A DNA stretch of 64,000 nucleotides from Subtercola boreus (GTDB lineage Bacteria; Actinomycetota; Actinomycetes; Actinomycetales; Microbacteriaceae), in NCBI RefSeq assembly GCF_003399625.1, contig NZ_NBXA01000022.1, positions 124,001 through 188,000 of the forward strand, in the 5' to 3' direction. Both the position numbers and the translations under genes were made by a program. This document shows positions 1-64,000 of the stretch, piece after piece (position 1 is the first letter of the stretch; every line of letters starts with the position of its first letter). Under the pieces are notes generated by a model, which worked only from the letters and a program-made list of their open reading frames with translations, made no database searches and was not told the DNA's origin.

Positions 1-135
1 AGCAACGCTGTCCTCGTTGACTTTCCGCTTCTTGCCGACGTCGGTCAGCGCGCACCACGAGACGGTGAAGTCGGTGTCGCCTGCCAGGGGCCCGGTGACG
101 CGGATGCGCCCTGTACTGTCGCCGATCTGCGTCAC
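1..135 (-). CDS. PP2C-family Ser/Thr protein phosphatase, N-terminal end only
   Basis: Only the first 45 codons are in the window; the gene runs off the left edge. Read on the minus strand from a GTG at 135, the peptide contains SWCALTDVGKKRKVNEDSVA, which matches the opening motif of PP2C phosphatases (a G-x-x-R-x-x-N-E-D core whose Glu-Asp helps bind the metal pair). Such enzymes dephosphorylate Ser/Thr kinase substrates and often sit with PknB or FHA genes, but that context lies outside the window. The family call is good; the start codon is less certain. Confidence 0.6.
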   Translation of the reverse strand, partial: MTQIGDSTGRIRVTGPLAGDTDFTVSWCALTDVGKKRKVNEDSVA

Positions 136-329
136 GCCGGAGGTCTTTCTCTACGGGCTGCGTTTCGGGGCAACAGCCATACCGATCAAGACTAGACGAT
201 GCGTCTGGCGGGGCCCGAACCGTGCCGAACCCGCTCAATGGTGACGGATTCAGACGGTTCCGGATGTCTCAACCCTACTTTCCTTCGGATCCGCTTGCAG
301 ATCAATCCTCCGACTGACACAATCGGGCC
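136..329. other. Divergent intergenic region between the phosphatase and lrp-type genes
   Basis: This 194-base gap lies between two divergently transcribed genes and must hold both promoters. I see no convincing hairpin or tRNA. Lrp-type regulators commonly bind their own promoter, so an operator here is plausible, but no palindrome was clear enough to call. Confidence 0.3.
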
Positions 330-797
330 ATGAGCCCCAAGCCGCGCCCCGCGCCTCTCGATGCGACCGCAAAAGCGATCATCGAACAGTTGCAGAGCGA
401 CGGACGCCGCTCGTACGCCGAGATCGGCAAGGCGGTGGGGCTCAGCGAGGCTGCTGTGCGCCAACGCGTGCAGAAGCTGACGGATGCCGGGGTGATGCAG
501 ATCGTCGCGGTGACCGACCCTCTGCAGCTCGGCTTCTTCCGCCAGGCGATGATCGGCGTGAAGGTCAGCGGCGACACCCGGGTGATCGCGGACGCCCTGG
601 CTGCCCTCCCGGCCGTCGACTACGTCGTGCTCACCGCCGGCACGTTCGACCTCCTCATCGAGGTCGTCTGTGAGAACGACGACGACCTGATCGACCTGCT
701 GAACTCCGAGATCCGCACCCTGCCCGGGGTCATCTCAACCGAGACATTCGTCTATCTCAAGCTGCACAAGCAGCTCTACAACTGGGGAACACGGTAA
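330..797 (+). CDS. Lrp/AsnC family transcriptional regulator
   Basis: A 155-residue protein of the usual Lrp/AsnC size. The N-terminal winged helix-turn-helix covers about residues 10-60 (IIEQLQSDGRRSYAEIGKAV, then a recognition helix with SEAAVRQRVQKL). A RAM ligand-binding and oligomerisation domain follows, with the typical segment for in vivo effector sensing near LTAGTFDLLIEV. It stops four bases before the aminotransferase gene, so the two are very probably co-transcribed, and it is the likely amino-acid- or amine-responsive regulator of the next two genes. The effector cannot be told from sequence. Confidence 0.9.
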   Translation: MSPKPRPAPLDATAKAIIEQLQSDGRRSYAEIGKAVGLSEAAVRQRVQKLTDAGVMQIVAVTDPLQLGFFRQAMIGVKVSGDTRVIADALAALPAVDYVVLTAGTFDLLIEVVCENDDDLIDLLNSEIRTLPGVISTETFVYLKLHKQLYNWGTR

Positions 798-801
798 AAC
801 C

Positions 802-2244
802 ATGACGCTCACACCCACACCCGTCACGCCCAACACCTCCTCGTCGGCGGTCGCCGACCCCGGGCTGTCGTCGAAGTTCGACGAGGCCGACCTGCAGCAG
901 AAGGCCAAGGACCACCTCTGGATGCACTTCTCCCGCCAGTCCGTCATGGAGGACGGCGCCGGCGTACCCATCATCGTCAAGGGCGAGGGTCACCACATCT
1001 GGGACTCCACCGGCAAGAAGTACATCGACGGGCTCTCCGGGCTCTTCGTCGTGAACGCCGGCCACGGGCGGCAGCGCCTGGCCGAGGTGGCGGCGAAGCA
1101 GGCCGCTGAACTGTCGTTCTTCCCCCTCTGGTCGTATGCGCATCCATCCGCCATCGAACTCGCAGACCGGCTCGCCGGCTACGCGCCCGGCGATCTCAAC
1201 CGCGTCTTCTTCTCCACCGGCGGCGGCGAGGCGGTGGAGACCGCCTTCAAACTCGCCAAGTACTACTGGAAACTGCAGGGCCGCCCCACCAAGCACAAGG
1301 TCATCTCCCGCGCGGTGGCGTACCACGGCACGTCGCAGGGGGCGCTGGCGATCACCGGCATCCCCGCGATGAAGGAGATGTTCGAGCCGGTGACCCCCGG
1401 GGGCTTCCGCGTGCCCAACACGAACTTCTACCGAGCACCCGAGCACGCCGACGATCTGACGGCCTTCGGGCAGTGGTCGGCGAACCGCATCGAGGAGATG
1501 ATCCTGTTCGAGGGTCCGGAGACGGTGGCCGCGGTCTTCCTCGAGCCGGTGCAGAACTCAGGCGGATGTTTCCCCCCTCCTCCCGGCTACTTCAAGCGCG
1601 TGCGCGAGATCTGCGACCAGTACGACGTGCTGCTGGTCAGCGACGAGGTGATCTGCGCCTTCGGCCGCATCGGCCACATGTTCGCCTGCCACGAGTACGG
1701 CTATGTGCCCGACATGATCACCTGTGCGAAGGGCATGACGAGCGGGTACTCGCCCATCGGTGCCACGATCGTCTCGGATCGTATTTACGAGCCGTTCAAG
1801 CACGGTCACGCCTCGTTCTCGCACGGCTACACGTTCGGTGGGCATCCGGTGTCTGCCGCGGTGGCGCTCGAGAACCTCGACATCTTCGAGGAGGAGAAGC
1901 TGAACGAACGCGTGCGAACGCTGTCACCGGCCTTCCGTTCGACACTCGAGCGCCTGAACGACCTGCCGATCGTCGGCGATGTGCGCGGCGACGGGTACTT
2001 CTTCGGCATCGAGCTCGTCAAAGACAAGGCGACGAAGGAGACGTTCGACGACGACGAGTCGGAGCGGCTGCTCCGCGGTTTCCTCTCCCGCGCGCTCTTC
2101 GATGCCGGCCTCTACTGCCGGGCCGACGACCGGGGCGATCCGGTCATCCAGCTCGCGCCGCCGCTCACCGTGGGCCAGCCCGAGTTCGACGAGATCGAGG
2201 GCATCCTTCGCGGGGTGCTGACGGAGGCCTGGGCGCGGCTCTAG
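802..2244 (+). CDS. Class III PLP aminotransferase (omega-amino acid or diamine type)
   Basis: A 480-residue fold-type I, class III aminotransferase. The catalytic lysine lies in the motif DMITCAKGMTSGYSPIGA; the PLP-contacting aspartate is in LLVSDEVICAFGR. An early FSTGGGEAVETAFKLAKYYW segment matches the phosphate-binding region. Relatives move an amino group from putrescine, GABA, beta-alanine or similar omega-amines to pyruvate or 2-oxoglutarate. The Lrp gene four bases upstream and the PuuB-like oxidase downstream favour amine or polyamine catabolism. Substrate identity is inferred from context only. Confidence 0.9.
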   Translation: MTLTPTPVTPNTSSSAVADPGLSSKFDEADLQQKAKDHLWMHFSRQSVMEDGAGVPIIVKGEGHHIWDSTGKKYIDGLSGLFVVNAGHGRQRLAEVAAKQAAELSFFPLWSYAHPSAIELADRLAGYAPGDLNRVFFSTGGGEAVETAFKLAKYYWKLQGRPTKHKVISRAVAYHGTSQGALAITGIPAMKEMFEPVTPGGFRVPNTNFYRAPEHADDLTAFGQWSANRIEEMILFEGPETVAAVFLEPVQNSGGCFPPPPGYFKRVREICDQYDVLLVSDEVICAFGRIGHMFACHEYGYVPDMITCAKGMTSGYSPIGATIVSDRIYEPFKHGHASFSHGYTFGGHPVSAAVALENLDIFEEEKLNERVRTLSPAFRSTLERLNDLPIVGDVRGDGYFFGIELVKDKATKETFDDDESERLLRGFLSRALFDAGLYCRADDRGDPVIQLAPPLTVGQPEFDEIEGILRGVLTEAWARL

Positions 2245-2361
2245 CCGCGCCCCCGTTCTGCTGAGCGCGACCCGTACCGCTGAGCGCGGCTGCCAGATCG
2301 GTCGCGCTCGGCGATCACGGTCGCACTCATCCGAGAGATTTGTCAGAAGGGGAGTTGCGGG

Positions 2362-3819
2362 ATGAATTTGTGGCAGGAGGCGGTGCCCGCTCAAGCCCCG
2401 GATGCCCGGACAGGTCGGTCTGGGCCGACATCCGATCTGGCGGCCGACGTGTGCATTGTTGGGGGCGGGCTGACCGGACTGTGGACCGCGTACTACCTGG
2501 CTCGCGCCGAGCCGTCGCTGCGGATCGTGGTGCTCGAGAAAGAGACTGTCGGATTCGGGGCCTCCGGGCGGAACGGGGGCTGGTGCTCCGCGCTGTTCCC
2601 CCGCTCTGCGGCGTCGCTCGAACGCACGCACGGATTCGACGCCGCTGTCGCGATGCGCCGCGCGATGGTCGCCACCGTCGCGGAGGTGGGACGGGTCACC
2701 GAACTCGAGGGCATTCACTGCGACTTCGCCGAGGGCGGCACGCTCACGTTCGCCATGAATCCGGTGCAGGTGGCGGCGGCGCACGCCGAGGTGAAGGAGG
2801 CGGCGCGCTTCGGAGTCGATCGGCTGAGCTACACGTCGTTCTCCGAGGATCCTGCCCGCGGCCACCCTGCCGGTGCTCTCGGCGCCACCCACGATCCGGC
2901 CTGTGCGCGCTTGCACCCGGGCAAGCTCGTGCACGAACTCGCTGCCGTCGTCGAGCGCCTCGGTGTGCGCATCCACGAACACACGGAGGTCGTGTCGTGG
3001 GTGCCGGGGCGAGTCACTTTCCGTGCGGCGGCGGCCGCGGCATCCGGAACCAGCACCGGCACCGGCACCGGCATCAGCACCAGCACCGGCACCGGCACCG
3101 GCACGGTGACTGCTGACCGCATCGTCATCGCCACCGAGGCATACGGCGCCCGGCTGCCCGGCGTCGGACGCCGCATCCTCCCCCTCTATTCGCTGATGAT
3201 CGCGACCGAGCCCCTGCCCCAAGAGTTCTGGCAGACCACCGGCATCGCCCACGGCAACACCTTCAGCGACTACCGTCACCTGCTGATCTACGGCCAGCGC
3301 ACCGCGGACAACCGCTTCGCGTTCGGTGGCCGCGGCGCCCGTTATCACTGGGGTTCGAGCATCCGGCCCTCCTACGACACTGTGGATCGGGTGTTCGACC
3401 ACCTCCGTGACACGCTGGTCGACCTGTTCCCCGACGCGTTCGACGCGGAGGTGACCCACCGTTGGGGTGGGCCGATCGGTGTGCCGCGCGACTGGCACGC
3501 CTCGGCCTCATTCAATCCCCGCACCGGGATCGCGTATGCGGGCGGCTACGTCGGAGACGGCCTCAGCACCACGAACCTGGCGGGCCGCACCCTCACCGCC
3601 CTGATCACCGGCCACGACCCGAGTGTCGTCGCGCCCGGGGCGAACCTCAGCACACTGCCGTGGGTCAACCACCTCTCGCCGCGCTGGGAGCCGGAACCCC
3701 TCCGGTTCCTCGGCACCAACCTCGGCCTCGCGTCTGCAGACCTCGCCGACCGGGAGGAACGGATGACCGGCCGCCCGTCACGCACTGCACGGCTGCTCGG
3801 ACCGCTCACCGGCCACTGA
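2362..3819 (+). CDS. FAD-dependent amine oxidoreductase, DAO superfamily (PuuB-like)
   Basis: A 485-residue flavoprotein with an N-terminal dinucleotide-binding motif (ADVCIVGGGLTGLWTAYYLA) and a second flavin contact with FGASGRNGGW, a combination typical of gamma-glutamylputrescine oxidase-like enzymes. A purine-rich ribosome site (AAGGGGAG) precedes the ATG at 2362. The C-terminal flavin segment contains GGYVGDGLSTTNLAGRTL. Residues about 230-252 are a Gly/Thr/Ser run encoded by a short tandem DNA repeat, absent from most relatives I know, probably a surface loop. With the aminotransferase and Lrp gene it forms an amine-degradation cluster; the substrate is not proven. Confidence 0.88.
   Translation: MNLWQEAVPAQAPDARTGRSGPTSDLAADVCIVGGGLTGLWTAYYLARAEPSLRIVVLEKETVGFGASGRNGGWCSALFPRSAASLERTHGFDAAVAMRRAMVATVAEVGRVTELEGIHCDFAEGGTLTFAMNPVQVAAAHAEVKEAARFGVDRLSYTSFSEDPARGHPAGALGATHDPACARLHPGKLVHELAAVVERLGVRIHEHTEVVSWVPGRVTFRAAAAAASGTSTGTGTGISTSTGTGTGTVTADRIVIATEAYGARLPGVGRRILPLYSLMIATEPLPQEFWQTTGIAHGNTFSDYRHLLIYGQRTADNRFAFGGRGARYHWGSSIRPSYDTVDRVFDHLRDTLVDLFPDAFDAEVTHRWGGPIGVPRDWHASASFNPRTGIAYAGGYVGDGLSTTNLAGRTLTALITGHDPSVVAPGANLSTLPWVNHLSPRWEPEPLRFLGTNLGLASADLADREERMTGRPSRTARLLGPLTGH
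3044..3107 (+). repeat. Hexanucleotide tandem repeat inside the flavoprotein gene
   Basis: An imperfect array of ACCGGC/ACCAGC units encodes alternating Gly-Thr with some Ser and Ile. The array stays in frame and inserts about 22 low-complexity residues into the oxidase. Length change by slippage in units of six would keep the frame. Confidence 0.8.
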
Positions 3820-3849
3820 ACCGTTATTTGACTAAAACTCATATATATC

Positions 3850-3895
3850 CGAGACTCTCCATATGCTCAAAAGAAGTGTCACTATGAGAGTCTCG
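3850..3895. promoter_or_regulatory. Perfect 10-bp inverted repeat around the CPBP gene start
   Basis: CGAGACTCTC at 3850-3859 is the exact reverse complement of GAGAGTCTCG at 3886-3895. The 26-base loop holds the candidate ATG at 3863 and, ahead of the ATG at 3884, an AGAAG ribosome site. It could be an operator or an mRNA hairpin that hides the initiation region. Function is inferred. Confidence 0.5.
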
Positions 3896-4795
3896 ATTTT
3901 TCTTGTCATCGCCTACGGGCTCGCTTGGATCTTTGCGCTACCCCTGTGGCTACAGGATGGATTGCAGAACCCACTCTTTGGACTGATCGCCGGCGCGATC
4001 ATGTTCACTCCCCTCATCTCGGCGGTGTTGATCAGTACCCTTGTCGAAGGACGTTCCATTGGCTCCTTGCTTGTATTCTCAGGGCTCAGGTTCTCCCGGC
4101 CGTTCAAGACGACTCTGCTCTGGTCGCTTGGAGCTTTGGTCGGTACCGAAATCCTCGTCTTTTCAGGAGTAGCGATTGTTGTCAGTCTTGGCATCACCCG
4201 TGTTGATCTTGTGGAATTTTCCGGCTTCGCTGAACTGCTGCACGAAGAAAGCCCGACGAAGGATCTACCCGCGGCAACTCTCGCGATCGCGCAGCTTGCC
4301 GCCATCCCGGTGGGGGCCGTCTTCAACTGCCTACTTACCGTGGGCGAAGAAGTCGGCTGGCGGGGCTGGCTTTTACCTACCCTCCGACCTGTGGGAGCGA
4401 TACCAGCGCTGGCGGTGAGTAGCGTGGTGTGGGGCCTCTGGCATGCACCTCTGATCCTGCTGGGCTATAACTTCGATCAACCGAATGCCCTGGGTCTCGC
4501 CCTGATGGTGGGAGGGTGTACCTTTTTCGGATTTCTCCTCGGCTGGCTACGCCTGAAAAGCAACTCGCTGTGGCCGCCCATGATCGCCCATGGCGCATTC
4601 AATGCTGCAGCGGGAACACTGGCACTCATTGCCGCAGCCGGCGAGACACCCGACCTCGTAACGGCTGGCCCCCTTGGGATTGTGGCCTGGATTCCCATGG
4701 CCGTGACCCTCGTGTTTCTTGCGCTGATTCGGCAGTTCAGGTTCACTGAACATGCAGGCATTGACTCTCATTCCTTTCAGAAGTCCGGCGTCTGA
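3863..4795 (+). CDS. CPBP family intramembrane glutamic endopeptidase (CAAX protease-like)
   Basis: A hydrophobic protein of up to 310 residues with about eight membrane spans. It has the CPBP/Abi motifs: EEVGWRGWLLP with the paired glutamates, then HAPL and a final HGAFNA motif, whose histidines complete the active site. Family members process membrane proteins or prenylated peptides, and in bacteria often give self-immunity to bacteriocins; the role here is unknown. Two starts are possible, ATG 3863 or ATG 3884; the latter has the better ribosome site. The gene uses more A/T-ending codons than its neighbours and stands alone, suggesting acquisition. Confidence 0.85.
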   Translation: MLKRSVTMRVSIFLVIAYGLAWIFALPLWLQDGLQNPLFGLIAGAIMFTPLISAVLISTLVEGRSIGSLLVFSGLRFSRPFKTTLLWSLGALVGTEILVFSGVAIVVSLGITRVDLVEFSGFAELLHEESPTKDLPAATLAIAQLAAIPVGAVFNCLLTVGEEVGWRGWLLPTLRPVGAIPALAVSSVVWGLWHAPLILLGYNFDQPNALGLALMVGGCTFFGFLLGWLRLKSNSLWPPMIAHGAFNAAAGTLALIAAAGETPDLVTAGPLGIVAWIPMAVTLVFLALIRQFRFTEHAGIDSHSFQKSGV

Positions 4796-4853
4796 CCGGC
4801 AATTCACCACGAAGCCCAGGAACAGAAATTGCCTGCGCCTCTCGATATGGTTT

Positions 4854-5513
4854 TCAGGGCTGCAAACGCGTGATCGCCCATCCGGTCGACGATGTTGGAT
4901 CGCGATCGTAGACGAGCCGGTCGTGCAGGCGCGAGGTGCGGCCCTTCCAGAACTCGATGCGCCGGGGCGCCACCAGGTATCCGCCCCAGTGAGCCGGCCG
5001 CTCGACGGGAAGTTCTTCGCCGTTCTGATCTGTGAAGCGGGCGGTGAGTTCGCCGACCCGCTGCTCGAGCTCGGCCCGCGATGCGATCGGGTGCGACTGG
5101 GCGCTGGCTGCAGCCGCGAGCTGCGAACCCCGGGGGCGACTCGCGAAGTAGGCGTCGCTCTCTGAAGCGCTCAGCCTGGTGACGTCGCCCTGCACGATGA
5201 CCTGCCGGTGCAGCAGGTACCACGGGAACAGGAGGGTCGCTGCGGGGGTCGAGGCCAGCGCCGTGCCCTTCTGCGACGCGTAGTTCGAGTAGAAGGAGAA
5301 GCCGCGGGCATCCACTCCCCGGAGCAGTACCGTGCGGCTGCCGGGCACCCCGTCGGAATCAACCGTGCCGAGAACCATTGCGTTCGGCTCCTCGACGCCC
5401 GCAGCCTCGGCCTCGGCGAGCCACGCCGTGAACTGCGCGAACGGATCGGCGGCGATGCCGGCCTCATCCAGCGGGAGGTCGCCGTAGTCGTGGTGCTCTG
5501 CAAGGGAATCCAT
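4854..5513 (-). CDS. pdxH: Pyridoxamine 5'-phosphate oxidase
   Basis: A 219-residue FMN enzyme that oxidises pyridoxine or pyridoxamine 5'-phosphate to pyridoxal 5'-phosphate, the last step of the DXP-dependent route and of salvage. The start at 5513 (MDSLAEHH) gives the usual length; in-frame upstream codons are likely untranslated. Seen motifs: SRTVLLRGVDARGFSFYSNY for FMN binding, an SRPRGSQLAA segment, and a C-terminal FWKGRTSRLHDR with the substrate-binding Arg residues. It is divergent from ogt with a 118-base promoter gap. Confidence 0.93.
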   Translation of the reverse strand: MDSLAEHHDYGDLPLDEAGIAADPFAQFTAWLAEAEAAGVEEPNAMVLGTVDSDGVPGSRTVLLRGVDARGFSFYSNYASQKGTALASTPAATLLFPWYLLHRQVIVQGDVTRLSASESDAYFASRPRGSQLAAAASAQSHPIASRAELEQRVGELTARFTDQNGEELPVERPAHWGGYLVAPRRIEFWKGRTSRLHDRLVYDRDPTSSTGWAITRLQP

Positions 5514-5631
5514 GGTGTGGTCAACGGTACCTCGCACATCTTCTCCTGCACAGGTAGCACTCCCGCCGAAGTTCTCCACAGTTGCCCTGGGCAGGAGCCC
5601 CACAGTCGCCGCCCGGCGCTACAGTCGAGCC

Positions 5632-6162
5632 ATGACAGCAACACCTCGCATCTCATCGATCCCGGTCCTGACACCGGCACCCTTCATCGCCCGCACCGAC
5701 AGCCCCCTCGGCCGGCTGGAACTCACGGCGACCGACGACGGCATCGCGTCGCTCTCCATCGAGCGGGCGGGGATGCTGCCTCACGACGATCTCCCCGAAC
5801 ACCGGAGCCCCCTTCTCGACGACGCCCTCCAGCAACTCAGCGAATACTTCGCGGGTTCCCGCACCGAATTCTCGGTTGCGCTCGACGTCGTGGGCACACC
5901 CTTCCAGCGCGACATCTGGCACCAGCTCTCGCTGGTCGGCTGGGGCGAGGCTCTCTCCTATGGTGAGCTCGGGCTGGCTGCCGGGCGCCCCGGATCGGGT
6001 CGAGCGGTGGGAGGGGCCGTCGGCGCGAACCCGGTGCCCATCCTCGTCGGCTGCCATCGTGTTCTGGCCTCGAACCGCCGCCTCACGGGCTACAGCGCAG
6101 GCAATGGCCTGCCCACGAAGATCTGGCTGCTCGAGCATGAGCGTATCGAGCACCACCCGTGA
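5632..6162 (+). CDS. ogt: Methylated-DNA--protein-cysteine S-methyltransferase
   Basis: A 176-residue suicide repair protein that takes methyl groups from O6-methylguanine or O4-methylthymine. The active-site motif appears as VGCHRVLASNRRL instead of the commonest PCHR, with the acceptor cysteine retained. The DNA-binding helix-turn-helix (ALSYGELGLAAGRPGSGRAV) precedes it. ATG 5632 was chosen because the open frame upstream crosses the pdxH promoter. Its TGA overlaps the GTG start of the glycosylase gene (GTGA), so the two repair genes are translationally coupled. Confidence 0.93.
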   Translation: MTATPRISSIPVLTPAPFIARTDSPLGRLELTATDDGIASLSIERAGMLPHDDLPEHRSPLLDDALQQLSEYFAGSRTEFSVALDVVGTPFQRDIWHQLSLVGWGEALSYGELGLAAGRPGSGRAVGGAVGANPVPILVGCHRVLASNRRLTGYSAGNGLPTKIWLLEHERIEHHP

Positions 6163-6881
6163 CCGGGGGTAGAGATCCGGGCGAGACGGCGGCAGCGCCG
6201 GTACGGTCAGCCGAACACGCTGCACTCGCTGCTCCGCCTGCTGCCGAACGGCCCGCTCCGTCGGCGCTCGTCGTCGGCGCCGACGGACGAGCGAGATGCG
6301 CCTGGGCCGGCTCAGACCCGGAGTACATGCGCTATCACGATGAGGAGTGGGGTACTCCCCTCCACTCCGACCAGAAGGTGTTCGAGAAGATCAGCCTGGA
6401 GGGATTCCAGGCCGGGCTCTCCTGGATCACCATCCTCCGGCGTCGCCCGGCCTTCCGATCGGCGTTCAGCCGCTTCGACATCGATGCCGTGGCGGCCTTC
6501 ACCGAGGCCGACGTGGAACGCCTCGTCACCGACGCCTCGATCATCCGCCATCGCGGCAAGATCACGGCTGTCATCAGCAACGCCCGCATCACGCAGAACC
6601 TCATCGCCGAGCAGGGCGACGGCGCGCTCGATCGCCTCCTCTGGGCCTCTGCGCCCGACGTCCCCGCGCCTCGCCCCCACAGCGTCGCCGACTTCGTCGC
6701 CACCACTCCCGAGTCGGCCGAACTCAGCAAGACGCTCCGCACCCTCGGCTTCCGCTTCGTCGGCCCCACGACGATGTACGCCCTCATGCAGTCCGCGGGT
6801 GTCGTCGACGACCATGTGGAGGGCTGCTTCCGGGCATCGAGTGGGCAGTTCGGGCCCACAGAGACCGCTTCCGGGGCCTGA
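6159..6881 (+). CDS. tag: DNA-3-methyladenine glycosylase I
   Basis: A 240-residue HhH-type glycosylase for alkylated adenine. Core motifs of the Tag family are present: RCAWAGSDPEYMRYHDEEWG near residue 48, FEKISLEGFQAGLSW, and GFRFVGPTTMYALMQSAGVV with the DHVEGCFR end. It overlaps ogt by four bases, forming a two-gene alkylation-repair operon. The N-terminal 45 residues are a low-complexity Ala/Pro leader. The last dozen or so codons are supplied by the first arm and loop of an intergenic-type inverted repeat, so the natural C-terminus may have been altered by repeat insertion. Confidence 0.93.
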   Translation: MTGGRDPGETAAAPVRSAEHAALAAPPAAERPAPSALVVGADGRARCAWAGSDPEYMRYHDEEWGTPLHSDQKVFEKISLEGFQAGLSWITILRRRPAFRSAFSRFDIDAVAAFTEADVERLVTDASIIRHRGKITAVISNARITQNLIAEQGDGALDRLLWASAPDVPAPRPHSVADFVATTPESAELSKTLRTLGFRFVGPTTMYALMQSAGVVDDHVEGCFRASSGQFGPTETASGA

Positions 6882-6895
6882 ACTGCCCACTCGAT
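6836..6895. repeat. Dispersed inverted repeat, copy 1, at the end of tag
   Basis: The left arm begins at 6836 (ATCGAGTGGGCAGTTCGGGC) and the right arm ends at 6895; the arms differ by one G/A change that still pairs as G-U in RNA. A near-identical palindrome lies at 36014-36078. This copy overlaps the tag stop codon. It may act as a terminator-like or REP-like element; no T tract follows. Confidence 0.8.
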
Positions 6896-6929
6896 CGACG
6901 GTGGCAGACCGCGGGCAGGGGGGGCGCCC

Positions 6930-6965
6930 GTCGGCACGCGGCAGACCGTCGGCACGCGGCAGACC
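6930..6965. repeat. Two tandem 18-bp units between tag and yaaA
   Basis: The unit GTCGGCACGCGGCAGACC occurs at 6930-6947 and again, unchanged, at 6948-6965. It lies in the short gap between the convergent tag and yaaA genes. No function is visible. Confidence 0.75.
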
Positions 6966-6976
6966 GCGGGCGGGAA

Positions 6977-7732
6977 TCAGACGGTGAGTGTCAGCTCTGC
7001 GGGGGCCGAGACACGCAGGTCGAAACCCGCGGAGGCGGCCCACGCGACGAGGTCGTCGACCGAGGAGAAGTCCTCGCCCGCAAGCACGAGGGCACGCGTC
7101 AGCTCCCCCTTGGCCTTCTTGTTGAAGTGGTTCAGGGCACGCCGGGAGCCATCGGGGCCCACCGTGAAGACGCGAAGGAAGTACGAGTTCGGTCGGGCGT
7201 CCACCGGCCCGAGGCCCACGTACCCCTCCGAACGGAAATCCAGCAGCAGGCCCGGATGCTTCGCCAATACATCAGATGCGGCCAACGCCCAGTGCCTCTT
7301 CAGCGACGCCGCGGCCAGACCGGGCACTCGCGAATCGTGCGAGAGCCGGTACGCGGGGATCCGGTCGCCGGCGAGGATGGGGCCGAACAGTGCCGAATGC
7401 ACCCCGACGTGCGAGAACGCGAACGAGCGGGCTGCGTCCGGGAGCGACGACGCATCGAGCCCGTCGAAGACGACACCGGTGTACCGATCGAGCACGGACA
7501 TGGTCGGCGAGAGCGTGAGCCGACGGTTCCGCGCCACTTCGACAGCGGCCAGGCCGGGCGACAGCTTCAGCGACGTGGCCGAGGCGTCCGCATCCCGCGC
7601 GAGCGTGCGCACGGCACGAACGACTTCGGCCCGACGTGTCTTCAGCTTCGGAAAGCTGAGCGAAGACAGGTCGAGCCGATCATCCGTGCCGCCGTCCCTC
7701 TTCGTTTCGGAGGGAGGAAGCAGTATCAACAA
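6977..7732 (-). CDS. yaaA: YaaA/UPF0246-family peroxide stress protein
   Basis: A 251-residue protein whose first residues (MLILLPPSETK) are the signature of the YaaA family, followed later by a FDFRSEGYVGL-like segment and LNHFNKKAKGELTRAL, the conserved C-terminal block. In E. coli, YaaA lowers free iron and limits Fenton damage under peroxide stress, and has been reported to bind DNA. The start is a TTG at 7732, three bases after the atpC stop, so it is the likely distal gene of the ATP synthase operon. Confidence 0.88.
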   Translation of the reverse strand: MLILLPPSETKRDGGTDDRLDLSSLSFPKLKTRRAEVVRAVRTLARDADASATSLKLSPGLAAVEVARNRRLTLSPTMSVLDRYTGVVFDGLDASSLPDAARSFAFSHVGVHSALFGPILAGDRIPAYRLSHDSRVPGLAAASLKRHWALAASDVLAKHPGLLLDFRSEGYVGLGPVDARPNSYFLRVFTVGPDGSRRALNHFNKKAKGELTRALVLAGEDFSSVDDLVAWAASAGFDLRVSAPAELTLTV

Positions 7733-7735
7733 CTG

Positions 7736-8020
7736 CTATGAAACCAACTCTGCCGCACGGGCCACGATGGTGACCCGGTCGTTCTCGACCGACAGGAAAC
7801 CCTCGTTGGCACGGGCGACGATCCGCTTGCCATCGGCCAGCGTCACGCGCACCTCGCCCTCGGACAGAATCGCCAGCAGGGGCTCGTGCCCACGCAGGAT
7901 GCCGATCTCGCCCTCGGTCGTCTTCGCGATGACCTGCGTCGCGTCGCCCGACCACACTTCGTGGTCGGCCGACACGACACTGACCTGCAGTGGCGCGGCA
8001 GCGCCGGAGACGTCTGCCAT
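7736..8020 (-). CDS. atpC: F0F1 ATP synthase subunit epsilon
   Basis: A 94-residue epsilon subunit, shorter than the roughly 130-residue E. coli form because it lacks most of the C-terminal helical hairpin, as is common in Actinobacteria. The beta-sandwich core shows VVSADHEVWSG and GEIGILRGHEPLLAIL. ATG 8020 lies two bases after the atpD stop. It couples the central stalk to the c-ring; with the missing hairpin, self-inhibition by the extended C-terminal conformation is probably weaker. Confidence 0.95.
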   Translation of the reverse strand: MADVSGAAAPLQVSVVSADHEVWSGDATQVIAKTTEGEIGILRGHEPLLAILSEGEVRVTLADGKRIVARANEGFLSVENDRVTIVARAAELVS

Positions 8021-8022
8021 GT

Positions 8023-10445
<2,423 letters not shown>

Positions 10446-10448
10446 TAC

Positions 10449-12086
10449 TTAGCGGCGACCTTTCACGATCTGTGCCTGGTTGACGTCTTCCTTGTCGGAA
10501 GCCTCGAACCTCTCTGAACCGACAGACGCGAGCGGCTTGCCCTCACCGGTCTGGAACTCCTTCTTGAAGGAGTCCACACCGGATTCGAGCGCCGTGACGA
10601 TGTCGTCAGAGAGCACATTGGTGTCGCGGAGCTTGGTGAGCACCTCGGTGTTGCGACCGAAGTAGTCGAGCATCTCGCGCTCGAAACGGAGGATGTCCTC
10701 AACGGGAACCTCATCCAGCTTGCCGTTCGTTCCGGCCCAGATCGAGACGACCTGCTCCTCGACGGGGTACGGCGAGTACTGCGGCTGCTTGAGCAGCTCG
10801 GTGAGGCGGGCACCGCGGGCCAGCTGGCGGCGGGATGCCGCGTCGAGGTCGGATGCGAACATCGCGAACGCCTCGAGCGAGCGGTATTGCGCAAGCTCGA
10901 GCTTCAGCGTTCCGGAGACCTTCTTGATGCTCTTCACCTGGGCGTCGCCACCGACGCGCGACACCGAGATACCGACGTCGACTGCGGGGCGCTGGTTGGC
11001 GTTGAACAGGTCGGACTGGAGGAAGATCTGGCCGTCGGTGATCGAGATCACGTTGGTCGGGATGTAGGCCGACACGTCGTTGGCCTTGGTCTCGATGATC
11101 GGGAGGCCGGTCATCGAGCCGGCACCGAGCTCATCGGAGAGCTTGGCGCAACGCTCGAGCAGACGGGAGTGCAGATAGAACACGTCACCGGGGTACGCCT
11201 CACGTCCCGGCGGACGACGCAGCAGCAGCGACACGGCGCGGTAGGCCTCGGCCTGCTTGGACAGGTCGTCGAAGATGATGAGGACGTGCTTGCTGTCGTA
11301 CATCCAGTGCTGGCCGATGGCCGACCCGGTGTAGGGAGCGAGGTACTTGAAGCCGGCGGGGTCGGACGCGGGCGACGCGACGATGGTGGTGTACTCCATC
11401 GCTCCGGCGTCTTCGAGCGCACCCTTCACCGAAGCGATGGTGGAGCCCTTCTGGCCGATGGCGACGTAGATGCAGCGCACCTGCTTGTTCGTGTCTCCGG
11501 ACTCCCAGTTGGCCTTCTGGTTGATGATCGTGTCGATCGCGATGGCCGTCTTGCCGGTCTGGCGGTCACCGATGATGAGCTGGCGCTGGCCGCGGCCGAT
11601 CGGGATCATGGCGTCGATCGCCTTGATGCCGGTCTGCATGGGCTCGTGCACGCTCTTCCGGCTCATGACGCCGGGCGCCTGGAGCTCGAGGGCGCGGCGC
11701 CCTGTGGTCGCGATCTCGCCGAGACCGTCGATCGGGTTGCCGAGCGGGTCGACGACGCGGCCGAGGTAGCCGTCGCCGACAGGAACGGAGAGCACCTCGC
11801 CCGTGCGCTCGACCTGCATGCCCTCGACGATCCCACTGAACTCACCGAGGACGATGACACCGATCTCGTCCTGCTCGAGGTTCTGGGCGAGGCCCAGGGT
11901 GCCGTCGGCGAAACGGATGAGTTCGTTGGCCATCACGCCGGGAAGACCCTGCACGTGGGCAATGCCGTCGGCAGCGTCGATGACGTAGCCGACCTCGACA
12001 GCACTCGCTGCAGTCGGCTCGTACGACTTGACGAAGTCCTGAAGAGCGTTACGGATCTCGTCCGGGCTGATCGTTAGTTCTGCCAT
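10449..12086 (-). CDS. atpA: F0F1 ATP synthase subunit alpha
   Basis: A 545-residue subunit starting at ATG 12086; an in-frame TTG two codons earlier is less likely. The non-catalytic Walker A is [13 protein letters not shown], and the conserved arginine finger region lies in [13 protein letters not shown]. The acidic C-terminal tail ([19 protein letters not shown] and onward) extends beyond E. coli AtpA, as in other Actinobacteria where such a tail limits ATP hydrolysis. It is part of the atp operon. Confidence 0.98.
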
Positions 12087-12179
12087 TGCCAATCCTTATT
12101 GTCTAGGTGAAGCGTAATACTCGGGACGGTGGATGCTCCCTGCAGGGCAGGACGCAGTTGCACGTTCCGGGAAAAGTCG

Positions 12180-12980
12180 TCAGCCCGCGAGCTTCTGCCG
12201 CAGGTCGTTCAGCCGGGCCTCGATGCTGCCGTCGATGACGTCGTCACCGATCTCGACACGGAGCCCGCCGAGGATCGTGGGGTCCACGATCTGGTTGATC
12301 TTCAGTTCGCGGCCATAGGAACGACCGAGCGCACTCGTCAGCCGCAGAAGCTGCTCGGGCGCAATCGCCGTCGCGCTCGTGACGGTGGCGATCGACTGGT
12401 GGGATGCGTCGGCGACGATGTCGGCTGCACGGCCCAGCAGTTCGGCGATGCGGCGGCCACGGGGCTGCTGCACCAGGTGACGCACGATGACCACGGTCTG
12501 CTCGCTGGCCTTGCCGCCGAGGAGGGCGTCGACGAGCGACACCTTCGCGGAGGGCGAGCCGAGAGTCGAACCGATGGCGAGTTCGAGACCCGCGTCGCTT
12601 GCGACCGCCTCGCCGAAAGCGAAGAGTTCGCTCTCGACAGAGGTACCCTCCGGCACGGTGCGAGCGACCACGCGAAGCGCGATCTCCTCGATGCCGGCCA
12701 GGAGCTCATCCGGTGTCGACCAGTGGGCACTCGTGATGGAGGTCAGGAGTGACAACGCGTCGCCGCCGAGCCCCGCGGAGAAGACAGCATGGATGAGCGC
12801 CTTCTTCTGCTGGGGCTCCGTCGACGGATCGCCGAGAAGGCTGCGGAACTGCGCAGACTCTCCGATGATCCGGCCGGCGGCGAACAGGTCTTCCCCCGTC
12901 GACAGCGTCAACGCACCCGCGGGGAGTGCGGCAAGTGCCGACTTCGACGAAGCCAGGGCTTCTCTGGTTGCGCTACCCAT
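12180..12980 (-). CDS. atpH: F0F1 ATP synthase subunit delta
   Basis: A 266-residue OSCP/delta subunit that ties the peripheral stalk to the F1 head. It starts two bases after the atpF stop. The C-terminal OSCP signature is visible as LGRSYGRELKINQIVDPTIL with GGLRVEIGDDVIDGSIEARL. It is longer than E. coli delta (177 residues) but matches actinobacterial forms that carry an N-terminal extension. Confidence 0.95.
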   Translation of the reverse strand: MGSATREALASSKSALAALPAGALTLSTGEDLFAAGRIIGESAQFRSLLGDPSTEPQQKKALIHAVFSAGLGGDALSLLTSITSAHWSTPDELLAGIEEIALRVVARTVPEGTSVESELFAFGEAVASDAGLELAIGSTLGSPSAKVSLVDALLGGKASEQTVVIVRHLVQQPRGRRIAELLGRAADIVADASHQSIATVTSATAIAPEQLLRLTSALGRSYGRELKINQIVDPTILGGLRVEIGDDVIDGSIEARLNDLRQKLAG

Positions 12981-12982
12981 GC

Positions 12983-13579
12983 TTAGGAGGACACCGCCCC
13001 GGTGCTGCTGGAGGGCGTGGAGCCGCTGGCTGAGGCCTCGCTGGCCTCGAGGTCTGCGAGGAACCGGTCGACGATCGCCGCAGAGCGGGCATCGTCGCTC
13101 AGGCTCTCGCCGATCACGCCGGAAGCGAGGTCGATGGCGAGCGTGCCCACCTCTGAGCGAAGGGAGACGACAGCTGCCTGGCGCTCCGCTTCGATCTGCG
13201 CCTGCGCGTTGGCCGCGATGCGGGCGGCCTCGGCCGACGCCTGCTCCTTGAGTTCCGCGAGGATTCGCTGGCCGTCGGCACGAGCCTGCTCACGGATCGT
13301 TCCCGCCTCGACTCGCGCATCGGCGAGCTGGGCGGTGTACTGCTCGAGAACCGCTTCAGCCTCGCGCTGGGCGACGTCGGCCTTCTCGATGTTGCCCTCG
13401 ATGGCTTCGCCGCGCTCGTCGAGCAGCTTCTTCACACGGGGAAGGACCCCACGCCAGAAGAACACGAGAAGCACCACGAAGCAGACCCCGCCCCAGATGA
13501 GGTCGGGAAGCTCGGGCAGTACCGGGTTGTGGGCAGCCTCATCTGCGGCGAGTACTACTGCTGCAAGTGAAAAAGACAT
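12983..13579 (-). CDS. atpF: F0F1 ATP synthase subunit b
   Basis: A 198-residue peripheral-stalk subunit with a single N-terminal membrane span (residues about 28-48, containing WGGVCFVVLLVFFWRGVLP) followed by a long charged coiled coil rich in Ala, Glu and Arg. The last 20 residues are a Ser-rich low-complexity tail not usual for the family. It stops two bases before atpH. Confidence 0.95.
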   Translation of the reverse strand: MSFSLAAVVLAADEAAHNPVLPELPDLIWGGVCFVVLLVFFWRGVLPRVKKLLDERGEAIEGNIEKADVAQREAEAVLEQYTAQLADARVEAGTIREQARADGQRILAELKEQASAEAARIAANAQAQIEAERQAAVVSLRSEVGTLAIDLASGVIGESLSDDARSAAIVDRFLADLEASEASASGSTPSSSTGAVSS

Positions 13580-13616
13580 GCTCTCTCCTTTCTAGATGTA
13601 GAACGAGAAAGACGGC

Positions 13617-13943
<327 letters not shown>

Positions 13944-13956
13944 TCACCAGCGGTTG

Positions 13957-14766
13957 CTAGTGCTCGTCTGCAAGTGCGAGCTGGATGTAGACGGTCGTGA
14001 GCAGTGTGAAGACATATGCCTGCAGCACTGCGACCAGGATTTCGAAGAGAGTGAAGGCGAAGCCGAAGGCCAGCGTTCCGATGCTGAACAGCGCGAATCC
14101 ATTGCCGATCAGCAGGAAGAACGACGTCGCGGTGAAGAACAGCACGAGCAGGAGATGCCCGACGATCATGTTCATCAGAAGTCGGAGCGTGAGGGTGATC
14201 GGGCGCAGGATGAACGTCGACACCAGCTCGATCGGCGCCACGATGATGTAGAGCACCTTCGGCACGCCGGGCGGGAAGAGCGAGTTCTTGAAGAACGCCC
14301 CCGGGTGCTTTCGCACACCGGCGTAGATGAACATGATGTAGGACACCACGGCCAGCACCAGCGGCACACCGATGACCGAGGTGCCGGCGATGTTCAGGAA
14401 CGGGATGATGCCCGTGAGGTTCATGAACAGCACCATGAAGAACATGGTGGTCAGGATCGGCAGGAAGCGCCGGCCGTCTTTCTTGCCGAGCAGGTCTTCA
14501 GCGATGGAGACCCGAACGAGGTCGAGTCCCATCTCAACGAGGGACTGGAAACGGCCCGGGACGATCTTCATCTTCCGGGTGCCGATCCAGAAGATCAGGA
14601 CAATGGCCAGTACCGCAATGAACCTGATGAGCATGATCCGGTTGATCTCGAACGGAGTGTTCGCGAAGAAGAGGACGTCAGGAAAAAACTCATTGATGGA
14701 GGGACCCGTAAAGCCACCTTCATCGGTTGCTGTCGGGACTAGCAGGTTTACAGCGTTAGATAGCAG
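13957..14766 (-). CDS. atpB: F0F1 ATP synthase subunit a, apparent CTG start
   Basis: The stator subunit with the proton half-channels. The first in-frame ATG is at 14634 and would give only 225 residues, missing conserved N-terminal sequence. Reading upstream, the frame stays open and encodes LSNAVNLLVPTATDEGG and GPSINEFFPDVLFF, which belong to AtpB. No ATG, GTG or TTG occurs in frame before the stop at 14848-14850. A CTG at 14766 sits six bases after AGGAG and gives 269 residues, the normal length. The essential arginine lies in LTLRLLMNMIVGH. Gene identity is certain; the CTG start is my inference. Confidence 0.93.
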   Translation of the reverse strand: MLSNAVNLLVPTATDEGGFTGPSINEFFPDVLFFANTPFEINRIMLIRFIAVLAIVLIFWIGTRKMKIVPGRFQSLVEMGLDLVRVSIAEDLLGKKDGRRFLPILTTMFFMVLFMNLTGIIPFLNIAGTSVIGVPLVLAVVSYIMFIYAGVRKHPGAFFKNSLFPPGVPKVLYIIVAPIELVSTFILRPITLTLRLLMNMIVGHLLLVLFFTATSFFLLIGNGFALFSIGTLAFGFAFTLFEILVAVLQAYVFTLLTTVYIQLALADEH

Positions 14767-14884
14767 CGCTTTCTCCTGTATCGGGGCGTGGAGCTCGGCT
14801 CTCGCGTCGACGAATGGGGGGATTGCTACGGATGGGGCTTGTGGGAATCAGCGCCCGGTAGCGGAACGAACAGTCCACACTCTA

Positions 14885-15430
14885 TCAAGCTTTGGTGCTG
14901 GGAGACGAATCCTCAGGGCTTGATTCTCGGCCAATGTGGCCGTTTGCGGACTCTTTTTCGACATTCGGTAGAACTCGACCCGAACCCGGCAGCGCCACAT
15001 CGCTCGCGTAGGGCAGACGGCTCCTCACGACCACGACCATGTCGACGACGAGAGTCACGATGATTCCCACGATCAGGCAGAGGAAGAGCACCGCGGGGTT
15101 CACCCAGGGCTGCCCGCGGAGCAGAAGCGCCACCACGAGGAAGATCACGAACTTCAGCAGCCACGCTCCGAGGACGATCGCGAAGAACAGGGCGGTGAAC
15201 AGCGGAGATGCGTAGTAGCGGTTGGCGATCAGGATGCTCGCTGCCGTGATCGCGAGGAAGACGAACGCCATCGCGGCGCCGATGACCGCGCTGGTCACGC
15301 CGGTCCACGAGTCGACGAGGTAGCCGGCGACTCCCCCGACCACGATGAGACCCACCGTGAACAGTGCGCCGACACGGAGGGCGCGGCGGAGGATCGGCGT
15401 CGAACTGAGGGTCGGCGTGGAGACGGTCAC
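14885..15430 (-). CDS. AtpI-like integral membrane protein preceding the ATP synthase operon
   Basis: A 181-residue protein if started at the GTG at 15430, four bases after the stop of the MraY-type gene. It has four predicted membrane helices (about residues 16-120) and a polar C-terminal tail rich in Ser and Glu. Position between the glycosyltransferase and atpB is the standard actinobacterial place for the poorly conserved AtpI/hypothetical gene, thought to help c-ring assembly. The role is inferred from position. Confidence 0.75.
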   Translation of the reverse strand: MTVSTPTLSSTPILRRALRVGALFTVGLIVVGGVAGYLVDSWTGVTSAVIGAAMAFVFLAITAASILIANRYYASPLFTALFFAIVLGAWLLKFVIFLVVALLLRGQPWVNPAVLFLCLIVGIIVTLVVDMVVVVRSRLPYASDVALPGSGRVLPNVEKESANGHIGRESSPEDSSPSTKA

Positions 15431-15434
15431 GATG

Positions 15435-16628
15435 TCAGACTTTCTGTTGGTCGCCGGCCTGATCGAGGGGATCGAGCACGGCTCCTTCTGTGGAGATGAG
15501 GCTGGCTGCCGGCGCAAGCTGCACGGTCGCCTCGAGGGCCTTGCGGCGGGTCAGCGGGGCGAGGGTGAGAACGGTGCAGACGAGCATCCCGACCCCCAGG
15601 AAGACGAAGGCGAGCCAGTACGGCTGCAGAACGAAGAAGAGCAGGCAGCCGACGCTGGCGACCGCCGTCCAGCCGTAGAAGATGAAGACCGCGTGCAGTT
15701 GCGAATGACCCATGTCGAGCAGCCTGTGGTGCAGGTGTTTGCGATCGGCGCTGAACGGGCTCTTACCCGCCCGCAGGCGCCGGATGATCGCCAGGCCGAA
15801 ATCGAGCAAGGGGAGTATCAGGATGGCGAACGGAAGCAGGATCGGCATGAAGGCGGGAAGCAGCTGTGAGCGGCCGAGGGTACCCGGGTCGATCTGGCCG
15901 GTGACCGCGATCGCGCTCGTCGCCATCAGCAGACCCACGAGCATGGATCCTGCATCCCCCATGAACAGACGTGCCGGATGCCAGTTCAACGGCAGGAACC
16001 CGATGCAGGCACCGATCAGCACCGCAGTGATGAGCGACGCCATGTTGAAGTAGTCGGTGGGCGAGGTGAACTTCGTCAGCAGGTAGCTGTAGAAGAAGAA
16101 CGTGCCGTTGGCGATGATGGCGACACCGGCCACGAGGCCGTCGAGCCCGTCGATGAAGTTGATCGCGTTCATCACCAGCACGATGGCGAGCACCGTGATG
16201 AAGAGGGACGCTCCGCTCGAGCCGATCGTGAGCCCGCCGATCGGCAGCGAGACGATCTGCACGCCCTGCCACGCGAGCAGCAGCGCGGCGATGATCTGCC
16301 CGGCGAGTTTGACGACCCAGTCGAGATCCCAGATGTCGTCGGCCACACCGATGAGAACGACGATCAGCGCTGCACCGAGAATGGCGAGGATGGGGCCGGG
16401 GTTCATGAAGACCAGATGGAACCAGCTGATCTGCGAGGCGATCCCGACAGCGATCACGACGCCGGCGAACATCGCCACACCGCCGAGGCGTGGCGTCGGC
16501 CGCGTGTGCACGTCACGTTCGCGGATCTTCGGGTACAGCCGGTATTTGGTGCTCAGCCGGAAGACCAGGATCGCCAGCCCGAAGGTGACGACCGCGGAGA
16601 CGGCGCCGATGAGGAGGTAGAAGCGCAC
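15435..16628 (-). CDS. MraY/WecA-family undecaprenyl-phosphate glycosyltransferase
   Basis: A 397-residue polyprenyl-phosphate sugar-1-phosphate transferase with about ten membrane spans. GTG 16628 (VRFYLLIGAV) was chosen; upstream codons overlap the neighbouring gene and are not protein-like. Catalytic motifs are visible: the aspartate pair in GVADDIWDLDW, NFIDGLDGLVAGV, and the histidine-rich loop KHLHHRLLDMGHS. It most likely starts wall polymer or teichoic/arabinogalactan-like synthesis (WecA/TagO branch) and not peptidoglycan, since it lies outside the dcw cluster. Confidence 0.9.
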   Translation of the reverse strand: MRFYLLIGAVSAVVTFGLAILVFRLSTKYRLYPKIRERDVHTRPTPRLGGVAMFAGVVIAVGIASQISWFHLVFMNPGPILAILGAALIVVLIGVADDIWDLDWVVKLAGQIIAALLLAWQGVQIVSLPIGGLTIGSSGASLFITVLAIVLVMNAINFIDGLDGLVAGVAIIANGTFFFYSYLLTKFTSPTDYFNMASLITAVLIGACIGFLPLNWHPARLFMGDAGSMLVGLLMATSAIAVTGQIDPGTLGRSQLLPAFMPILLPFAILILPLLDFGLAIIRRLRAGKSPFSADRKHLHHRLLDMGHSQLHAVFIFYGWTAVASVGCLLFFVLQPYWLAFVFLGVGMLVCTVLTLAPLTRRKALEATVQLAPAASLISTEGAVLDPLDQAGDQQKV

Positions 16629-16632
16629 GGGA

Positions 16633-17331
16633 TCAGTCGGCCTGCCGGTCGATGAGCGCCGCGCCGACGATCCGGCGGATCTCAGAGGACGCGACAGCGC
16701 CCTCGCGGATGATGCGCACCTCTTCGGGATGCGTCGCGTCCACGATGGTGGAAGGCAGCGCCGCGGTGGCGGAAGGCAGCTCGGCATCGGGTTCGACGCC
16801 GACCGCAGGATGCCCGGAGTCGAGGTACACCGAGACGCTCTCGCCGAGCATCCCGAGCGCCTCTGCGGCACTCGAAGCAGCCGGCTGCCCGGTGAGGTTC
16901 GCGCTCGACACCGCGAGCGGTCCGGTCTCGGCCAGCAGCTCGAGGGCGAGCGGATGGTTCGGCTGCCGGAGTGCCACGGTGCCGTGGGTCTCGCCGAGAT
17001 CCCACATCAGGGAGGCTCGGGCCTTCACGACGATGGTGAGGCCGCCCGGCCAGAACTCGGCCGTCAGTTCGCGCGCTGCCGGACTGAGGCTCTCGGCCAG
17101 CGCCTCGAGCGTGCGCACATCGGCGATCAGCACCGGTGGTGGCGACTGGCGCGTGCGCCCCTTGGCGTCGAGGAGGCGCTGCACGGCCCGGGGGTCGAAG
17201 GCATCGGCGGCCAGCCCGTACACCGTGTCGGTCGGGATGACCACGAGTTCGCCCCGGGAGATCGCCGCCCGGGCGAGACGCGTTCCCGCAAGGAGTTCGC
17301 TCGGAACCGTGCAGTCATAGATGGCAGCCAT
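16633..17331 (-). CDS. tsaC: L-threonylcarbamoyladenylate synthase
   Basis: A 232-residue Sua5/YciO/YrdC protein that makes threonylcarbamoyl-AMP from threonine, bicarbonate and ATP for the t6A modification of ANN-decoding tRNAs. ATG 17331 gives MAAIYDCTVPSE. The family motifs GELVVIPTDTVYGLAADAFD and LLDAKGRTRQSPPPVLI are clear, as is AVSSANLTGQPA. It lies between prmC and the MraY-type gene in the conserved prfA-prmC-tsaC order. Confidence 0.94.
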   Translation of the reverse strand: MAAIYDCTVPSELLAGTRLARAAISRGELVVIPTDTVYGLAADAFDPRAVQRLLDAKGRTRQSPPPVLIADVRTLEALAESLSPAARELTAEFWPGGLTIVVKARASLMWDLGETHGTVALRQPNHPLALELLAETGPLAVSSANLTGQPAASSAAEALGMLGESVSVYLDSGHPAVGVEPDAELPSATAALPSTIVDATHPEEVRIIREGAVASSEIRRIVGAALIDRQAD

Positions 17332-17405
17332 GTCGCCCACCATGTTACCGGGCTGATCCTGTGGAACCGGTTGGCACGCGGGACCCACCGGACTCGACAT
17401 GGACG

Positions 17406-18302
17406 TCAGCGCACGGCAGTGGTCGCCCGGTCGCGACCCGTCAGGTCGCGATGCGTCGAAGCGGCGTGCCAGCCGTCCTGCTGCAGCAGGCTCCGGATGC
17501 CGGCCCCCTGCAGTTCGCCGTGTTCGAGCACGAGAGATCCGCCCGGGCGGAGGAGCCGCCTGGCCGTCTGGGAGACGCTCCGCACCACGTCGAGGCCGTC
17601 CGCTCCGCCGTAGAGCGCATGCTCGGGGTCGAACAGCCGTACCTCCGGGTCGCGCGGGATCGCATCCGTCGGAATGTACGGCGGGTTCGAGACGACGACC
17701 GAGACGCGACCGTCGAGTTCGGGGAGGGCATCCGCGAGGTCGATGAAGACGAGCGTGGCGTTCCGGGCATCCACCGAACGGAAGTTCTGCCTGGCCCAGA
17801 TGAAGGCGGCTGTGGAGTTCTCGACCGCCCAGACACGGCTGTGCGGAACCTCGGTGGCGAGCGAGAGCGCGATGGCCCCGCTGCCGGTACCGAGGTCGAC
17901 GGCGATCGGTGACTCGTCGGCGACCGCCCGGAGGCTGTCGATGCCGAGGCCCGCCACGAACTCGGTCTCGGGACGGGGCACGAAGACGCCCGGGCCGACG
18001 GCGAGTTCCAGCAGGCGGAAGCCGGCCGTTCCGGTGATGTGCTGGAGCGGCTCGCGGGTGGCGCGGCGCTCGACCGCCTCCGAGATGGCGACGGCGTCGT
18101 CGACGGAGACGTGCGAGTCGGTGTAGGTGAGGGCCTGGACCTGCCCACGGCTGGCGCCGAGCACATGCCCGAGCAGCAGTTGGGCATCCACGTCGGGCTC
18201 GGGTACACCGGCACGGGTCAGGATCTCGACAGCGTGCTCGAACAGCACGCGCACCGTGATGGGCCGGTCGACCTGGATGACACTCATGGGCCCGGCCGTC
18301 AC
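17406..18302 (-). CDS. prmC: Peptide chain release factor N5-glutamine methyltransferase
   Basis: A SAM-dependent methyltransferase that modifies the GGQ glutamine of release factors. The SAM site shows [16 protein letters not shown] and the substrate motif is [19 protein letters not shown]. The N-terminal helical domain covers about residues 15-90. GTG 18302 overlaps the prfA stop (GTGA) and gives 298 residues; ATG 18287 is an alternative giving 293. It follows prfA directly, its substrate gene. Confidence 0.95.
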
Positions 18303-19381
18303 TCGGCCGTTGCCCCCAGTTCCGCCAGGCGAGCCTCTTCGTCGGCGGTGATGCAGGAGGCGACGACCGGTTCGAGTGCCCCGTTCATCACAGCGTCGAG
18401 GTTGTAGGCCTTGTACCCGGTGCGGTGGTCGGCGATGCGGTTCTCGGGGAAGTTGTAGGTGCGGATGCGCTCGGAACGGTCCATCGTGCGGATCTGGCTC
18501 TTCCGCACGGCACTGGCCGCTTCGTCGATCTCCTCCTGCTGCTTCGCGAGCACGCGCGCACGGAGGACCCGCATGCCGGCTTCACGGTTCTGCAGCTGGC
18601 TCTTCTCGTTCTGCATGGCCACGACGATGCCGGTCGGGAGATGCGTGATCCGAACGGCGGAATCGGTGGTGTTGACCGACTGCCCACCCGGGCCACTCGA
18701 GCGGTAGACGTCGATCTTGAGGTCGTTGGGGCTGATCTCGACCTCTTCGGGCTCGTCGACCTCGGGGTAGACGAGCACGCCGGCGGCGGAGGTGTGGATG
18801 CGCCCCTGCGACTCGGTGGCCGGAACGCGCTGCACGCGGTGCACTCCACCCTCGTACTTCAGGTGCGCCCAGACGCCCTCGGCGGGATCGGTCGACTTGC
18901 CCTTGATGCCGAGCTGCACGTCCTTGATGCCACCGAGGTCGCTTGAGGTCTGCTCGATGATCTCGGTCTTCCACTTCTTCGACTCTGCGTAGTGCAGGTA
19001 CATCCGCAGGAGGTCGGCGGCGAAGAGCGCGCTCTCGGCGCCGCCCTCCCCCATCTTGATCTCCATGATGACGTCGCGGCCGTCGTTGGGGTCGCGCGGG
19101 ATGAGCAGACGGCGGAGCTTCTCCGTCGCCAGTTCCAGCTCCTCGGTCATGCTGGGAAGCTCGGCGGCGAACGACTCGTCCTCGGCTGCCATCTCGGTGG
19201 CCGCAGCGACATCGTCGGTCAGCTGCTGCCACTCGCGCCAGGCCGCGATGATGCGGCTGAGCTCGGCGTAACGACGGTTGACCTTCTTGGAACGAGCAGG
19301 ATCCGAGTGCAACGCCGGATCGGCGAGCTGTTCCTGCAGCTCGTCGTGCTCGATCAGCAGTGTCTCCACTGATTCGAACAT
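18299..19381 (-). CDS. prfA: Peptide chain release factor 1
   Basis: A 360-residue class I release factor that reads UAA and UAG. The catalytic GGQ is in [18 protein letters not shown]. The codon-recognition region shows the expected [18 protein letters not shown] segment, in which the RF1 PAT-type motif falls. It lies four bases from the overlap with prmC and six after rho. Confidence 0.97.
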
Positions 19382-19387
19382 GACTGC

Positions 19388-22171
19388 CTACTCTCCGTGC
19401 GAGCCGTTGTGGCTGGTGTTGTGTCCGTTGCCGTTGCGGCTGTCGGTCGGCGTGGTCTGAGGCATCGACTTCTGCACCTGCATGAGGAACTCGACGTTGC
19501 TGGTCGTGTCCTTCAGCCGGCCGAGCACGATTTCGAGCGCCTGCTGCTGGTCGAGCCCGGCGAGGGCGCGGCGGAGCTTCCAGGTGATCTTCGTCTCGTC
19601 GACGCCCATCAGGAGTTCTTCGCGGCGGGTTCCGGATGCGTTCACATCGACCGCGGGGAAGATGCGCTTGTCGGCGAGCTGGCGTGAGAGTCGCAGCTCC
19701 ATGTTGCCGGTGCCCTTGAATTCTTCGAAGATCACTTCGTCCATCTTCGAACCGGTCTCGACGAGCGCCGAGGCGATGATGGTGAGCGAGCCACCGTTCT
19801 CGATGTTGCGGGCCGCACCGAAGAACTTCTTCGGCGGGTACAGGGCCGCGGCATCCACTCCGCCGGAGAGGATGCGCCCACTGGGCGGCGTGGCCAGGTT
19901 GTAGGCGCGGCCGAGGCGGGTGATCGAGTCGAGCAGCACGACGACGTCGTGGCCGAGCTCCACCAGGCGCTTGGCACGCTCGATCGCGAGCTCCGCCACC
20001 GTGGTGTGGTCTTCGGCGGGGCGGTCGAAGGTGGAGGCGATGACCTCACCCTTCACCGTGCGCTGCATGTCGGTGACCTCTTCGGGACGCTCATCGACCA
20101 GGACGACCATGAGGTGCACCTCGGGGTTGTTCGTCGAGATCGCGTTCGCGATCTGCTGCATCACGATGGTCTTGCCGGCCTTCGGCGGTGCGACGATCAG
20201 GCCCCGCTGGCCCTTGCCGATCGGGGCGACCAGGTCGATGATGCGCTGGGTCAGCTTGCCGGACTCGGTCTCGAGGCGGAGGCGCTCCTGCGGGTACAGG
20301 GGGGTGAGCTTCGAGAACTCGACGCGGTTCGCGGCCTCGTCGACGGGCAGGCCGTTGATCGACTCGACCTTGACGATGGCGTTGTACTTCTGGCGACCGT
20401 TGTTGTCGCCCTCCCGCGGCTGGCGGATCGAACCGACGACCGCGTCGCCCTTACGCAGGTTGTACTTCTTCACCTGGCCGAGCGAGACGTAGACGTCGCT
20501 GTTGCCCGGCAGGTAGCCGCTGGTGCGCACGAAGGCGTAGTTGTCGAGGATGTCGAGGATGCCCGCCACCGGGATGAGCACGTCGTCTTCGCTGATCTCG
20601 GGCTCGAGCTCTTCGCCGCCGTTCTGGCCACGACGCTTGCGGTCGCGGTAACGGTTGCGGGCACTGCGGTCGTTGCGGTCGTTCGGGTTCTGGCGGTCGC
20701 CGCCCGTGTTGCCGTTCAGCTCGTCGAGCTGCTGCTCGTCGTAGGTGTCCTGGTCGTTGCGGTCGGCGCGGTCGTTGCGCTCGGCGCTGCGGTCGTTGCG
20801 GGGACTCCGCTGGGATCCGTTCGCAGCACGCTGGCTGTTGTTCAGGCGATCGCTGTTGGTGCGGTCGGCGCTGCTGCGGTCGTTCTGGCGGTCGCCGCCC
20901 TGGCCGTTCGGGGCACGGTCGGCGTCGCCGTTCTGGGCAGCACCGTTCTGGCCACCGCCGTTCTGAGCACCGCCGTTCTGGCCGGCGCCCTGCTGGTTGC
21001 CGCCCTGCTGGTTGCGGTCGCGCCGGTTGCGGCCACGGCCCTGGCGCGGCTCGTTCTGGTCGCGGTCGCCGTTCTCGCGGTCACGGTCGCCCTCGTCGAA
21101 GCCCTGGCTCAGAACGTCGTCGTCGGAACCCACGATCGGCAGGTTCGGCAGGATCGAGTCCGTGCGCGAACGATCGACAGCGGGAGCTTCGCCGTTGGCG
21201 GCATCGCGAGCGGCCTGCGCTGCGCGCTGGGCACGAGTGAGGCGCGGGGTGCGCACCTGGCGTTCGGAGCGTGCAGTGTCTCCGCCAGCCTGTGCCGCGC
21301 CACCCTGCGCCGCGTTCTCGGCCACGAAGTTGTCGATCGCGGAGTCGATGATCGCCGCAGGATCGTTTGCTGCGGAGTCGTTTGCTGCGGAGTCGTTTGC
21401 TGCGGAGTCGGTTGCTGCGCTGGATGCCTCGGTGCGGGCTTCCCCGGCGACGGGGCTGTCTGCGGCCGACGTGCCGGCGGTTCCGGCGGCGGTGGTGCCC
21501 GCGTCGGTGCTGGACAGAGCGGCAGCGTCACCGCTGGATCTGGCCCGGCCACCGGAGCTGCGGCGGCTGCCGCGGCCCCGACGGGGCTCGGACTCCGGTG
21601 CGACGGAAGAAGCGTCTGTCGAGCCTGCTGTGTCGGCCTGCGGAACCAGGGGTGCGTGTTCCTCCACTCCGGCGTTGACGTGCTGCACGGCCGGACGGCG
21701 GCCCGAAGTGGTCTGCGGCGCTTCGACGGCGGCAGTGACGACCTCGGCCGGAGCCGACGTCGGGTCGGCCGAGGTGACCCGGCGCGAGGCACGGCGGCGC
21801 GGGCTCGTCTGCGGGCCGTCGGCGACGGGCGCCTCAGCCACGGGTGCAGCGTCAGCGGGCGCAGCGTCAGCGGGCGCAGCGTCAGCGGGTGCAGCGTCAG
21901 CGGGCGCAGCTTCGACAGCTGCAGCCTCAGCGGTAGCAGCCGCGGGGGCGATCTGCTCGGCGAACGTCTGGTCTGAGGTGGGCGCTGCTGCTGCGGGGGC
22001 GGCGTCGCCCGCCTGTGCGCCCGAGATCGCGGCGACGAGGTCGCCCTTCCGGAGCTTCGAGGCGCCCGGGATTCCGAGGGCAGCCGCGAGCGTCTGCAGC
22101 TCGGAGACGCGGAGTGCGGCCAGATCGGCACGGGATTCCGCGCTGGGAACCGGGAGGTTGGTGTCAGTCAC
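19388..22171 (-). CDS. rho: Transcription termination factor Rho with a very long N-terminal low-complexity arm
   Basis: A 927-residue Rho, more than twice the 419 residues of E. coli Rho. The N-terminal SAP-like Rho_N helix motif is at about residues 18-50 (LAALRVSELQTLAAALGIPG). A Pro/Ala-, then Arg/Asn/Asp/Gly/Gln-rich insert follows to about residue 500. The cold-shock-like RNA-binding domain and the ATPase with KGQRGLIVAPPKAGKTIVMQ and LLDSITRLGRAYN complete the protein. Large basic inserts are known in actinobacterial Rho and increase RNA binding on GC-rich RNA; this one contains clear DNA tandem repeats. Confidence 0.96.
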   Translation of the reverse strand: MTDTNLPVPSAESRADLAALRVSELQTLAAALGIPGASKLRKGDLVAAISGAQAGDAAPAAAAPTSDQTFAEQIAPAAATAEAAAVEAAPADAAPADAAPADAAPADAAPVAEAPVADGPQTSPRRRASRRVTSADPTSAPAEVVTAAVEAPQTTSGRRPAVQHVNAGVEEHAPLVPQADTAGSTDASSVAPESEPRRGRGSRRSSGGRARSSGDAAALSSTDAGTTAAGTAGTSAADSPVAGEARTEASSAATDSAANDSAANDSAANDPAAIIDSAIDNFVAENAAQGGAAQAGGDTARSERQVRTPRLTRAQRAAQAARDAANGEAPAVDRSRTDSILPNLPIVGSDDDVLSQGFDEGDRDRENGDRDQNEPRQGRGRNRRDRNQQGGNQQGAGQNGGAQNGGGQNGAAQNGDADRAPNGQGGDRQNDRSSADRTNSDRLNNSQRAANGSQRSPRNDRSAERNDRADRNDQDTYDEQQLDELNGNTGGDRQNPNDRNDRSARNRYRDRKRRGQNGGEELEPEISEDDVLIPVAGILDILDNYAFVRTSGYLPGNSDVYVSLGQVKKYNLRKGDAVVGSIRQPREGDNNGRQKYNAIVKVESINGLPVDEAANRVEFSKLTPLYPQERLRLETESGKLTQRIIDLVAPIGKGQRGLIVAPPKAGKTIVMQQIANAISTNNPEVHLMVVLVDERPEEVTDMQRTVKGEVIASTFDRPAEDHTTVAELAIERAKRLVELGHDVVVLLDSITRLGRAYNLATPPSGRILSGGVDAAALYPPKKFFGAARNIENGGSLTIIASALVETGSKMDEVIFEEFKGTGNMELRLSRQLADKRIFPAVDVNASGTRREELLMGVDETKITWKLRRALAGLDQQQALEIVLGRLKDTTSNVEFLMQVQKSMPQTTPTDSRNGNGHNTSHNGSHGE
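20640..21110 (-). repeat. rho: Arg/Asn/Asp/Gly/Gln-rich low-complexity coding tract in rho
   Basis: The tract encodes alternating Asn-Asp-Arg and Gln-Asn-Gly-Gly runs. Codon periodicity produces long open frames on the opposite strand (for example 19949-21976), which should not be read as genes. It corresponds to the disordered RNA-binding arm. Confidence 0.8.
21365..21415 (-). repeat. rho: 15-bp tandem repeats encoding a five-residue unit in rho
   Basis: The plus strand shows repeated GCGGAGTCGTTTGCT units. On the coding strand they give three to four copies of Asn-Asp-Ser-Ala-Ala. The units are almost perfect, suggesting recent slippage. Confidence 0.8.
21845..21910 (-). repeat. rho: 15-bp tandem repeats encoding Ala-Pro-Ala-Asp-Ala units in rho
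   Basis: Repeated GCAGCGTCAGCGGGC units on the plus strand encode at least four copies of a five-residue Pro-Ala-Asp-Ala-Ala block. This is a second, separate micro-array in the same gene. Confidence 0.8.
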
Positions 22172-22309
22172 TGAGGTGATTTCCTTCCTCTGCCCACTCA
22201 GAACGGTGGCAGAAGAGCTGAAAGCATTTGGATGCCGTGAAAAGGGACGGCTCTACAAATGCCAGCGGTAATGTGGAGGATGTGCGACCGGGGCTCGGAG
22301 CAAGAAGAA

Positions 22310-23278
22310 CTAGTCGGCTTCGACCGGGTGCGCTATCACTGTAGCACCTTTGAAGTCCACGGCCAGTACCCGGGAATCCCAGGGTGTCGGCGATGCTTTT
22401 GCAACGAGATCGACCGCTGCGAGGCGCTGGCCCGGGTCGCTGCAGAGCACGAGAATGCTGGGGCCGGCACCGGAGACGACGGCCGGGAATCCCTCGGCAC
22501 GCAGCAGCCGGATGAGACGGTCGGTCTCGGGCATCGCTGCTGCACGGTAGCTCTGGTGCAGCTTGTCCTCGGTTGCTGCGAAGAGCAGCTCGGGGCTCTG
22601 GATGAGTGCTGCAATCAGAAGCGTCGAGCGCGACACGTTGAAGATCGCGTCTTCGTGCGGAACGGTCGCCGGCTGGAGGCTCCGCGCGAGCGCCGTCGAC
22701 ATCGTGGCCTGCGGCACCAGCACGAGCGGTGACACTCCGCGGTGCACGATCAGCTTCTTGAACTGGGGGCCCTCGGGAGTGACCCAGGCGATTGTGAGCC
22801 CACCGAACAGGGCGGGCGCCACGTTGTCGGGATGCCCTTCCAGCTCGGTCGCGCGGGCGAGGAGGCCGAGCGCGTCGATGTCGACGATGCCCGCCAGCAG
22901 CCCCTTCGCTGCCATGATGCCGCTCACGATGGCGGCTCCGGATGACCCGAGCCCCCGTCCGTGGGGAATCGAGTTGCGCGCGATGAGGTCGAGGCCCGGC
23001 ATCGGCTGGCCGTAGGCGGCGAAGGTGTGCGCGATCGACTGCACGACGAGGTTGGATGCGTCGGTCGGTACCTCGCCGGCACCGACACCCCGAACATCCA
23101 CCGTCGCACCGGGCTCGGACCGGACGGTGACGGTCAGCTCGTCGTAGAGGGAGAGGGAGAGACCGAGCGTGTCGAAGCCCGGCCCGAGGTTCGCCGAGGT
23201 GGCGGGAACCCGCACCGACACCGAGAGGCCTGCGGGAAGCGCTGTGGCCCCCTCGGACGGAGCCCCGGCCTCGCTCAT
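22310..23278 (-). CDS. thrB: Homoserine kinase
   Basis: A 322-residue GHMP kinase that phosphorylates L-homoserine. ATG 23278 overlaps the thrC stop as ATGA, which fixes the start and shows coupling. Motifs: [18 protein letters not shown] (motif 1), [17 protein letters not shown] (ATP-binding glycine-rich loop) and [12 protein letters not shown] near the C-terminus. It is the last gene of the minus-strand lysA-hom-thrC-thrB operon. Confidence 0.96.
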
Positions 23279-24381
23279 GCGGTCGCCTTGCTGAGGCCGA
23301 GCACGCCAGCGATCTCCGAGACGTCGACCGGCACGATGGTCGGCGTGATGTCGCTGCCGTCGGCGGTGCGGAGGGCCCACTGCGGGTCTTTGAGACCGTG
23401 TCCGGTGACCGTCAGCACCACCGTCGCACCGGCCGGGATCGCCCCGGCCTCCGCCCGCTCGAGCAGGCCCGCCACGCTGATGGCCGACGCGGGTTCGACG
23501 AAGATGCCGACCTCGGCAGACAGGATGCGGTGAGCCTCGAGGATCAGCTTGTCGCTGATGGCGCCGAAATAGCCGTCGCTCGTCTCCCGGGCCTCGGTGG
23601 CGAAGGCCCACGAGGCAGGGTTGCCGATGCGGATGGCGCTGGCAATCGTGTCGGGGTTCTTCACGACGTGCCCGAGCACGATGGGCGCCGATCCTGCAGC
23701 CTGGAATCCGAACATGCGGGGCAGCTTCGTGGTGGCACCGCGTTCGAGCTCCTCGCTGTAGCCGCGGAAGTAGGCGGTGTAGTTACCCGCATTGCCGACC
23801 GGCACGATGTGGAAGTCGGGCGCATCCTGAAGCACCTCGACGACCTCGAACGCGGCCGTCTTCTGACCCTCGATGCGGTCGGGGTTCACCGAGTTCACGA
23901 GGTGTACCGGATAGTTCGCCGCGAGCTCGCGGGCGATGTCGAGGCAATCGTCGAAGTTGCCCTGCACCTGCAGCAGCTCGGCGTCGTGGGCGATGGCCTG
24001 GCTGAGCTTGCCCATCGCGATCTTGCCCTCGGGCACCAGCACGGCTGCCGTGATGCCGGCGTGCGTCGCGTACGCGGCGGCCGACGCGGAGGTGTTGCCG
24101 GTCGAAGCGCAGATGACGGCCTTCGCGCCGTGCTCGACGGCCTTGGAGATCGCCATCGTCATGCCGCGGTCCTTGAAGGAGCCCGTCGGGTTCATGCCCT
24201 CGAACTTGACCCAGACCTTCGCGCCCGTGCGGGCGGAGAGCGCCGGAGCGGGAATGAGCGGGGTGCCACCCTCGCCGAGCGTGATGATCGGCGTCGCCTC
24301 GGTGATGTTCAGGCGGTCGGCGTACTCGTGCAGCACACCTCTCCACTGCCGGGACGGGATGCGGGGACTGTTCGGGGACAC
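23275..24381 (-). CDS. thrC: Threonine synthase
   Basis: A 368-residue PLP enzyme converting O-phosphohomoserine to threonine. The PLP lysine is in [20 protein letters not shown], the phosphate loop in [18 protein letters not shown] 24381 shares one base with the hom stop codon. Short form, as in other Actinobacteria. Confidence 0.96.
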
Positions 24382-25784
24382 TAGGCTCCTTCAACTCTCA
24401 TGACTGACGTGACGCGGGCGACGGCCGTGTTCCCGGCCAGGGAGGCGACGGTGGCCGCCAGGGCCTGCTCGCTCGCCCTGTGCGTGACGATTACTAGGGT
24501 AGCGGTGATGTGATCGGAGGCCTGCTCGCCGTGCGCAGCCACGCCGGTGTGTGCAGCGCCGGTGTGTGCAGCGCCGGTGGCTGCCGTGGCAGAGGATGCC
24601 GGGGTGCGCCCTGTCGCGGACGACTGTTCCAGCGTCTCGACCGACACGTCGTGATCGCTGAAGATCCCGGCGATCGTTGCGAGTACGCCCGTGGCGTCGA
24701 CGACCTCGAGCGTGATCTGGTAGCGGGTCTGCACCTTGCCGATGTCGACGACCGGCAGGTAGGCCGTGAACGACTCGCCCACACCCGGCCCACCCGCGAC
24801 ATGTCGCCTGGCCGCCGACACGAGGTCGCCGAGAACAGCGGATGCCGTCTCGAGCCCGCCCGCCCCCGCCCCGTAGAACATCAGGTCGCCGGCCGCCTCG
24901 GCCTCGACGAAGACGGCATTCTTGGCACCGTGCACAGCAGCGAGCGGGTGCAGCCGAGAGACGAGCGCCGGATGCACGCGCGCCGAGATGCCCTCCTCGC
25001 CGGTGACCGGATCCACGACCCGTTCGCAGATGGCCAGCAGTTTGACGACGTAGCCGGCCCGCCGGGCGCGCTCGACCTGCTCGGCAGTGACAGAGGTGAT
25101 CCCCTCGCGGTGCACCGCCCCGACGGGCACCTCGGAGTGGAACGCGAGACGGGCGAGGATGGCAGCCTTCTGTGCGGCGTCGTACCCCTCGATGTCGGCT
25201 GTCGGGTCTGCTTCGGCGTACCCGAGTGCCGTGGCGGTCGCCAGTGCGCCCTCGAGGGTGTCGCCGTCGACATCCATCCGGTCGAGGATGAAGTTGGTGG
25301 TGCCGTTCACGATGCCGAGGATGCGCTTGACCCGGTCACCGGCGAGGCTGTCGCGAAGCGGGCGGATGATCGGGATCGCTCCCCCGGCGGCTGCCTCGTA
25401 GTAGAGCTGCGCGCCGACCTGCTCGGCCGCGGCGAAGAGCTCGGTGCCGTGCAGAGCGAGCAGCGCCTTGTTGCCCGTGACGACGTCGGCTCCCGAGTTC
25501 AGGGCCTCGAGGATGTAGCTGCGGGCAGGCTCGATGCCGCCCATCAGCTCGATCACGATGTCGGCGGAGAGGATCAGCGACTCGGCGTCGGTGGTGAACA
25601 ACTCCTTCGGCAGGCTGACGTCGCGTTCGGCATCCACGTCCCGCACAGCGATGCCGACCAGCTCTAGCCCCGCGCCGACCCGCGAGGCGAGCTCGTCGCC
25701 GTGCTCGAGCAGCAGCTGCGCCACCCGCGAGCCGACGCTGCCGGCCCCGAGGAGGGCGATCTTGAGGTTGCGGTATTCGATCAT
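24381..25784 (-). CDS. hom: Homoserine dehydrogenase
   Basis: A 467-residue NAD(P)H enzyme reducing aspartate semialdehyde to homoserine. It has an N-terminal Rossmann motif ([20 protein letters not shown]), the catalytic domain with [14 protein letters not shown] and [14 protein letters not shown], and a C-terminal ACT domain ([19 protein letters not shown]) for threonine feedback. A 30-residue Ala/Thr/His-rich insert with short GCCGGTGTGTGCAGC repeats interrupts the ACT domain at about residues 405-435. ATG 25784 overlaps the lysA stop by four bases. Confidence 0.96.
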
Positions 25785-27319
25785 GAGACTCTCTGTGCTG
25801 CTGGGCTCTGTGCTGTGGGGGCCTTGCGCGTCGCCCGGGCGATGGCGGGGTCGCGGGAGAGCAGATCGTCGATCGTCTCGCCCCGCATGATGAGCCGGGC
25901 CTCACCACCCTGGACAGCGACGACAGGCGGGCGTCCCAGGTAGTTGTAATTGCTCGAGAGCGACCAGCAGTAGGCGCCGGTCGCGGCGACGGCGAGGGTG
26001 TCGCCGGGTTCGACGTCCCCCGGGAGATAGTCGGCGTAGACCACGATGTCGCCGCTCTCGCAGTGCTTGCCGGCGATGCGCACAAGTGCCGGCTCCGCGC
26101 CGGAGCGGCGGTTGGCGAGGCGCACGGTGTAGTCGGCGCCGTAGAGGGCCGGGCGGGCGTTGTCGCTCATTCCGCCGTCGACACTCACGTAGGTGCGGAC
26201 GGCGGTGGGGCTCTGGATGCCCGTCATGTCCGTGTGCGTCGGCATGTCCGTGTGCGTCGGCATTTCGGTGTGGGTCAGGTCGTGGTTCTGGGCGCCTGCC
26301 TCGCCCACGCTCACCGTCACCGGCTTGACCGTGCCGACGGTGTAGAGCGTCACCGTCGACGGACCGATGATCACCCGGCCGGGTTCGAACGCGAGATGCG
26401 GCACGGCGATGCCGAGACCGGCACACTCGACCGCCACGATGTCGGCGATCTGGCGTGCCAGCACGTCGACGGGAGTGGGATCGTCGACACTCGTGTAGGC
26501 GATCCCGAAACCGCCACCGAGGTTCAGCTCGGGGATCTCGCCGCCCGCAAGCAGCTCGGCGTGCAGGCCAAGGAGACGGGCGGCCGACTGCTCGAAGCCG
26601 TCGGCGCCGAAGATCTGAGAACCGATGTGGCAGTGCAGCCCGAGGAACCGCAGGTTCGGGTGGCTCCGGATGCTCGCCACCACCGCCGGGGCCTCAGCCA
26701 GGCTGATGCCGAACTTCTGGTCTTCGTGAGCCGTTGCGAGGAAGTCGTGGGTGTGCGCGTGCACCCCACTGTTCACGCGGAGGCGCACCGCCTGGACGCG
26801 GCCGTGGCGTTCGGCGGCGGCGGCGATCCGCTCGACCTCGACGGGAGAGTCGACGACGATCGCGCCGATGCCCGCCCCGACGGCCTCGTCGATCTCGGCG
26901 ACGGACTTGTTGTTGCCGTGAAAGCCCATCCGGGCGGGCGCCACACCGGCAGCGGAGGCGACAGCGAACTCGCCCGCGCTGCAGACGTCGATGCTCAGGC
27001 CCTCGCTGGCCATCCACTGGGCGACCGTCGCGGTGAGGAAGGCCTTGGCGGCGTAATAGACGGTCACGCCGGTGCCGATGCGGGCGCCTTCGCGCTCGAA
27101 CGCCTCACGGAAGCCGCGGGCGCGAGCGCGGGCGTCGGCCTCGTCCACGACATAGAGCGGGGTGCCGTGCCGGGCGATGAGATCGGATGCCGGCACACCG
27201 CCCAGCACGAGTTCGCCGTCGACAGCGCGGCCGGCGTTCTGCGGCCAGACCGCTCGGGGCAGGTCGTTCGAGTCTTCCGGCTGCGGCAGCCACGACGGTG
27301 CGAGCGGGTTGGCAGTCAT
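25781..27319 (-). CDS. lysA: Diaminopimelate decarboxylase
   Basis: A 512-residue fold-type III PLP enzyme making lysine from meso-DAP. The PLP lysine is in VTVYYAAKAFLTATV; HCHIGSQIF and the GGGFGIAY glycine loop bind the phosphate; GKHCESGD supplies the catalytic cysteine in the partner active site. Around residues 350-370 lies a small repeated insert (EMPTHTDMPTHTDM), unusual for LysA and encoded by 18-bp repeats. First gene of the operon. Confidence 0.95.
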   Translation of the reverse strand: MTANPLAPSWLPQPEDSNDLPRAVWPQNAGRAVDGELVLGGVPASDLIARHGTPLYVVDEADARARARGFREAFEREGARIGTGVTVYYAAKAFLTATVAQWMASEGLSIDVCSAGEFAVASAAGVAPARMGFHGNNKSVAEIDEAVGAGIGAIVVDSPVEVERIAAAAERHGRVQAVRLRVNSGVHAHTHDFLATAHEDQKFGISLAEAPAVVASIRSHPNLRFLGLHCHIGSQIFGADGFEQSAARLLGLHAELLAGGEIPELNLGGGFGIAYTSVDDPTPVDVLARQIADIVAVECAGLGIAVPHLAFEPGRVIIGPSTVTLYTVGTVKPVTVSVGEAGAQNHDLTHTEMPTHTDMPTHTDMTGIQSPTAVRTYVSVDGGMSDNARPALYGADYTVRLANRRSGAEPALVRIAGKHCESGDIVVYADYLPGDVEPGDTLAVAATGAYCWSLSSNYNYLGRPPVVAVQGGEARLIMRGETIDDLLSRDPAIARATRKAPTAQSPAAQRVS

Positions 27320-27477
27320 CGGGAGAACTTTCGGCGGTTCGGGCAGCGCGTCGCCGTTGGGCGCTCGGGACAGGCGGCGGGGTCTGTCAAAACTCTATCG
27401 GACGCGGCGGGACGACGCTGGCGGTGACGTATAGCGCGACTCTTCCCCAGAATCGAGCATTCCTCTATACTGAGGAT

Positions 27478-27831
27478 ATGTCGATCCTGCGAACTCCCCG
27501 TCTCCTTCCCGCCCTCCTCCTGGGGGCGTTCGTGCTGCCCCTCGGCCTTTCCGGCTGTTCGTTCTCGTTCGGCTCGAACCCCACGATCAGCGCCGACGAC
27601 TTCGCCAGACAGGTGGGTGACGCCGTCGTCGAGCAGCTGAAGGTGCCCCGCCCCATCGTCGACTGCGGTGACGATCCGATCGATGTCGTCGAGGGCAAGG
27701 TCGTGCACTGCGATTTCAGCGCCGAAGACGACCCCACCGCCATCTACGACTCGCAGACGACCATCAGCGACGTGCACGGTAGCGACTTCCACATCGACAC
27801 CAAGATCGACGACGCTCCGAAGGCCGGCTGA
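27478..27831 (+). CDS. DUF4333-like lipoprotein
   Basis: A 117-residue secreted protein. The first 26 residues are a signal peptide ending in the lipobox LSGC (cysteine at about residue 25). The mature part is short, with two cysteines (VDCGDD and VVHCDF) that could pair, like the DUF4333/MK35-type actinobacterial lipoproteins. ATG 27478 is the start used; longer frames overlap the lysA promoter. Divergent from lysA. Function unknown. Confidence 0.75.
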   Translation: MSILRTPRLLPALLLGAFVLPLGLSGCSFSFGSNPTISADDFARQVGDAVVEQLKVPRPIVDCGDDPIDVVEGKVVHCDFSAEDDPTAIYDSQTTISDVHGSDFHIDTKIDDAPKAG

Positions 27832-27900
27832 GCAGGCGACGCCACTGGTCAGCAGGCGACGCCACTGGTCAGCAGGCGACGCCACTGGTCAGCAGGCGCC
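27831..27900. repeat. Perfect 20-bp tandem repeat between two convergent stop codons
   Basis: AGCAGGCGACGCCACTGGTC occurs three times without change (27831-27850, 27851-27870, 27871-27890) with a half copy after it. It fills the gap between the lipoprotein stop and the stop of the DUF2993 gene and includes part of the latter. No hairpin or T tract is seen. Confidence 0.9.
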
Positions 27901-28674
27901 GGTCGTCTTCAGGGCGTCGGCCGAGAGCAACAGGTCGGTCGCCTCGGCGCGGACCGTCACCGCGCCGGGAGTGGGGGCGATCGAGGTGAGCTGTACGCGC
28001 TCGGGAAGGTACTGCGCCACGCAGATCGGCACGGGCTTCGAGACGATCGTCTTCAGCGCTCCCCCGACGTCTACCGAGGCCGACCCCGCGGAAAGGGTCG
28101 CCCCGGTCGGGGTGAGCAGCACATCCGGCCCGCTCGGAGTGGCCGTTGCTGTTGCGTCGTACCCGAGCGCCAGTCCGAGTACCTCGAACGAACCCGCGTA
28201 TCCGACGGTCCCGTCACCGAACACGATCCGGTTCGAACCGGGCACCGCCACGAACGTGTTCACCGCATCCTGCGACAGCGTCAGGCTGGCGGAGACGTTC
28301 GAGACCGGCTTGGACTGGTCGGTCGGCACTCCGTGCGCCTCGACCGTCGCCGAGACCGGAACGCCGCCCACCGTGAGATCCGTCGACGACAGACTCACGT
28401 CGTCGAAGCTCCCGGCGAGGTACTGCTGCAGGAACGAGGCGCCACCGATCGTGACCGACACATCGCCGCTGACGTTCGCCGGCAGGTTCTGCAGGATGTT
28501 CTCCCGCACCTTGCCCTCCGCGAACGAGCGCAACGCGACATCCGCCACGATCACGGCGACCACCAGGAGAACGACAGCGATCGCGACACCGACGATGACC
28601 GTCGTCCGTCGTCTGCCGCGAGCACGCGGCAGCGACGTGCCGGCGGGCGCCCCGCCCTCGGATGCCTCGCTCAC
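27889..28674 (-). CDS. DUF2993 (LmeA-like) membrane-anchored lipid-binding protein
   Basis: A 261-residue protein with a short cytoplasmic start, a basic segment (ARGRRRTT) and one membrane span (VIVGVAIAVVLLVVAVIVAD) followed by an exported beta-rich domain. This matches the DUF2993/LmeA family, known in mycobacteria to bind phospholipid and act in lipomannan maturation. GTG 28674 lies ten bases after argS, so they may be co-transcribed. The substrate here is unknown. Confidence 0.75.
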   Translation of the reverse strand: MSEASEGGAPAGTSLPRARGRRRTTVIVGVAIAVVLLVVAVIVADVALRSFAEGKVRENILQNLPANVSGDVSVTIGGASFLQQYLAGSFDDVSLSSTDLTVGGVPVSATVEAHGVPTDQSKPVSNVSASLTLSQDAVNTFVAVPGSNRIVFGDGTVGYAGSFEVLGLALGYDATATATPSGPDVLLTPTGATLSAGSASVDVGGALKTIVSKPVPICVAQYLPERVQLTSIAPTPGAVTVRAEATDLLLSADALKTTGAC

Positions 28675-28684
28675 GGGAGGGCCG

Positions 28685-30346
28685 CTACATCCGGTCGGGT
28701 GCAGAGACGCCGAGAAGGGCGAGCCCGTTCCGGATGACCTGGCCTGTGGCATCGTTCAGCCACAGCCGGGTGCGGTGCAGGTCGGACACCGGCTCGTCGC
28801 CGAGGGGTAGCACCCGGCAGCTCGCGTACCAGCGGTGGTAGTGGCCGGCAACCTCTTCGAGGTACCGGGCGACGCGGTGGGGCTCTCGGAGTTCTGCGGC
28901 CTGCGCGACGATCCGCGGCAGCTCCTGCAGCGATCCCAGGAGTTCGGTCTCCGTCTCGTGGGTCAGCAGGGCCGGTTCGAACGCACTGCGGTCGACGCCG
29001 GCGGCCTCGGCGTTCTTTGCCACCGAACGGGTGCGCGAGTGCGCGTACTGCACGTAGAACACGGGGTTGTCGTTCGTGCGCTCCCGGAGCTTCTCTCCGT
29101 CGAGGGAGAGCGGCGAGTCGGCCGGATACCGGGCGAGCGAGTACCGCAGGGCATCCGCACCGACCCAGTTGAGCAGGTCGTCGAGTTCGACGATGTTGCC
29201 CGCGCGCTTCGACAGCTTCGCGCCGTTCAGGTTCACGAGCTGGCCGATGAGCACCTTGATGTTGACGTCGGGATCGTCTCCGGCGGCGGCCGCGAGGGCC
29301 TTCAGACGCCCGACGTAGCCGTGGTGGTCGGCGCCCAGCAGGTAGATCTTCTCGGTGAAACCGCGATCCTTCTTGTTGAGGTAGTAGGCCGCATCCGCTG
29401 CGAAGTACGTGGTGATGCCGTTGCCGCGGGTGAGCACGCGGTCCTTGTCGTCGCCGAAGTCGGTGGTGCGCACCCAGACGGCGTCGTCCTTCTCGTAGAC
29501 GTGTCCCTGTTCGGCCAGGCGCACGGCGGCATCGTCGATCAGGCTCTTGCCTGTCGACGGGTCGGGCGCGTGGAGGCTCCGCTCCGAGAAGTACACGTCG
29601 AAGTGCACGTTGAAGTTCTCGAGCGAGGTCTTGATCTCCTCGAGCTGCTGCAGGTAGCCGAGGTCGCGGGCGATGGCGATGGCGTCGTCGTGCGGGAGGC
29701 TGAGCAGATCCGGAGCCTCAGCGATCACGTGCGCCGCGAGCGACTGGATGTACTCCCCCGGGTAGCCGTTCTCCGGCGTCGGCTCGCCCTTCGCTGCTGC
29801 CAGGATCGAGGCACCGAAGTTGTCCATCTGGTTGCCGGCGTCGTTGATGTAGTACTCGGTCGTGACGTTCGCGCCGGTCGCGGTGAGCACGCGCGCAATG
29901 GCGTCGCCGAGCGCGGCCCAGCGGGTGTGGCCGAGGTGAAGCGGCCCGGTCGGGTTGGCCGACACGAACTCCATGTTGACGCGGAGGCCCTCCAGCACCG
30001 TCGTGTGGCCGTAGTCGTCACCCTGGTTCAGGATGCTCCGCACCACCTCACCGGCCGCGGCGGTGTCGAACGTGATGTTGATGAAGCCGGGGCCCGCGAC
30101 ATCCACCGCTCTGATGCCTTCGATGCTCTCGATCGCCGGGCGGAGTTCTTCGGCGAACGCCCGGGGATTCGAACCGACGCGCTTCGCGAGCTTCATGGCG
30201 ATGTTCGACGTCCAGTCGCCGTGGTCGCGGTTGCGCGGGCGCTCCAGCAGAACGTCGCCCAGGGTGATCGTCACGTCGGACCCGCGCTCGGCGAGCCGGG
30301 CGGTCACGATGTCGAACAGAACGCTGGAGAGGTCTTCGGGAGTCAC
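28685..30346 (-). CDS. argS: Arginyl-tRNA synthetase
   Basis: A 553-residue class I synthetase. The HIGH motif appears as PLHLGHTRWAALGDA, the KMSK-like loop as LSKRAGNIVELDDLL. An N-terminal Add1-type domain covers residues 1-110, and a C-terminal DALR anticodon-binding domain ends the protein. Two near GTG codons (30352 and 30346) are possible starts; the difference is two residues. The tRNA-Arg(CCG) gene lies 0.9 kb upstream. Confidence 0.96.
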   Translation of the reverse strand: MTPEDLSSVLFDIVTARLAERGSDVTITLGDVLLERPRNRDHGDWTSNIAMKLAKRVGSNPRAFAEELRPAIESIEGIRAVDVAGPGFINITFDTAAAGEVVRSILNQGDDYGHTTVLEGLRVNMEFVSANPTGPLHLGHTRWAALGDAIARVLTATGANVTTEYYINDAGNQMDNFGASILAAAKGEPTPENGYPGEYIQSLAAHVIAEAPDLLSLPHDDAIAIARDLGYLQQLEEIKTSLENFNVHFDVYFSERSLHAPDPSTGKSLIDDAAVRLAEQGHVYEKDDAVWVRTTDFGDDKDRVLTRGNGITTYFAADAAYYLNKKDRGFTEKIYLLGADHHGYVGRLKALAAAAGDDPDVNIKVLIGQLVNLNGAKLSKRAGNIVELDDLLNWVGADALRYSLARYPADSPLSLDGEKLRERTNDNPVFYVQYAHSRTRSVAKNAEAAGVDRSAFEPALLTHETETELLGSLQELPRIVAQAAELREPHRVARYLEEVAGHYHRWYASCRVLPLGDEPVSDLHRTRLWLNDATGQVIRNGLALLGVSAPDRM

Positions 30347-30392
30347 GGGCACCAAGTCTATCCGAGTCGGCACACCCGCCCTGGGGGCCTCA

Positions 30393-31187
30393 TCAGTGCA
30401 GCTGCACGAACTCCCGGGTGTCATCGAGCGGCAGCTCATCCGCCGTCGCCGTCACCTCGAGTTCCTTGAGGCTCAGCCAGCCGCCGTGGTTGGTGAGGAA
30501 TGCCGTGTCGGCGGCATCCCGGCCCGTGGCGATGCGCACCAGGCTCTGCCGGGGTGCAAGCGCGGTCGCGTCGACGACGTACCACTCGCCATCGACGAAC
30601 GCCTCGGCCACCGCGTGGAAGTCCATCGGACTGAGACCGGGCGCGTACACCGACACCAGGCGGGCCGGGATGTCGAGCCCCCGCAGCAGCGTGATCACCA
30701 GGTGCGCGTAGTCGCGGCAGACGCCCCGCCGGCTCAGAAGGGTCTGGATCGCGCCATCCGTCGGCAGGCTCGACCCGGGGACGTAGCTGAGCTTCTCGCC
30801 CACCCACGAGCTCACGCTGTCGAGCAGCATGCGCCCCTCCAGCCCGGCGAACTCGGACCGGGCCGTCGGCAGCAGCGTGTCGGACTCGCAGTACCGGCTC
30901 GGGCGGAGGTACGTGATGAGGTCGTTCTTCGTGACAGGTGCCTGGGCGGCGCTGCCTTCGACGACAGCCCAGTAGTTGAGCGTCAGGCGGCCAGCATTCG
31001 CGTCGAACTCGTGCAGGCGCGTACCGTGCACGTCGAGGATGTCGACGGGCGTGATCGGCTGGCCGTTCCAGAGGTACTCCACCGTCTCCGACGCGAGTTC
31101 GACGTTGGCTGCGGTGGCGATCGAGAACACGAGGTTCGCGGAGGCGTCGATATCGCAGACGATGTGGGCGCTGACCGTTCGCTTCAT
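30393..31187 (-). CDS. Transglutaminase-like family protein
   Basis: A 264-residue protein of the bacterial transglutaminase/cysteine-protease fold. The catalytic triad is visible: cysteine in SRRGVCRDYAHLVITLLRG, histidine in PMDFHAVAEAFVDGEWYV, aspartate in VVDATALAPR. The N-terminal half is the beta-rich domain usual in this family. ATG 31187 starts the protein; sequence upstream runs through the promoter of the tRNA gene. Intracellular by prediction, substrate unknown. Confidence 0.85.
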   Translation of the reverse strand: MKRTVSAHIVCDIDASANLVFSIATAANVELASETVEYLWNGQPITPVDILDVHGTRLHEFDANAGRLTLNYWAVVEGSAAQAPVTKNDLITYLRPSRYCESDTLLPTARSEFAGLEGRMLLDSVSSWVGEKLSYVPGSSLPTDGAIQTLLSRRGVCRDYAHLVITLLRGLDIPARLVSVYAPGLSPMDFHAVAEAFVDGEWYVVDATALAPRQSLVRIATGRDAADTAFLTNHGGWLSLKELEVTATADELPLDDTREFVQLH

Positions 31188-31266
31188 GTCATGAATCCTT
31201 TCACGGATCCCGAGGGCCCTGACACGAGCACCCCCGGGCCAGTGGTAGCCTTGACACCGCACTCCT

Positions 31267-31341
31267 GGCCCCATAGCTCAGGGGATAGAGCACTGCCCTC
31301 CGGAGGCAGGGGCGGCAGTTCGAATCTGCCTGGGGCCACCA
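31267..31341 (+). tRNA. tRNA-Arg (anticodon CCG)
   Basis: A full cloverleaf can be drawn: acceptor GGCCCCA pairs with TGGGGCC, the D stem is GCTC/GAGC, the anticodon stem CTGCC/GGCAG encloses loop CTCCGGA with anticodon CCG (reads CGG), and the T stem is GGCAG/CTGCC around TTCGAAT. The discriminator is A and CCA is encoded. Length is 75 including CCA. Confidence 0.95.
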
Positions 31342-31368
31342 GCGTGAATCCCGTACCAGCACTGGGAT

Positions 31369-32049
31369 CTAGTCGGAACCATCGACCAGCCGAAGGTCTT
31401 CGACCAACCGCGACGCCATGGTCTCGTATCCTGCCGCGTTGGGGTGGTTGTCGGCGGGATTGATCAGGGTCGCCCTGTCGCTCGCGGTGAACCACCTGCC
31501 GGCGAGCGGGTCGACGAACTCGAGCCCGTGCGAATCGGCGGCCGCCCGGAGGCCTGAGTTGACGGCGGACTTCTCCGGCGTGATGGCGTCCTCCCACGAG
31601 AACAGGCCGAGGAGGATGATCCGGGCACGAGGAAACCGCTGGCCGAACGCTGCGAGCGTATCGTCGACGGCGGCTGAGAACGCGTCGGCGGGTGCGCCCT
31701 GGTCGTTCGTTCCGCCTTCGATGAGCACGATGTCGAACGTGTCGCCGTAGCTGGATGCTGCGAGACGGGTGCGGTAGTTGCCCATCGCGTGGTTCGGGTT
31801 CACGTACCCGGTTCCACCGACGCCATCGACGCTCACGTGCCAGCCGAGGGCCGGGCCGACCCGGTAGGCGTACCCGTCGGTCGGCCTCTCAGCGCCCTCG
31901 CCCGCGGTGTAGGAGTCACCGAAGATCAGCACCTCCGGCTGAACCTCGGATGCGGCATCCGAAGGCCCGCCAGCAGAAGGAGCCGGCGCAGACGACGAGC
32001 ACGACGTAAGGGCGAGCGCCAGCACGATCGCGAGGAGCAACCGGCGCAT
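31369..32049 (-). CDS. SGNH/GDSL-family hydrolase lipoprotein
   Basis: A 226-residue esterase-like protein. The signal peptide ends at a lipobox (ALTSC, cysteine at about residue 17), so it is a surface lipoprotein. The catalytic serine lies in LIFGDSYTAGEG (block I), the oxyanion Gly and Asn in GGTNDQG, and the Asp/His pair in INPADNHPNAAGYETM. SGNH enzymes deacylate sugars or lipids at the cell surface; the substrate is unknown. Confidence 0.87.
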   Translation of the reverse strand: MRRLLLAIVLALALTSCSSSAPAPSAGGPSDAASEVQPEVLIFGDSYTAGEGAERPTDGYAYRVGPALGWHVSVDGVGGTGYVNPNHAMGNYRTRLAASSYGDTFDIVLIEGGTNDQGAPADAFSAAVDDTLAAFGQRFPRARIILLGLFSWEDAITPEKSAVNSGLRAAADSHGLEFVDPLAGRWFTASDRATLINPADNHPNAAGYETMASRLVEDLRLVDGSD

Positions 32050-32192
32050 GGCCCTCCTTCGCGAGTCTCTGGAGCGTCGAGCTCTGAGCCTACCGAACCC
32101 GGCCCAGAAGATGACGCCAGAAAAATCGACTCCCGCGGGTTTGTGATTGTCGGCCGCCGCCGGACATCCTTGTTGTGAGGGCGGGGGTACGG

Positions 32193-32732
32193 ATGACCGG
32201 GGTGGATGTCTCTGATGGCGAGTTGCTCGCGGGCGTGGTCGGCAACGACCGCAGCGCGCTGGCCGCTCTTCTGGCGCGCCACGCCCGCCCCGTCACCCGG
32301 TATGCGTGGGCGCTCGTCGGCAACGCTGCCGATGTCGAGGAGGTCGTGCAGGACACGTTCCTCACCACCTGGCGACGAGCAGAGACGATCGCGCTCGTGG
32401 ACGACTCGCTCCTGCCGTGGCTACTCGCCACCTGCCGTTACGTGGCCCTGAATGTGAACAGGGCGCACTATCGGCATTCCACCGAGGAGCTTCCCAGCGA
32501 CCTCCTGGTGACAGACGACGACGGCGAGGCTCGCGACCGTCTCCGCTGGGTGATGCAGGAGATCGCCCTGCTCTCCCCGCTCGACCGGAGCGTCACAGAA
32601 CTCTGCCTGATCGAGGGCCGGAGCTACGCGGAGGCCTCCGAGCACCTCGGTCTCACGGTGGGAGCCGTGCGACAGCGGGTCTCCCGATCGCGCAGCAGAC
32701 TCCGGAAGGCGGTGACCGACAATGAGGCATGA
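32193..32732 (+). CDS. ECF-type RNA polymerase sigma factor
   Basis: A 179-residue sigma factor with only regions 2 and 4. Region 2 shows ARPVTRYAWALVGNAADVEE followed by VVQDTFLTTWRRA; region 4 shows LCLIEGRSYAEASEHLGLTV with VRQRVSRSRSRLRK. ATG 32193 is preferred over the GTG at 32175. Its stop overlaps the next gene by 11 bases, placing a membrane protein in the usual anti-sigma position. Confidence 0.9.
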   Translation: MTGVDVSDGELLAGVVGNDRSALAALLARHARPVTRYAWALVGNAADVEEVVQDTFLTTWRRAETIALVDDSLLPWLLATCRYVALNVNRAHYRHSTEELPSDLLVTDDDGEARDRLRWVMQEIALLSPLDRSVTELCLIEGRSYAEASEHLGLTVGAVRQRVSRSRSRLRKAVTDNEA

Positions 32733-33813
32733 CCCACCGAGCGGCGAGGAACTCGACGAGCTCATCGCCCGGATGACCGGGAACGTGCTCGCGGCGGCCG
32801 AGCCGCGGACGCCTGCCCCCTCCCTTCTGCCGCCGGCCACCGCCACGCCTCGAAAACGAGTCCGCCTCGGCGCGGTCATCCTGGCCGTTCTCGTCGTGCT
32901 GGGTGTGGGTACGGCCGGGGGCGCCCTCGCGCTCGGTTTCGGAACGAACCTGTTCCCGGCCGCAACACCGACTCCGACGCCCAGCGTCAGCGAGACGGTG
33001 CCGCCCCAGCCGACTCCCTCCCCCACCACGACCACCACACCGGAACCGCCTGCGCCCACGGGGCCGTCGGTCCAGGCCTCCACGGACACCTTCACGGCGC
33101 CGAGCTGGGGTGGTGGGCTGACCGCCGACGTCTCGGGCCTCGACCCGGACACGACCTACGAGGTCCGCACGGATGCCCGCTACCGGGGTGAGTCGAAGAC
33201 CCCCGACGGGTACTTCTCCGTGTTCAGCAGCCCGGTCACCGTCACAACCGACGGAGCGGGGAGCGCGAGCGTCACCTGGACTCCCGACGTGTTTCCTGAG
33301 AACTTCACCGACAGCGGCGAGAGCGGCTTCATGCTGAGCACATCGGTGCGCGTCGACCCGGTGGGAGGCCCCGCCGACGACAGTTCAGGATCGGGTCATG
33401 CCGACCCGCTCGTTCTCAGCGCGCCGCTGTCGATCGCCTACCTGCCCATCGACCGGCTCACCATCGACGCTGAGGCCTGTGTGGAACCGACCGATCTGAT
33501 CGGCGACACCGGCGGCGGGCTCCCCGTCACCATCAGCGGTCTGCTGCCCGGTGAGTTCGGGGTGGCCATCGGCGTCAAGGTCGGTGGCTCAGCAGACGTC
33601 AGTGGCTTCTACTTCGATGACCGCGGTCGCGCCGACCCGACGGGCACGCTCCATCTTCTGCTGCATGCGAGCTCCGCAGAGTATCCGGTACCCTCATCCG
33701 CCTCGATCGCGCCCGAGGTCTGGCATGTGTTCGTCTCGGCAAACTACCGCCAGTCGACGACCTCGATCAAGGACTGGCCGGGGCTGCCGCTGCAGGTCGG
33801 CAACTGCTCCTGA
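32722..33813 (+). CDS. Single-span membrane protein in anti-sigma position, unknown function
   Basis: A 363-residue protein. About 50 cytoplasmic residues containing EELDELIARMTGN and a basic stop-transfer (RKRVRL) lead into one membrane span (about 52-75), then a Pro/Thr-rich linker and a large exported region of two beta-rich domains. No zinc-binding anti-sigma (ZAS, HxxxCxxC) motif is present. Overlap with the ECF gene suggests it senses outside the cell and controls the sigma factor, but this is inferred from position only. Confidence 0.6.
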   Translation: MRHDPPSGEELDELIARMTGNVLAAAEPRTPAPSLLPPATATPRKRVRLGAVILAVLVVLGVGTAGGALALGFGTNLFPAATPTPTPSVSETVPPQPTPSPTTTTTPEPPAPTGPSVQASTDTFTAPSWGGGLTADVSGLDPDTTYEVRTDARYRGESKTPDGYFSVFSSPVTVTTDGAGSASVTWTPDVFPENFTDSGESGFMLSTSVRVDPVGGPADDSSGSGHADPLVLSAPLSIAYLPIDRLTIDAEACVEPTDLIGDTGGGLPVTISGLLPGEFGVAIGVKVGGSADVSGFYFDDRGRADPTGTLHLLLHASSAEYPVPSSASIAPEVWHVFVSANYRQSTTSIKDWPGLPLQVGNCS

Positions 33814-33981
33814 CGCTCTCCGATGAAAATCTACGACACGCCGAAGCAAATCGCGCAAGGGGCCTGATTGTCCCCCGAAGAGGGCATAGGTTTGCCCTGC
33901 ACCACATGACCCAGCGCCGGGTTGTACTGTCGACTCGCCGCAGTGGTCATCATCCCATGACCAGTCTGCAGGGAGCACACC

Positions 33982-34200
33982 ATGGCACTTCTCATCGTCG
34001 TCATCGCCGTCGCCGCCTGGGCGGTCATTTCGGTACCGATCGCCGTGATCCTGGGGCGAATCTCGCGCCGGGCCGACCTCGGCTCCGACCGGCGGGACGC
34101 GTCCCCCCAACTCGCAGGCCCGGCGTTCCGCGACCCGGCCTTCGCCTCGACCGGAGCGATCCGGGGCATCACCGGAACCGTCGGTTCCCTCACGCGCTGA
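33982..34200 (+). CDS. Small single-span membrane protein
   Basis: A 72-residue protein with one N-terminal hydrophobic helix (residues 2-24) followed by an Arg-rich turn (GRISRRADLG) and a polar tail. A good ribosome site (GGGAG) lies seven bases before ATG 33982. The 3' end overlaps the convergent amidotransferase gene by 11 bases. No family recognised. Confidence 0.6.
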   Translation: MALLIVVIAVAAWAVISVPIAVILGRISRRADLGSDRRDASPQLAGPAFRDPAFASTGAIRGITGTVGSLTR

Positions 34201-34969
34201 GGCTGATCTCCCCACTGTTCTGACGCACGGCCCTGCCGAGTTCAGAGACGAGTGACGCCAGCTGGCCATCCGGAGCCCCCGGATCCTCGGGATGGAACTG
34301 CACGCCGGTGATCGGGGCCGAACGGTGCTCGACGGCCTCTGGCGATCCGTCGGGAGCGGTGCCGACCACGACCAGGCCAGATCCGAGCTCATCGATCGAC
34401 TGGTGATGGGCGCTCTGCACCTGCACCGACTGCGCATCGAGCGCACGGGCGAGGTCGCTGCCCTCGGCCAAGTCGACCGGATGACCGGCCATCGCCCGCG
34501 CGACCGGGGCCCCGAGGTTCTTGTGGATGGTGTCGTCGCCGATGTCCTGCTGCAGGGTGCCGCCGAAGGCCACGTTGATGATCTGGTGTCCGCGGCAGAT
34601 GCCGAGGAGCGGCGTTCCCCGGCCGAATGCGCGGCGCACGAGGGCGAGCTGGCCCTCGTCGGCCGTCTCGAAGTGCTGTCCCTGGGCGGGATAGGATGGC
34701 GAGCCGTCGTAGAAGCGCGGCGCGATGTCCTCGCCGCCCATGATGACGATCGCCTCGGCGGAGTCGGTGATGGCGAGCAGCTGGGCGGTGCCGACATCCG
34801 CAGCGCCCGTGCGTGTGACGCGGAAACCCTGCGCTTCGGCCTCGGCGGCCAGCCGGGAGTTCAACATGTCGACGTAGGCGTGGTAGTCGGTGTCGCGCGG
34901 GCGGAAGCGGGTGACCTCGACGACAGCGAGATGAGGGCGCTGGTCGGCGTGCGGGCTCCTGCCGGTCAT
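34190..34969 (-). CDS. Class I glutamine amidotransferase of the gamma-glutamyl-GABA hydrolase type
   Basis: A 259-residue PuuD-like peptidase C26 protein. The nucleophile elbow is LLGICRGHQIINVAFGG, with cysteine; the His and Glu of the triad fall in GVQFHPEDPG. An early DYHAYVDMLN and GGEDIAPRFY are family-typical. These enzymes release GABA from gamma-glutamyl-GABA or act on other gamma-glutamyl amides. With the PuuB-like and aminotransferase genes near 1-4 kb it could belong to a split polyamine pathway. Divergent from the ureohydrolase gene, sharing a 145-base promoter region. Confidence 0.85.
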   Translation of the reverse strand: MTGRSPHADQRPHLAVVEVTRFRPRDTDYHAYVDMLNSRLAAEAEAQGFRVTRTGAADVGTAQLLAITDSAEAIVIMGGEDIAPRFYDGSPSYPAQGQHFETADEGQLALVRRAFGRGTPLLGICRGHQIINVAFGGTLQQDIGDDTIHKNLGAPVARAMAGHPVDLAEGSDLARALDAQSVQVQSAHHQSIDELGSGLVVVGTAPDGSPEAVEHRSAPITGVQFHPEDPGAPDGQLASLVSELGRAVRQNSGEISLSA

Positions 34970-35114
34970 CCGTTCGCCTTCTCTCGTGTCGCGTGGGCGG
35001 TGGTGCCCGCTGTTCGTCGGTTCTTGTTCGGGTACCAGTCAAACGCACACGGCCCGGTGTCGACAAGGTGCACGTAACGAAGCGAAACAGAGTGGCCGTG
35101 CGAGACTGGGTGAC

Positions 35115-35996
35115 GTGCCCGCAACGTTTCTGATCGTCCCCGAATGGCAGGGCTCGGGTTCGTCCCGTGCCATGCAGTTGATCGATGGTGCCGACGCGAT
35201 CGAGGGGGATCTGCCTCAGGCCGTCACCCGGCGCGTCGAGGTTCCGCTCGGTGCCGGCGAGAGCCTCGACAGCGGGGTCGCGCGGGTCAGCGCCATCATG
35301 AGCGTGAGGGATTCCGTCGAGATCGCCCTGGCGGCGCTCACGGCTCCGGATGCCCACCAGGGTGACCTCGGCCCGGGCATCGTAGTGACGATCGGCGGCG
35401 ACTGCGGCGTGGAGCTCGCTCCGATCTCTGCCGCGATGGGTCGAGCGGCCCGGTCGGGCGGAAGGCTCGCTGTGGTATGGCTGGATGGCCACGCCGACCT
35501 GATGACGCCCGGCTCCCCGGTGCCGGGGGCCTTCTCGGGGATGGTGCTCCGCACGCTGCTCGGCGATGGCCCCGAACTGCTGGTGCCGCTCGTCGACGAG
35601 ACACTCGACGCCACCCGGGTGGTGCTCGCGGGGGTGCGATCGGTCGACGAAGAAGAAGAGGACTTCATCGCCCGGCTCGGCATCCCGTGGGTGCCGGTCG
35701 ACGGGCTGGGAGACGGATCGGCGCTCGTGGCCGCGCTCGAGGGGACGGGCGCGACAGAGGTCTACCTGCACGTCGACCTCGACGTTCTCGATCCGGCGGA
35801 GATCGCTGCGCTCAGTTACCCCGAGCCCTTCGGGATCAGTGTGGCGACCCTGGTGGCGAACATCGTGGCCGTGCGACAGCGTTTCCCCCTGGCCGGCGCC
35901 GGCATCACCCAGTTCGCGCCGTCGAGCCCCGACGCGGCATCCGACGACCTGTCTGCGGTGCTGCGGATCATCTCGGCGCTGACCCGCACGCTCTGA
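35115..35996 (+). CDS. Arginase/agmatinase-family ureohydrolase
   Basis: A 293-residue binuclear manganese enzyme. Metal ligands are visible: histidine replaced at the first site region by GGDCGVELAPIS (a GGDH variant), then VVWLDGHADLMTPG and VYLHVDLDVLDP. The GGDC form, with Cys for the usual His, is known in some formiminoglutamase/arginase-like proteins and may alter metal content. GTG 35115 gives the start; its partner, a gamma-glutamyl hydrolase-like gene, is divergent. Substrate (arginine, agmatine, guanidino acid or formiminoglutamate) is unknown. Confidence 0.82.
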   Translation: MPATFLIVPEWQGSGSSRAMQLIDGADAIEGDLPQAVTRRVEVPLGAGESLDSGVARVSAIMSVRDSVEIALAALTAPDAHQGDLGPGIVVTIGGDCGVELAPISAAMGRAARSGGRLAVVWLDGHADLMTPGSPVPGAFSGMVLRTLLGDGPELLVPLVDETLDATRVVLAGVRSVDEEEEDFIARLGIPWVPVDGLGDGSALVAALEGTGATEVYLHVDLDVLDPAEIAALSYPEPFGISVATLVANIVAVRQRFPLAGAGITQFAPSSPDAASDDLSAVLRIISALTRTL

Positions 35997-36013
35997 CCGC
36001 CCCCTCTGCTGCG

Positions 36014-36078
36014 CAATCGAGTGGGCAGTTCGGGCCCTGAACACTGCGTGTCAGGGGCCCGAACTGCCCACTCGATTG
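36014..36078. repeat. Dispersed inverted repeat, copy 2, between ureohydrolase and crotonase genes
   Basis: Arms at 36014-36040 and 36051-36078 match over 27 bases except for one extra C in the right arm. The arm core (ATCGAGTGGGCAGTTCGGGC) equals that of the copy at 6836-6895. The loop is about ten bases. It may end transcription of the upstream gene, or be a REP-like element. Confidence 0.85.
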
Positions 36079-36115
36079 AGATGGCGGGGGCGGGGGCGGG
36101 GGCTAGCATCGCAGG

Positions 36116-36901
36116 ATGACTACGCGCATCATCGTCGAACGCCGGGGCCACGTGCTGCTGATGGGCCTGAACCGCCCCGAGAAGCGGAACGCCGCCGACT
36201 TCGCGATGCTCGAGGAGCTGGCCGCCGCCTACGGGGAGTTGGAGCGGGACGCGGAGCTCCGGGTGGGGCTCGTGTACGCGGTCGGCGAGCACTTCACCGC
36301 AGGGCTCGACCTCGCCGACATCGGGCCACGGATCGGCGGCGGCACCGGCCTCGACTTCGTACCGGAGGGCGGCATCCATCCCTGGCAGGTGAACGGCCAG
36401 CAGCTCTCGAAACCGGTCGTCGTGGCCGTTCAGGGCAGCTGTTTCACGCTCGGGATCGAGCTGATGCTGGCCGCCGACATCTCTGTCGCGGCGGAGTCGA
36501 CGAGGTTCGGCCAGCTCGAGGTGACGCGGGGCATCCTGCCCTTCGGCGGTGCAACACTCCGTTTCCCGCGCGCAGCGGGCTGGGGGAACGCGATGCGGTG
36601 GATGCTCACCGGCGACCTCTTCGACGCCCGCGAGGCGCACCGGATCGGTTTGGTGCAGGAGGTGACCGCCGACGGTGAGCAGTTCGACCGCGCCCTGGCC
36701 ATCGCCGAACGGGTGGCCGCCCAGGCCCCGCTCGCGGTGCAGGCGACTCTCCGGAACGCCCGCACCGCCGTGCGCCTGGGCGATGCGGCAGCAGAAGAGG
36801 GGCTCCAGCCGGCTCTTGTGGCCCTGGCGGGCAGCGAGGATTCGCGAATCGGAATGGAGGCCTTCCTCCAGCGCAAGCCCGCCGTGTTCGTGGGCCGGTG
36901 A
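36116..36901 (+). CDS. Enoyl-CoA hydratase/isomerase (crotonase) family protein
   Basis: A 261-residue crotonase-fold protein. The oxyanion-hole segments are YAVGEHFTAGLDLADIG and AVQGSCFTLGIELMLAADIS. Of the two catalytic glutamates of hydratases, one is in the right region (GIELMLAAD) and the second is unclear, so the reaction may be isomerisation or another acyl-CoA chemistry. It stands alone and is followed by a separate oxidoreductase gene. Confidence 0.85.
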   Translation: MTTRIIVERRGHVLLMGLNRPEKRNAADFAMLEELAAAYGELERDAELRVGLVYAVGEHFTAGLDLADIGPRIGGGTGLDFVPEGGIHPWQVNGQQLSKPVVVAVQGSCFTLGIELMLAADISVAAESTRFGQLEVTRGILPFGGATLRFPRAAGWGNAMRWMLTGDLFDAREAHRIGLVQEVTADGEQFDRALAIAERVAAQAPLAVQATLRNARTAVRLGDAAAEEGLQPALVALAGSEDSRIGMEAFLQRKPAVFVGR

Positions 36902-36977
36902 CCTGTCGGCGCAGCTAGTCTGAACGAACAACCTGTACCACGCCGAGGCTCGGCCGCGGCACGTTGAAAGGATCCCC

Positions 36978-38453
36978 ATGTCGTCATCCGCCACCCCCGC
37001 AGAGACCACCTTCGACGTCATCGTCATCGGAGCCGGCGCGATCGGTGAGAACGTCGCAGACCGGGTGGTGCAGGGCGGGCTGAGCGCCGCTCTGGTGGAG
37101 GCCGAGCTGGTGGGCGGCGAATGCTCCTACTGGGCCTGCATGCCCTCGAAGGCGCTCCTTCGAAGCGGAGCGGTTCTCCGGGCCGCCCAGAAGGTCGGTG
37201 GTGCCCGTGAGGCCATCACCGGCGACATCGACGTGCAGGCCGTGCTGAACCGCCGCAACAAGACAGTGAACGAGTACAAGGACGACAGCCAGGCCGAGTG
37301 GGTCGACGGTGCAGGTATCACCCTGGTGCGCGGGCACGCCCGGTTCACCGGCGTCAAGACGCTGTCGGTGACGGATGCCGGGGGGAACGTCTCGGAGCTC
37401 ACCGCCCGGCACGCCATCGTGGTCTCCATAGGCTCGGCGGCGTTGCTGCCCGACATCCCGGGGCTTCGCGACTCCGCACCGTGGACCAGCCGCGAGGCCA
37501 CCTCCGCCACCTCGGTTCCGGCCCGGCTCGCGATCATGGGCGGCGGAGTCGTGGGGGCCGAGATGGCGACGGCCTACGCCTCACTCGGTTCGAAGGTCAC
37601 CGTGCTCTCCCGCGGCGCGCTGCTCAGCAACCAAGAGCCGTTCGCCGGTGAGATGGTGCGGGACTCCCTCATCCAACTCGGGGCCGATGTGCGGATCGGC
37701 GTCTCGGCCACCCGGGTGAGCCGGGACGGAAGTGGCGGCGAGGTCACCCTCACCCTCGACGACGGCAGCGAACTCGTTGTCGACGAACTGCTCGTGGCCA
37801 CCGGCCGGGTTCCGAACACCGGAGACCTCGGGCTCGACTCGATCGGACTCGAACCGCACAAGTGGCTCGATGTCGACGACACAATGCTGGTCGCGCCGGG
37901 CGACAACGACGCCCTCGGTGGCGAGTGGCTCTACGCGACCGGCGACGTCAACCACCGGGCACTCCTGACGCACCAGGGCAAGTACCAGGCACGCGCTGCC
38001 GGAGACGTCATCGTCGCCCGGGCGCTCGGCAAGCCGCTGTCGACCGGGCCCTGGGGCGCGCATGTCGCCACTGCAGACCACGAAGCGGTGCCGCAGGTCA
38101 CCTTCACCGACCCCGAGGTCGCCTCCATCGGGCTCACGGAGGCCGCCGCCACGAAGGCCGGCTATACGGTGAAGGCCGTCGAGTACAACATCGGCTGGGT
38201 CGCCGGCGCGAGCGTGACGGCCGACGGGTATGAGGGCACCGCGAAGATGGTGGTCGACGAAGACCGCCGAGTCGTGCTCGGCGTCACCTTCGTCGGCCAG
38301 GATGTCGCGGAGCTGCTTCATTCGGCGACGATCGCCGTCGTGGGTGAGGTTCCGCTGCACCGGCTCTGGCACGCGGTCCCCTCCTACCCCACGATCAGCG
38401 AGGTCTGGCTGAGACTGCTCGAGACCTATGGCCGCGACGCGTCGAGTCACTGA
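36978..38453 (+). CDS. Pyridine nucleotide-disulfide oxidoreductase (mercuric reductase/Lpd-like)
   Basis: A 491-residue flavoprotein. FAD motif: DVIVIGAGAIGENVADRVVQ. The redox-active disulfide is GGECSYWACMPSKALLR (Cys-x4-Cys). The NAD(P) motif is LAIMGGGVVGAEMATAYASL, and the C-terminal dimer interface follows. Compared with lipoamide dehydrogenase it lacks the typical HAHPT C-terminal motif (HAVPSYPTISE instead), so the catalytic His is altered to the nearby Val/Pro context; a quinone- or thiol-linked role is possible. It precedes the next two genes with gaps of three bases and an overlap. Confidence 0.82.
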   Translation: MSSSATPAETTFDVIVIGAGAIGENVADRVVQGGLSAALVEAELVGGECSYWACMPSKALLRSGAVLRAAQKVGGAREAITGDIDVQAVLNRRNKTVNEYKDDSQAEWVDGAGITLVRGHARFTGVKTLSVTDAGGNVSELTARHAIVVSIGSAALLPDIPGLRDSAPWTSREATSATSVPARLAIMGGGVVGAEMATAYASLGSKVTVLSRGALLSNQEPFAGEMVRDSLIQLGADVRIGVSATRVSRDGSGGEVTLTLDDGSELVVDELLVATGRVPNTGDLGLDSIGLEPHKWLDVDDTMLVAPGDNDALGGEWLYATGDVNHRALLTHQGKYQARAAGDVIVARALGKPLSTGPWGAHVATADHEAVPQVTFTDPEVASIGLTEAAATKAGYTVKAVEYNIGWVAGASVTADGYEGTAKMVVDEDRRVVLGVTFVGQDVAELLHSATIAVVGEVPLHRLWHAVPSYPTISEVWLRLLETYGRDASSH

Positions 38454-38456
38454 CTC

Positions 38457-38840
38457 GTGTTCGTGCGTGTTCTGGCGGGCATCCTGAAGCCCCTGTTGCT
38501 CGCGCCGCCCGTGGCGCGGGCCGGTTATCTCTACGCGACTCTGGTCGGCGTCGTCTGGGGCGCTGTTCTCAGCACTGGCCGCATCCGCCGGGTGAACGGG
38601 CTCTTCGTGTTCACCGGTGTGCCGGCTTGGGCGTTCTCGCGCGGCGGCAGCTGCATCGGCGGCGTCTACCTCACCGACCAGAACGCCGGCGACAGGGTGC
38701 TCGAGCACGAGCAGGTGCACCGGCAGCAGTGGAAGACGTACGGCCTCACCTTTCCGCTGGTCTACTTTCTGGCGGGCACCGACCCGCTGACCAACCGTTT
38801 CGAGGTCGAGGCCGGGCTCGAAGCGGGCGGGTACCGCTGA
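38457..38840 (+). CDS. Small membrane-associated protein with HExxH motif
   Basis: A 127-residue protein beginning at GTG 38457, three bases after the oxidoreductase. Two hydrophobic segments (about residues 10-40 and 98-110) flank a segment with EHEQVHRQQWKTYG. HEQVH matches the HExxH zinc-binding motif of metallopeptidases, though the rest is too short for a known peptidase family. The stop shares one base with the next ATG (TGATG). Function unknown. Confidence 0.6.
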   Translation: MFVRVLAGILKPLLLAPPVARAGYLYATLVGVVWGAVLSTGRIRRVNGLFVFTGVPAWAFSRGGSCIGGVYLTDQNAGDRVLEHEQVHRQQWKTYGLTFPLVYFLAGTDPLTNRFEVEAGLEAGGYR

Positions 38841-39751
38841 TGGAGAGCAGGAGCGGAATGGGCGACACCGGAGACATGGCGAACACGGGAGACGTGGGCA
38901 ACACGGGAGACATGGTGGGCAGGACGGTCATCGTCACCGGCGCCAGCTCGGGCATCGGGCGGGCGGCCGCAACCGAGCTCGCCGCGCGGGGAGCAGACGT
39001 CGCCGTCGTGGGGCGCAATCCGGATCGCACCCGCGAGGTCGCCGAACGGATCGGCGGCACAGCATTTCTCGCCGATTTCGACCGGTTCGACGACATCCGG
39101 AGACTGGCGGATGCCCTCCTGAACCGCTACGGACGCATCGACGTTCTCGCGAACAACGCCGGCGGGCTGGTGAAGAAGCGGGCACTCACGGCCGATGGCC
39201 ACGAACGCACGATCCAGTCGAACCACCTCTCGCCGTTCCTGCTCACCAGCCTGCTGCTCCCCCGTCTCGAAGAGAGTGCGGCCACGGGCCCGGTGCGTAT
39301 CATCCAGACCGCGTCGGCCGCCAACGTCTTCGGGCGGGTGCGGCCAGGCGACCTCGACCTCCGCAACCGGGCGTGGCTCGGCGGCTGGCCGGCCTACTGC
39401 GCGGCGAAGCTCGCGAACATCCTCTTCACGGTGGAACTCTCCCGCCGCACCGAGGGGACGGGGATCGAGGCCTACGCGTTCCACCCCGGCTTCGTCGCCA
39501 GTTCGTTCGCCGCCGACACCGGGCTGATGAGACTCGCGCACGTCGTCGGCAACGGCAACCTGGGTTCGAGCCCCGAGGAGGGTGCGGCGGCGCTCATCCA
39601 CCTCGCGTCGGTCGACGAGGTAGGGTCCGCGAGCGGAACGTATTTCGACGGATTCAAGCCGAACGGCCGAACGTCGTCCGGGGCCGGCGACACCGCTCTC
39701 GCGGCCCGGCTCTGGAGCGTGTCAGAGCGCGCGACCGGCAACCCGCAGTAG
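38840..39751 (+). CDS. Short-chain dehydrogenase/reductase with an N-terminal repeat leader
   Basis: A 303-residue SDR. The NAD(P) loop is VIVTGASSGIGRAAATELAA, NNAGG follows, and the catalytic Tyr-x3-Lys is YCAAKLAN. It resembles retinol dehydrogenase-like SDRs that reduce carbonyls of hydrophobic substrates. The first 25 residues hold an Asn/Asp-Thr-Gly-Asp-Met repeat (three units) encoded by 18-bp DNA repeats, not seen in the family. The ATG overlaps the preceding stop, so it is the third gene of an operon. Confidence 0.88.
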   Translation: MESRSGMGDTGDMANTGDVGNTGDMVGRTVIVTGASSGIGRAAATELAARGADVAVVGRNPDRTREVAERIGGTAFLADFDRFDDIRRLADALLNRYGRIDVLANNAGGLVKKRALTADGHERTIQSNHLSPFLLTSLLLPRLEESAATGPVRIIQTASAANVFGRVRPGDLDLRNRAWLGGWPAYCAAKLANILFTVELSRRTEGTGIEAYAFHPGFVASSFAADTGLMRLAHVVGNGNLGSSPEEGAAALIHLASVDEVGSASGTYFDGFKPNGRTSSGAGDTALAARLWSVSERATGNPQ

Positions 39752-39835
39752 GCGCGACACCCGGGTTCCCGAGCTGCCGCGTGGGCGCAGCGTCGCCAGA
39801 GCCGCCCTGCGAGGGCAGCCCCGCGGGCGCCGCTC

Positions 39836-40345
39836 CTAGCGGGCGAGCTCGCTGGTGCTGTCGGCGGAGGTGCCGGAGGTGCGGCCGAGCGTCTCGATGA
39901 GGCTCTGGCGGAGTTCGTAGATGCGGGTGCCGCTGCCGTCGACCCACGCGGTGAGTTCTCCGCCGTCGCGCTCGACATCACCCGTGCACATCTCACTCAC
40001 CCATGCGGTGACCGCGCGTTCGAGGGCCTGGCCGTGGGCGCAACGCCTGGATGTACCCGGGTTGCCGCTGCGGGTCTCGCGGGTGAGCCAGGCAACGGTC
40101 ACGAGTTCGGGGGTCGACAGCAGCACGATGTCGTCAGCCGAGGCGACCTCGACGAAGACCTGGCCGCGGGCAGATTCGGAGAGCGTGGCGATCATTTCGA
40201 CGAGCGCGTCGAGTGACGAATCGTCAGCCGCGAGGAGGATGCGGCCGCCGGCTGCGGGGCGACCGCTCCGCACGGATCGGGTCTTCGGGGCCGACAGTGC
40301 CGCCACAGCGGCCAGTGCTTCGGGCCCATTCGTCAGTACGCTCAT
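39836..40345 (-). CDS. Stand-alone siderophore-interacting protein C-terminal domain
   Basis: A 169-residue protein matching only the NAD(P)H-binding half of siderophore-interacting proteins (ViuB type): LLAADDSSLDALVEMIATL and a C-terminal half with AWVSEM and RIYELRQSLIETLG. The FAD-binding barrel usual in 250-300 residue SIP reductases is absent. ATG 40345 follows two iron-box sequences, so expression should rise in iron limitation. It could be a partner of another reductase or a sensor domain. Confidence 0.72.
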   Translation of the reverse strand: MSVLTNGPEALAAVAALSAPKTRSVRSGRPAAGGRILLAADDSSLDALVEMIATLSESARGQVFVEVASADDIVLLSTPELVTVAWLTRETRSGNPGTSRRCAHGQALERAVTAWVSEMCTGDVERDGGELTAWVDGSGTRIYELRQSLIETLGRTSGTSADSTSELAR

Positions 40346-40356
40346 TTGTCATAAGC

Positions 40357-40375
40357 ATAGGCTTGCCTTACCTCG
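40357..40375 (-). promoter_or_regulatory. DtxR/IdeR-type iron box, proximal
   Basis: Read on the minus strand the site is CGAGGTAAGGCAAGCCTAT; it agrees with the mycobacterial/corynebacterial consensus TTAGGTTAGGCTAACCTAA at 13 of 19 positions by eye. It ends 12 bases upstream of the start codon at 40345, a position that would block translation initiation or transcription. Confidence 0.7.
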
Positions 40376-40381
40376 TCTGCA

Positions 40382-40400
40382 AGAGGATAGCCTTACCTCA
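40382..40400 (-). promoter_or_regulatory. DtxR/IdeR-type iron box, distal
   Basis: The minus-strand sequence TGAGGTAAGGCTATCCTCT matches the same consensus at about 14 of 19 positions. Its centre is 25 bases from that of the proximal box, and the two share GAGGTAAGGC, giving a tandem arrangement. It overlaps the stop codon of the amidase gene. Confidence 0.72.
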
Positions 40401-41849
40401 CATCTTCGTCCCAGCCGGCAGAGTCCAGAGGGGCGGATGCACGAGCTCCCAACGGAGTCTCCGTTCGAGCTGACGGGCGATCGAGAGCAGAGTTGCCTCT
40501 CCACCCGGCCGCCCGATGAGCTGCACACCGATCGGCAGGTGCGACGCTGTCTCCCCCACCGGCAGCGTGATCGCCGGCAGACCGCTCACGTTCACGAACG
40601 AGCTGAAAGGGGCGTACTGCACCTGCTGTTGGAAGTTCCGTTCCGCGTCCTCGGGGTCGAACCAGCCCACCGGCCGCGGAGTCAGCGCGAGCGTGGGGGT
40701 CACGATGGCATCGAACCCCGCGAACTGGCGGATGACCGACCGTTCGAAGCCCGAGAGGGTGGCCAGGGCGGAGGTGAGTTCTGCCGCGCCGAGCGCCCGT
40801 CCGCGGTGCATCAGCCAGCGGGTCAGTGGCCCGAGGAGGTGCTCGGTCGACGCGTCCGCCGGGATGGATAAAGCGCCCGCCTGCCAGATCGTGCGGAACG
40901 CCGGCCCGTACTCGGGTGCGGGCTCGAGCCGCAGGGTCTCGGTGCCGTGGCCGAGCGTCTGCAGAAGGTCGACGGTCTGGTCGAACGTCTCCCGCACCTC
41001 CGGGTCGATCAGGATCTCGTAGACCTCGTCCCACGGCGAGTCGAGCATGACCCCGAGCTGGAAACGGCCCTCCCCCCGGATCGCCGCCCCGAGGAAGGGT
41101 CCGTCGGTGTTCTCGGGCGCCCGGAGTGCGTAGGGCTGGCGCTCGGGGGCCCCGTTCGGGCTGATCAGACCGTCGAGCAGCAGCGCAGCATCCGCCACCG
41201 AGCGCGCCAGCGGACCGCCCACAGGCAGCCCGGCGAGTGCGCCGATCCCGGAACCCGACGGAACCCGGCCGCGTGACGGCTTCAGCCCGACGAGACCGGT
41301 CGCGGCGGCCGGGATGCGGATCGAGCCACCCCCGTCGGAGCCGGGCGCGAACGGGAGCATGCCCGATGCCACGGCCGCGGCCGCACCGCCGCTCGACCCG
41401 CCGGGCCCGAGGGTGAGGTCGTAGGGGTTCCGCGTGGGCGGAAAGACGAGGTTCTCGGTGTATCCGGCCAATCCGTACTCAGGGGTCGCGGTCTTGCCGA
41501 GACTGACTCCCCCGGCAGCGTCGAGGTCGAGCGCGGCCTCGTCGGAGGTGTCGGGCACGAAGTCCTCGAAGAGCCGGCTGCCGAACGTGGTGCGCACCCC
41601 GGCCCGTCGCACGAGGTCTTTGTCGCCGAACGGCAGGCCCCAGAGGGTCGTCGTTCGAGGCACCTGCTTTTCGACGAACCGGGCGCGTTCCCTGGCGCGG
41701 TCGGCCGTGACCTCGTGGAACGCCCCGACGAGAGGGTTCAGCCATTCGATGCGGGCGAGGTAGTGGTCGGTGAGTTCGACCACACCGATGTCGCCCCGCT
41801 GGAGGAGGCGCCACTGTTCGAGGGCGCTGAGGTCGTGCAGCTCTGCCAT
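40398..41849 (-). CDS. Amidase-signature family amidase
   Basis: A 483-residue enzyme of the Ser-cisSer-Lys type. The lysine is in LPFGDKDLVRR; the cis-serine and glycine-rich loop in LGPGGSSGGAAAAVASG; the nucleophile serine in GSDGGGSIRIPAAATG. Distinct from GatA in having no neighbouring gatB/gatC genes. It may hydrolyse aryl- or acyl-amides. Predicted cytoplasmic. Confidence 0.9.
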   Translation of the reverse strand: MAELHDLSALEQWRLLQRGDIGVVELTDHYLARIEWLNPLVGAFHEVTADRARERARFVEKQVPRTTTLWGLPFGDKDLVRRAGVRTTFGSRLFEDFVPDTSDEAALDLDAAGGVSLGKTATPEYGLAGYTENLVFPPTRNPYDLTLGPGGSSGGAAAAVASGMLPFAPGSDGGGSIRIPAAATGLVGLKPSRGRVPSGSGIGALAGLPVGGPLARSVADAALLLDGLISPNGAPERQPYALRAPENTDGPFLGAAIRGEGRFQLGVMLDSPWDEVYEILIDPEVRETFDQTVDLLQTLGHGTETLRLEPAPEYGPAFRTIWQAGALSIPADASTEHLLGPLTRWLMHRGRALGAAELTSALATLSGFERSVIRQFAGFDAIVTPTLALTPRPVGWFDPEDAERNFQQQVQYAPFSSFVNVSGLPAITLPVGETASHLPIGVQLIGRPGGEATLLSIARQLERRLRWELVHPPLWTLPAGTKM

Positions 41850-41884
41850 GTTCCGAGCCTAGCGGCGGGGCCTACGCTGTAACG

Positions 41885-42226
41885 ATGACGAACGCCCAGT
41901 CGCAGCCCAGCGCGGTGCACGGCACCGGAACCAGCGCAGCCAGCACCGGCGTCCTGCCGGAGATCGTGCGGCCCGAAGCTCCCGAACACGGAGCCGAGCG
42001 CGAGAGCCTCGAGGGATTCCTCGACTGGCAACGGGCAACCGTCGTGTGGAAGGCCGGCGGCCTCAGCGACGCGGATGCGGCGCGCCAGCTCCTGCCGTCG
42101 ATCACGACGGTCTCCGGGCTGGTGAGGCATCTGGCCGATGTGGAACGCAGCTGGTTCCGGGAGGTGCTGGCCGGGGAGGCGAACGTGCCGGCGCGCTGGA
42201 GCGCGGAGGACCCCGACGGCGAGTGA
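41885..42226 (+). pseudogene. C-terminally truncated DinB/DUF664 family protein
   Basis: A 113-residue frame beginning with a 35-residue low-complexity leader and then a DUF664-like start (ESLEGFLDWQRATVVWKAGG and VSGLVRHLADVERSWFREVL, containing a metal-ligand His). Full members run to 160-180 residues with two further helices and a second His motif. Here the frame stops right after EDPDGE, and the converging acetyltransferase gene ends two bases later. A 3' truncation is likely. Confidence 0.6.
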
Positions 42227-42227
42227 T

Positions 42228-42806
42228 CTACTTCAGGTGCTTCTGCAGCAGCACCGTGCCGAGCCAGCGGTTGAACTTGAAGCCGACCTTGCCGAGCCGG
42301 CCCACCTCCTTGAACCCGAAACTCTCGTGCAGGCGGATCGACCCCTCGGCGCCCTTGTCGACGACGACGGCCAGTACCTCTTTGATCTTCGCCGCCTTGG
42401 CCTCGGCCAGCAGCTCTTTCAGCAGCGCCTTGCCGAGGCCCTTGCCGGTCGCCGCCGGCCCCAGGTAGATGCTGTCCTCGACGGTTCGGCGGTAGGCCGC
42501 CTTCTGCTTCCACGGTGACACGTAGGCGAAGCCGATCACCTGGTCGCTGCCCGAGATCGCGACCAGGAACGGCATGTCGAGCTTCGAGAGCCAGGCGAAT
42601 TTCTGCTTCCACGCCTTCAGCGTCATGGCGTCTTCGTCGAGGGTCACCACCGTGTTGGCGACGTAGTGGTTGTAGATCTCCCGCACATAGGGCATGTCTG
42701 CTGCGCTCGCCCGGCGGATCGTGTATTCGAAGACCGGCTCCGGAGGCACGGGCGGTCGCAGGTTCGCGGGAAGCTTCCTCCTGGGCTGGTATTCCTCTTC
42801 GAGCAT
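42228..42806 (-). CDS. GNAT family N-acetyltransferase
   Basis: A 192-residue protein starting at ATG 42806 (MLEEEYQPRRK). The GNAT core starts at IRRASAADMPYVREIYNHYV; the acetyl-CoA loop is LGPAATGKGLGKALLKELL (Q/R-x-x-G-x-G/A variant), followed by HESFGFKEVGRLGKVGFKFN. It resembles phosphinothricin- or methionine sulfoximine-acetyltransferase-like enzymes. Substrate unknown. Confidence 0.85.
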   Translation of the reverse strand: MLEEEYQPRRKLPANLRPPVPPEPVFEYTIRRASAADMPYVREIYNHYVANTVVTLDEDAMTLKAWKQKFAWLSKLDMPFLVAISGSDQVIGFAYVSPWKQKAAYRRTVEDSIYLGPAATGKGLGKALLKELLAEAKAAKIKEVLAVVVDKGAEGSIRLHESFGFKEVGRLGKVGFKFNRWLGTVLLQKHLK

Positions 42807-42816
42807 GCTCTGAAGC

Positions 42817-43566
42817 CTAGGCGCTCGGCTGCTCATCGGTGAGGGCCCAGTCGACCGGCTCGATGCCCCAGCTCTGGAGCGTTTCGTTCGCGCGGCTGAA
42901 GGGCCGGGATCCGAAGAACCCCCGGCGCGCCGAGAGCGGGCTCGGATGCGCGGATTCGATGACCGCAGCCGAACCCAGCAGCGGCCGGAGCTTCGCGGCA
43001 TCCTTCCCCCAGAGAATCGCCACCAGCGGTGTGCCGCGAGCCACCAGCGCCCGGATGGCGAGCTCGGTGATGCTCTCCCAACCGCGGCCACGGTGCGAAC
43101 CGGCCTCGCCGGGCTGCACCGTGAGTACCCTGTTGAGCAGAAGCACCCCGTTCCGGGTCCAGCCGGTGAGGTCGCCGTGAACCGGCGCGGGAACGGCCAG
43201 GTCGTCCGTCAGCTCCCGGTAGATGTTCACCAGGCTCCGCGGCAACGGCCTGACGTGCCGGGAGGTGGCGAAGGAGAGGCCGATCGGATGCCCGGGGGTC
43301 GGGTAGGGGTCCTGGCCGACGATCAGCACCCGCACGTCGGCGAGTGGCTGCCGGAAGGCGCGCAGGATGTCGTCGGCTGCCGGCAGAAAGCCGCGCCCCG
43401 CAGCGACTTCCCCGTCGAGGAACAGGGCGAGCGACGCCAGGGTGTCTGCCGCCGGGGCGAGCGCCGCCGCCCATCCCGCATCCATCCTGCCCGCGGAGAC
43501 GAGGTCGTCGAGCACGAAGCCGTTCGGCACCGCGGCGCCGTTCGGCACTGCGGCACCGTTAGGCAC
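42817..43566 (-). CDS. ung: Uracil-DNA glycosylase
   Basis: A 249-residue family-1 UDG. The catalytic water-activating Asp lies in [20 protein letters not shown]; the leucine-loop motif is [16 protein letters not shown] with catalytic His. [20 protein letters not shown] is also conserved. The first 16 residues are three copies of Pro-Asn-Gly-Ala-Ala-Val encoded by near-perfect 18-bp repeats, so a shorter internal start is possible (for example near [10 protein letters not shown]). Confidence 0.95.
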
Positions 43567-43572
43567 TGCGGC
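43522..43572 (-). repeat. ung: 18-bp tandem repeat at the 5' end of ung
   Basis: Plus-strand units of the form TTCGGCACTGCGGCGCCG follow one another about three times with single-base changes. They encode the Pro-Asn-Gly-Ala-Ala-Val leader of the glycosylase. Copy changes keep the frame. Confidence 0.75.
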
Positions 43573-43583
43573 GCCGCCCTCGC

Positions 43584-44309
43584 TCAGCTCTCCCCCATCG
43601 TGGCGACCCGTACGCTGCCGTCATCGTCGGTCACCGTCCAGACGCTCCCGCGGCCGATCACCCGGAGCGGTCCGTCACCCACGATCAGCACGGTGTGCTC
43701 GTCGATGGCGATGCCGCCGTCGGTCAGACCGGCTTCGGTGGCCGCGACCAGGCGGGCGAGGGTGCCCCACTGGGCGGCGTGCACGTCGACGGCGAGGTCG
43801 ATCAGGCCGAGTCCCTCACCGAACGTGACGTCGTCGAGTTCCTCGGATGCGTCCTCCGGGCAGACCGGAACGTCACCGATCGTCCAACCGCCGAGAAGGG
43901 CCCCGTCTGCCGCGATCGCGGCTCCGGCCGAGAAGCCGAGGTAGGGCACGCCCGCCGCGACCTGGCGCCGGATCTCGCCGAAGGCAGGAGCGATGCTGTC
44001 ACGGTAGGCGGGGGTCGACCCGCCCCAGACGAGGATGCCGTCGACCTCGGCGAGGCCGGACGCGTCGATCGCGACGCCCTCCGGCGCGAGGATCGGCACG
44101 GGCTGGAGCTCCGTGATGGTCGTGAGTCCCGCGAGGAGTTCGGCGTACGTCGCCGGGCCGTCGCCGTCTCGCACCAGGATCATCGCGATGCGGGGCCCTT
44201 CGAGCCTGCCCGCCTGGAGCGCACGTTCTGCCGCCTCCGAGAGGAACTCCCGGTAGACGGCCCCGTCGTCGATCATCGGCCAGCCGCCGCCGACGAGGTG
44301 GATGCTCAC
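43584..44309 (-). CDS. Peptidase S51 (cyanophycinase/dipeptidase E-like) family protein
   Basis: A 241-residue protein. The nucleophile elbow GFSAGAAIA carries the catalytic serine of the S51 family; [17 protein letters not shown] precedes it. The C-terminal part contains [16 protein letters not shown] and a conserved [11 protein letters not shown], where family members place further active-site residues. It probably cleaves Asp- or Arg-containing dipeptides or isopeptides. It lies 17 bases upstream of ung. Confidence 0.82.
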
Positions 44310-44340
44310 CGTTCTCGCCCGCTCACACCGTGCGCGGCGC

Positions 44341-44868
44341 TCACACCGTCACCGGCGGGTGCGCTGACCACGGGAAGACGATCCACCGGTCGGTCTTCTT
44401 CCAATAGAAGTCGGGCTCGATCACCGAGCGCGGCTTCGAGTAGAGCGTCGCCGTCTTCACGATCACGCCGACCCGCTCCAGAAGGCCCACCACCAGGGCG
44501 AGGGTGCGACCGGAGTCCGCGACGTCGTCGACCAGCAGGATGTTCCTGCCGATCAGGGCCGTGTTGTCCATCATCGGCGGCAGGATGATCGGTTCGGGCA
44601 GCGTCGTCTCGACGTCGGTGTAGAACTCCACGTTGAGGCTGCCGCAGCTCTTGGTGCCGGTCGCATAGGCGAGCGCGCCCGCCGGCAGCAGGCCGCCGCG
44701 GGCGATGGCGATCACGAAGTCGGGCACGAAGCCGCTCTCGAGCACGCTCGTGGCCAGCACCCGCGATGCCTCACCGAACTCGAGCCAGCCGAGGACCTCG
44801 CGTTCGGGTGTCGTGTCAGCCCCTTCGTCGGGGGTCTCCGTCGGTGTCGTGTGTTCGCTCTCGGCCAT
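44341..44868 (-). CDS. Type I phosphoribosyltransferase
   Basis: A 175-residue PRTase-fold protein. The PRPP-binding motif is NILLVDDVADSGRTLALVVG, and an N-terminal VIAIARGGLLPAGALAYATG holds the pyrophosphate loop. The size and the C-terminal IVFPWSAHPPVTV resemble xanthine/hypoxanthine PRTases of the Gpt group. Exact purine base unknown. Confidence 0.85.
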   Translation of the reverse strand: MAESEHTTPTETPDEGADTTPEREVLGWLEFGEASRVLATSVLESGFVPDFVIAIARGGLLPAGALAYATGTKSCGSLNVEFYTDVETTLPEPIILPPMMDNTALIGRNILLVDDVADSGRTLALVVGLLERVGVIVKTATLYSKPRSVIEPDFYWKKTDRWIVFPWSAHPPVTV

Positions 44869-44894
44869 CCGTCAACGGTACCGGGAATCGCCCG

Positions 44895-45689
44895 CTACTG
44901 CTTCACCTCGAGGGGACCGCGGTGCACCTTGTAGACGGCGGACTGGGCGACCGGTTTGATGATCACGAGGTCGAGGCTGATGTGGGGAGCCATCTCCACC
45001 ATGGTGACGATCGTGGTGGCCACGTCGTCTGCGGTCAGCGGGTCGGGCACATTCGCGTACACGGCCTCTGCTCTGGCTCGGTCACCGTTGAACCTGTTGA
45101 GCGAGAACTCCTCGGTGTTCACCATCCCGGGCGCGATCTCGAGCACCCTGATCGGCTCGCCGCTGAGCTCGAGCCGCAGCACTTCGGAGAGCGAACTGAC
45201 GGCGAACTTCGACGCGTTGTAGCCGCCGCCACCCGCGTAGGCGAAGTGGCCGGCCGTCGAGGAGACGGTGAGGATGTCGGCCACCGCGGTGCCCGTCGGG
45301 GCGCCGGCGACGGAATCCCGCAACAACGGCAGGAGCGCTGAGATCACCCGTTTGACCGCGAGGACGTTGACCTCGAACATCCACTCCCAGTCGGAGATCT
45401 GGCTCGCCTCGACGGAATCGAGGCCCGCTGCGCCGCCCGCATTGTTGACGAGAGTGCTGACTCCACCTGTCGCAGCCAGGTGCGCGGCGAGGGCATCGAC
45501 ATCGTCCTGCTTCAGCAGGTCGGCCACGAAGTAGCTCGCACCCGTCTCGGCGGCGAGCGCCTGCAGCCTGTCTTCCCGGCGGGCGACTCCCACCACGTCC
45601 CAGCCGTGGGCGCGGAGCAGGCGCACGGTGGCCGCCCCGATGCCCGAGCTTGCTCCGGTGACGACGGCGCGACGATTCTGGATGCCCAA
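44895..45689 (-). CDS. SDR family oxidoreductase (YdfG-like)
   Basis: A 264-residue SDR beginning at a TTG at 45689 (preceded by GAAAGG); a GTG 33 bases earlier gives 275 residues. NAD(P) loop: AVVTGASSGIGAATVRLLRA; LVNNAGGAAG; catalytic Ser and Tyr-x3-Lys in VSSTAGHFAYAGG and YNASKFAV. The C-terminal VANVPDPLTADDVATTIV-like part matches 3-hydroxy acid dehydrogenases of the YdfG group. Confidence 0.87.
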   Translation of the reverse strand: MGIQNRRAVVTGASSGIGAATVRLLRAHGWDVVGVARREDRLQALAAETGASYFVADLLKQDDVDALAAHLAATGGVSTLVNNAGGAAGLDSVEASQISDWEWMFEVNVLAVKRVISALLPLLRDSVAGAPTGTAVADILTVSSTAGHFAYAGGGGYNASKFAVSSLSEVLRLELSGEPIRVLEIAPGMVNTEEFSLNRFNGDRARAEAVYANVPDPLTADDVATTIVTMVEMAPHISLDLVIIKPVAQSAVYKVHRGPLEVKQ

Positions 45690-45801
45690 TGCGAGGCCTT
45701 TCGAGAGAGGTTTGCAATTCACGTTACCCCGTGTTTCCCGGGCCGTTGACCGACCCGATGACCCTCCCTAGTGTTGCCGTACCGACCAAAGGACTTTTCT
45801 C

Positions 45802-47124
45802 ATGACAGACAACGCCGACTGGCAGTTCGAGACCAAGCAGATCCACTCCGGCGCTGCGCCCGACCCCGTCACCAACGCCCGCGCGACGCCGATCTACCAG
45901 ACCACGTCATACGTGTTCAACAACGCCGACCACGCCAAGAACCTCTTCGCCCTCGCCGAGTTCGGCAACATCTACACGCGCATCCAGAACCCGACCCAGA
46001 ACGTCGTGGAGGAGCGCGTCGCGGCCCTGGAGGGCGGAACAGCAGCGCTGCTGGTCGCCTCGGGCCAGGCGGCAGAGACGTTCGCCGTGCTGAACATCGC
46101 GCAGGCCGGCGACCACATCGTGTCGAGCGCCTCCATCTACGGCGGCACCTACAACCTCTTCAAGTACACGCTGAAGAAGCTCGGCATCGACGTGACCTTC
46201 GTCGAGAACCAGGACGACAGCGACGAGTGGCAGCGGGCCGTGCGCCCGAACACCAAACTGTTCTTCGCCGAGACCATCGGCAACCCGAAGATCAACATCC
46301 TCGACATCCGCCTCGTCGCCGATGTGGCGCACGAGAACGGCGTGCCGCTGATCGTCGACAACACGATCGCGACGCCCTACCTGATCCGCCCGTTCGAGCA
46401 CGGCGCCGACATCATCGTGCACTCGGCGACGAAGTTCCTCGGCGGCCACGGCACCGTCATCGGCGGCGTGCTGGTCGACGGCGGGAAGTTCAAGTGGTCT
46501 GAGAACGCCGAGAAGTTCCCCGGCCTCACCACGCCCGACGAGTCCTACCACGGTGTCACCTACACCGAGGCGCTCGGCGACGGCATCGCCTACATCATCA
46601 AGGCGCGCGTGCAGCTGCTCCGCGACCTCGGCTCCTCCATCGCCCCGGCGAGCGCCTGGCAGCTCATCCAGGGCATCGAGACTCTCTCGCTCCGGATCGA
46701 GCGCCACGTGCAGAACGCCCAGGACGTCGCCGAGTGGCTCGACAACCACGACGACGTCGCCACGGTGTACTACGCCGGCCTGCCGTCGAGCCCCTGGTAC
46801 GAAGCCGCCAACCGCTACGCACCCAAGGGTGTCGGCGCCGTGCTGTCGTTCGAGCTGAAGGGCGGTGTGGATGCCGGCCGTGCACTCGTCAACTCGCTGA
46901 CGCTCTTCTCGCACCTGGCCAACATCGGCGATGTGCGTTCGCTGGTCATCCACCCGGCGTCGACGACGCACTCGCAGCTCACCCCGGAGCAGCAGCTGAC
47001 CTCGGGCGTCACCCCGGGCCTCGTGCGACTCTCTGTGGGGCTCGAGAACATCGAGGACATCAAGGCCGACCTGGCAACCGGTCTCGCGGCAGCACGCGAG
47101 GTCGCGCGCGCGAACGCGCTCTGA
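45802..47124 (+). CDS. metY: O-acetylhomoserine aminocarboxypropyltransferase/sulfhydrylase
   Basis: A 440-residue Cys/Met-metabolism PLP enzyme that makes homocysteine from O-acetylhomoserine and sulfide. The PLP lysine lies in IIVHSATKFLGGHGTVIGG; SAYGGTYNLF-type phosphate-binding sequence appears as SSASIYGGTYNLFKYTLKK. It is directly upstream of metX, its acetylhomoserine supplier, separated by a hairpin. Confidence 0.96.
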   Translation: MTDNADWQFETKQIHSGAAPDPVTNARATPIYQTTSYVFNNADHAKNLFALAEFGNIYTRIQNPTQNVVEERVAALEGGTAALLVASGQAAETFAVLNIAQAGDHIVSSASIYGGTYNLFKYTLKKLGIDVTFVENQDDSDEWQRAVRPNTKLFFAETIGNPKINILDIRLVADVAHENGVPLIVDNTIATPYLIRPFEHGADIIVHSATKFLGGHGTVIGGVLVDGGKFKWSENAEKFPGLTTPDESYHGVTYTEALGDGIAYIIKARVQLLRDLGSSIAPASAWQLIQGIETLSLRIERHVQNAQDVAEWLDNHDDVATVYYAGLPSSPWYEAANRYAPKGVGAVLSFELKGGVDAGRALVNSLTLFSHLANIGDVRSLVIHPASTTHSQLTPEQQLTSGVTPGLVRLSVGLENIEDIKADLATGLAAAREVARANAL

Positions 47125-47132
47125 GTTCCTCA

Positions 47133-47177
47133 CGAAAGGGGCGGCCGCGCGTAACATGCGCCCGGCCGCCCCTTTCG
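47133..47177. terminator. Perfect 15-bp inverted repeat between metY and metX
   Basis: CGAAAGGGGCGGCCG at 47133-47147 is the exact reverse complement of 47163-47177, with a 15-base loop. It lies nine bases after the metY stop and about 20 before metX. There is no U tract, so it may be a weak or Rho-assisted terminator, a processing site, or an attenuator setting the metY:metX ratio. Confidence 0.65.
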
Positions 47178-47197
47178 CTTGCCAGAATGGAAGAACA

Positions 47198-48403
47198 ATG
47201 GACTGGCAGATACCCGAAGACACCGTTCCGAGCGACTTCATCACCGATGCGCAGATCCGGTCCATCCTCGGCAAGCCGCCGGCGACCGGGGCCTGGCGGG
47301 ACGGCGATCCGGTCGGGCGCCGTCAGTTCGCCCACATCGGCGACATCGCCTTCGAGGGCGGAGGCACGGTTCCGGATGCCCGGATCGCCTTCGAGACGTT
47401 CGGAACCCTCAACGCCGCCGCCGACAACGCGATCCTCGTCGCCCACGCTCTCACCGGGGACAGCCACCTCACGGGGCCGGCCGAGCCCGGGCATCCGACA
47501 GCCGGCTGGTGGGGCGGGATCGTGGGCCCCGGCCAGGCGATCGACACGGAGAAGTACTTCGTGGTGGCACCGAACATGCTCGGCAGCTGCCAGGGGTCGA
47601 CGGGGCCGGCATCCATTGCCCCCGACGGCGAGGAGTGGGGTGCGCGGTTCCCGTTCACGAGCATCCGCGACCAGGTGTCGGCGCAGGAGCGGGTGATGCA
47701 GCAGCTCGGCATCCGCCGGTGGGCCGCGATCGTGGGTGGCTCGATGGGCGGCATGCAGGTGCTCGAATGGGGAGTCACGTTCCCCGACAGGGCCGAGAAG
47801 CTGGCCATGATCGCCGCTCCGCCGATCTCGAGCGCCGACCAGATCGCGCTGAACTCGGTGCAGATCGAAGCCATCAGGGCAGACCCGCTCTTCCATGACG
47901 GCAGCTACTACAACGCGAAGGACGGCGAAGGCCCCCACTCCGGGCTCGCGCTCGCCCGGCGTATGGCCCTGCTGAACTACCGGAGCCCCACCGAACTCAA
48001 CGACCGGTTCGAGCGCAGCTGGCAGAGCGGCATCAGCCCTCTCGGTAGCGGCGGGCGCTTCGCGGTGGAGTCGTATCTCGACTTCCACGGCAACAAGTTC
48101 ACCCGCCGGTTCGATGCCAACTCCTACATCACTCTCGTCGAGGCGATGAGTTCACACGACGTGGGCCGCGGCCGGGGCGGGGTCGTCGAGGCCCTCCACC
48201 GGGTGAGCGCCGTCTCGCTGGTGATCGGCATCGACAGCGACCGGCTCTTCCCGGTGGAGGACCAGCAGGTCATCGCACGTCACATCCCCGCCAACATCGA
48301 CGGAGACGAGGCAGCCGTGATCTCGTCGCGCTTCGGCCACGACGGCTTCCTCATCGAGAACGAGCTCGTCAGCCGGGAACTGCGGCGGCTCCTGGCCCTC
48401 TGA
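47198..48403 (+). CDS. metX: Homoserine O-acetyltransferase
   Basis: A 401-residue alpha/beta hydrolase. The nucleophile elbow is AAIVGGSMGGMQVLEWGVTF; the Asp of the triad is in VIGIDSDRLFPVEDQ and the His in SRFGHDGFLIE. ATG 47198 is used; the frame upstream crosses the hairpin. It acetylates homoserine for MetY. Confidence 0.95.
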   Translation: MDWQIPEDTVPSDFITDAQIRSILGKPPATGAWRDGDPVGRRQFAHIGDIAFEGGGTVPDARIAFETFGTLNAAADNAILVAHALTGDSHLTGPAEPGHPTAGWWGGIVGPGQAIDTEKYFVVAPNMLGSCQGSTGPASIAPDGEEWGARFPFTSIRDQVSAQERVMQQLGIRRWAAIVGGSMGGMQVLEWGVTFPDRAEKLAMIAAPPISSADQIALNSVQIEAIRADPLFHDGSYYNAKDGEGPHSGLALARRMALLNYRSPTELNDRFERSWQSGISPLGSGGRFAVESYLDFHGNKFTRRFDANSYITLVEAMSSHDVGRGRGGVVEALHRVSAVSLVIGIDSDRLFPVEDQQVIARHIPANIDGDEAAVISSRFGHDGFLIENELVSRELRRLLAL

Positions 48404-48431
48404 TGCGGGGTGCCCCGCTAGGATCACGAGT

Positions 48432-49577
48432 GTGATCAGGCGCCAGGAACCCTTGCTGCGGACAGCGGCGTGGGTGGAGGGCTGGGTCTTCACGCTGTCG
48501 TCCCTCGTGTGCCTGGCGATCGCCGGCACCGTTCCGGGTTACGTCATCGCGATCGCCCTCCCGCTCTACGCGGTGATGCTCCTCGGTTACCTCATGGTCG
48601 GCCGCTCCTCGGCCACCCTGTGGGTGGTCGTGAGCACGGTGGCCGGTCTCGCCCTGAGCGGGCTCCTCGGGAGTGTGGTGGCCGAGTACCCCGCCATCCT
48701 GAGCGCTCTGCTGCTGGTCTCCGGCGGTGGTATCGGGGCAATGGCGATCGTCCTCCAGGGCTCTGTATCCGGTCGCGTCTACCTCACTGCGGTGTTCCTG
48801 GTCAATCTCGCCATCGCGCTCTCGTCGATGACCTCCGACGAAGCGGTGCAGGCGCTCACCATCTTCATCGTCAGCTGGTCGGTGAACGCGCTCGTCGGCA
48901 TCTGGATCACCGACAGCGTCAGGCGCGCCCGAGACCGCATCGCCCGACTCGGTGCCGTGCACCGCGCGGAACGGTGGGCGAGCGAACTCGAGGCAGAACG
49001 CCGCCGGAGCGCGCGGCTGCTGCACGACACGGTGCTCGCGACCCTCACCCTGCTCGCGCATTCCGGCCGGGGGGTGGATCCCGATGCCCTCCGCGTGCAG
49101 GCCAGCGACGACGCCGTGCTGCTTCGACAACTGCGCCAGGGCGAGACACCCACACCCCGGTCATCCGGAACCTACAACCTGCGGACCGACCAGGCACCAC
49201 CGGTCACACAGAGCATCAAGGCTCTGCAGCAGCGATTTAAACGGCGCGGCCTCACGGTGCACTGGCACGGCGACGGCGATGTCACCCTGCCGCCGGTCGT
49301 GCGGAGCGCCTTTCTCCTCTCGCTCGGTGAGTGCCTCGAGAACGTTCGGCGCCACGCCCAGGTCGACGAGGCCGACGTGACGATCACGCAGGACGCCGGT
49401 GGCGTGCGCGCCATGGTCACCGATTCCGGAGTGGGATTCGAGACCGACGGAGTCGACAGCGCCCGGCTCGGTCTCGCGGAGTCGGTGGTGGCGCGCCTTC
49501 GCGACGTCGGCGGGAACGCCCGCATCTTCTCCGCCCCCGGGGCCGGAACGACCGTCGTCCTGGAGGTTCCACGATGA
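48432..49577 (+). CDS. Sensor histidine kinase, HisKA_3/NarL-partner type
   Basis: A 381-residue kinase starting at GTG 48432. Five or six membrane spans cover residues 20-160. The phosphoacceptor helix contains RRSARLLHDTVLATLTLLAH, the HATPase domain SLGECLENVRRHAQVDEADV (N box) and VTDSGVGFETDGVDSARLGL (G boxes), ending PGAGTTVVLEVPR. It overlaps the next gene by ATGA and is partnered by the LuxR regulator at 50865. Confidence 0.88.
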   Translation: MIRRQEPLLRTAAWVEGWVFTLSSLVCLAIAGTVPGYVIAIALPLYAVMLLGYLMVGRSSATLWVVVSTVAGLALSGLLGSVVAEYPAILSALLLVSGGGIGAMAIVLQGSVSGRVYLTAVFLVNLAIALSSMTSDEAVQALTIFIVSWSVNALVGIWITDSVRRARDRIARLGAVHRAERWASELEAERRRSARLLHDTVLATLTLLAHSGRGVDPDALRVQASDDAVLLRQLRQGETPTPRSSGTYNLRTDQAPPVTQSIKALQQRFKRRGLTVHWHGDGDVTLPPVVRSAFLLSLGECLENVRRHAQVDEADVTITQDAGGVRAMVTDSGVGFETDGVDSARLGLAESVVARLRDVGGNARIFSAPGAGTTVVLEVPR

Positions 49578-50833
49578 GCGACCCGGCACGACTCGGAACA
49601 GAGACCGACGACCAGGGCAGCGGCCTTCTCACCCGGCTGGTGCGCGCCCGCACCCTCGGTCCCGAGGCATTGGAGTCGCTCCGGCACGACGTGGCGACCG
49701 ACTCCCGGATCGGCATCGGCTACCTCGGCATCGGTGCCGTCGTGGCGGGGATCCTGCTGAGCATCCGGGGACTGGCCATCTTCCTGCTGAACTGGGGCGC
49801 CTACGACAACCCGTGGCTGACGGTCGGCGCCTGGGCCATGATCGCCGTGGCCATGGGTGGCGGATGCATCATCGCCAACTCCCAGGGCGGGCACCTGCCG
49901 ACGTCCGCCTACTCCGGCGTGCTGTTCCTGCTCGCCGCGGCGGTCGTACTCGACCTGGTGTCGGCACATGGATTCACAGCTGCGGTGCCCGAAGTCACGG
50001 TGATCATCGGGGCCGGAGCCACCCTGCTCTCGCTGGTGGCCTACCGGCCGCTGAACCAGCTCATCCTGGCGACCGTCGTGCTCGTCGTCTTCCTCCTGGC
50101 CGTGACGGCGGTGGGCCTCGGCGAGCAGCCCTCGGCCGCCAGGCCCCAGATCGAAGTGATCGTGGCGGCCCTCGCGCCGACTCTCATCGCGATCCTGATC
50201 GTCAAGTCGTTCACGCGGTTCATCGACCGGGAACTCGACCGCACCCTGGTGGAGAGCACGATCTCCTCCCCCCGGTTCGCGGTGGGCATCCTCGGCTCAG
50301 ATGAACTCGCGCGGCTCGACCGGAGCGCAGAGGAGCTGCTCTCCGACGTGGCATCCGGACGGATCCCCCTCCCCCTCGATGCCGAACAGGCTGCCGCTGC
50401 GTCGTCCCTGGCGAACGAACTCCGCCGCCGCCTCATCGAAGGTCGCCTGCAGACGTGGCTGCAGCACGCCATCGGCGATTCCGAGGTGCTCCGCCCGACG
50501 GTGACTCTCGCGGATCCCGACGGGCTGGCCGGGTACCTCGAACCGGAGCAACGGGAGGGCTTCTTGTCAGCGCTCTGGCTCATTGCCGCCGCAGCCAACC
50601 GGCAGCAACCCTCCATCAGGGTCACCCTCGGGCCGTCGGTGCACCCCAATCGGGGGACTCTGGTGGATATGATGGTGATTCCGATGGAAATTTCGATCGA
50701 CGGCATTCCACGCCGACGTTTCGATGTGACGATCTGGGGGGCGCTGGATCGAGTGGGACAGCATTCGGAGAGCAGCAGGAACGGCTCGATCGACATTCAC
50801 ATCACCGCAGAGGTCCAATCCCCCGAATCCTAG
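49574..50833 (+). CDS. Polytopic membrane protein in a two-component operon, unknown function
   Basis: A 419-residue protein. About seven hydrophobic spans occupy residues 45-225. The soluble C-terminal half contains an acidic-helical region (about 250-310: DELARLDRSAEELLSDVA and SSLANELRRRLIEGRLQTWL) and a beta-rich end. No HATPase or receiver motif is present. Coupling to the kinase start codon and the regulator 31 bases downstream suggests an accessory sensor or phosphorelay modulator. Confidence 0.7.
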   Translation: MSDPARLGTETDDQGSGLLTRLVRARTLGPEALESLRHDVATDSRIGIGYLGIGAVVAGILLSIRGLAIFLLNWGAYDNPWLTVGAWAMIAVAMGGGCIIANSQGGHLPTSAYSGVLFLLAAAVVLDLVSAHGFTAAVPEVTVIIGAGATLLSLVAYRPLNQLILATVVLVVFLLAVTAVGLGEQPSAARPQIEVIVAALAPTLIAILIVKSFTRFIDRELDRTLVESTISSPRFAVGILGSDELARLDRSAEELLSDVASGRIPLPLDAEQAAAASSLANELRRRLIEGRLQTWLQHAIGDSEVLRPTVTLADPDGLAGYLEPEQREGFLSALWLIAAAANRQQPSIRVTLGPSVHPNRGTLVDMMVIPMEISIDGIPRRRFDVTIWGALDRVGQHSESSRNGSIDIHITAEVQSPES

Positions 50834-50864
50834 AATCGCGAGTGATGCAGAGGGAAGGCCAGAC

Positions 50865-51566
50865 ATGCCAACGACGCATGAGAACATCCGGTTGGCGATC
50901 GTCGACGACCATCGCATGCTGCTCGGGGCACTGACCGAGTGGATCCGCGGTGCCGCGAGCGACATCAACATGGTGGCCGCCGTCACGACCTGGCCCGACC
51001 TGCTGACAGACCCGGAATTCCCCGTCGACGTCGTGCTGCTCGACCTCGACCTGAAGGACAACCTGCCGATCTCGGTGAAGCTGCGGGCCCTGAAGTCGGC
51101 CGGGGTGAAGACCGTGCTGATGAGCACCTACTCCGAACCCGTGGTCGTGCGGGAGGCCCTGGCGGCCGGGGCACTCGGCTACCTCGTGAAGAGCGAGGAG
51201 GCAGACATGATCGTCGAGGCGATCCGGTCTGCCGCGAAGGGCGAGCCCTTCATCTCCAGCGAGCTCGATCTCGCGCTCAGCGCCCAGGAGGTCAATGGAT
51301 CGCCGAAACTGAGCGCACAGGAACGCCGCGTGATGGCGCTCTACGGTGGCGGCGAACCGGTGAAGCAGGTCGCCGAACAGCTCAGCATCTCCGAGGAGAC
51401 GGCCAAGAGCTACCTGAAGCGCATCCGCGAGAAGTACCGGGTTCTCGGCATCGACGTCGGCACGAAGGTGGCCCTTCGAAAGCGCGCCATCCAGGACGGC
51501 CTGCTCATCCAGGACGACTACCTCACGAACCCCGAGAGCGTGGCGGGCGAGACGTCGCGAGGCTGA
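50865..51566 (+). CDS. LuxR/NarL-family response regulator
   Basis: A 233-residue regulator. The receiver domain has the acidic pair in LAIVDDHRMLL, the phospho-Asp in VVLLDLDLKDN and the conserved Lys in GYLVKSEEAD. The C-terminal helix-turn-helix is LSAQERRVMALYGGGEPVKQ then ISEETAKSYLKRIREKY. It is the likely output of the kinase two genes upstream. The recognition segment ETAKSYLKRI is close to the actinobacterial two-component set. Confidence 0.92.
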   Translation: MPTTHENIRLAIVDDHRMLLGALTEWIRGAASDINMVAAVTTWPDLLTDPEFPVDVVLLDLDLKDNLPISVKLRALKSAGVKTVLMSTYSEPVVVREALAAGALGYLVKSEEADMIVEAIRSAAKGEPFISSELDLALSAQEVNGSPKLSAQERRVMALYGGGEPVKQVAEQLSISEETAKSYLKRIREKYRVLGIDVGTKVALRKRAIQDGLLIQDDYLTNPESVAGETSRG

Positions 51567-51592
51567 GAGCCGGCCGGCCTGGCAGGGCAGCG

Positions 51593-52897
51593 TCAGCGCC
51601 TGCTCGGCACCGCGATCGGCTGGGTGCCGTCGAGTTCGGTGCGGAAGGCCGCCTCAGCGGTCGCCACGGCGATGCGGCGGCGGGTGCGGCGTTCCACGGT
51701 GAACGAGGCGAGCGCGATGAGGATCCCGAGCACGGTGAGAACGATGCCCGCGCCGATCGGTGCGATGTAGCCGAACCCGAACGTGAGGGCCACTCCCCCG
51801 ACGATCGGGCCGAGCGCGTTGCCGAAGTTCAGCGAAGAGTGGTTGAGAGCGGCCGCGATCGACTGGCTGTCGCCCGCGACATCCATCAGCCGGGTCTGGA
51901 TGAGCGGGGAGATCGATGCCGCAGCGGCCCCCACGAAGAACAGGCCGACGAAGAGCCCGACAGGGTTCGAGGCGAACAGCACCAGTTCGACGAGCGCCAG
52001 CAGCAGCAGCCCGAAGAACAGCAGCATCGAGCGCTTCAGGTTGTGATCTGCCGCCCAGCCCCCGGTGAGGTTGCCGATGGTCATGCCGAGACCGACAACG
52101 ACAAGGGCCCACGGCACGACCGACGCCGGTAGCCCCGTGATGGTGGTGAGGATGGGTGAGACATAGGTGTAGACGCAGAAGAACCCACCGAAGCCGATCG
52201 CCCCGATCGCAATGGCGAACCAGACCTGCGGCCGGCCGAACGCCTTCAGCTCCTTGCGCATCGTCGCGGTGCGGTCCCCCGGGAGGTTCGGAACGGTGAG
52301 GGTCACCGCGACGAACGCCAGCACGAAGATGCCGGCGACCACCAGGTAGGACACGCGCCAACTCGACGACTGCCCCACCCACGTGATGAACGGCACTCCG
52401 ACCACGTTCGCCACGGTGAGACCGCCGAGCACGAGCGCGACGCCCTGGCCGCGCTTGTTCGGCCCGAGGAGTGACGCCGCCACCAGGGAGGCGATGCCGA
52501 AATACGCTCCGTGCGGCAGGGCCGACACGAAACGGGCCACCAGCACGAGACCGAAGGTGGGGAGCAGGGCCGAGGCGATGGTTCCGAGGATGATCGTGAC
52601 GAGCAGCACCATCAGCACGACCTTCCGCGGCCAGCGCGCGGCGACAGCGGCGATCGTCGGCGCCCCGACGACCACCCCCGCGGCGTAGGCGGTGATGAGG
52701 AGGCCGGCCTGGCCGTTCGCCTGCTCAGACGAAACCCGGAACAGATCGGGCAGCAGGTCACTGGCGAGGTTCGGCAGCAGACCCATGGCGACGAACTCGG
52801 TGCAGCCGATGCCGAAGCCGCCGAGGGTCAGCGCCAACAGCGCAAGACGGATGCGGGCCGGCGACAGCGACGACAGCCCAGGAGAAGTGAGGGTCAC
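51593..52897 (-). CDS. MFS transporter (drug/sugar efflux type)
   Basis: A 434-residue protein with twelve predicted spans. The motif-A-like loop between helices 2 and 3 is GAPTIAAVAARWPRKVVLM; a FGIGCTEFVAMGLLPNLASD start is typical of the AraJ/YdhP-like DHA1 exporters. The gene converges on the two-component cluster and is divergent from none. Substrate unknown. Confidence 0.9.
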   Translation of the reverse strand: MTLTSPGLSSLSPARIRLALLALTLGGFGIGCTEFVAMGLLPNLASDLLPDLFRVSSEQANGQAGLLITAYAAGVVVGAPTIAAVAARWPRKVVLMVLLVTIILGTIASALLPTFGLVLVARFVSALPHGAYFGIASLVAASLLGPNKRGQGVALVLGGLTVANVVGVPFITWVGQSSSWRVSYLVVAGIFVLAFVAVTLTVPNLPGDRTATMRKELKAFGRPQVWFAIAIGAIGFGGFFCVYTYVSPILTTITGLPASVVPWALVVVGLGMTIGNLTGGWAADHNLKRSMLLFFGLLLLALVELVLFASNPVGLFVGLFFVGAAAASISPLIQTRLMDVAGDSQSIAAALNHSSLNFGNALGPIVGGVALTFGFGYIAPIGAGIVLTVLGILIALASFTVERRTRRRIAVATAEAAFRTELDGTQPIAVPSRR

Positions 52898-52992
52898 CCG
52901 TCCAGCCTAGTGCCGCGACCGACTGCCGATCGAATCGATTCGATCGGCGCTGCACCGGCACTGCACCGGCGCTGCACCCGCTCCCGTGCGGG

Positions 52993-53158
52993 CTACTCTC
53001 CGAGCGCCTGCTCGAGCCGGTCGAGCTTCGCCGTGAGCTCCCCCGTGTATCCGGGTCGGATGTCGGCCTTCAGAACCAGAGACACGCGCGATCCGAAGGC
53101 GCCGACGGCCTCGGTGGCCCGTTTGACGACCTCGAACACCTCGTCCCAGTCACCCTCG
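52993..53158 (-). pseudogene. 3' fragment of the host thiamine-binding (MTH1187/DUF77) gene, cut by element insertion
   Basis: The fragment encodes DWDEVFEVVKRATEAVGAF and ends LTAKLDRLEQALGE with a stop, the C-terminal half of a roughly 100-residue MTH1187-type protein. It joins the other half (63944 to the window edge) exactly through CCCTCG: ...ATC GAG GG | T GAC TGG. Its own start is lost; the frame running back into the element (to 53235) gives no family sequence. The intact element copy at 63605-63904 has about three quarters identical bases. Confidence 0.88.
53153..53158. other. attL core (left end of the integrative element)
   Basis: CCCTCG at the junction between host gene sequence and element DNA. 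The same six bases occur at 63938-63943, and the host gene is restored by joining across them. The crossover dinucleotide of the serine recombinase should lie inside. Confidence 0.8.
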
Positions 53159-53236
53159 TGAGTGAGTTTTGGGTATTGGCGCGAGCAGCACGCCCGCACT
53201 GGCCCTCTCCTCCTCTGCAAACACGAGGAGTGCACT

Positions 53237-54754
53237 GTGAGAATTATCGGTTATGTTCGCCTGTCCAGGGCGTCACGCGAGGAGTCAACGTCGATCGTCC
53301 GACAGCGAGAGCTGATCGCGCAGACTTGCACGCTGCGCGACGACTTCGAGTTGATCGACTTGGTCGAGGACGTCGACGTCTCCGCCACGCGGAGCAGGCT
53401 CGACCGGCCCGGACTAAATAAGGTCCGAGAGATGGTCCGCAGAGGTGACGCCGATGCCGTGATGGTCTGGCGCCTCGACCGCCTGGTCCGGTCCGTCGTC
53501 GATGTTGGGGTCCTCCTCGACGAGGGTCTTCAGATCATTTCCGCAACCGAGAACCTCGACACGACCTCGGCAATGGGCCGGGCGATGATCGAGATTCTTC
53601 AGGTCTTCGCGAGCATGGAAGCCAAGACCATCGGCGTCCGCGTCGCAGCCTCCCAGGAGCGCCTTCGCAACAACGGCCGCTGGCCTGGAGGCGTCGTTCC
53701 GTACGGCTATCGATCCGTACCCCACCCGACCGGCGCAGGTCGCGCGCTGGAGCCTGAGCCGTTCGAGGCGCGCATCGTCCGCCGCATGGCCGACGAGGTT
53801 CTCGCCGGGTCTCCTGTGTTCGCTGTGACAGCTCGCCTGAACGCGGACGGAGTTCCGACTCGACGGCCGATCAAGAACGACGACGGGACGGAGTCTCGCC
53901 GCGACTGGTCGCCGACAAGCGTGCAGCGCATTCTACGATCCGACGCGGTCCTCGGCAGGGTTCGCCTCGGCGGCATTCACAAGCGAAGTGGCCGTAAGAC
54001 GACCACGACCAAGAAGGCCGAGCCGCTGCGAGACGAGCTAGGAATCCCGGTCTCAGTGTGGCCCCCACTTCTCTCTGTAGAGGAGGTGGAACGGCTCCGA
54101 GAGCTAACCGATTGGAAGCCGATCCCCGGCCGATCAGAAGCAACTCGCCAGGGGCGCAGACAGCGGCGGACTCGACTTCTCTCCGGACTCCTCTCTTGCC
54201 CCACCTGCGGGCATGAGCTGGTCGCGAAGAGTCGCCGGTCGACAACGGGAGAGGATATTTACACCTGCAACGCAAAGTCTCGCGGGCTCGTCTGCGAGTG
54301 CGGCGTCGCCGTCGAGTGCTACCGGATCGAAGCCGAAGTCGAACGTCAGTTCCTCGGCGCTTACGGCCGCCTGCGCCTAGTCGAGCCGTCGACCATAATT
54401 CGGGAGGTCGCGGGTCTTGCGGCGGTCCAGGAAGCGATCCGCGACACGACAGACCGGCTCCGAGATCCCGACGCCGACGTCCCTACGCTCGTCGACCGAC
54501 TGACGGATCTACGCCGTGAACGGGAGCGGCTGGAGGCGGTGCCCGAGCGCCCAGTCGTCGTCATGGTCGACGCCGGTATGACCGTCGAGGAAGCCTGGGC
54601 GGATCGGGACGTCACTTTGCGGCGCGAGATCATCGAAGCTTCCGGCGTGTCGATCACGCTCGCGCACGCGGCGCAGCGGGGACGCTGGGACCCGGCGCGC
54701 GTCTCAGTCGAGTTCCCGATCGGTTACCTCACGGAGCGCGACTTCGCAAGTTAG
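53237..54754 (+). CDS. Large serine recombinase (integrase)
   Basis: A 505-residue site-specific recombinase. GTG 53237 has a strong site (GAGGAG six bases earlier). The N-terminal resolvase domain carries the catalytic serine in GYVRLSRASREESTS and the arginines in VMVWRLDRLVRS with FASMEAKTIGVRV. The recombinase domain follows (NNGRWPGGVVPYGYRSVP), then a zinc-ribbon with LLSCPTCGHELV and YTCNAKSRGLVCECGVAVEC, and a coiled coil (about 420-460). It begins 79 bases inside attL and must catalyse the integration at CCCTCG. No directionality factor of known family is obvious. Confidence 0.95.
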   Translation: MRIIGYVRLSRASREESTSIVRQRELIAQTCTLRDDFELIDLVEDVDVSATRSRLDRPGLNKVREMVRRGDADAVMVWRLDRLVRSVVDVGVLLDEGLQIISATENLDTTSAMGRAMIEILQVFASMEAKTIGVRVAASQERLRNNGRWPGGVVPYGYRSVPHPTGAGRALEPEPFEARIVRRMADEVLAGSPVFAVTARLNADGVPTRRPIKNDDGTESRRDWSPTSVQRILRSDAVLGRVRLGGIHKRSGRKTTTTKKAEPLRDELGIPVSVWPPLLSVEEVERLRELTDWKPIPGRSEATRQGRRQRRTRLLSGLLSCPTCGHELVAKSRRSTTGEDIYTCNAKSRGLVCECGVAVECYRIEAEVERQFLGAYGRLRLVEPSTIIREVAGLAAVQEAIRDTTDRLRDPDADVPTLVDRLTDLRRERERLEAVPERPVVVMVDAGMTVEEAWADRDVTLRREIIEASGVSITLAHAAQRGRWDPARVSVEFPIGYLTERDFAS

Positions 54755-55082
54755 GCGGCCGCACGCCTGAGGAGGCATAACCGAGCCACGTGGCCCTCTC
54801 CTCTAATGAGCCCCCCTGTTCTCTGTTGCAGCGGCTTGGCATGCGAGGTGAGTTGGCCTGTTGGCGCGCCCATGCCTGGCGGCCTTCGGCGTCCTCTCCC
54901 GACGGCCCCTTCTCCTTCCGCACGCGGTCATTAGGCCGTTCGCGTCGCGGCCCCTGGCGGGGAACCTGGAGCCTCGTCCGCGTGCTGGCGGCGGGGCTCC
55001 AGCCTGCCCGCCGCCTCGCCCGCCGAGTGCGGGCGCTTTTTCAATCGACCTTTGCCGGTCGCCCTCTAACGAAGGAAGAACT
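54755..55082. other. Non-coding stretch after the recombinase
   Basis: A 328-base gap of very high GC. No convincing frame; open frames here (for example 54790-55230) lack coding character. A factor-independent terminator is present at its end (55018-55041). A weak hairpin (AGGCG/CGCCT) directly follows the recombinase stop. Confidence 0.4.
55018..55041 (+). terminator. Intrinsic terminator before the zinc-finger gene
   Basis: Stem GCCCGC/GCGGGC with loop CGAGT followed by GC and five T residues. It would end transcripts from the recombinase side 41 bases before the next start codon. Confidence 0.7.
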
Positions 55083-55337
55083 ATGTCCTCGTTCATCCAA
55101 CACTGCAACTACTGTGATCGGCCGTTTCAGGCCCAGCGAAGCACCGCACGATTCTGTTCCGGCGCTCACCGAAACGACTACCGGCGCCGAGCGACTGACG
55201 CCTGGCGAGAGGAGGCGGTCGCCGTCCTGATCGATCAGCAGCTCGCCGCGATCGCCGTCAACGCCGAGGCGCTGGGTGCCGTGATCCGCCGCGCCGATGA
55301 GCTTTTCGCGCCAAGTCGCCGTCGAAGCGCTGCTTGA
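55083..55337 (+). CDS. Small zinc-finger protein of the element
   Basis: An 84-residue protein with a good ribosome site (AAGGAAG). The N-terminal CNYCDRPFQAQRSTARFCSG segment has a Cys-x2-Cys and a later Cys with a following His (AHRNDY), a one-finger fold found in many actinophage and plasmid regulators. The rest is helical. It may bind DNA, as a regulator or an excision factor. The position just after the recombinase fits such a role; this is inference. Confidence 0.7.
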   Translation: MSSFIQHCNYCDRPFQAQRSTARFCSGAHRNDYRRRATDAWREEAVAVLIDQQLAAIAVNAEALGAVIRRADELFAPSRRRSAA

Positions 55338-55689
55338 TCCGGGCGCCCGGTAGGGCCGCTCGCCGCTGCGCCGAGGATGGGAGCCTCCGCCGAGCGCAGA
55401 GGCCGGACGCCGGACACCGGTGTGACGGAATGACGGTTCTTACGTCACTTCTCTTCTTTCTCTCTAGAGTTCTCTCTCTTAAGGAAAGAAGCAGAAGTGA
55501 CGTACCTTTCGTCATTCCGTCACATCCGGCCCTCTCAGCCAGGCTTCGGCCATATATCTGGTCGTTTCCTCGGCGCCTTCCCTCTCTAGCGCGAGCACCT
55601 CGCCGCCGTGACACCCATCCGGCGTACGGCCTGAAATTCACCCCGACCCCGCCAGCCGCGAGAGCGGCACAAACAGAAAGAGAAACCGA
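55338..55689. other. Gene-free segment holding the large inverted repeat
   Basis: A 352-base interval between two same-strand genes. Its middle is the 104-base palindrome described separately. The rest is GC-rich without a plausible frame; a weak purine-rich ribosome site (AAAGAGAAA) leads into the ATG at 55690. A promoter for the downstream operon should lie between 55525 and 55680, but no clear -10/-35 pair is evident (TATATCT at about 55553 is the best -10 candidate). Confidence 0.45.
55417..55529. repeat. Large interrupted inverted repeat with TGACG/CGTCA words
   Basis: The left arm starts at 55421 with TGTGACGGAATGACG; the right arm ends at 55524 with CGTCATTCCGTCACA. Stems: 15 bp, a 5x5 internal loop, 12 bp (TACGTCACTTCT/AGAAGTGACGTA), one bulged base, and 8 bp (CTTCTTTC/GAAAGAAG), plus an outer CCGG pair. 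The loop is about 23 bases of T/C-rich, AT-richer sequence (CTCTAGAG). The word TGACG or its complement occurs six times. Such repeats suit iterons, operators or a double-strand origin. Confidence 0.85.
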
Positions 55690-56268
55690 ATGACCAACAA
55701 CATTGAAGCTCGCCCCGACGGTCTGCCGCCCGCGTTCCTGATCGACGCGGTCCCCGGCGCCGTCGAGGCCCTCACCCATGCGCGACGCACGGAAGCGGGC
55801 GGCGAGGTACTCCGCGCCGCGACGAACGAGGCAATGCGGGCGCGTCGTGGCAAAGTTCAGACCCTTGGAACACCGCCCGACACGTTCCCCGGACCGGCGC
55901 GTGGCGTGAGCACGGCTGAATTCGACGCGCTCCAGGCTGCCTACGCTGACGCTCAGGCCGCCGAAAGCGCATACAACCGACGCAGCTCCGCAGCGTGGCG
56001 ATCCTTCGCAACCCTGATCTCAGAGGGCAAGTCGGAGCCGCGCGCCCGAGAGGCCGTCTCAGCGTTCGCACAAGACAGGCACGCGGATGCCGAGGCCGCC
56101 CTCGCAGCTCTTCAGGAGGCGCTCCGAGAACGAGAGGAAGCCGCCTCGTTCCTCCGCACTCCGCGAGCACAGAGGCCGCTGGAGGACCGGGCGCACGTCC
56201 TGCGCCTCGTCCAGGATCAGATCGACGCGTTTTCGCCGGTGAGCTTCGCGACCGAGGTCGCAGCGTGA
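55690..56268 (+). CDS. Element protein of unknown function, helical
   Basis: A 192-residue protein, mostly alpha-helical, with coiled-coil stretches at about residues 75-150 (Ala/Glu/Arg-rich). No recognised family. Its stop overlaps the next start (GTGA), and a four-gene run follows, so it heads an operon downstream of the large inverted repeat. Confidence 0.6.
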   Translation: MTNNIEARPDGLPPAFLIDAVPGAVEALTHARRTEAGGEVLRAATNEAMRARRGKVQTLGTPPDTFPGPARGVSTAEFDALQAAYADAQAAESAYNRRSSAAWRSFATLISEGKSEPRAREAVSAFAQDRHADAEAALAALQEALREREEAASFLRTPRAQRPLEDRAHVLRLVQDQIDAFSPVSFATEVAA

Positions 56269-56513
56269 GCACCGCCGACACAGAGGCGATCGTCCGCGCC
56301 GTCCAGGCCGCGCGCCCGCTGCCGGAGACGGCCGAGGAGCTGGACGCTGGGGCGCTTCGCCAGTTGACCTGGCAGGCCACCCGCGCGGGCGTCACCCCCG
56401 CTGAGTATCTCGCCCAGGTTCACGTCGACCGCGCGGCCACCGCGGCGCAAGAGACCTTCGTCGCCGACGTTCTCTCGTCGGTCCGCGCGGCGCGAGCGGG
56501 CGGTCTGCGATGA
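56265..56513 (+). CDS. Small element protein of unknown function
   Basis: An 82-residue protein starting at GTG 56265, overlapping the preceding stop by four bases. It contains TWQATRAGVTPAEYLAQVHV, a helix-turn-helix-like pattern, but no family is recognised. Its stop overlaps the next ATG (ATGA). Confidence 0.55.
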   Translation: MSTADTEAIVRAVQAARPLPETAEELDAGALRQLTWQATRAGVTPAEYLAQVHVDRAATAAQETFVADVLSSVRAARAGGLR

Positions 56514-56692
56514 CCAACTCTTTCCAGCCCGCGTCCGACGCCAAACCGCCCCAGCTCGACCTCACCCTGGCGCTTCGCCCGGGCCACGGCGGCGACGATC
56601 CCGTCCGGTTCGACGCGAACGCAATCGCGCTGGCTGCGCGCACCGCGCCGCCGTCTCAGGTCGTCCGCGCCCGGATCATCCTTGATGACTAG
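56510..56692 (+). CDS. Small element protein of unknown function
   Basis: A 60-residue protein with ATGA overlap to the preceding gene. No membrane span, Cys pair or known motif. The tail (QVVRARIILDD) resembles a beta strand. Coding status rests on the coupling and on the conserved operon pattern. An ATG at 56685 overlaps its stop (ATGACTAG) and might start a further short peptide. Confidence 0.45.
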   Translation: MTNSFQPASDAKPPQLDLTLALRPGHGGDDPVRFDANAIALAARTAPPSQVVRARIILDD

Positions 56693-56781
56693 CTACATCT
56701 CGCCGGGGCAGACGCCCGAGCTGTCCCGGCACCCCCTATCCGCGCCCGCCGTGGCGCAGTGGCTCAGGAGGCCGCTCGACT

Positions 56782-57246
56782 ATGACAAAGACCGAAACTC
56801 CCTCCCCGCTCGCAGACCTCGCTACCGCGGTCCGATCGCGTGTCGAGCATCGCATGACAACCCTCGGCCGGTTCGCCGAGGCCGAAGCGACCAGGACCCC
56901 TGCGAAGCTCCGCGCCCCGCACGCCCGCCAGACTTGGCTAGCCCTATCACCGGAGAGCCGCCTGGAACACCTGCGCTCGACCGTGATCGCAGACGAAACC
57001 GACATCCACCTCGCCCGCGCCGAAGGACGCGCACACGCGGCGGACGAACGAGAGCGGCAGCGCCAGGCCGTCGCCGACGAAGGTCGCCAACGCGAGGCCC
57101 GAGGCGTAGCGGTCCACAGCCGAGTCCGCTTCTGGGTATCGTGTGCCCGCGGCTGCGGCCGGATGGTATCGGCGCCTGATCCTCGGCCGGTTCTGCGATT
57201 CTGCACTGCTCAGTCGACAGGCGGGTGCATGCCACGCGCTGACTGA
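56782..57246 (+). CDS. Element protein with a possible C-terminal zinc site
   Basis: A 154-residue, Arg/Ala-rich protein. AGGAGG about ten bases before ATG 56782 supports the start. The C-terminal part (VSCARGCGRMVSA then RFCTAQSTGGC) has four Cys in a spacing that could bind zinc. The central part is helical. Function unknown. Confidence 0.55.
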   Translation: MTKTETPSPLADLATAVRSRVEHRMTTLGRFAEAEATRTPAKLRAPHARQTWLALSPESRLEHLRSTVIADETDIHLARAEGRAHAADERERQRQAVADEGRQREARGVAVHSRVRFWVSCARGCGRMVSAPDPRPVLRFCTAQSTGGCMPRAD

Positions 57247-57250
57247 ACGC

Positions 57251-57748
57251 TCAGCCCGCTTGCTTGCCCGGGACGGGCTCGGGGTTGCCCCAGGCTGCGT
57301 TACCGAGAACCTTCTGTGCATTCATTACCTTGACGACGTCGCGCCGAGTGAGCACCGCCAAGTTGACTGCATCAGCGTCGGCGGGGTCAGATCCGCAGAG
57401 GACCGCGACAGTCTGCATGTTGGCCGCGATGCTCTCGTATGTGCCCCGATAGTTGTCGAGTGGAGTCGCATTCGCAAACTGACTAGCGGTGAAACGGACA
57501 TAGTCGCAATTCGCGGGTGCGTAGGTCTCCACCTAAGCGAACAGAGCCCCGAGGGCACCGACGAGGCTATCGGTCGCCGCCTTATCGTCCGGTTGGTCGG
57601 GCGCCGATGTAGCCGGGGGGGGGGCAGGCTTCGTCGTCACCGGCGCGACTGGCGACCCGGTGTTGATCGTTATGCAACCTGACGCTGATAGCGCGATGAG
57701 ACAGGCAAACGTTACTGCGGCACCAACCCTGAACTTCCCCACCCGCAT
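57251..57748 (-). pseudogene. Element lipoprotein gene split by an in-frame amber codon, with a C10 tract
   Basis: From ATG 57748 a 71-residue frame encodes a signal peptide with lipobox (SASGC), a Pro/Thr-rich linker and a short domain, then a TAG at 57533-57535. The next codon is GTG and the same frame stays open for 93 codons (METYAPANCDYVRFTASQFA onward, with two Cys). Together they make a lipoprotein of about 165 residues, so the TAG is likely a nonsense mutation or a read-through site. A run of ten C in the linker (plus-strand G run at about 57616-57625) is an obvious slippage site. Confidence 0.6.
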
Positions 57749-57789
57749 AGGCTACAGGGACGGTGCCTAGCGCCGTCGGTACTGCACGA

Positions 57790-58506
57790 CTAAAGCCTTG
57801 CTCGGCGCCCTCGGATTCGCGGTTTCCGAGTCTTGAGCCCCTCATTTAGTTGTTCCAATTCATCCTCGATCCCGGACGCCGCGCTGGCAAGCTTCCTGAT
57901 CTGGCTCTCGTTCCGGTTGCGGATATTCCAGTTCTTATTCTCGTAGTCCTGGGGAAGCAGAGCCTGACTCCACTGATCCAGGCTGAGCTGGAACGAATCT
58001 GAATACCGTACAGGGACACGCTTCCTCCAGGGGTTCCCAGGTGACCGCCGCAATATTCGGGGATCCTCGTAAGAGACAGTGACGCTGTAGTGCCGTGGTA
58101 GCGACTTATTGCCCATGTAGTCAGGGCCGCGGTCCAGATGCCAGCTGATACTTCGGGATGGAGCAAGCAGCTGAAGCTCATTTGCCGGATCGAAGATGCG
58201 ATTCAGCACCGCTGCGCTATCCGGCCGGGTGGACTCGAAAGGGCGATCCACGCTGAGCCGCACGTTCTGCGCTGCGGAAGTAGAGATGTTACTGACGGTG
58301 ATATTCAGCAGGTTCGATCGAAACGTCAGATCTGCAATCACGAACGGTCGCCCGCGAGCCTCGGATTCCCGGATGAATGCTCGCAGCTGGATCAGCGCAG
58401 CGATAACCGTGATCGTCGTGAGGAGAAAACCTAGGAAGCCCCACCAAGCAGACCACTCAGCCGGAAGCGGCCAACCTTCTATGTTCCAGAAACCCGCGAT
58501 GCGCAC
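57790..58506 (-). CDS. Element membrane protein of unknown function
   Basis: A 238-residue protein. A membrane span of about 20 residues follows a short Trp-rich start (EGWPLPAEWSAWWGFLGFLL), and the remainder is a soluble beta-rich domain with polar and Arg-rich end. No family recognised. Base composition is lower in GC than the host genes, consistent with transfer. In the same orientation as the lipoprotein and the small gene at 58653. Confidence 0.6.
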   Translation of the reverse strand: MRIAGFWNIEGWPLPAEWSAWWGFLGFLLTTITVIAALIQLRAFIRESEARGRPFVIADLTFRSNLLNITVSNISTSAAQNVRLSVDRPFESTRPDSAAVLNRIFDPANELQLLAPSRSISWHLDRGPDYMGNKSLPRHYSVTVSYEDPRILRRSPGNPWRKRVPVRYSDSFQLSLDQWSQALLPQDYENKNWNIRNRNESQIRKLASAASGIEDELEQLNEGLKTRKPRIRGRRARL

Positions 58507-58652
58507 GCTGCCACGCTATCGGACGCCTTCCGCGCCCGAGGCGCCGACACCTCTACCCCCTGGGGGGTGACTCCCCCTCCCCTCTCTCGTGCAAGCCCGA
58601 AGCGGCATAGCGTCTCACTCTCGCTACCGGCAGACGCCTGGTTTTTCCGTGC

Positions 58653-58829
58653 TCAGCTAGGGCGCCGTCGGCCGTTCGCTGCGATCAACAAGAACGCCAG
58701 GCCGCAGGCCCAGATCACAGCCCCGACGACCTTCGGGAACACGGCGTCACCCACCAGGAAATAAACGACTCCCGCCAATAGCAGCACAGCACCGACAACG
58801 AGCGCGGTCGTTCGCTGCCTTCTCGTCAT
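58653..58829 (-). CDS. Small two-span membrane protein
   Basis: A 58-residue open frame from ATG 58829. It begins MTRRQRTTALVVGAVLLLAG and continues with FLVGDAVFPKVVGAVIWACG and FLLIAANGRRRPS: two hydrophobic helices with basic ends. The arrangement fits the positive-inside rule (N and C tails basic). The protein is short, but the pattern is unlikely by chance. It could be a holin-like or toxin-like peptide or a small stress protein. Confidence 0.55.
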   Translation of the reverse strand: MTRRQRTTALVVGAVLLLAGVVYFLVGDAVFPKVVGAVIWACGLAFLLIAANGRRRPS

Positions 58830-58878
58830 ATCGCGAATCTACCATCGCGACTAATCCCGCATCCGAAAGGTTAACCGC

Positions 58879-59241
58879 ATGACCCCGACAAGCCTTCCAG
58901 ACGACTGGCTCCTCCCGCCCGACTGGACGGACTCCGCGCGCGACGTCTTCCTCGGCGGCATCGACGAGCGCCCCGACCTAGCCGGGGCCGAACTGGCCTC
59001 ACTAGAGCATGCCGCAGCGCTCACATCCTCCGCTGACAGGCTCGACGGAGTCGCCCGCGACGCTGGCATTGTTGCAACCGGCTCAACCGGCCAGGTCGTC
59101 CTCCACCCGGCCGTTACCGAGGCCCGACTCGCGCGCGCATCCGCATCGACAATTCTCGCTCGGCTCGTCACTCCGACCGCCGGACCTCAGACGGCATCGC
59201 AGCGTGGACGCGCCGCCGCTCGCGCCCGGTACTCGCGTTGA
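58879..59241 (+). CDS. P27-like phage terminase small subunit
   Basis: A 120-residue protein. The middle segment SLEHAAALTSSADRLDGVAR and then VATGSTGQVVLHPAVTEARL match the P27/TerS pattern (a helical core, a G-S-x-G-Q turn, then H-P-x3-E-x-R), and the tail GRAAARARYSR is typical of actinophage TerS. In complete phages TerS recognises pac DNA and feeds the large subunit; no TerL gene follows. A satellite may use its own TerS to redirect a helper's packaging. The call is motif-based. Confidence 0.62.
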   Translation: MTPTSLPDDWLLPPDWTDSARDVFLGGIDERPDLAGAELASLEHAAALTSSADRLDGVARDAGIVATGSTGQVVLHPAVTEARLARASASTILARLVTPTAGPQTASQRGRAAARARYSR

Positions 59242-59504
59242 GACGTCCCGACGTCGGAGCCGCCGCTCGACGAGAGCCCCGCCCCGTCGAAGCGATCACG
59301 CTCGACCCGGCGTACGTCACCGCCGTCGGCGTTCTTCGCGCAGCGGCCGACGCGGTCCGCGACTCCCCCGAGTTACAGGAGTCGTTTACACGCGCCCGCC
59401 AGGAAGGTGCGGCGGCACTCGCCGCGCATCACGCGCTCGCCGGGCAGGTGTTACGAGCCACTGTGACAGCGGCAGCGAAAGCGACGCCGCCTCCGCCATT
59501 CTGA
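59238..59504 (+). CDS. Small element protein coupled to the terminase-like gene
   Basis: An 88-residue frame starting with TTG that overlaps the preceding stop (TTGA). The central part (LDPAYVTAVGVLRAAADAVR, ELQESFTRARQEGAAALA) is helical. No known family; position next to a TerS-like gene suggests a packaging or head-related accessory role, which is speculative. Confidence 0.5.
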   Translation: MRRPDVGAAARREPRPVEAITLDPAYVTAVGVLRAAADAVRDSPELQESFTRARQEGAAALAAHHALAGQVLRATVTAAAKATPPPPF

Positions 59505-59725
59505 CGCGCCGCTCAGACCCGGTCCACCGGCCGCTTCATTTTGTCTGGCGGCCGAACTGCCCCCGACTGGGCGCTCTCCGTCCTGTGCGGAGGTTGCGGC
59601 CCTCAGCGGGCCACCCAGGTCACCGAAGACTCGCCCTAACAAGCCTTGCGCCGCCGGTTGCCTGAGATTTCGGCGAAAGGGACGGAACAAACTCCGCCGG
59701 TACGTTGGCTTGGCCTGTATATCGG

Positions 59726-60532
59726 TCAAGCATGCTTGAGGAGGTAATTGACGAAAGCTGACGAAGCTACCAGAAAGTACACAGCGAGAGGCTCGTCTGC
59801 GTCTTCGGGCCGGACGAGGGCATGTCGGATCCCGGCCGCGTCGCTGGTGTAGCCGTAGAGCTTTGTCCAGCCGTCAATCAAAGCACCGTGGGCGGGAACC
59901 CCCTTGCCCTGTAGCTTTCGTAGGCCGCTACTCAGAGTGTTGTCACCGGTGAGCTCGGCGACCGTGGCTTCTACTGCGCTGATCGATTCAGACACGACCT
60001 TTGCATACTGGGGCTTGTCGCGGCTGCCCAACAACTCCACGGCGCGGCGCAGGTGGGTTCGCGCATTCGATCCCGCCGATGCGAGCGCGTCCTCGATTGC
60101 CGCCACCTCTGCAGGCGCGCTTACGGGAACGACTTGATCGTTCAGAATTCGGTAGCCGACGACGTAGCGCTCGAAGTCATCCGTGACCCAGGCGATATAG
60201 GCGGATGAGACGCCCGAACTGTCGCCCGCGTTTTGAGCGATGAACTCGACCACATCTAGAACAGATGCCCACGTTCCGGTCTGATGACGAGCCTTCAGGG
60301 CCGCGGTAAGTCGATGTATGGTGAATTCGTCTAGCGGTTGTTCAAGCAGACTCGACCACACATGTCTTCTAAACCGCTCGGCGTATTCTCCGTACGAGCC
60401 CATCTGCTCGAGCTTCGAAATGACCCCGAGGTAGGAATTCCATAGCGCAGTCCTGGTCGCGTCGTCCAGACTCTCGACTTGGACTATGGTGCGAGGTGGC
60501 GTGACTCCCGCACGTTCAGAGAATGTTGACAT
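59726..60532 (-). CDS. AbiJ_NTD4-type abortive-infection protein
   Basis: A 268-residue protein. The first 35 residues (TFSERAGVTPPRTIVQVESL then LDDATRTALWNSYLGVI) fit the AbiJ N-terminal domain 4 signature (FSER-x-G ... IQ-x-ESMDDALRNSLWN). The C-terminal part (LYGYTSDAAGIRHALVRPED then VYFLVASSAFVNYLL) fits the HEPN-like C-terminal domain of the same group. I do not see a canonical R-x4-6-H motif, so nuclease activity is uncertain. Such proteins stop phage growth by shutting down the infected cell. It is divergent from the nuclease gene. Confidence 0.8.
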   Translation of the reverse strand: MSTFSERAGVTPPRTIVQVESLDDATRTALWNSYLGVISKLEQMGSYGEYAERFRRHVWSSLLEQPLDEFTIHRLTAALKARHQTGTWASVLDVVEFIAQNAGDSSGVSSAYIAWVTDDFERYVVGYRILNDQVVPVSAPAEVAAIEDALASAGSNARTHLRRAVELLGSRDKPQYAKVVSESISAVEATVAELTGDNTLSSGLRKLQGKGVPAHGALIDGWTKLYGYTSDAAGIRHALVRPEDADEPLAVYFLVASSAFVNYLLKHA

Positions 60533-60652
60533 GGGCAGATGTTATCCGGCAACGGGTCACGTGCAGCCCGGACGCGCCCTAGCTCAATGGTTCGATAGAT
60601 CGCCCCCTCCACGCCCCAGGACCCGGCCCGCCGACTGCCTGCCGCGACGGCC

Positions 60653-61366
60653 GTGAACATCGACGGAGCGCTCCTCCGTGACATAGAGCGCGGCGGCGAC
60701 TGGCACCTCGACCCGCGCATCCCCGCGACCGAGCAGGCCGGGCCGGAGATCTACTCGAACAACGACCTAGACCGCGGTCACCAGGTGCGCCGCCGCGACC
60801 CCGTCTGGGGCGACCTGGCGACCGCGACCGCCGCGAACCAGGCCACCTTCGTCTACACGAACTGCGCGCCCCAGGCTGGCGAATTCAACCAGTCCGCCGA
60901 GCTATGGGGCGGCCTAGAGAATCACGTCCTGGAATACACCAGCGTGTACGAGCAGAAGATCAGCGTTTTCACCGGGCCGGTCCTGGCGTCAGACGACCCG
61001 GCCTATCGCGGGATCCAGATTCGGCGCGTGTTCTGGAAGATCGCAGCCTGGACCGAGAGCGACAACGCCGGAGCGTCCCAGCTCGCCTCGGCGGGCTTCT
61101 TCCTAGACCAGCCGCCCGAGCTGGACGAGATCGACCTCCGCACCGCCCGCGCGATCGCAGCCGGTAGCCCGCCGCCCCTCGGACCGTTCAAGACGTTCCA
61201 ATTCTCGGTCCAGCAAATCAGCGACCTGACCGGCCTTCAGCTCGGCGATCTCGTCGCCGCGGACCGTAGCCGGTCCGATCGAGCGCCCGCCCCGTACCTG
61301 CCCGCGAGCTTCAATCCCTCGCCGACGTCGTCCTCGGATAACTGGACCGCCAGGCCCTCCAGTTAG
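60653..61366 (+). CDS. DNA/RNA non-specific endonuclease, 5'-truncated
   Basis: A 237-residue NUC1-type nuclease with the catalytic DRGH motif (NNDLDRGHQVRRRDPVWG) and the magnesium-ligand Asn region in YTNCAPQAGEFNQSAELWGG. RGIQIRRVFWKIAAW is also typical. Starting at GTG 60653 the protein lacks the N-terminal beta-strand segment of its relatives, yet the frame stays homologous upstream (DPARRLPAATAV) until a TAG at 60596-60598. It has no signal peptide, so if active it would act inside the cell. Probably truncated or 5'-mutated. Confidence 0.72.
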   Translation: MNIDGALLRDIERGGDWHLDPRIPATEQAGPEIYSNNDLDRGHQVRRRDPVWGDLATATAANQATFVYTNCAPQAGEFNQSAELWGGLENHVLEYTSVYEQKISVFTGPVLASDDPAYRGIQIRRVFWKIAAWTESDNAGASQLASAGFFLDQPPELDEIDLRTARAIAAGSPPPLGPFKTFQFSVQQISDLTGLQLGDLVAADRSRSDRAPAPYLPASFNPSPTSSSDNWTARPSS

Positions 61367-61375
61367 GATGCGCTT

Positions 61376-61969
61376 ATGCGAAACCCGTCTGTCGTTCTCT
61401 TGGCTATGGTCGCAACAACCCTCACTCTGGCGGGATGCGCCTCGGCCGGAGCCGTGCCGTCTGCCGCAGACGCCGCCGGTAGCCTCTCCGGTTCTCGGTC
61501 AGCAACGAAGTCGCCGACACCGACGCCCACCGCGCAACCATGGGCCGAAGTCACGGACGGCACCTGGACCCCCATCAGTCGAGCAGTTGCGCTCGGCCAA
61601 CCCGCCTCCAGCAACCCATTCGCGTACAGCGTCACCGTTACCGGTGTGCCGACACTGACTATCCTCGGCGACCGGGTGACGATGACCTCCCCGGTCTCCA
61701 TCACTCACACGCAAGACGACCTCACGCGTAACACGGTGGCCTATGCCACGCACCCGATATGGACGCCGGGGAACCTGAATTACCCGGAGCACGACGAGGC
61801 CTACGGCACGCACCCCGACATGAAATGCGCGGCAGAGAAGATCGCGGTCGGCGAGACAACGACCTGCACAGTCGCATTTACCGCCCCACCCCGCGAGATC
61901 CAGAATTCCTACTGGCAGTTCGTCGGCGTCGACTCCGCCGCCTGGCCGAGTCAGCCAGGGCGAAACTAG
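61376..61969 (+). CDS. Element lipoprotein of unknown function
   Basis: A 197-residue protein with a signal peptide and lipobox (TLAGC at about residue 21). The mature protein starts with an Ala/Ser/Thr/Pro-rich linker, then a beta-rich domain with two Cys (DMKCAAEKIAVGETTTCTVA) that could form a disulfide, resembling DUF4352-like extracellular domains. It starts nine bases after the nuclease stop. A surface change on lysogenised cells is a possible role. Confidence 0.68.
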   Translation: MRNPSVVLLAMVATTLTLAGCASAGAVPSAADAAGSLSGSRSATKSPTPTPTAQPWAEVTDGTWTPISRAVALGQPASSNPFAYSVTVTGVPTLTILGDRVTMTSPVSITHTQDDLTRNTVAYATHPIWTPGNLNYPEHDEAYGTHPDMKCAAEKIAVGETTTCTVAFTAPPREIQNSYWQFVGVDSAAWPSQPGRN

Positions 61970-62148
61970 GCTCACTGACGGTGAGCGGCGCCGCCGCCTG
62001 CGGCGTAATCGCCTCGACCGCCTCGCCCGCCCGGATCCCCGCGGCATTGCGGCGCTGTCCGGGTAGGTCCTGTCCCAATCTGCGGAGATCGTTCCCTCGT
62101 CACCCGGCCACTGGACGAGACGACCGGCTTCCGCACTACCGGGGCCCT

Positions 62149-62334
62149 ATGAAGATCGAGTGCCTGATCGACGGGTGCGACGCCGACCCGTCCGAGGAGT
62201 TGAGGCTCGACGAGGGCGGCCTCGGCGTCGCCTATGCGATCTGTAGGGCGCACGCCGAGGAGGTCCGCAGCGGCGCCATGTTCGCCCAGGGGGCCGACCC
62301 GTCCCGAGGGTTACTTGGCCTCCGCGACGTGTAA
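62149..62334 (+). CDS. Small Cys/His-containing element protein
   Basis: A 61-residue protein with IECLIDGCDADPSEELRL and YAICRAHAEEVRSG: four possible metal ligands (Cys-x4-Cys and Cys-x2-His). It resembles the small zinc-binding proteins of actinophages. No ribosome site stands out. Confidence 0.5.
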   Translation: MKIECLIDGCDADPSEELRLDEGGLGVAYAICRAHAEEVRSGAMFAQGADPSRGLLGLRDV

Positions 62335-62339
62335 ACGGC

Positions 62340-62564
62340 TTAGGCGTTCGCGGCGACGTACTCGGCGATCTGTTCCTCAGTGCGCGGGACCCATTGCGAG
62401 CTCGACCTGTCGCGGAAGACCGTCCAGGTCCCGCCCGCCGTCCGGCCGATCAGCGATCCGTCGACGCGGAGATGCTGGCTCCGTCGTTCCGGCCCGCCGT
62501 GCACGACACCGGCCGCTTGGCGCAGCTCCTCGAATGTTGCTGTGTACTCTGCCGCTGCTGTCAT
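62340..62564 (-). CDS. Small element protein, converging on the previous gene
   Basis: A 74-residue soluble protein. It contains VDGSLIGRTAGGTWTVFRDR, which may form a beta hairpin, and a helical end. No family recognised. It is transcribed toward the gene at 62149 with a five-base gap. Confidence 0.45.
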   Translation of the reverse strand: MTAAAEYTATFEELRQAAGVVHGGPERRSQHLRVDGSLIGRTAGGTWTVFRDRSSSQWVPRTEEQIAEYVAANA

Positions 62565-62681
62565 GGTTCCTTCTCTCGCTCCGGCACCGTGCCGAGCGGT
62601 TCGAGGTTAATTGAGACCGGCGCTATAAGTCAAACAATGCTCAACAACCGTAAGACATCTCACGCATCAGATCGGGCCATG

Positions 62682-63128
62682 CTAGCTCGGATCCCACTCC
62701 AGGCCCGCGAACGAGTCCCCGATGACCTGAACGGCCGGGTCGCCGATCTTCACATATGAATCCGAGGGGCTCAGGTCCTGTTGGAGACGTCGCTCAGAGG
62801 TCCGAAGTGTCTCCTGGCGATCCTCGCCAGTACCAAACGCAAAACCAAGCGCGGATATCGAGGTCCCTCGGCTCTTTATGGTGCGGAAAGTCCGACCGAC
62901 AGCCACCTTCGGCTTGACGTCGACGATCTTGACGAAAGTCTTCGCCAGCTCGACCGAGTCGAGAATCTCGCCCGTATCCGGGTCCTTGATGTCCGCACCT
63001 CTTGGGCTCAGAATCGCAAAGCGCATTCCGATTCGGACACCCTGTAAAGAGCCGCGATTGATCACAAGATCCTGCTCTGTCAGTATCTGAGCGACCTTTC
63101 CTTCGATCCGATCCTCGGTGTCAGTCAT
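62682..63128 (-). CDS. Element protein with an OB-like domain
   Basis: A 148-residue protein starting at ATG 63128, with GAGGAAGGA upstream and an eight-base overlap with the preceding gene. EGKVAQILTEQDLVINRGSL and VRIGMRFAILSPRG resemble the OB-like ends of FlgT-type domains, suggesting a nucleic-acid- or peptide-binding role. No catalytic residues seen. It is the third gene in the minus-strand run behind the replacement gene, so it may be under the captured host promoter. Confidence 0.55.
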   Translation of the reverse strand: MTDTEDRIEGKVAQILTEQDLVINRGSLQGVRIGMRFAILSPRGADIKDPDTGEILDSVELAKTFVKIVDVKPKVAVGRTFRTIKSRGTSISALGFAFGTGEDRQETLRTSERRLQQDLSPSDSYVKIGDPAVQVIGDSFAGLEWDPS

Positions 63129-63585
63129 TGCGTCCTTCCTCAATTGCTCGCAGTACCGCCGGGTGTAGGTTCGACCAGTCCTCGACGCTTTCGACGAGAT
63201 CCTCTTCGATGAAGCTGAGAGCGGTGCTCAACTCGCCGAGGGTATCGGCCTTCGCCCGCGCAGCGACCTCGTCGTTTCCGCGCTCGGCCATAAGCCTGGC
63301 GGAATTGATGCGAGTGGAGATCTTTAGAAGGCGCCTGAGCGCGATCTTCACCGCCTCCGGCTCTGCCCGATCTTTTTTCGCGAATGCCCAAATGCTTCCG
63401 CCCTGGAACACAGCCGCTACCAACACGAGAAAGGCGCTCTGAGCGCCTGAGGGAGGCTGGTCACTGCCGCCCGCAAACGCTAGAACCACGGTCGCTCCAA
63501 GACCGACCGCGAGAGAGAAAGATCCTCCTATGGCATATCGGTGCTTGCTCCAGCCCGAAACTACTGTGCCCCATCGATTCCCCAC
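63121..63585 (-). CDS. Element membrane protein with a coiled-coil tail
   Basis: A 154-residue protein starting at GTG 63585, 19 bases after the thiamine-binding copy. Two membrane spans (about residues 17-37 and 47-70) are followed by a Lys/Arg/Glu-rich helix that forms a coiled coil (RRLLKISTRINSARLMAERG). No known family. Its place after the gene copy suggests co-transcription from the host promoter. Confidence 0.6.
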   Translation of the reverse strand: MGNRWGTVVSGWSKHRYAIGGSFSLAVGLGATVVLAFAGGSDQPPSGAQSAFLVLVAAVFQGGSIWAFAKKDRAEPEAVKIALRRLLKISTRINSARLMAERGNDEVAARAKADTLGELSTALSFIEEDLVESVEDWSNLHPAVLRAIEEGRND

Positions 63586-63604
63586 AATCCGATGGTATCG
63601 GGCT

Positions 63605-63904
63605 CTAGCCGAGCGCCTCTTCGAGCCGGTCGAGTTTCGAAGTCAGCTCACCAGAGTAGCCAGGCCGAATGTCGGCCTTCAGCACAAGAGACACGCGCGA
63701 CCCGTACTCTCCGACCGCCTCGGTCGCCCGGCGAATGACGTCGAACACTTCCGCCCACTCTCCCTCGATCGTCGTAAACATCGAGTCGGTGTGGTTCGGG
63801 AGCCCGCTCTCGCGAACGATACGCACTGCGGCAGCGACGGCGTCGTGGACTGACCCGTCGGCGCGGCCGTCGCCGCTCGGCGCCACTGAAAATGCAACTA
63901 GCAT
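63605..63904 (-). CDS. Element-borne complete thiamine-binding protein (MTH1187/DUF77 family)
   Basis: A 99-residue protein of the usual family length. Start ATG 63904 has GGAG six bases upstream; a TTG at 63916 is an alternative. It contains MLVAFSVAPSGDG, the strongly conserved ESGLPNHTDSMFTTIEGEW, and ADIRPGYSGELTSKLDRLEE. The family binds thiamine or its precursors in a ferredoxin-like fold. It is a diverged replacement of the disrupted host gene. The ATG overlaps the stop of the truncated host frame (ATGCTAG), so it may be translated by coupling. Confidence 0.88.
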   Translation of the reverse strand: MLVAFSVAPSGDGRADGSVHDAVAAAVRIVRESGLPNHTDSMFTTIEGEWAEVFDVIRRATEAVGEYGSRVSLVLKADIRPGYSGELTSKLDRLEEALG

Positions 63905-64000
63905 GCCATTCTCCAATGTCCTTCTTCTGCTAACGTGCCCTCGATCGTGGTGAACATCGAGTCGGTGTGGTTCGGCAGGCCCGATTCCCGCACCACGCGC
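63898..64000 (-). pseudogene. 5' part of the host thiamine-binding gene, truncated at attR (start outside window)
   Basis: Reading from the right edge, the host frame gives RVVRESGLPNHTDSMFTTIEG, then crosses the junction and adds TLAEEGHWRMAC from element DNA before the TAG at 63898-63900. It is the missing N-terminal half of the gene at 52993-53158. The transcript should continue into the element. Confidence 0.85.
63938..63943. other. attR core (right end of the element)
   Basis: CCCTCG identical to 53153-53158. From here to the right edge the DNA belongs to the host gene. The related segment in the element's own copy reads CTCCCTCGATCGT, so a similar core exists inside the element (about 63762-63772). 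Confidence 0.8.

Follow-up and report, generated by a model that had tools for sequence, protein, structure and literature searches.

Many genomic islands that restore the gene they enter replace its 3' or its 5' end. The recombinases of the RME, an element of Vibrio cholerae, are of the tyrosine type. In the part of PMC4405046 that deals with it, the RME of V. cholerae S24 is described as a recA genomic island, and the native gene is intact again once the island has excised. This element is a precedent for the replacement of a whole gene. PMC12884075 refers in general terms to islands that restore their target, so that insertion occurs without loss of target function. In sections of the catalogue of islands with large serine recombinases (LSRs) by Durrant et al. 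(PMC10083194), diverse LSRs are seen to converge on one conserved site in one gene.

Here we analyse a window of 64,000 nucleotides (by which we mean the whole stretch of DNA studied) from Subtercola boreus. The reading that we favour, with a probability of roughly 0.88, is that it holds an integrative element that is site-specific and belongs with the defence islands, in which an LSR would insert the element into the middle of a gene and the element would supply a whole replacement for that gene.

A gene in two halves and the element between them

A preliminary description of this DNA had proposed that a thiamine-binding protein gene is cut here into a 3' and a 5' half with CCCTCG at both joins (Table 1). 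In confirmation of this proposal, joining the flanks gave a native ORF of 100 aa without interruption, and the insertion point in this PF01910 (MTH1187-type) gene corresponds to Glu-Gly codons. Note that the PF01910 profile scored 88.5 bits (cut-off 24.9) and TIGR00106 scored 42.2 bits, under its cut-off of 54.7, and that thiamine binding is the name of the family only. The core common to all of the elements that we compared is shorter than CCCTCG, as the joins of one of them (G295) have only GG in common.

The same description had called for related genomes with an uninterrupted gene, and such a gene was present in all 11 congeners. In 10 of these the two window flanks align adjoining one another with a 3-base overlap, the nearest congener being 94-95% identical. 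L057, the eleventh genome, has no insert either, as the left-flank alignment there ends 9 bases before the join. The site is thus empty in 11/11 congeners. Moreover, the window genome has exactly three PF01910 matches (3' half, 5' half and full copy), as against a single match in every one of the 11 congeners. Because each congener has a single match and the flanks are contiguous there, the halves belong to one gene and are not the separate paralogues whose discovery would have spoken against the proposal; in the tree, the nearest relatives of the joined gene are the genes of the congeners. A point against the reading that we favour is that no PF01910 match was found in 63 of 297 genomes of the order, as if certain lineages could do without the gene.

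Table 1. Positions in the window of the split gene, the integrated element and its cargo.
Feature	Position	Strand	Basis or remark
Native thiamine-binding protein gene (PF01910), severed 3' half, left flank	52993..53158	-	Junction, joined ORF, PF01910 match
Shared core CCCTCG, left copy (codons GAG GGN on the other strand)	53153..53158	.	
Integrated element, 10.8 kb, 65% GC	53159..63943	.	Junctions; site empty in 11 congeners
LSR, 505 aa, P0001	53237..54754	+	Resolvase, Recombinase and Zn_ribbon_recom domains; phrog_95 integrase, 8.5e-91
Terminase small-subunit-like protein, 120 aa	58879..59241	+	Weak: phrog_1496, E 2.2e-6; no Pfam match
Candidate anti-phage defence protein	59726..60532	-	AbiJ_NTD4 domain; PADLOC PDC-S32 (8.6e-76)
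Endonuclease_NS (DNA/RNA non-specific endonuclease) domain	60653..61366	+	2.4e-36; profile positions 1-40 uncovered
Element-borne thiamine-binding protein gene, a complete copy of the target, P0002, 99 aa	63605..63904	-	Native orientation; PF01910, E 2.9e-25
Leader, 33 nt, from core to copy	63905..63937	-	Truncated native ORF crosses it and stops (TAG) over the first codons of the copy (ATGCTAG)
Shared core CCCTCG, right copy	63938..63943	.	
Native gene, severed 5' half	63938..64000, on past the window edge to ATG at G000:C22:188080 (window-equivalent 64080)	-	

The LSR gene begins 79 bases inside the left end and the full, diverged copy of the target gene lies inside the right end, both as first described. 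The domains of the LSR (PF00239, PF07508 and PF13408) score above their Pfam cut-offs and fit large serine recombinases of the phage integrase type. Its catalytic residues Arg8, Ser10, Asp81, Arg82 and Arg85 are present and are invariant across six LSRs; they agree with those listed for Bxb1 in a portion of PMC12884075. The junctions and the empty sites, as sequences, fit recombination between attP and attB by this LSR, which we infer to be active. The attB would be the most conserved codons of the PF01910 gene (Ser-Met-Phe-Thr-x-Ile-Glu-Gly-x-Trp); insertion would sever the native gene at Glu-Gly, and the element would provide the entire replacement gene.

Alternatively, the element may be a decayed phage satellite or prophage remnant that is now immobile, and the copy may persist only because the native gene is broken. 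In favour of this, 10 proteins scanned gave one weak match to a terminase small subunit and no other structural gene, and no excision factor came to notice. Against this, the LSR is full length with its catalytic residues in place, and other genera harbour related islands that are about as large but differ in cargo. We therefore regard decay as the less probable account, if one to be kept in mind. (Note that the PADLOC scan covered six window proteins and 10 proteins of relatives, G295 being left out, and that the kinase match that it returned for the Cryobacterium island PH31 may represent a generic kinase.)

Related islands and Arthrobacter phages

The preliminary description had suggested looking for the same recombinase beside other halves of the gene. 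Four further genomes proved to have members of this LSR clade in that setting, and none of the four lacks a full copy, such that a split gene together with a full copy occurs in all five bacterial loci whose LSR reaches 55% identity (the window, Cryobacterium and three Curtobacterium). In each of the five the order is 3' half, LSR, interior, full copy and 5' half, with the interrupted codons and the LSR orientation constant, and each of these LSR-bearing islands has a complete homologue of the interrupted gene at one end. Apart from the LSR and the copy, no gene is common to the window, PH31 and Curtobacterium islands (blastp at 1e-8, ORFs of at least 60 aa). Among 66 Curtobacterium genomes, 60 have a single PF01910 match, three have the copy and both halves, one has the copy and the 5' half, and two have none.

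At 11 remoter LSR loci (L028-L038), where identity in the best segment does not exceed 53%, there was no thiamine-binding gene in the stretch fetched, and in an LSR tree of 24 rows the presence or absence of the copy requires three changes. A search for the LSR at 1e-100 gave matches in 0/186 genomes of family f18 and 0/10 in the genus of Arthrobacter hankyongi, empty answers that are uninformative; plasmid matches to the LSR were weak, and none covers 80%.

A second type of element was found in four other genomes, in which the gene is split about 12 bp away and an own copy is again supplied. The copies of this type are 98-100% identical even though the native genes of the hosts differ widely. 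No match to the LSR clade was found inside these insertions (the weak matches at L181 lie mostly upstream of the insertion), no recombinase was found among 13 of their ORFs scanned with Pfam, and a pattern for the joined ends found no match. This second type suggests that the gene is a repeatedly used, repairable target.

Temperate Arthrobacter phages of cluster AZ (Yangvirus: Elezi, London, Ascela, Iter, Nitro and others) have the same type of LSR, which is ~64-68% identical, and their attP core is that of the element. A copy lies beside attP, between it and the neighbouring gene, in 9 of 51 phage records, and in eight of these nine the thiamine-binding gene is annotated as hypothetical. Powerpuff, a phage without the copy, forms stable lysogens according to the portion of PMC8758107 concerned, which argues that the copy is not required for lysogeny. 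We propose that LSR, attP and copy constitute a portable integration module, which occurs both on islands with unrelated cargo and in these phages. Neither its presence in phages nor the precedent of the RME had been foreseen in the preliminary description. (One listed phage record, MT835505.1, was removed as it looks like a fragment of a bacterial chromosome. A search of IMG/VR with the attP pattern returned only four contigs, all already known, and searches with the copy returned one known UViG or none.)

Origin and placement of the replacement copy

The copy in the window is identical to its own native protein at 82 of 99 residues (82.8%) and to the copy of the Cryobacterium element at 88.9%. 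In trees of copies and natives (81/130 rows, attB columns excluded), copies are nearest to the copies of related elements across genera and not to the genes of their hosts. These results bear on the idea that the copy was left over from a previous integration or arose by local duplication of the native gene, an idea that one genome (G194) brings to mind, as it has a full gene and, nearby, a very similar 3' fragment. However, the greater similarity of the window copy to the Cryobacterium copy than to its own native, with starred support in the tree, and the near-identity of the second-type copies across dissimilar hosts leave this explanation largely refuted and very improbable; a paralogue or duplication of the window's own native gene was rejected on the trees. 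Descent of all 11 LSR-linked copies from one ancestor was not rejected (AU p 0.483), and independent lineages of copies were not demonstrated. Values of dN/dS were 0.03-0.07 between island copies, and 0.07 for the window copy against that of the Cryobacterium element; by this measure of their sequences the copies are under purifying selection.

The copy stands at the attP edge in 6/6 islands or remnants and in the 5/5 phage loci read, its ATG being separated by 32-44 nt from the first base of the GAG codon, and it points the same way as the native gene in the window and in five of six islands or remnants. In 10/10 co-directional cases, five of which are phages whose integration was assumed, the stop of the truncated native ORF falls on or next to the start codon of the copy. 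We infer that the copy is expressed through the native promoter; its translation would be driven by this promoter together with the native 5' half, which ends within the element as a short leader ORF that overlaps the start of the copy. Host function would presumably be rescued, with an insertion that may then be neutral for the host, as the preliminary description proposed. Nevertheless, in shuffled leaders a stop/start overlap arises with P of 0.55-0.69 (window, L027 and phages) or 0.08-0.10 (L026, G295 and G714), and in four of five phages another reading frame has a stop as well, 4 nt ahead of the copy. Coupling of the native 5' half to the copy is thus only suggested, as a description, and is not general given that the copy of the Cryobacterium element is inverted.

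The inverted copy, which cannot use the native promoter in a coupled way, would fit a different explanation, namely that the copy is passenger cargo with a benefit of its own that lies near attP by chance and does not serve target repair; so would the 42 of 51 phage records that have the LSR and manage without a copy. This is nonetheless quite unlikely. No other cargo is shared by the window, PH31 and Curtobacterium islands, the family of the copy is precisely that of the target, the copy is at the attP edge wherever its position was read, and the second type of element, with another crossover point, also brings its own copy.

If the copy does replace its target, it might also be a dead-end allele that restores host function, no longer works as attB and blocks rivals, an extension that we advance tentatively and consider doubtful. 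With the copy no longer an attB, a landed island would close the site to rival islands and to phages of the cluster-AZ type, its own defence gene aboard. Relative to 115 natives (110 extracted and five joined; L111, an element copy, and natives known only as coordinates were left out), the 11 LSR-linked copies depart most strongly at the protein level in the residues immediately right of the crossover, in a contrast chosen after looking. The Asp-Glu after Trp has become Ala-Glu, Pro-Glu, Asp-Ser or Asp-Ala in 11/11 of these copies; it is altered in 13/115 natives and in 0/4 second-type copies, whose crossover is elsewhere. An extra codon at the core is present in four Curtobacterium copies as against 2/110 extracted natives.

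Two further signs of such an allele were dropped. For raised total divergence of the copy over attB, matched native pairs reach the observed value in a fraction of 0.55 (window), 0.77 (PH31), 0.04 (L026), 0.29 (L027) and 0.52 (G295). In a sliding-window codon test the most unusual stretch lies at attB in 11/11 LSR-linked copies compared with 10/115 natives; however, a null that models codon usage reproduces this peak in 0.35-0.81 of simulations (P 0.12-0.77), and silent recoding of attB was therefore withdrawn. The possible common ancestry of the 11 copies, noted above, also counts against a dead-end allele.

Comparison with known systems

The preliminary description knew of no account of this target for a serine recombinase. 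In agreement, we found no description of a PF01910 gene as an LSR target in the main texts of the open-access papers searched. Neither thiamine nor MTH1187 occurs in the main text of Durrant et al. (PMC10083194), and thiamine and attP go unmentioned in the main texts of the cluster-AZ phage papers checked.

A mobile module of serine integrase, attP and complete replacement gene would make the middle of a conserved gene a landing site. It would also explain an unannotated gene in some cluster-AZ phages, predict the attB of those phages, and offer a route by which an integrase, instead of homologous recombination, swaps alleles. Because the module is common to islands and isolated temperate phages, and the attP core is the same in phages that have the copy and in those that lack it, these predictions are testable in laboratory Arthrobacter.

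The cluster-AZ phages resemble the window element in their LSR, their attP core and, in the minority of records noted above, the thiamine-binding gene, and differ from it in being full phage genomes of ~43-44 kb that mostly lack the copy. The targets in the catalogue of Durrant et al. are described as disrupted, in the sections bearing on them (PMC10083194), whereas a whole copy of the target comes with the element here. Islands that replace one end of their target differ in turn, as the window element supplies the whole gene and, because the cut is mid-gene, leaves the native gene in two pieces. Alike in mode of working is the RME, which, as characterised in the pertinent part of PMC4405046, likewise lies inside a conserved gene with a complete divergent copy at one end and the integrase at the other. 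The clean ORF of the joined flanks would fit restoration of the native gene on excision, as in the RME. Unlike the window element, the RME occurs in both insertion orientations, has 9-bp inverted end repeats and measures 33 kb; its recombinases, a phage integrase and one of XerS type, target recA (same part of PMC4405046). The serine recombinase and the PF01910 target of the window element place it outside the RME family by descent.

An interrupted thiamine-binding protein gene and its copy in Subtercola boreus

The preliminary description proposed that an MTH1187-type thiamine-binding protein gene (family PF01910 in our analysis) is cut into 3' and 5' halves by an element that carries a large serine recombinase (LSR) 79 bases inside its left end and a full, diverged copy of its target inside its right end, and each part of this proposal held. 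The contig runs on beyond the window edge, where we read the remainder of the native 5' half, and fusing the flanks at the shared CGAGGG (gene strand) gave a single uninterrupted reading frame of 100 amino acids. The LSR is a protein of 505 amino acids with all three domains and the catalytic residues. The copy starts 33 bases from the core and is oriented like the native gene. It is complete over the PF01910 family, and its product is identical to the joined native protein (flanking halves fused in silico) at 82 of 99 residues. Between them lie a candidate defence protein (AbiJ_NTD4; PADLOC PDC-S32, 8.6e-76), an Endonuclease_NS protein, a weak match to a terminase small subunit and several proteins for which no informative match was obtained.

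Three stretches of this genome match PF01910, namely the full copy and the two parts (5' and 3') of the native gene; the 11 further genomes of the genus have one match each. Alignment showed the left and right flanks of the element to be contiguous, overlapping by 3 bases, in 10 of these 11 congeners (flank identity was 94-95% in the closest); in the eleventh (locus L057) the left-flank alignment stops 9 bases before the join. Thus, the interruption of the native gene is genuine, and the genus does contain the empty site that had been suggested for a search.

Coordinates of the elements and features discussed in the text
Locus	Coordinates	Feature
Window	53159-63943	Integrated element, 10.8 kb, 65% GC
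L178	11921-15164	Second-type locus
L179	6203-9456	Second-type locus
L180	8362-13102	Second-type locus
L181	9283-13190	Second-type locus
L017, L018, L019	3001-3321	Reverse-strand thiamine-binding gene beside attP, cluster-AZ phages
L175, L176	1501-1821	Reverse-strand thiamine-binding gene beside attP, cluster-AZ phages
L025	12416-13096	Truncated serine recombinase
L184	7608-8663	Serine-recombinase-like ORF beside an intact thiamine-binding gene
L191	10822-11950	Full gene and 3' fragment

Related islands, phages and a second element type

In a sample of 299 genomes of the family, we found two further close LSRs (68% identical, in Cryobacterium sp. PH31-L1, and 58% identical) plus five at 32-34%. 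A scan of named genomes returned PH31-L1, an uncultured Curtobacterium (L026), Curtobacterium luteum NS184 (L027), as well as 11 LSR loci that are more distant. The LSR occurs in 3 of 66 Curtobacterium genomes, two of which correspond by their contig coordinates to L026 and L027; by PF01910 matches, 60 of the 66 have a single one, three have a copy and two halves, one has a copy and a 5' half (G714, with no LSR within the 10 kb fetched) and two have none. The search that had been suggested found LSRs of the same clade beside other halves of the gene in PH31-L1, L026, L027 and a third Curtobacterium island (G295), each with a full copy. One layout recurs in all five islands, including that of the window: the 3' half is followed by the LSR, the cargo, the full copy and the 5' half. 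All five also face the same way with respect to the gene, as a core that is not palindromic would lead one to expect; the copy is inverted in PH31-L1 only. From the junctions, the crossover maps to GAG GGN (Glu-Gly) within the motif S-M-F-T-x-I/L-E-G-x-W, and in G295 both joins have only GG in common. In the UViG L041, which covers one end of an element, the LSR likewise adjoins the 3' half.

The window, PH31-L1 and Curtobacterium islands have only the LSR and the copy in common (blastp 1e-8, shadow ORFs of both aside); inside Curtobacterium, L027 has several further genes in common with G295, and L026 has one small ORF in common with it. Candidate defence genes differ among the four islands checked: PDC-S32 in the window, a PD-T4-6-like kinase, possibly generic, in PH31-L1, TIR-TM in L026 and PDC-M36A in L027. 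The Cryobacterium element also holds a truncated second serine recombinase (L025). Elsewhere (L184, genome G532), a short serine-recombinase-like ORF of 235 amino acids lies directly 3' of an intact thiamine-binding gene.

Close LSRs, at E 1e-100 or better, were found in 51 phage records, which include duplicates of single phages and are all from Arthrobacter phages. In nine of these records (eight phage names) there is also a thiamine-binding gene. It lies about 60 bp from the LSR, its identity to the window copy is 69.9-71.8%, and it is annotated as 'putative thiamine-binding protein' in one record and as hypothetical in eight. The attP core GAGGGCG is identical in the copy-bearing Ascela, Nitro, Elezi, London and Iter and is also present in the copy-less YesChef, Powerpuff, Berrie and Janeemi and in IMG/VR contigs L039, L040, L043 and L044; contig L046 has the near-variant GGGGGCG, and the more distant CallinAllBarbz is without this attP. 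In copy-less phages a terminator-like inverted repeat, judged by eye, takes the place of the copy; one of them, Powerpuff, forms stable lysogens according to passages of PMC8758107. The host thiamine-binding gene is the predicted attB of these cluster-AZ phages. A term search of the main texts of the cluster-AZ Arthrobacter phage papers checked gave no mention of thiamine or attP. Record L020 (MT835505.1), submitted as a faecal phage, resembles a piece of actinobacterial chromosome that surrounds the native gene.

An order-wide search found a PF01910 match in 234 of 297 genomes and three matches in four genomes, of two families, besides that of the window (G384, G388, G535 and G545). In each of the four, this thiamine-binding gene is interrupted by an insertion of 2.9-4.4 kb, with a crossover about 12 bp upstream of the LSR-type crossover (between ATGTTCAC and C). 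Their full copies are 98-100% identical although the native halves differ widely. The cargo is a DAO-type oxidoreductase, with a DJ-1/PfpI protein in addition in L180 and L181. The truncated ORF stops some 13 nt short of the copy, and GGAGGG or GAGGG lies in the gap. Neither a comparison with this LSR clade nor a Pfam scan of 13 ORFs of this type found a recombinase in these insertions.

Expression, history and attachment properties of the copy

When the native 5' ORF is followed into the element, its stop codon falls at or beside the start codon of the copy in 10 of 10 co-directional cases (five islands or remnants, and five phages for which integration is assumed). The sequences there are ATGCTAG in the window, TAATG or TGATG in Curtobacterium and ATGA in phages. 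The remaining two frames do not stop there in islands; in four of five phages one further frame ends 4 nt ahead of the copy. Shuffling indicated that the overlap is not improbable in the window, L027 and phages (0.55-0.69), because the first codons of the copy contain a stop in that frame, and that it is less expected (0.08-0.10) in the mutually related L026, G295 and G714. The native promoter and 5' ORF would drive translation of the copy, likely by termination-reinitiation; in PH31-L1 such coupling is impossible.

Trees built from native and joined native genes together with the copies place joined natives closest to the genes of congeners and group the copies with those of related elements (support 97/84 for window plus PH31-L1, 100/100 for the four Curtobacterium copies and 100/100 for phage copies). 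A single clade of all 11 LSR-linked copies (island, remnant and phage) was not rejected (p 0.483), and therefore one capture or several are both possible. On the LSR tree (24 rows), presence of the copy needs three gains or losses. LSR and copy histories conflict in Curtobacterium: between L026 and L027 the LSRs are 59% and the copies 95% identical, so these two parts have been swapped among elements. The low dN/dS between copies (0.03-0.07 for islands, 0.19-0.23 for phages) argues that the copy is maintained as a working protein. In G194 (L191) a full thiamine-binding gene and a very similar 3' fragment lie about 700 bp apart, either a local duplication or an element relic.

We considered whether the copy restores host function yet no longer serves as attB. 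Across the att window, neither total divergence nor silent changes of copies exceeded expectation. At the protein level, excess change is strongest at codon +5, on the right-hand side of the crossover. Asp-Glu after Trp is changed in 11 of 11 LSR-linked copies, 13 of 115 natives and 0 of 4 second-type copies, a contrast selected after seeing the data. In Curtobacterium, all four copies contain an additional proline codon at the core. On this post hoc contrast, the LSR-linked copy may be a poor attB. The same additional proline codon occurs in two natives of genus g85 (L140 and L145), a possible source of the Curtobacterium allele.

Comparison with known systems

The preliminary description knew of no account of this target for a serine recombinase, and our search of open-access papers likewise found none that links serine integrases to it; thiamine and MTH1187 are absent from the main texts of PMC10083194 and PMC12884075. 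As far as the literature was searched, the target, the serine-integrase version of whole-gene replacement, the portable module that defence islands have in common with temperate phages, and another type of element that uses nearly the same codons are new. Restoration of the target by many islands is stated in a passage of PMC12884075. A known parallel is the RME island of V. cholerae, for which passages of PMC4405046 describe a divergent copy that takes the place of the whole target gene; the target there is recA, whereas here it is the PF01910 gene.
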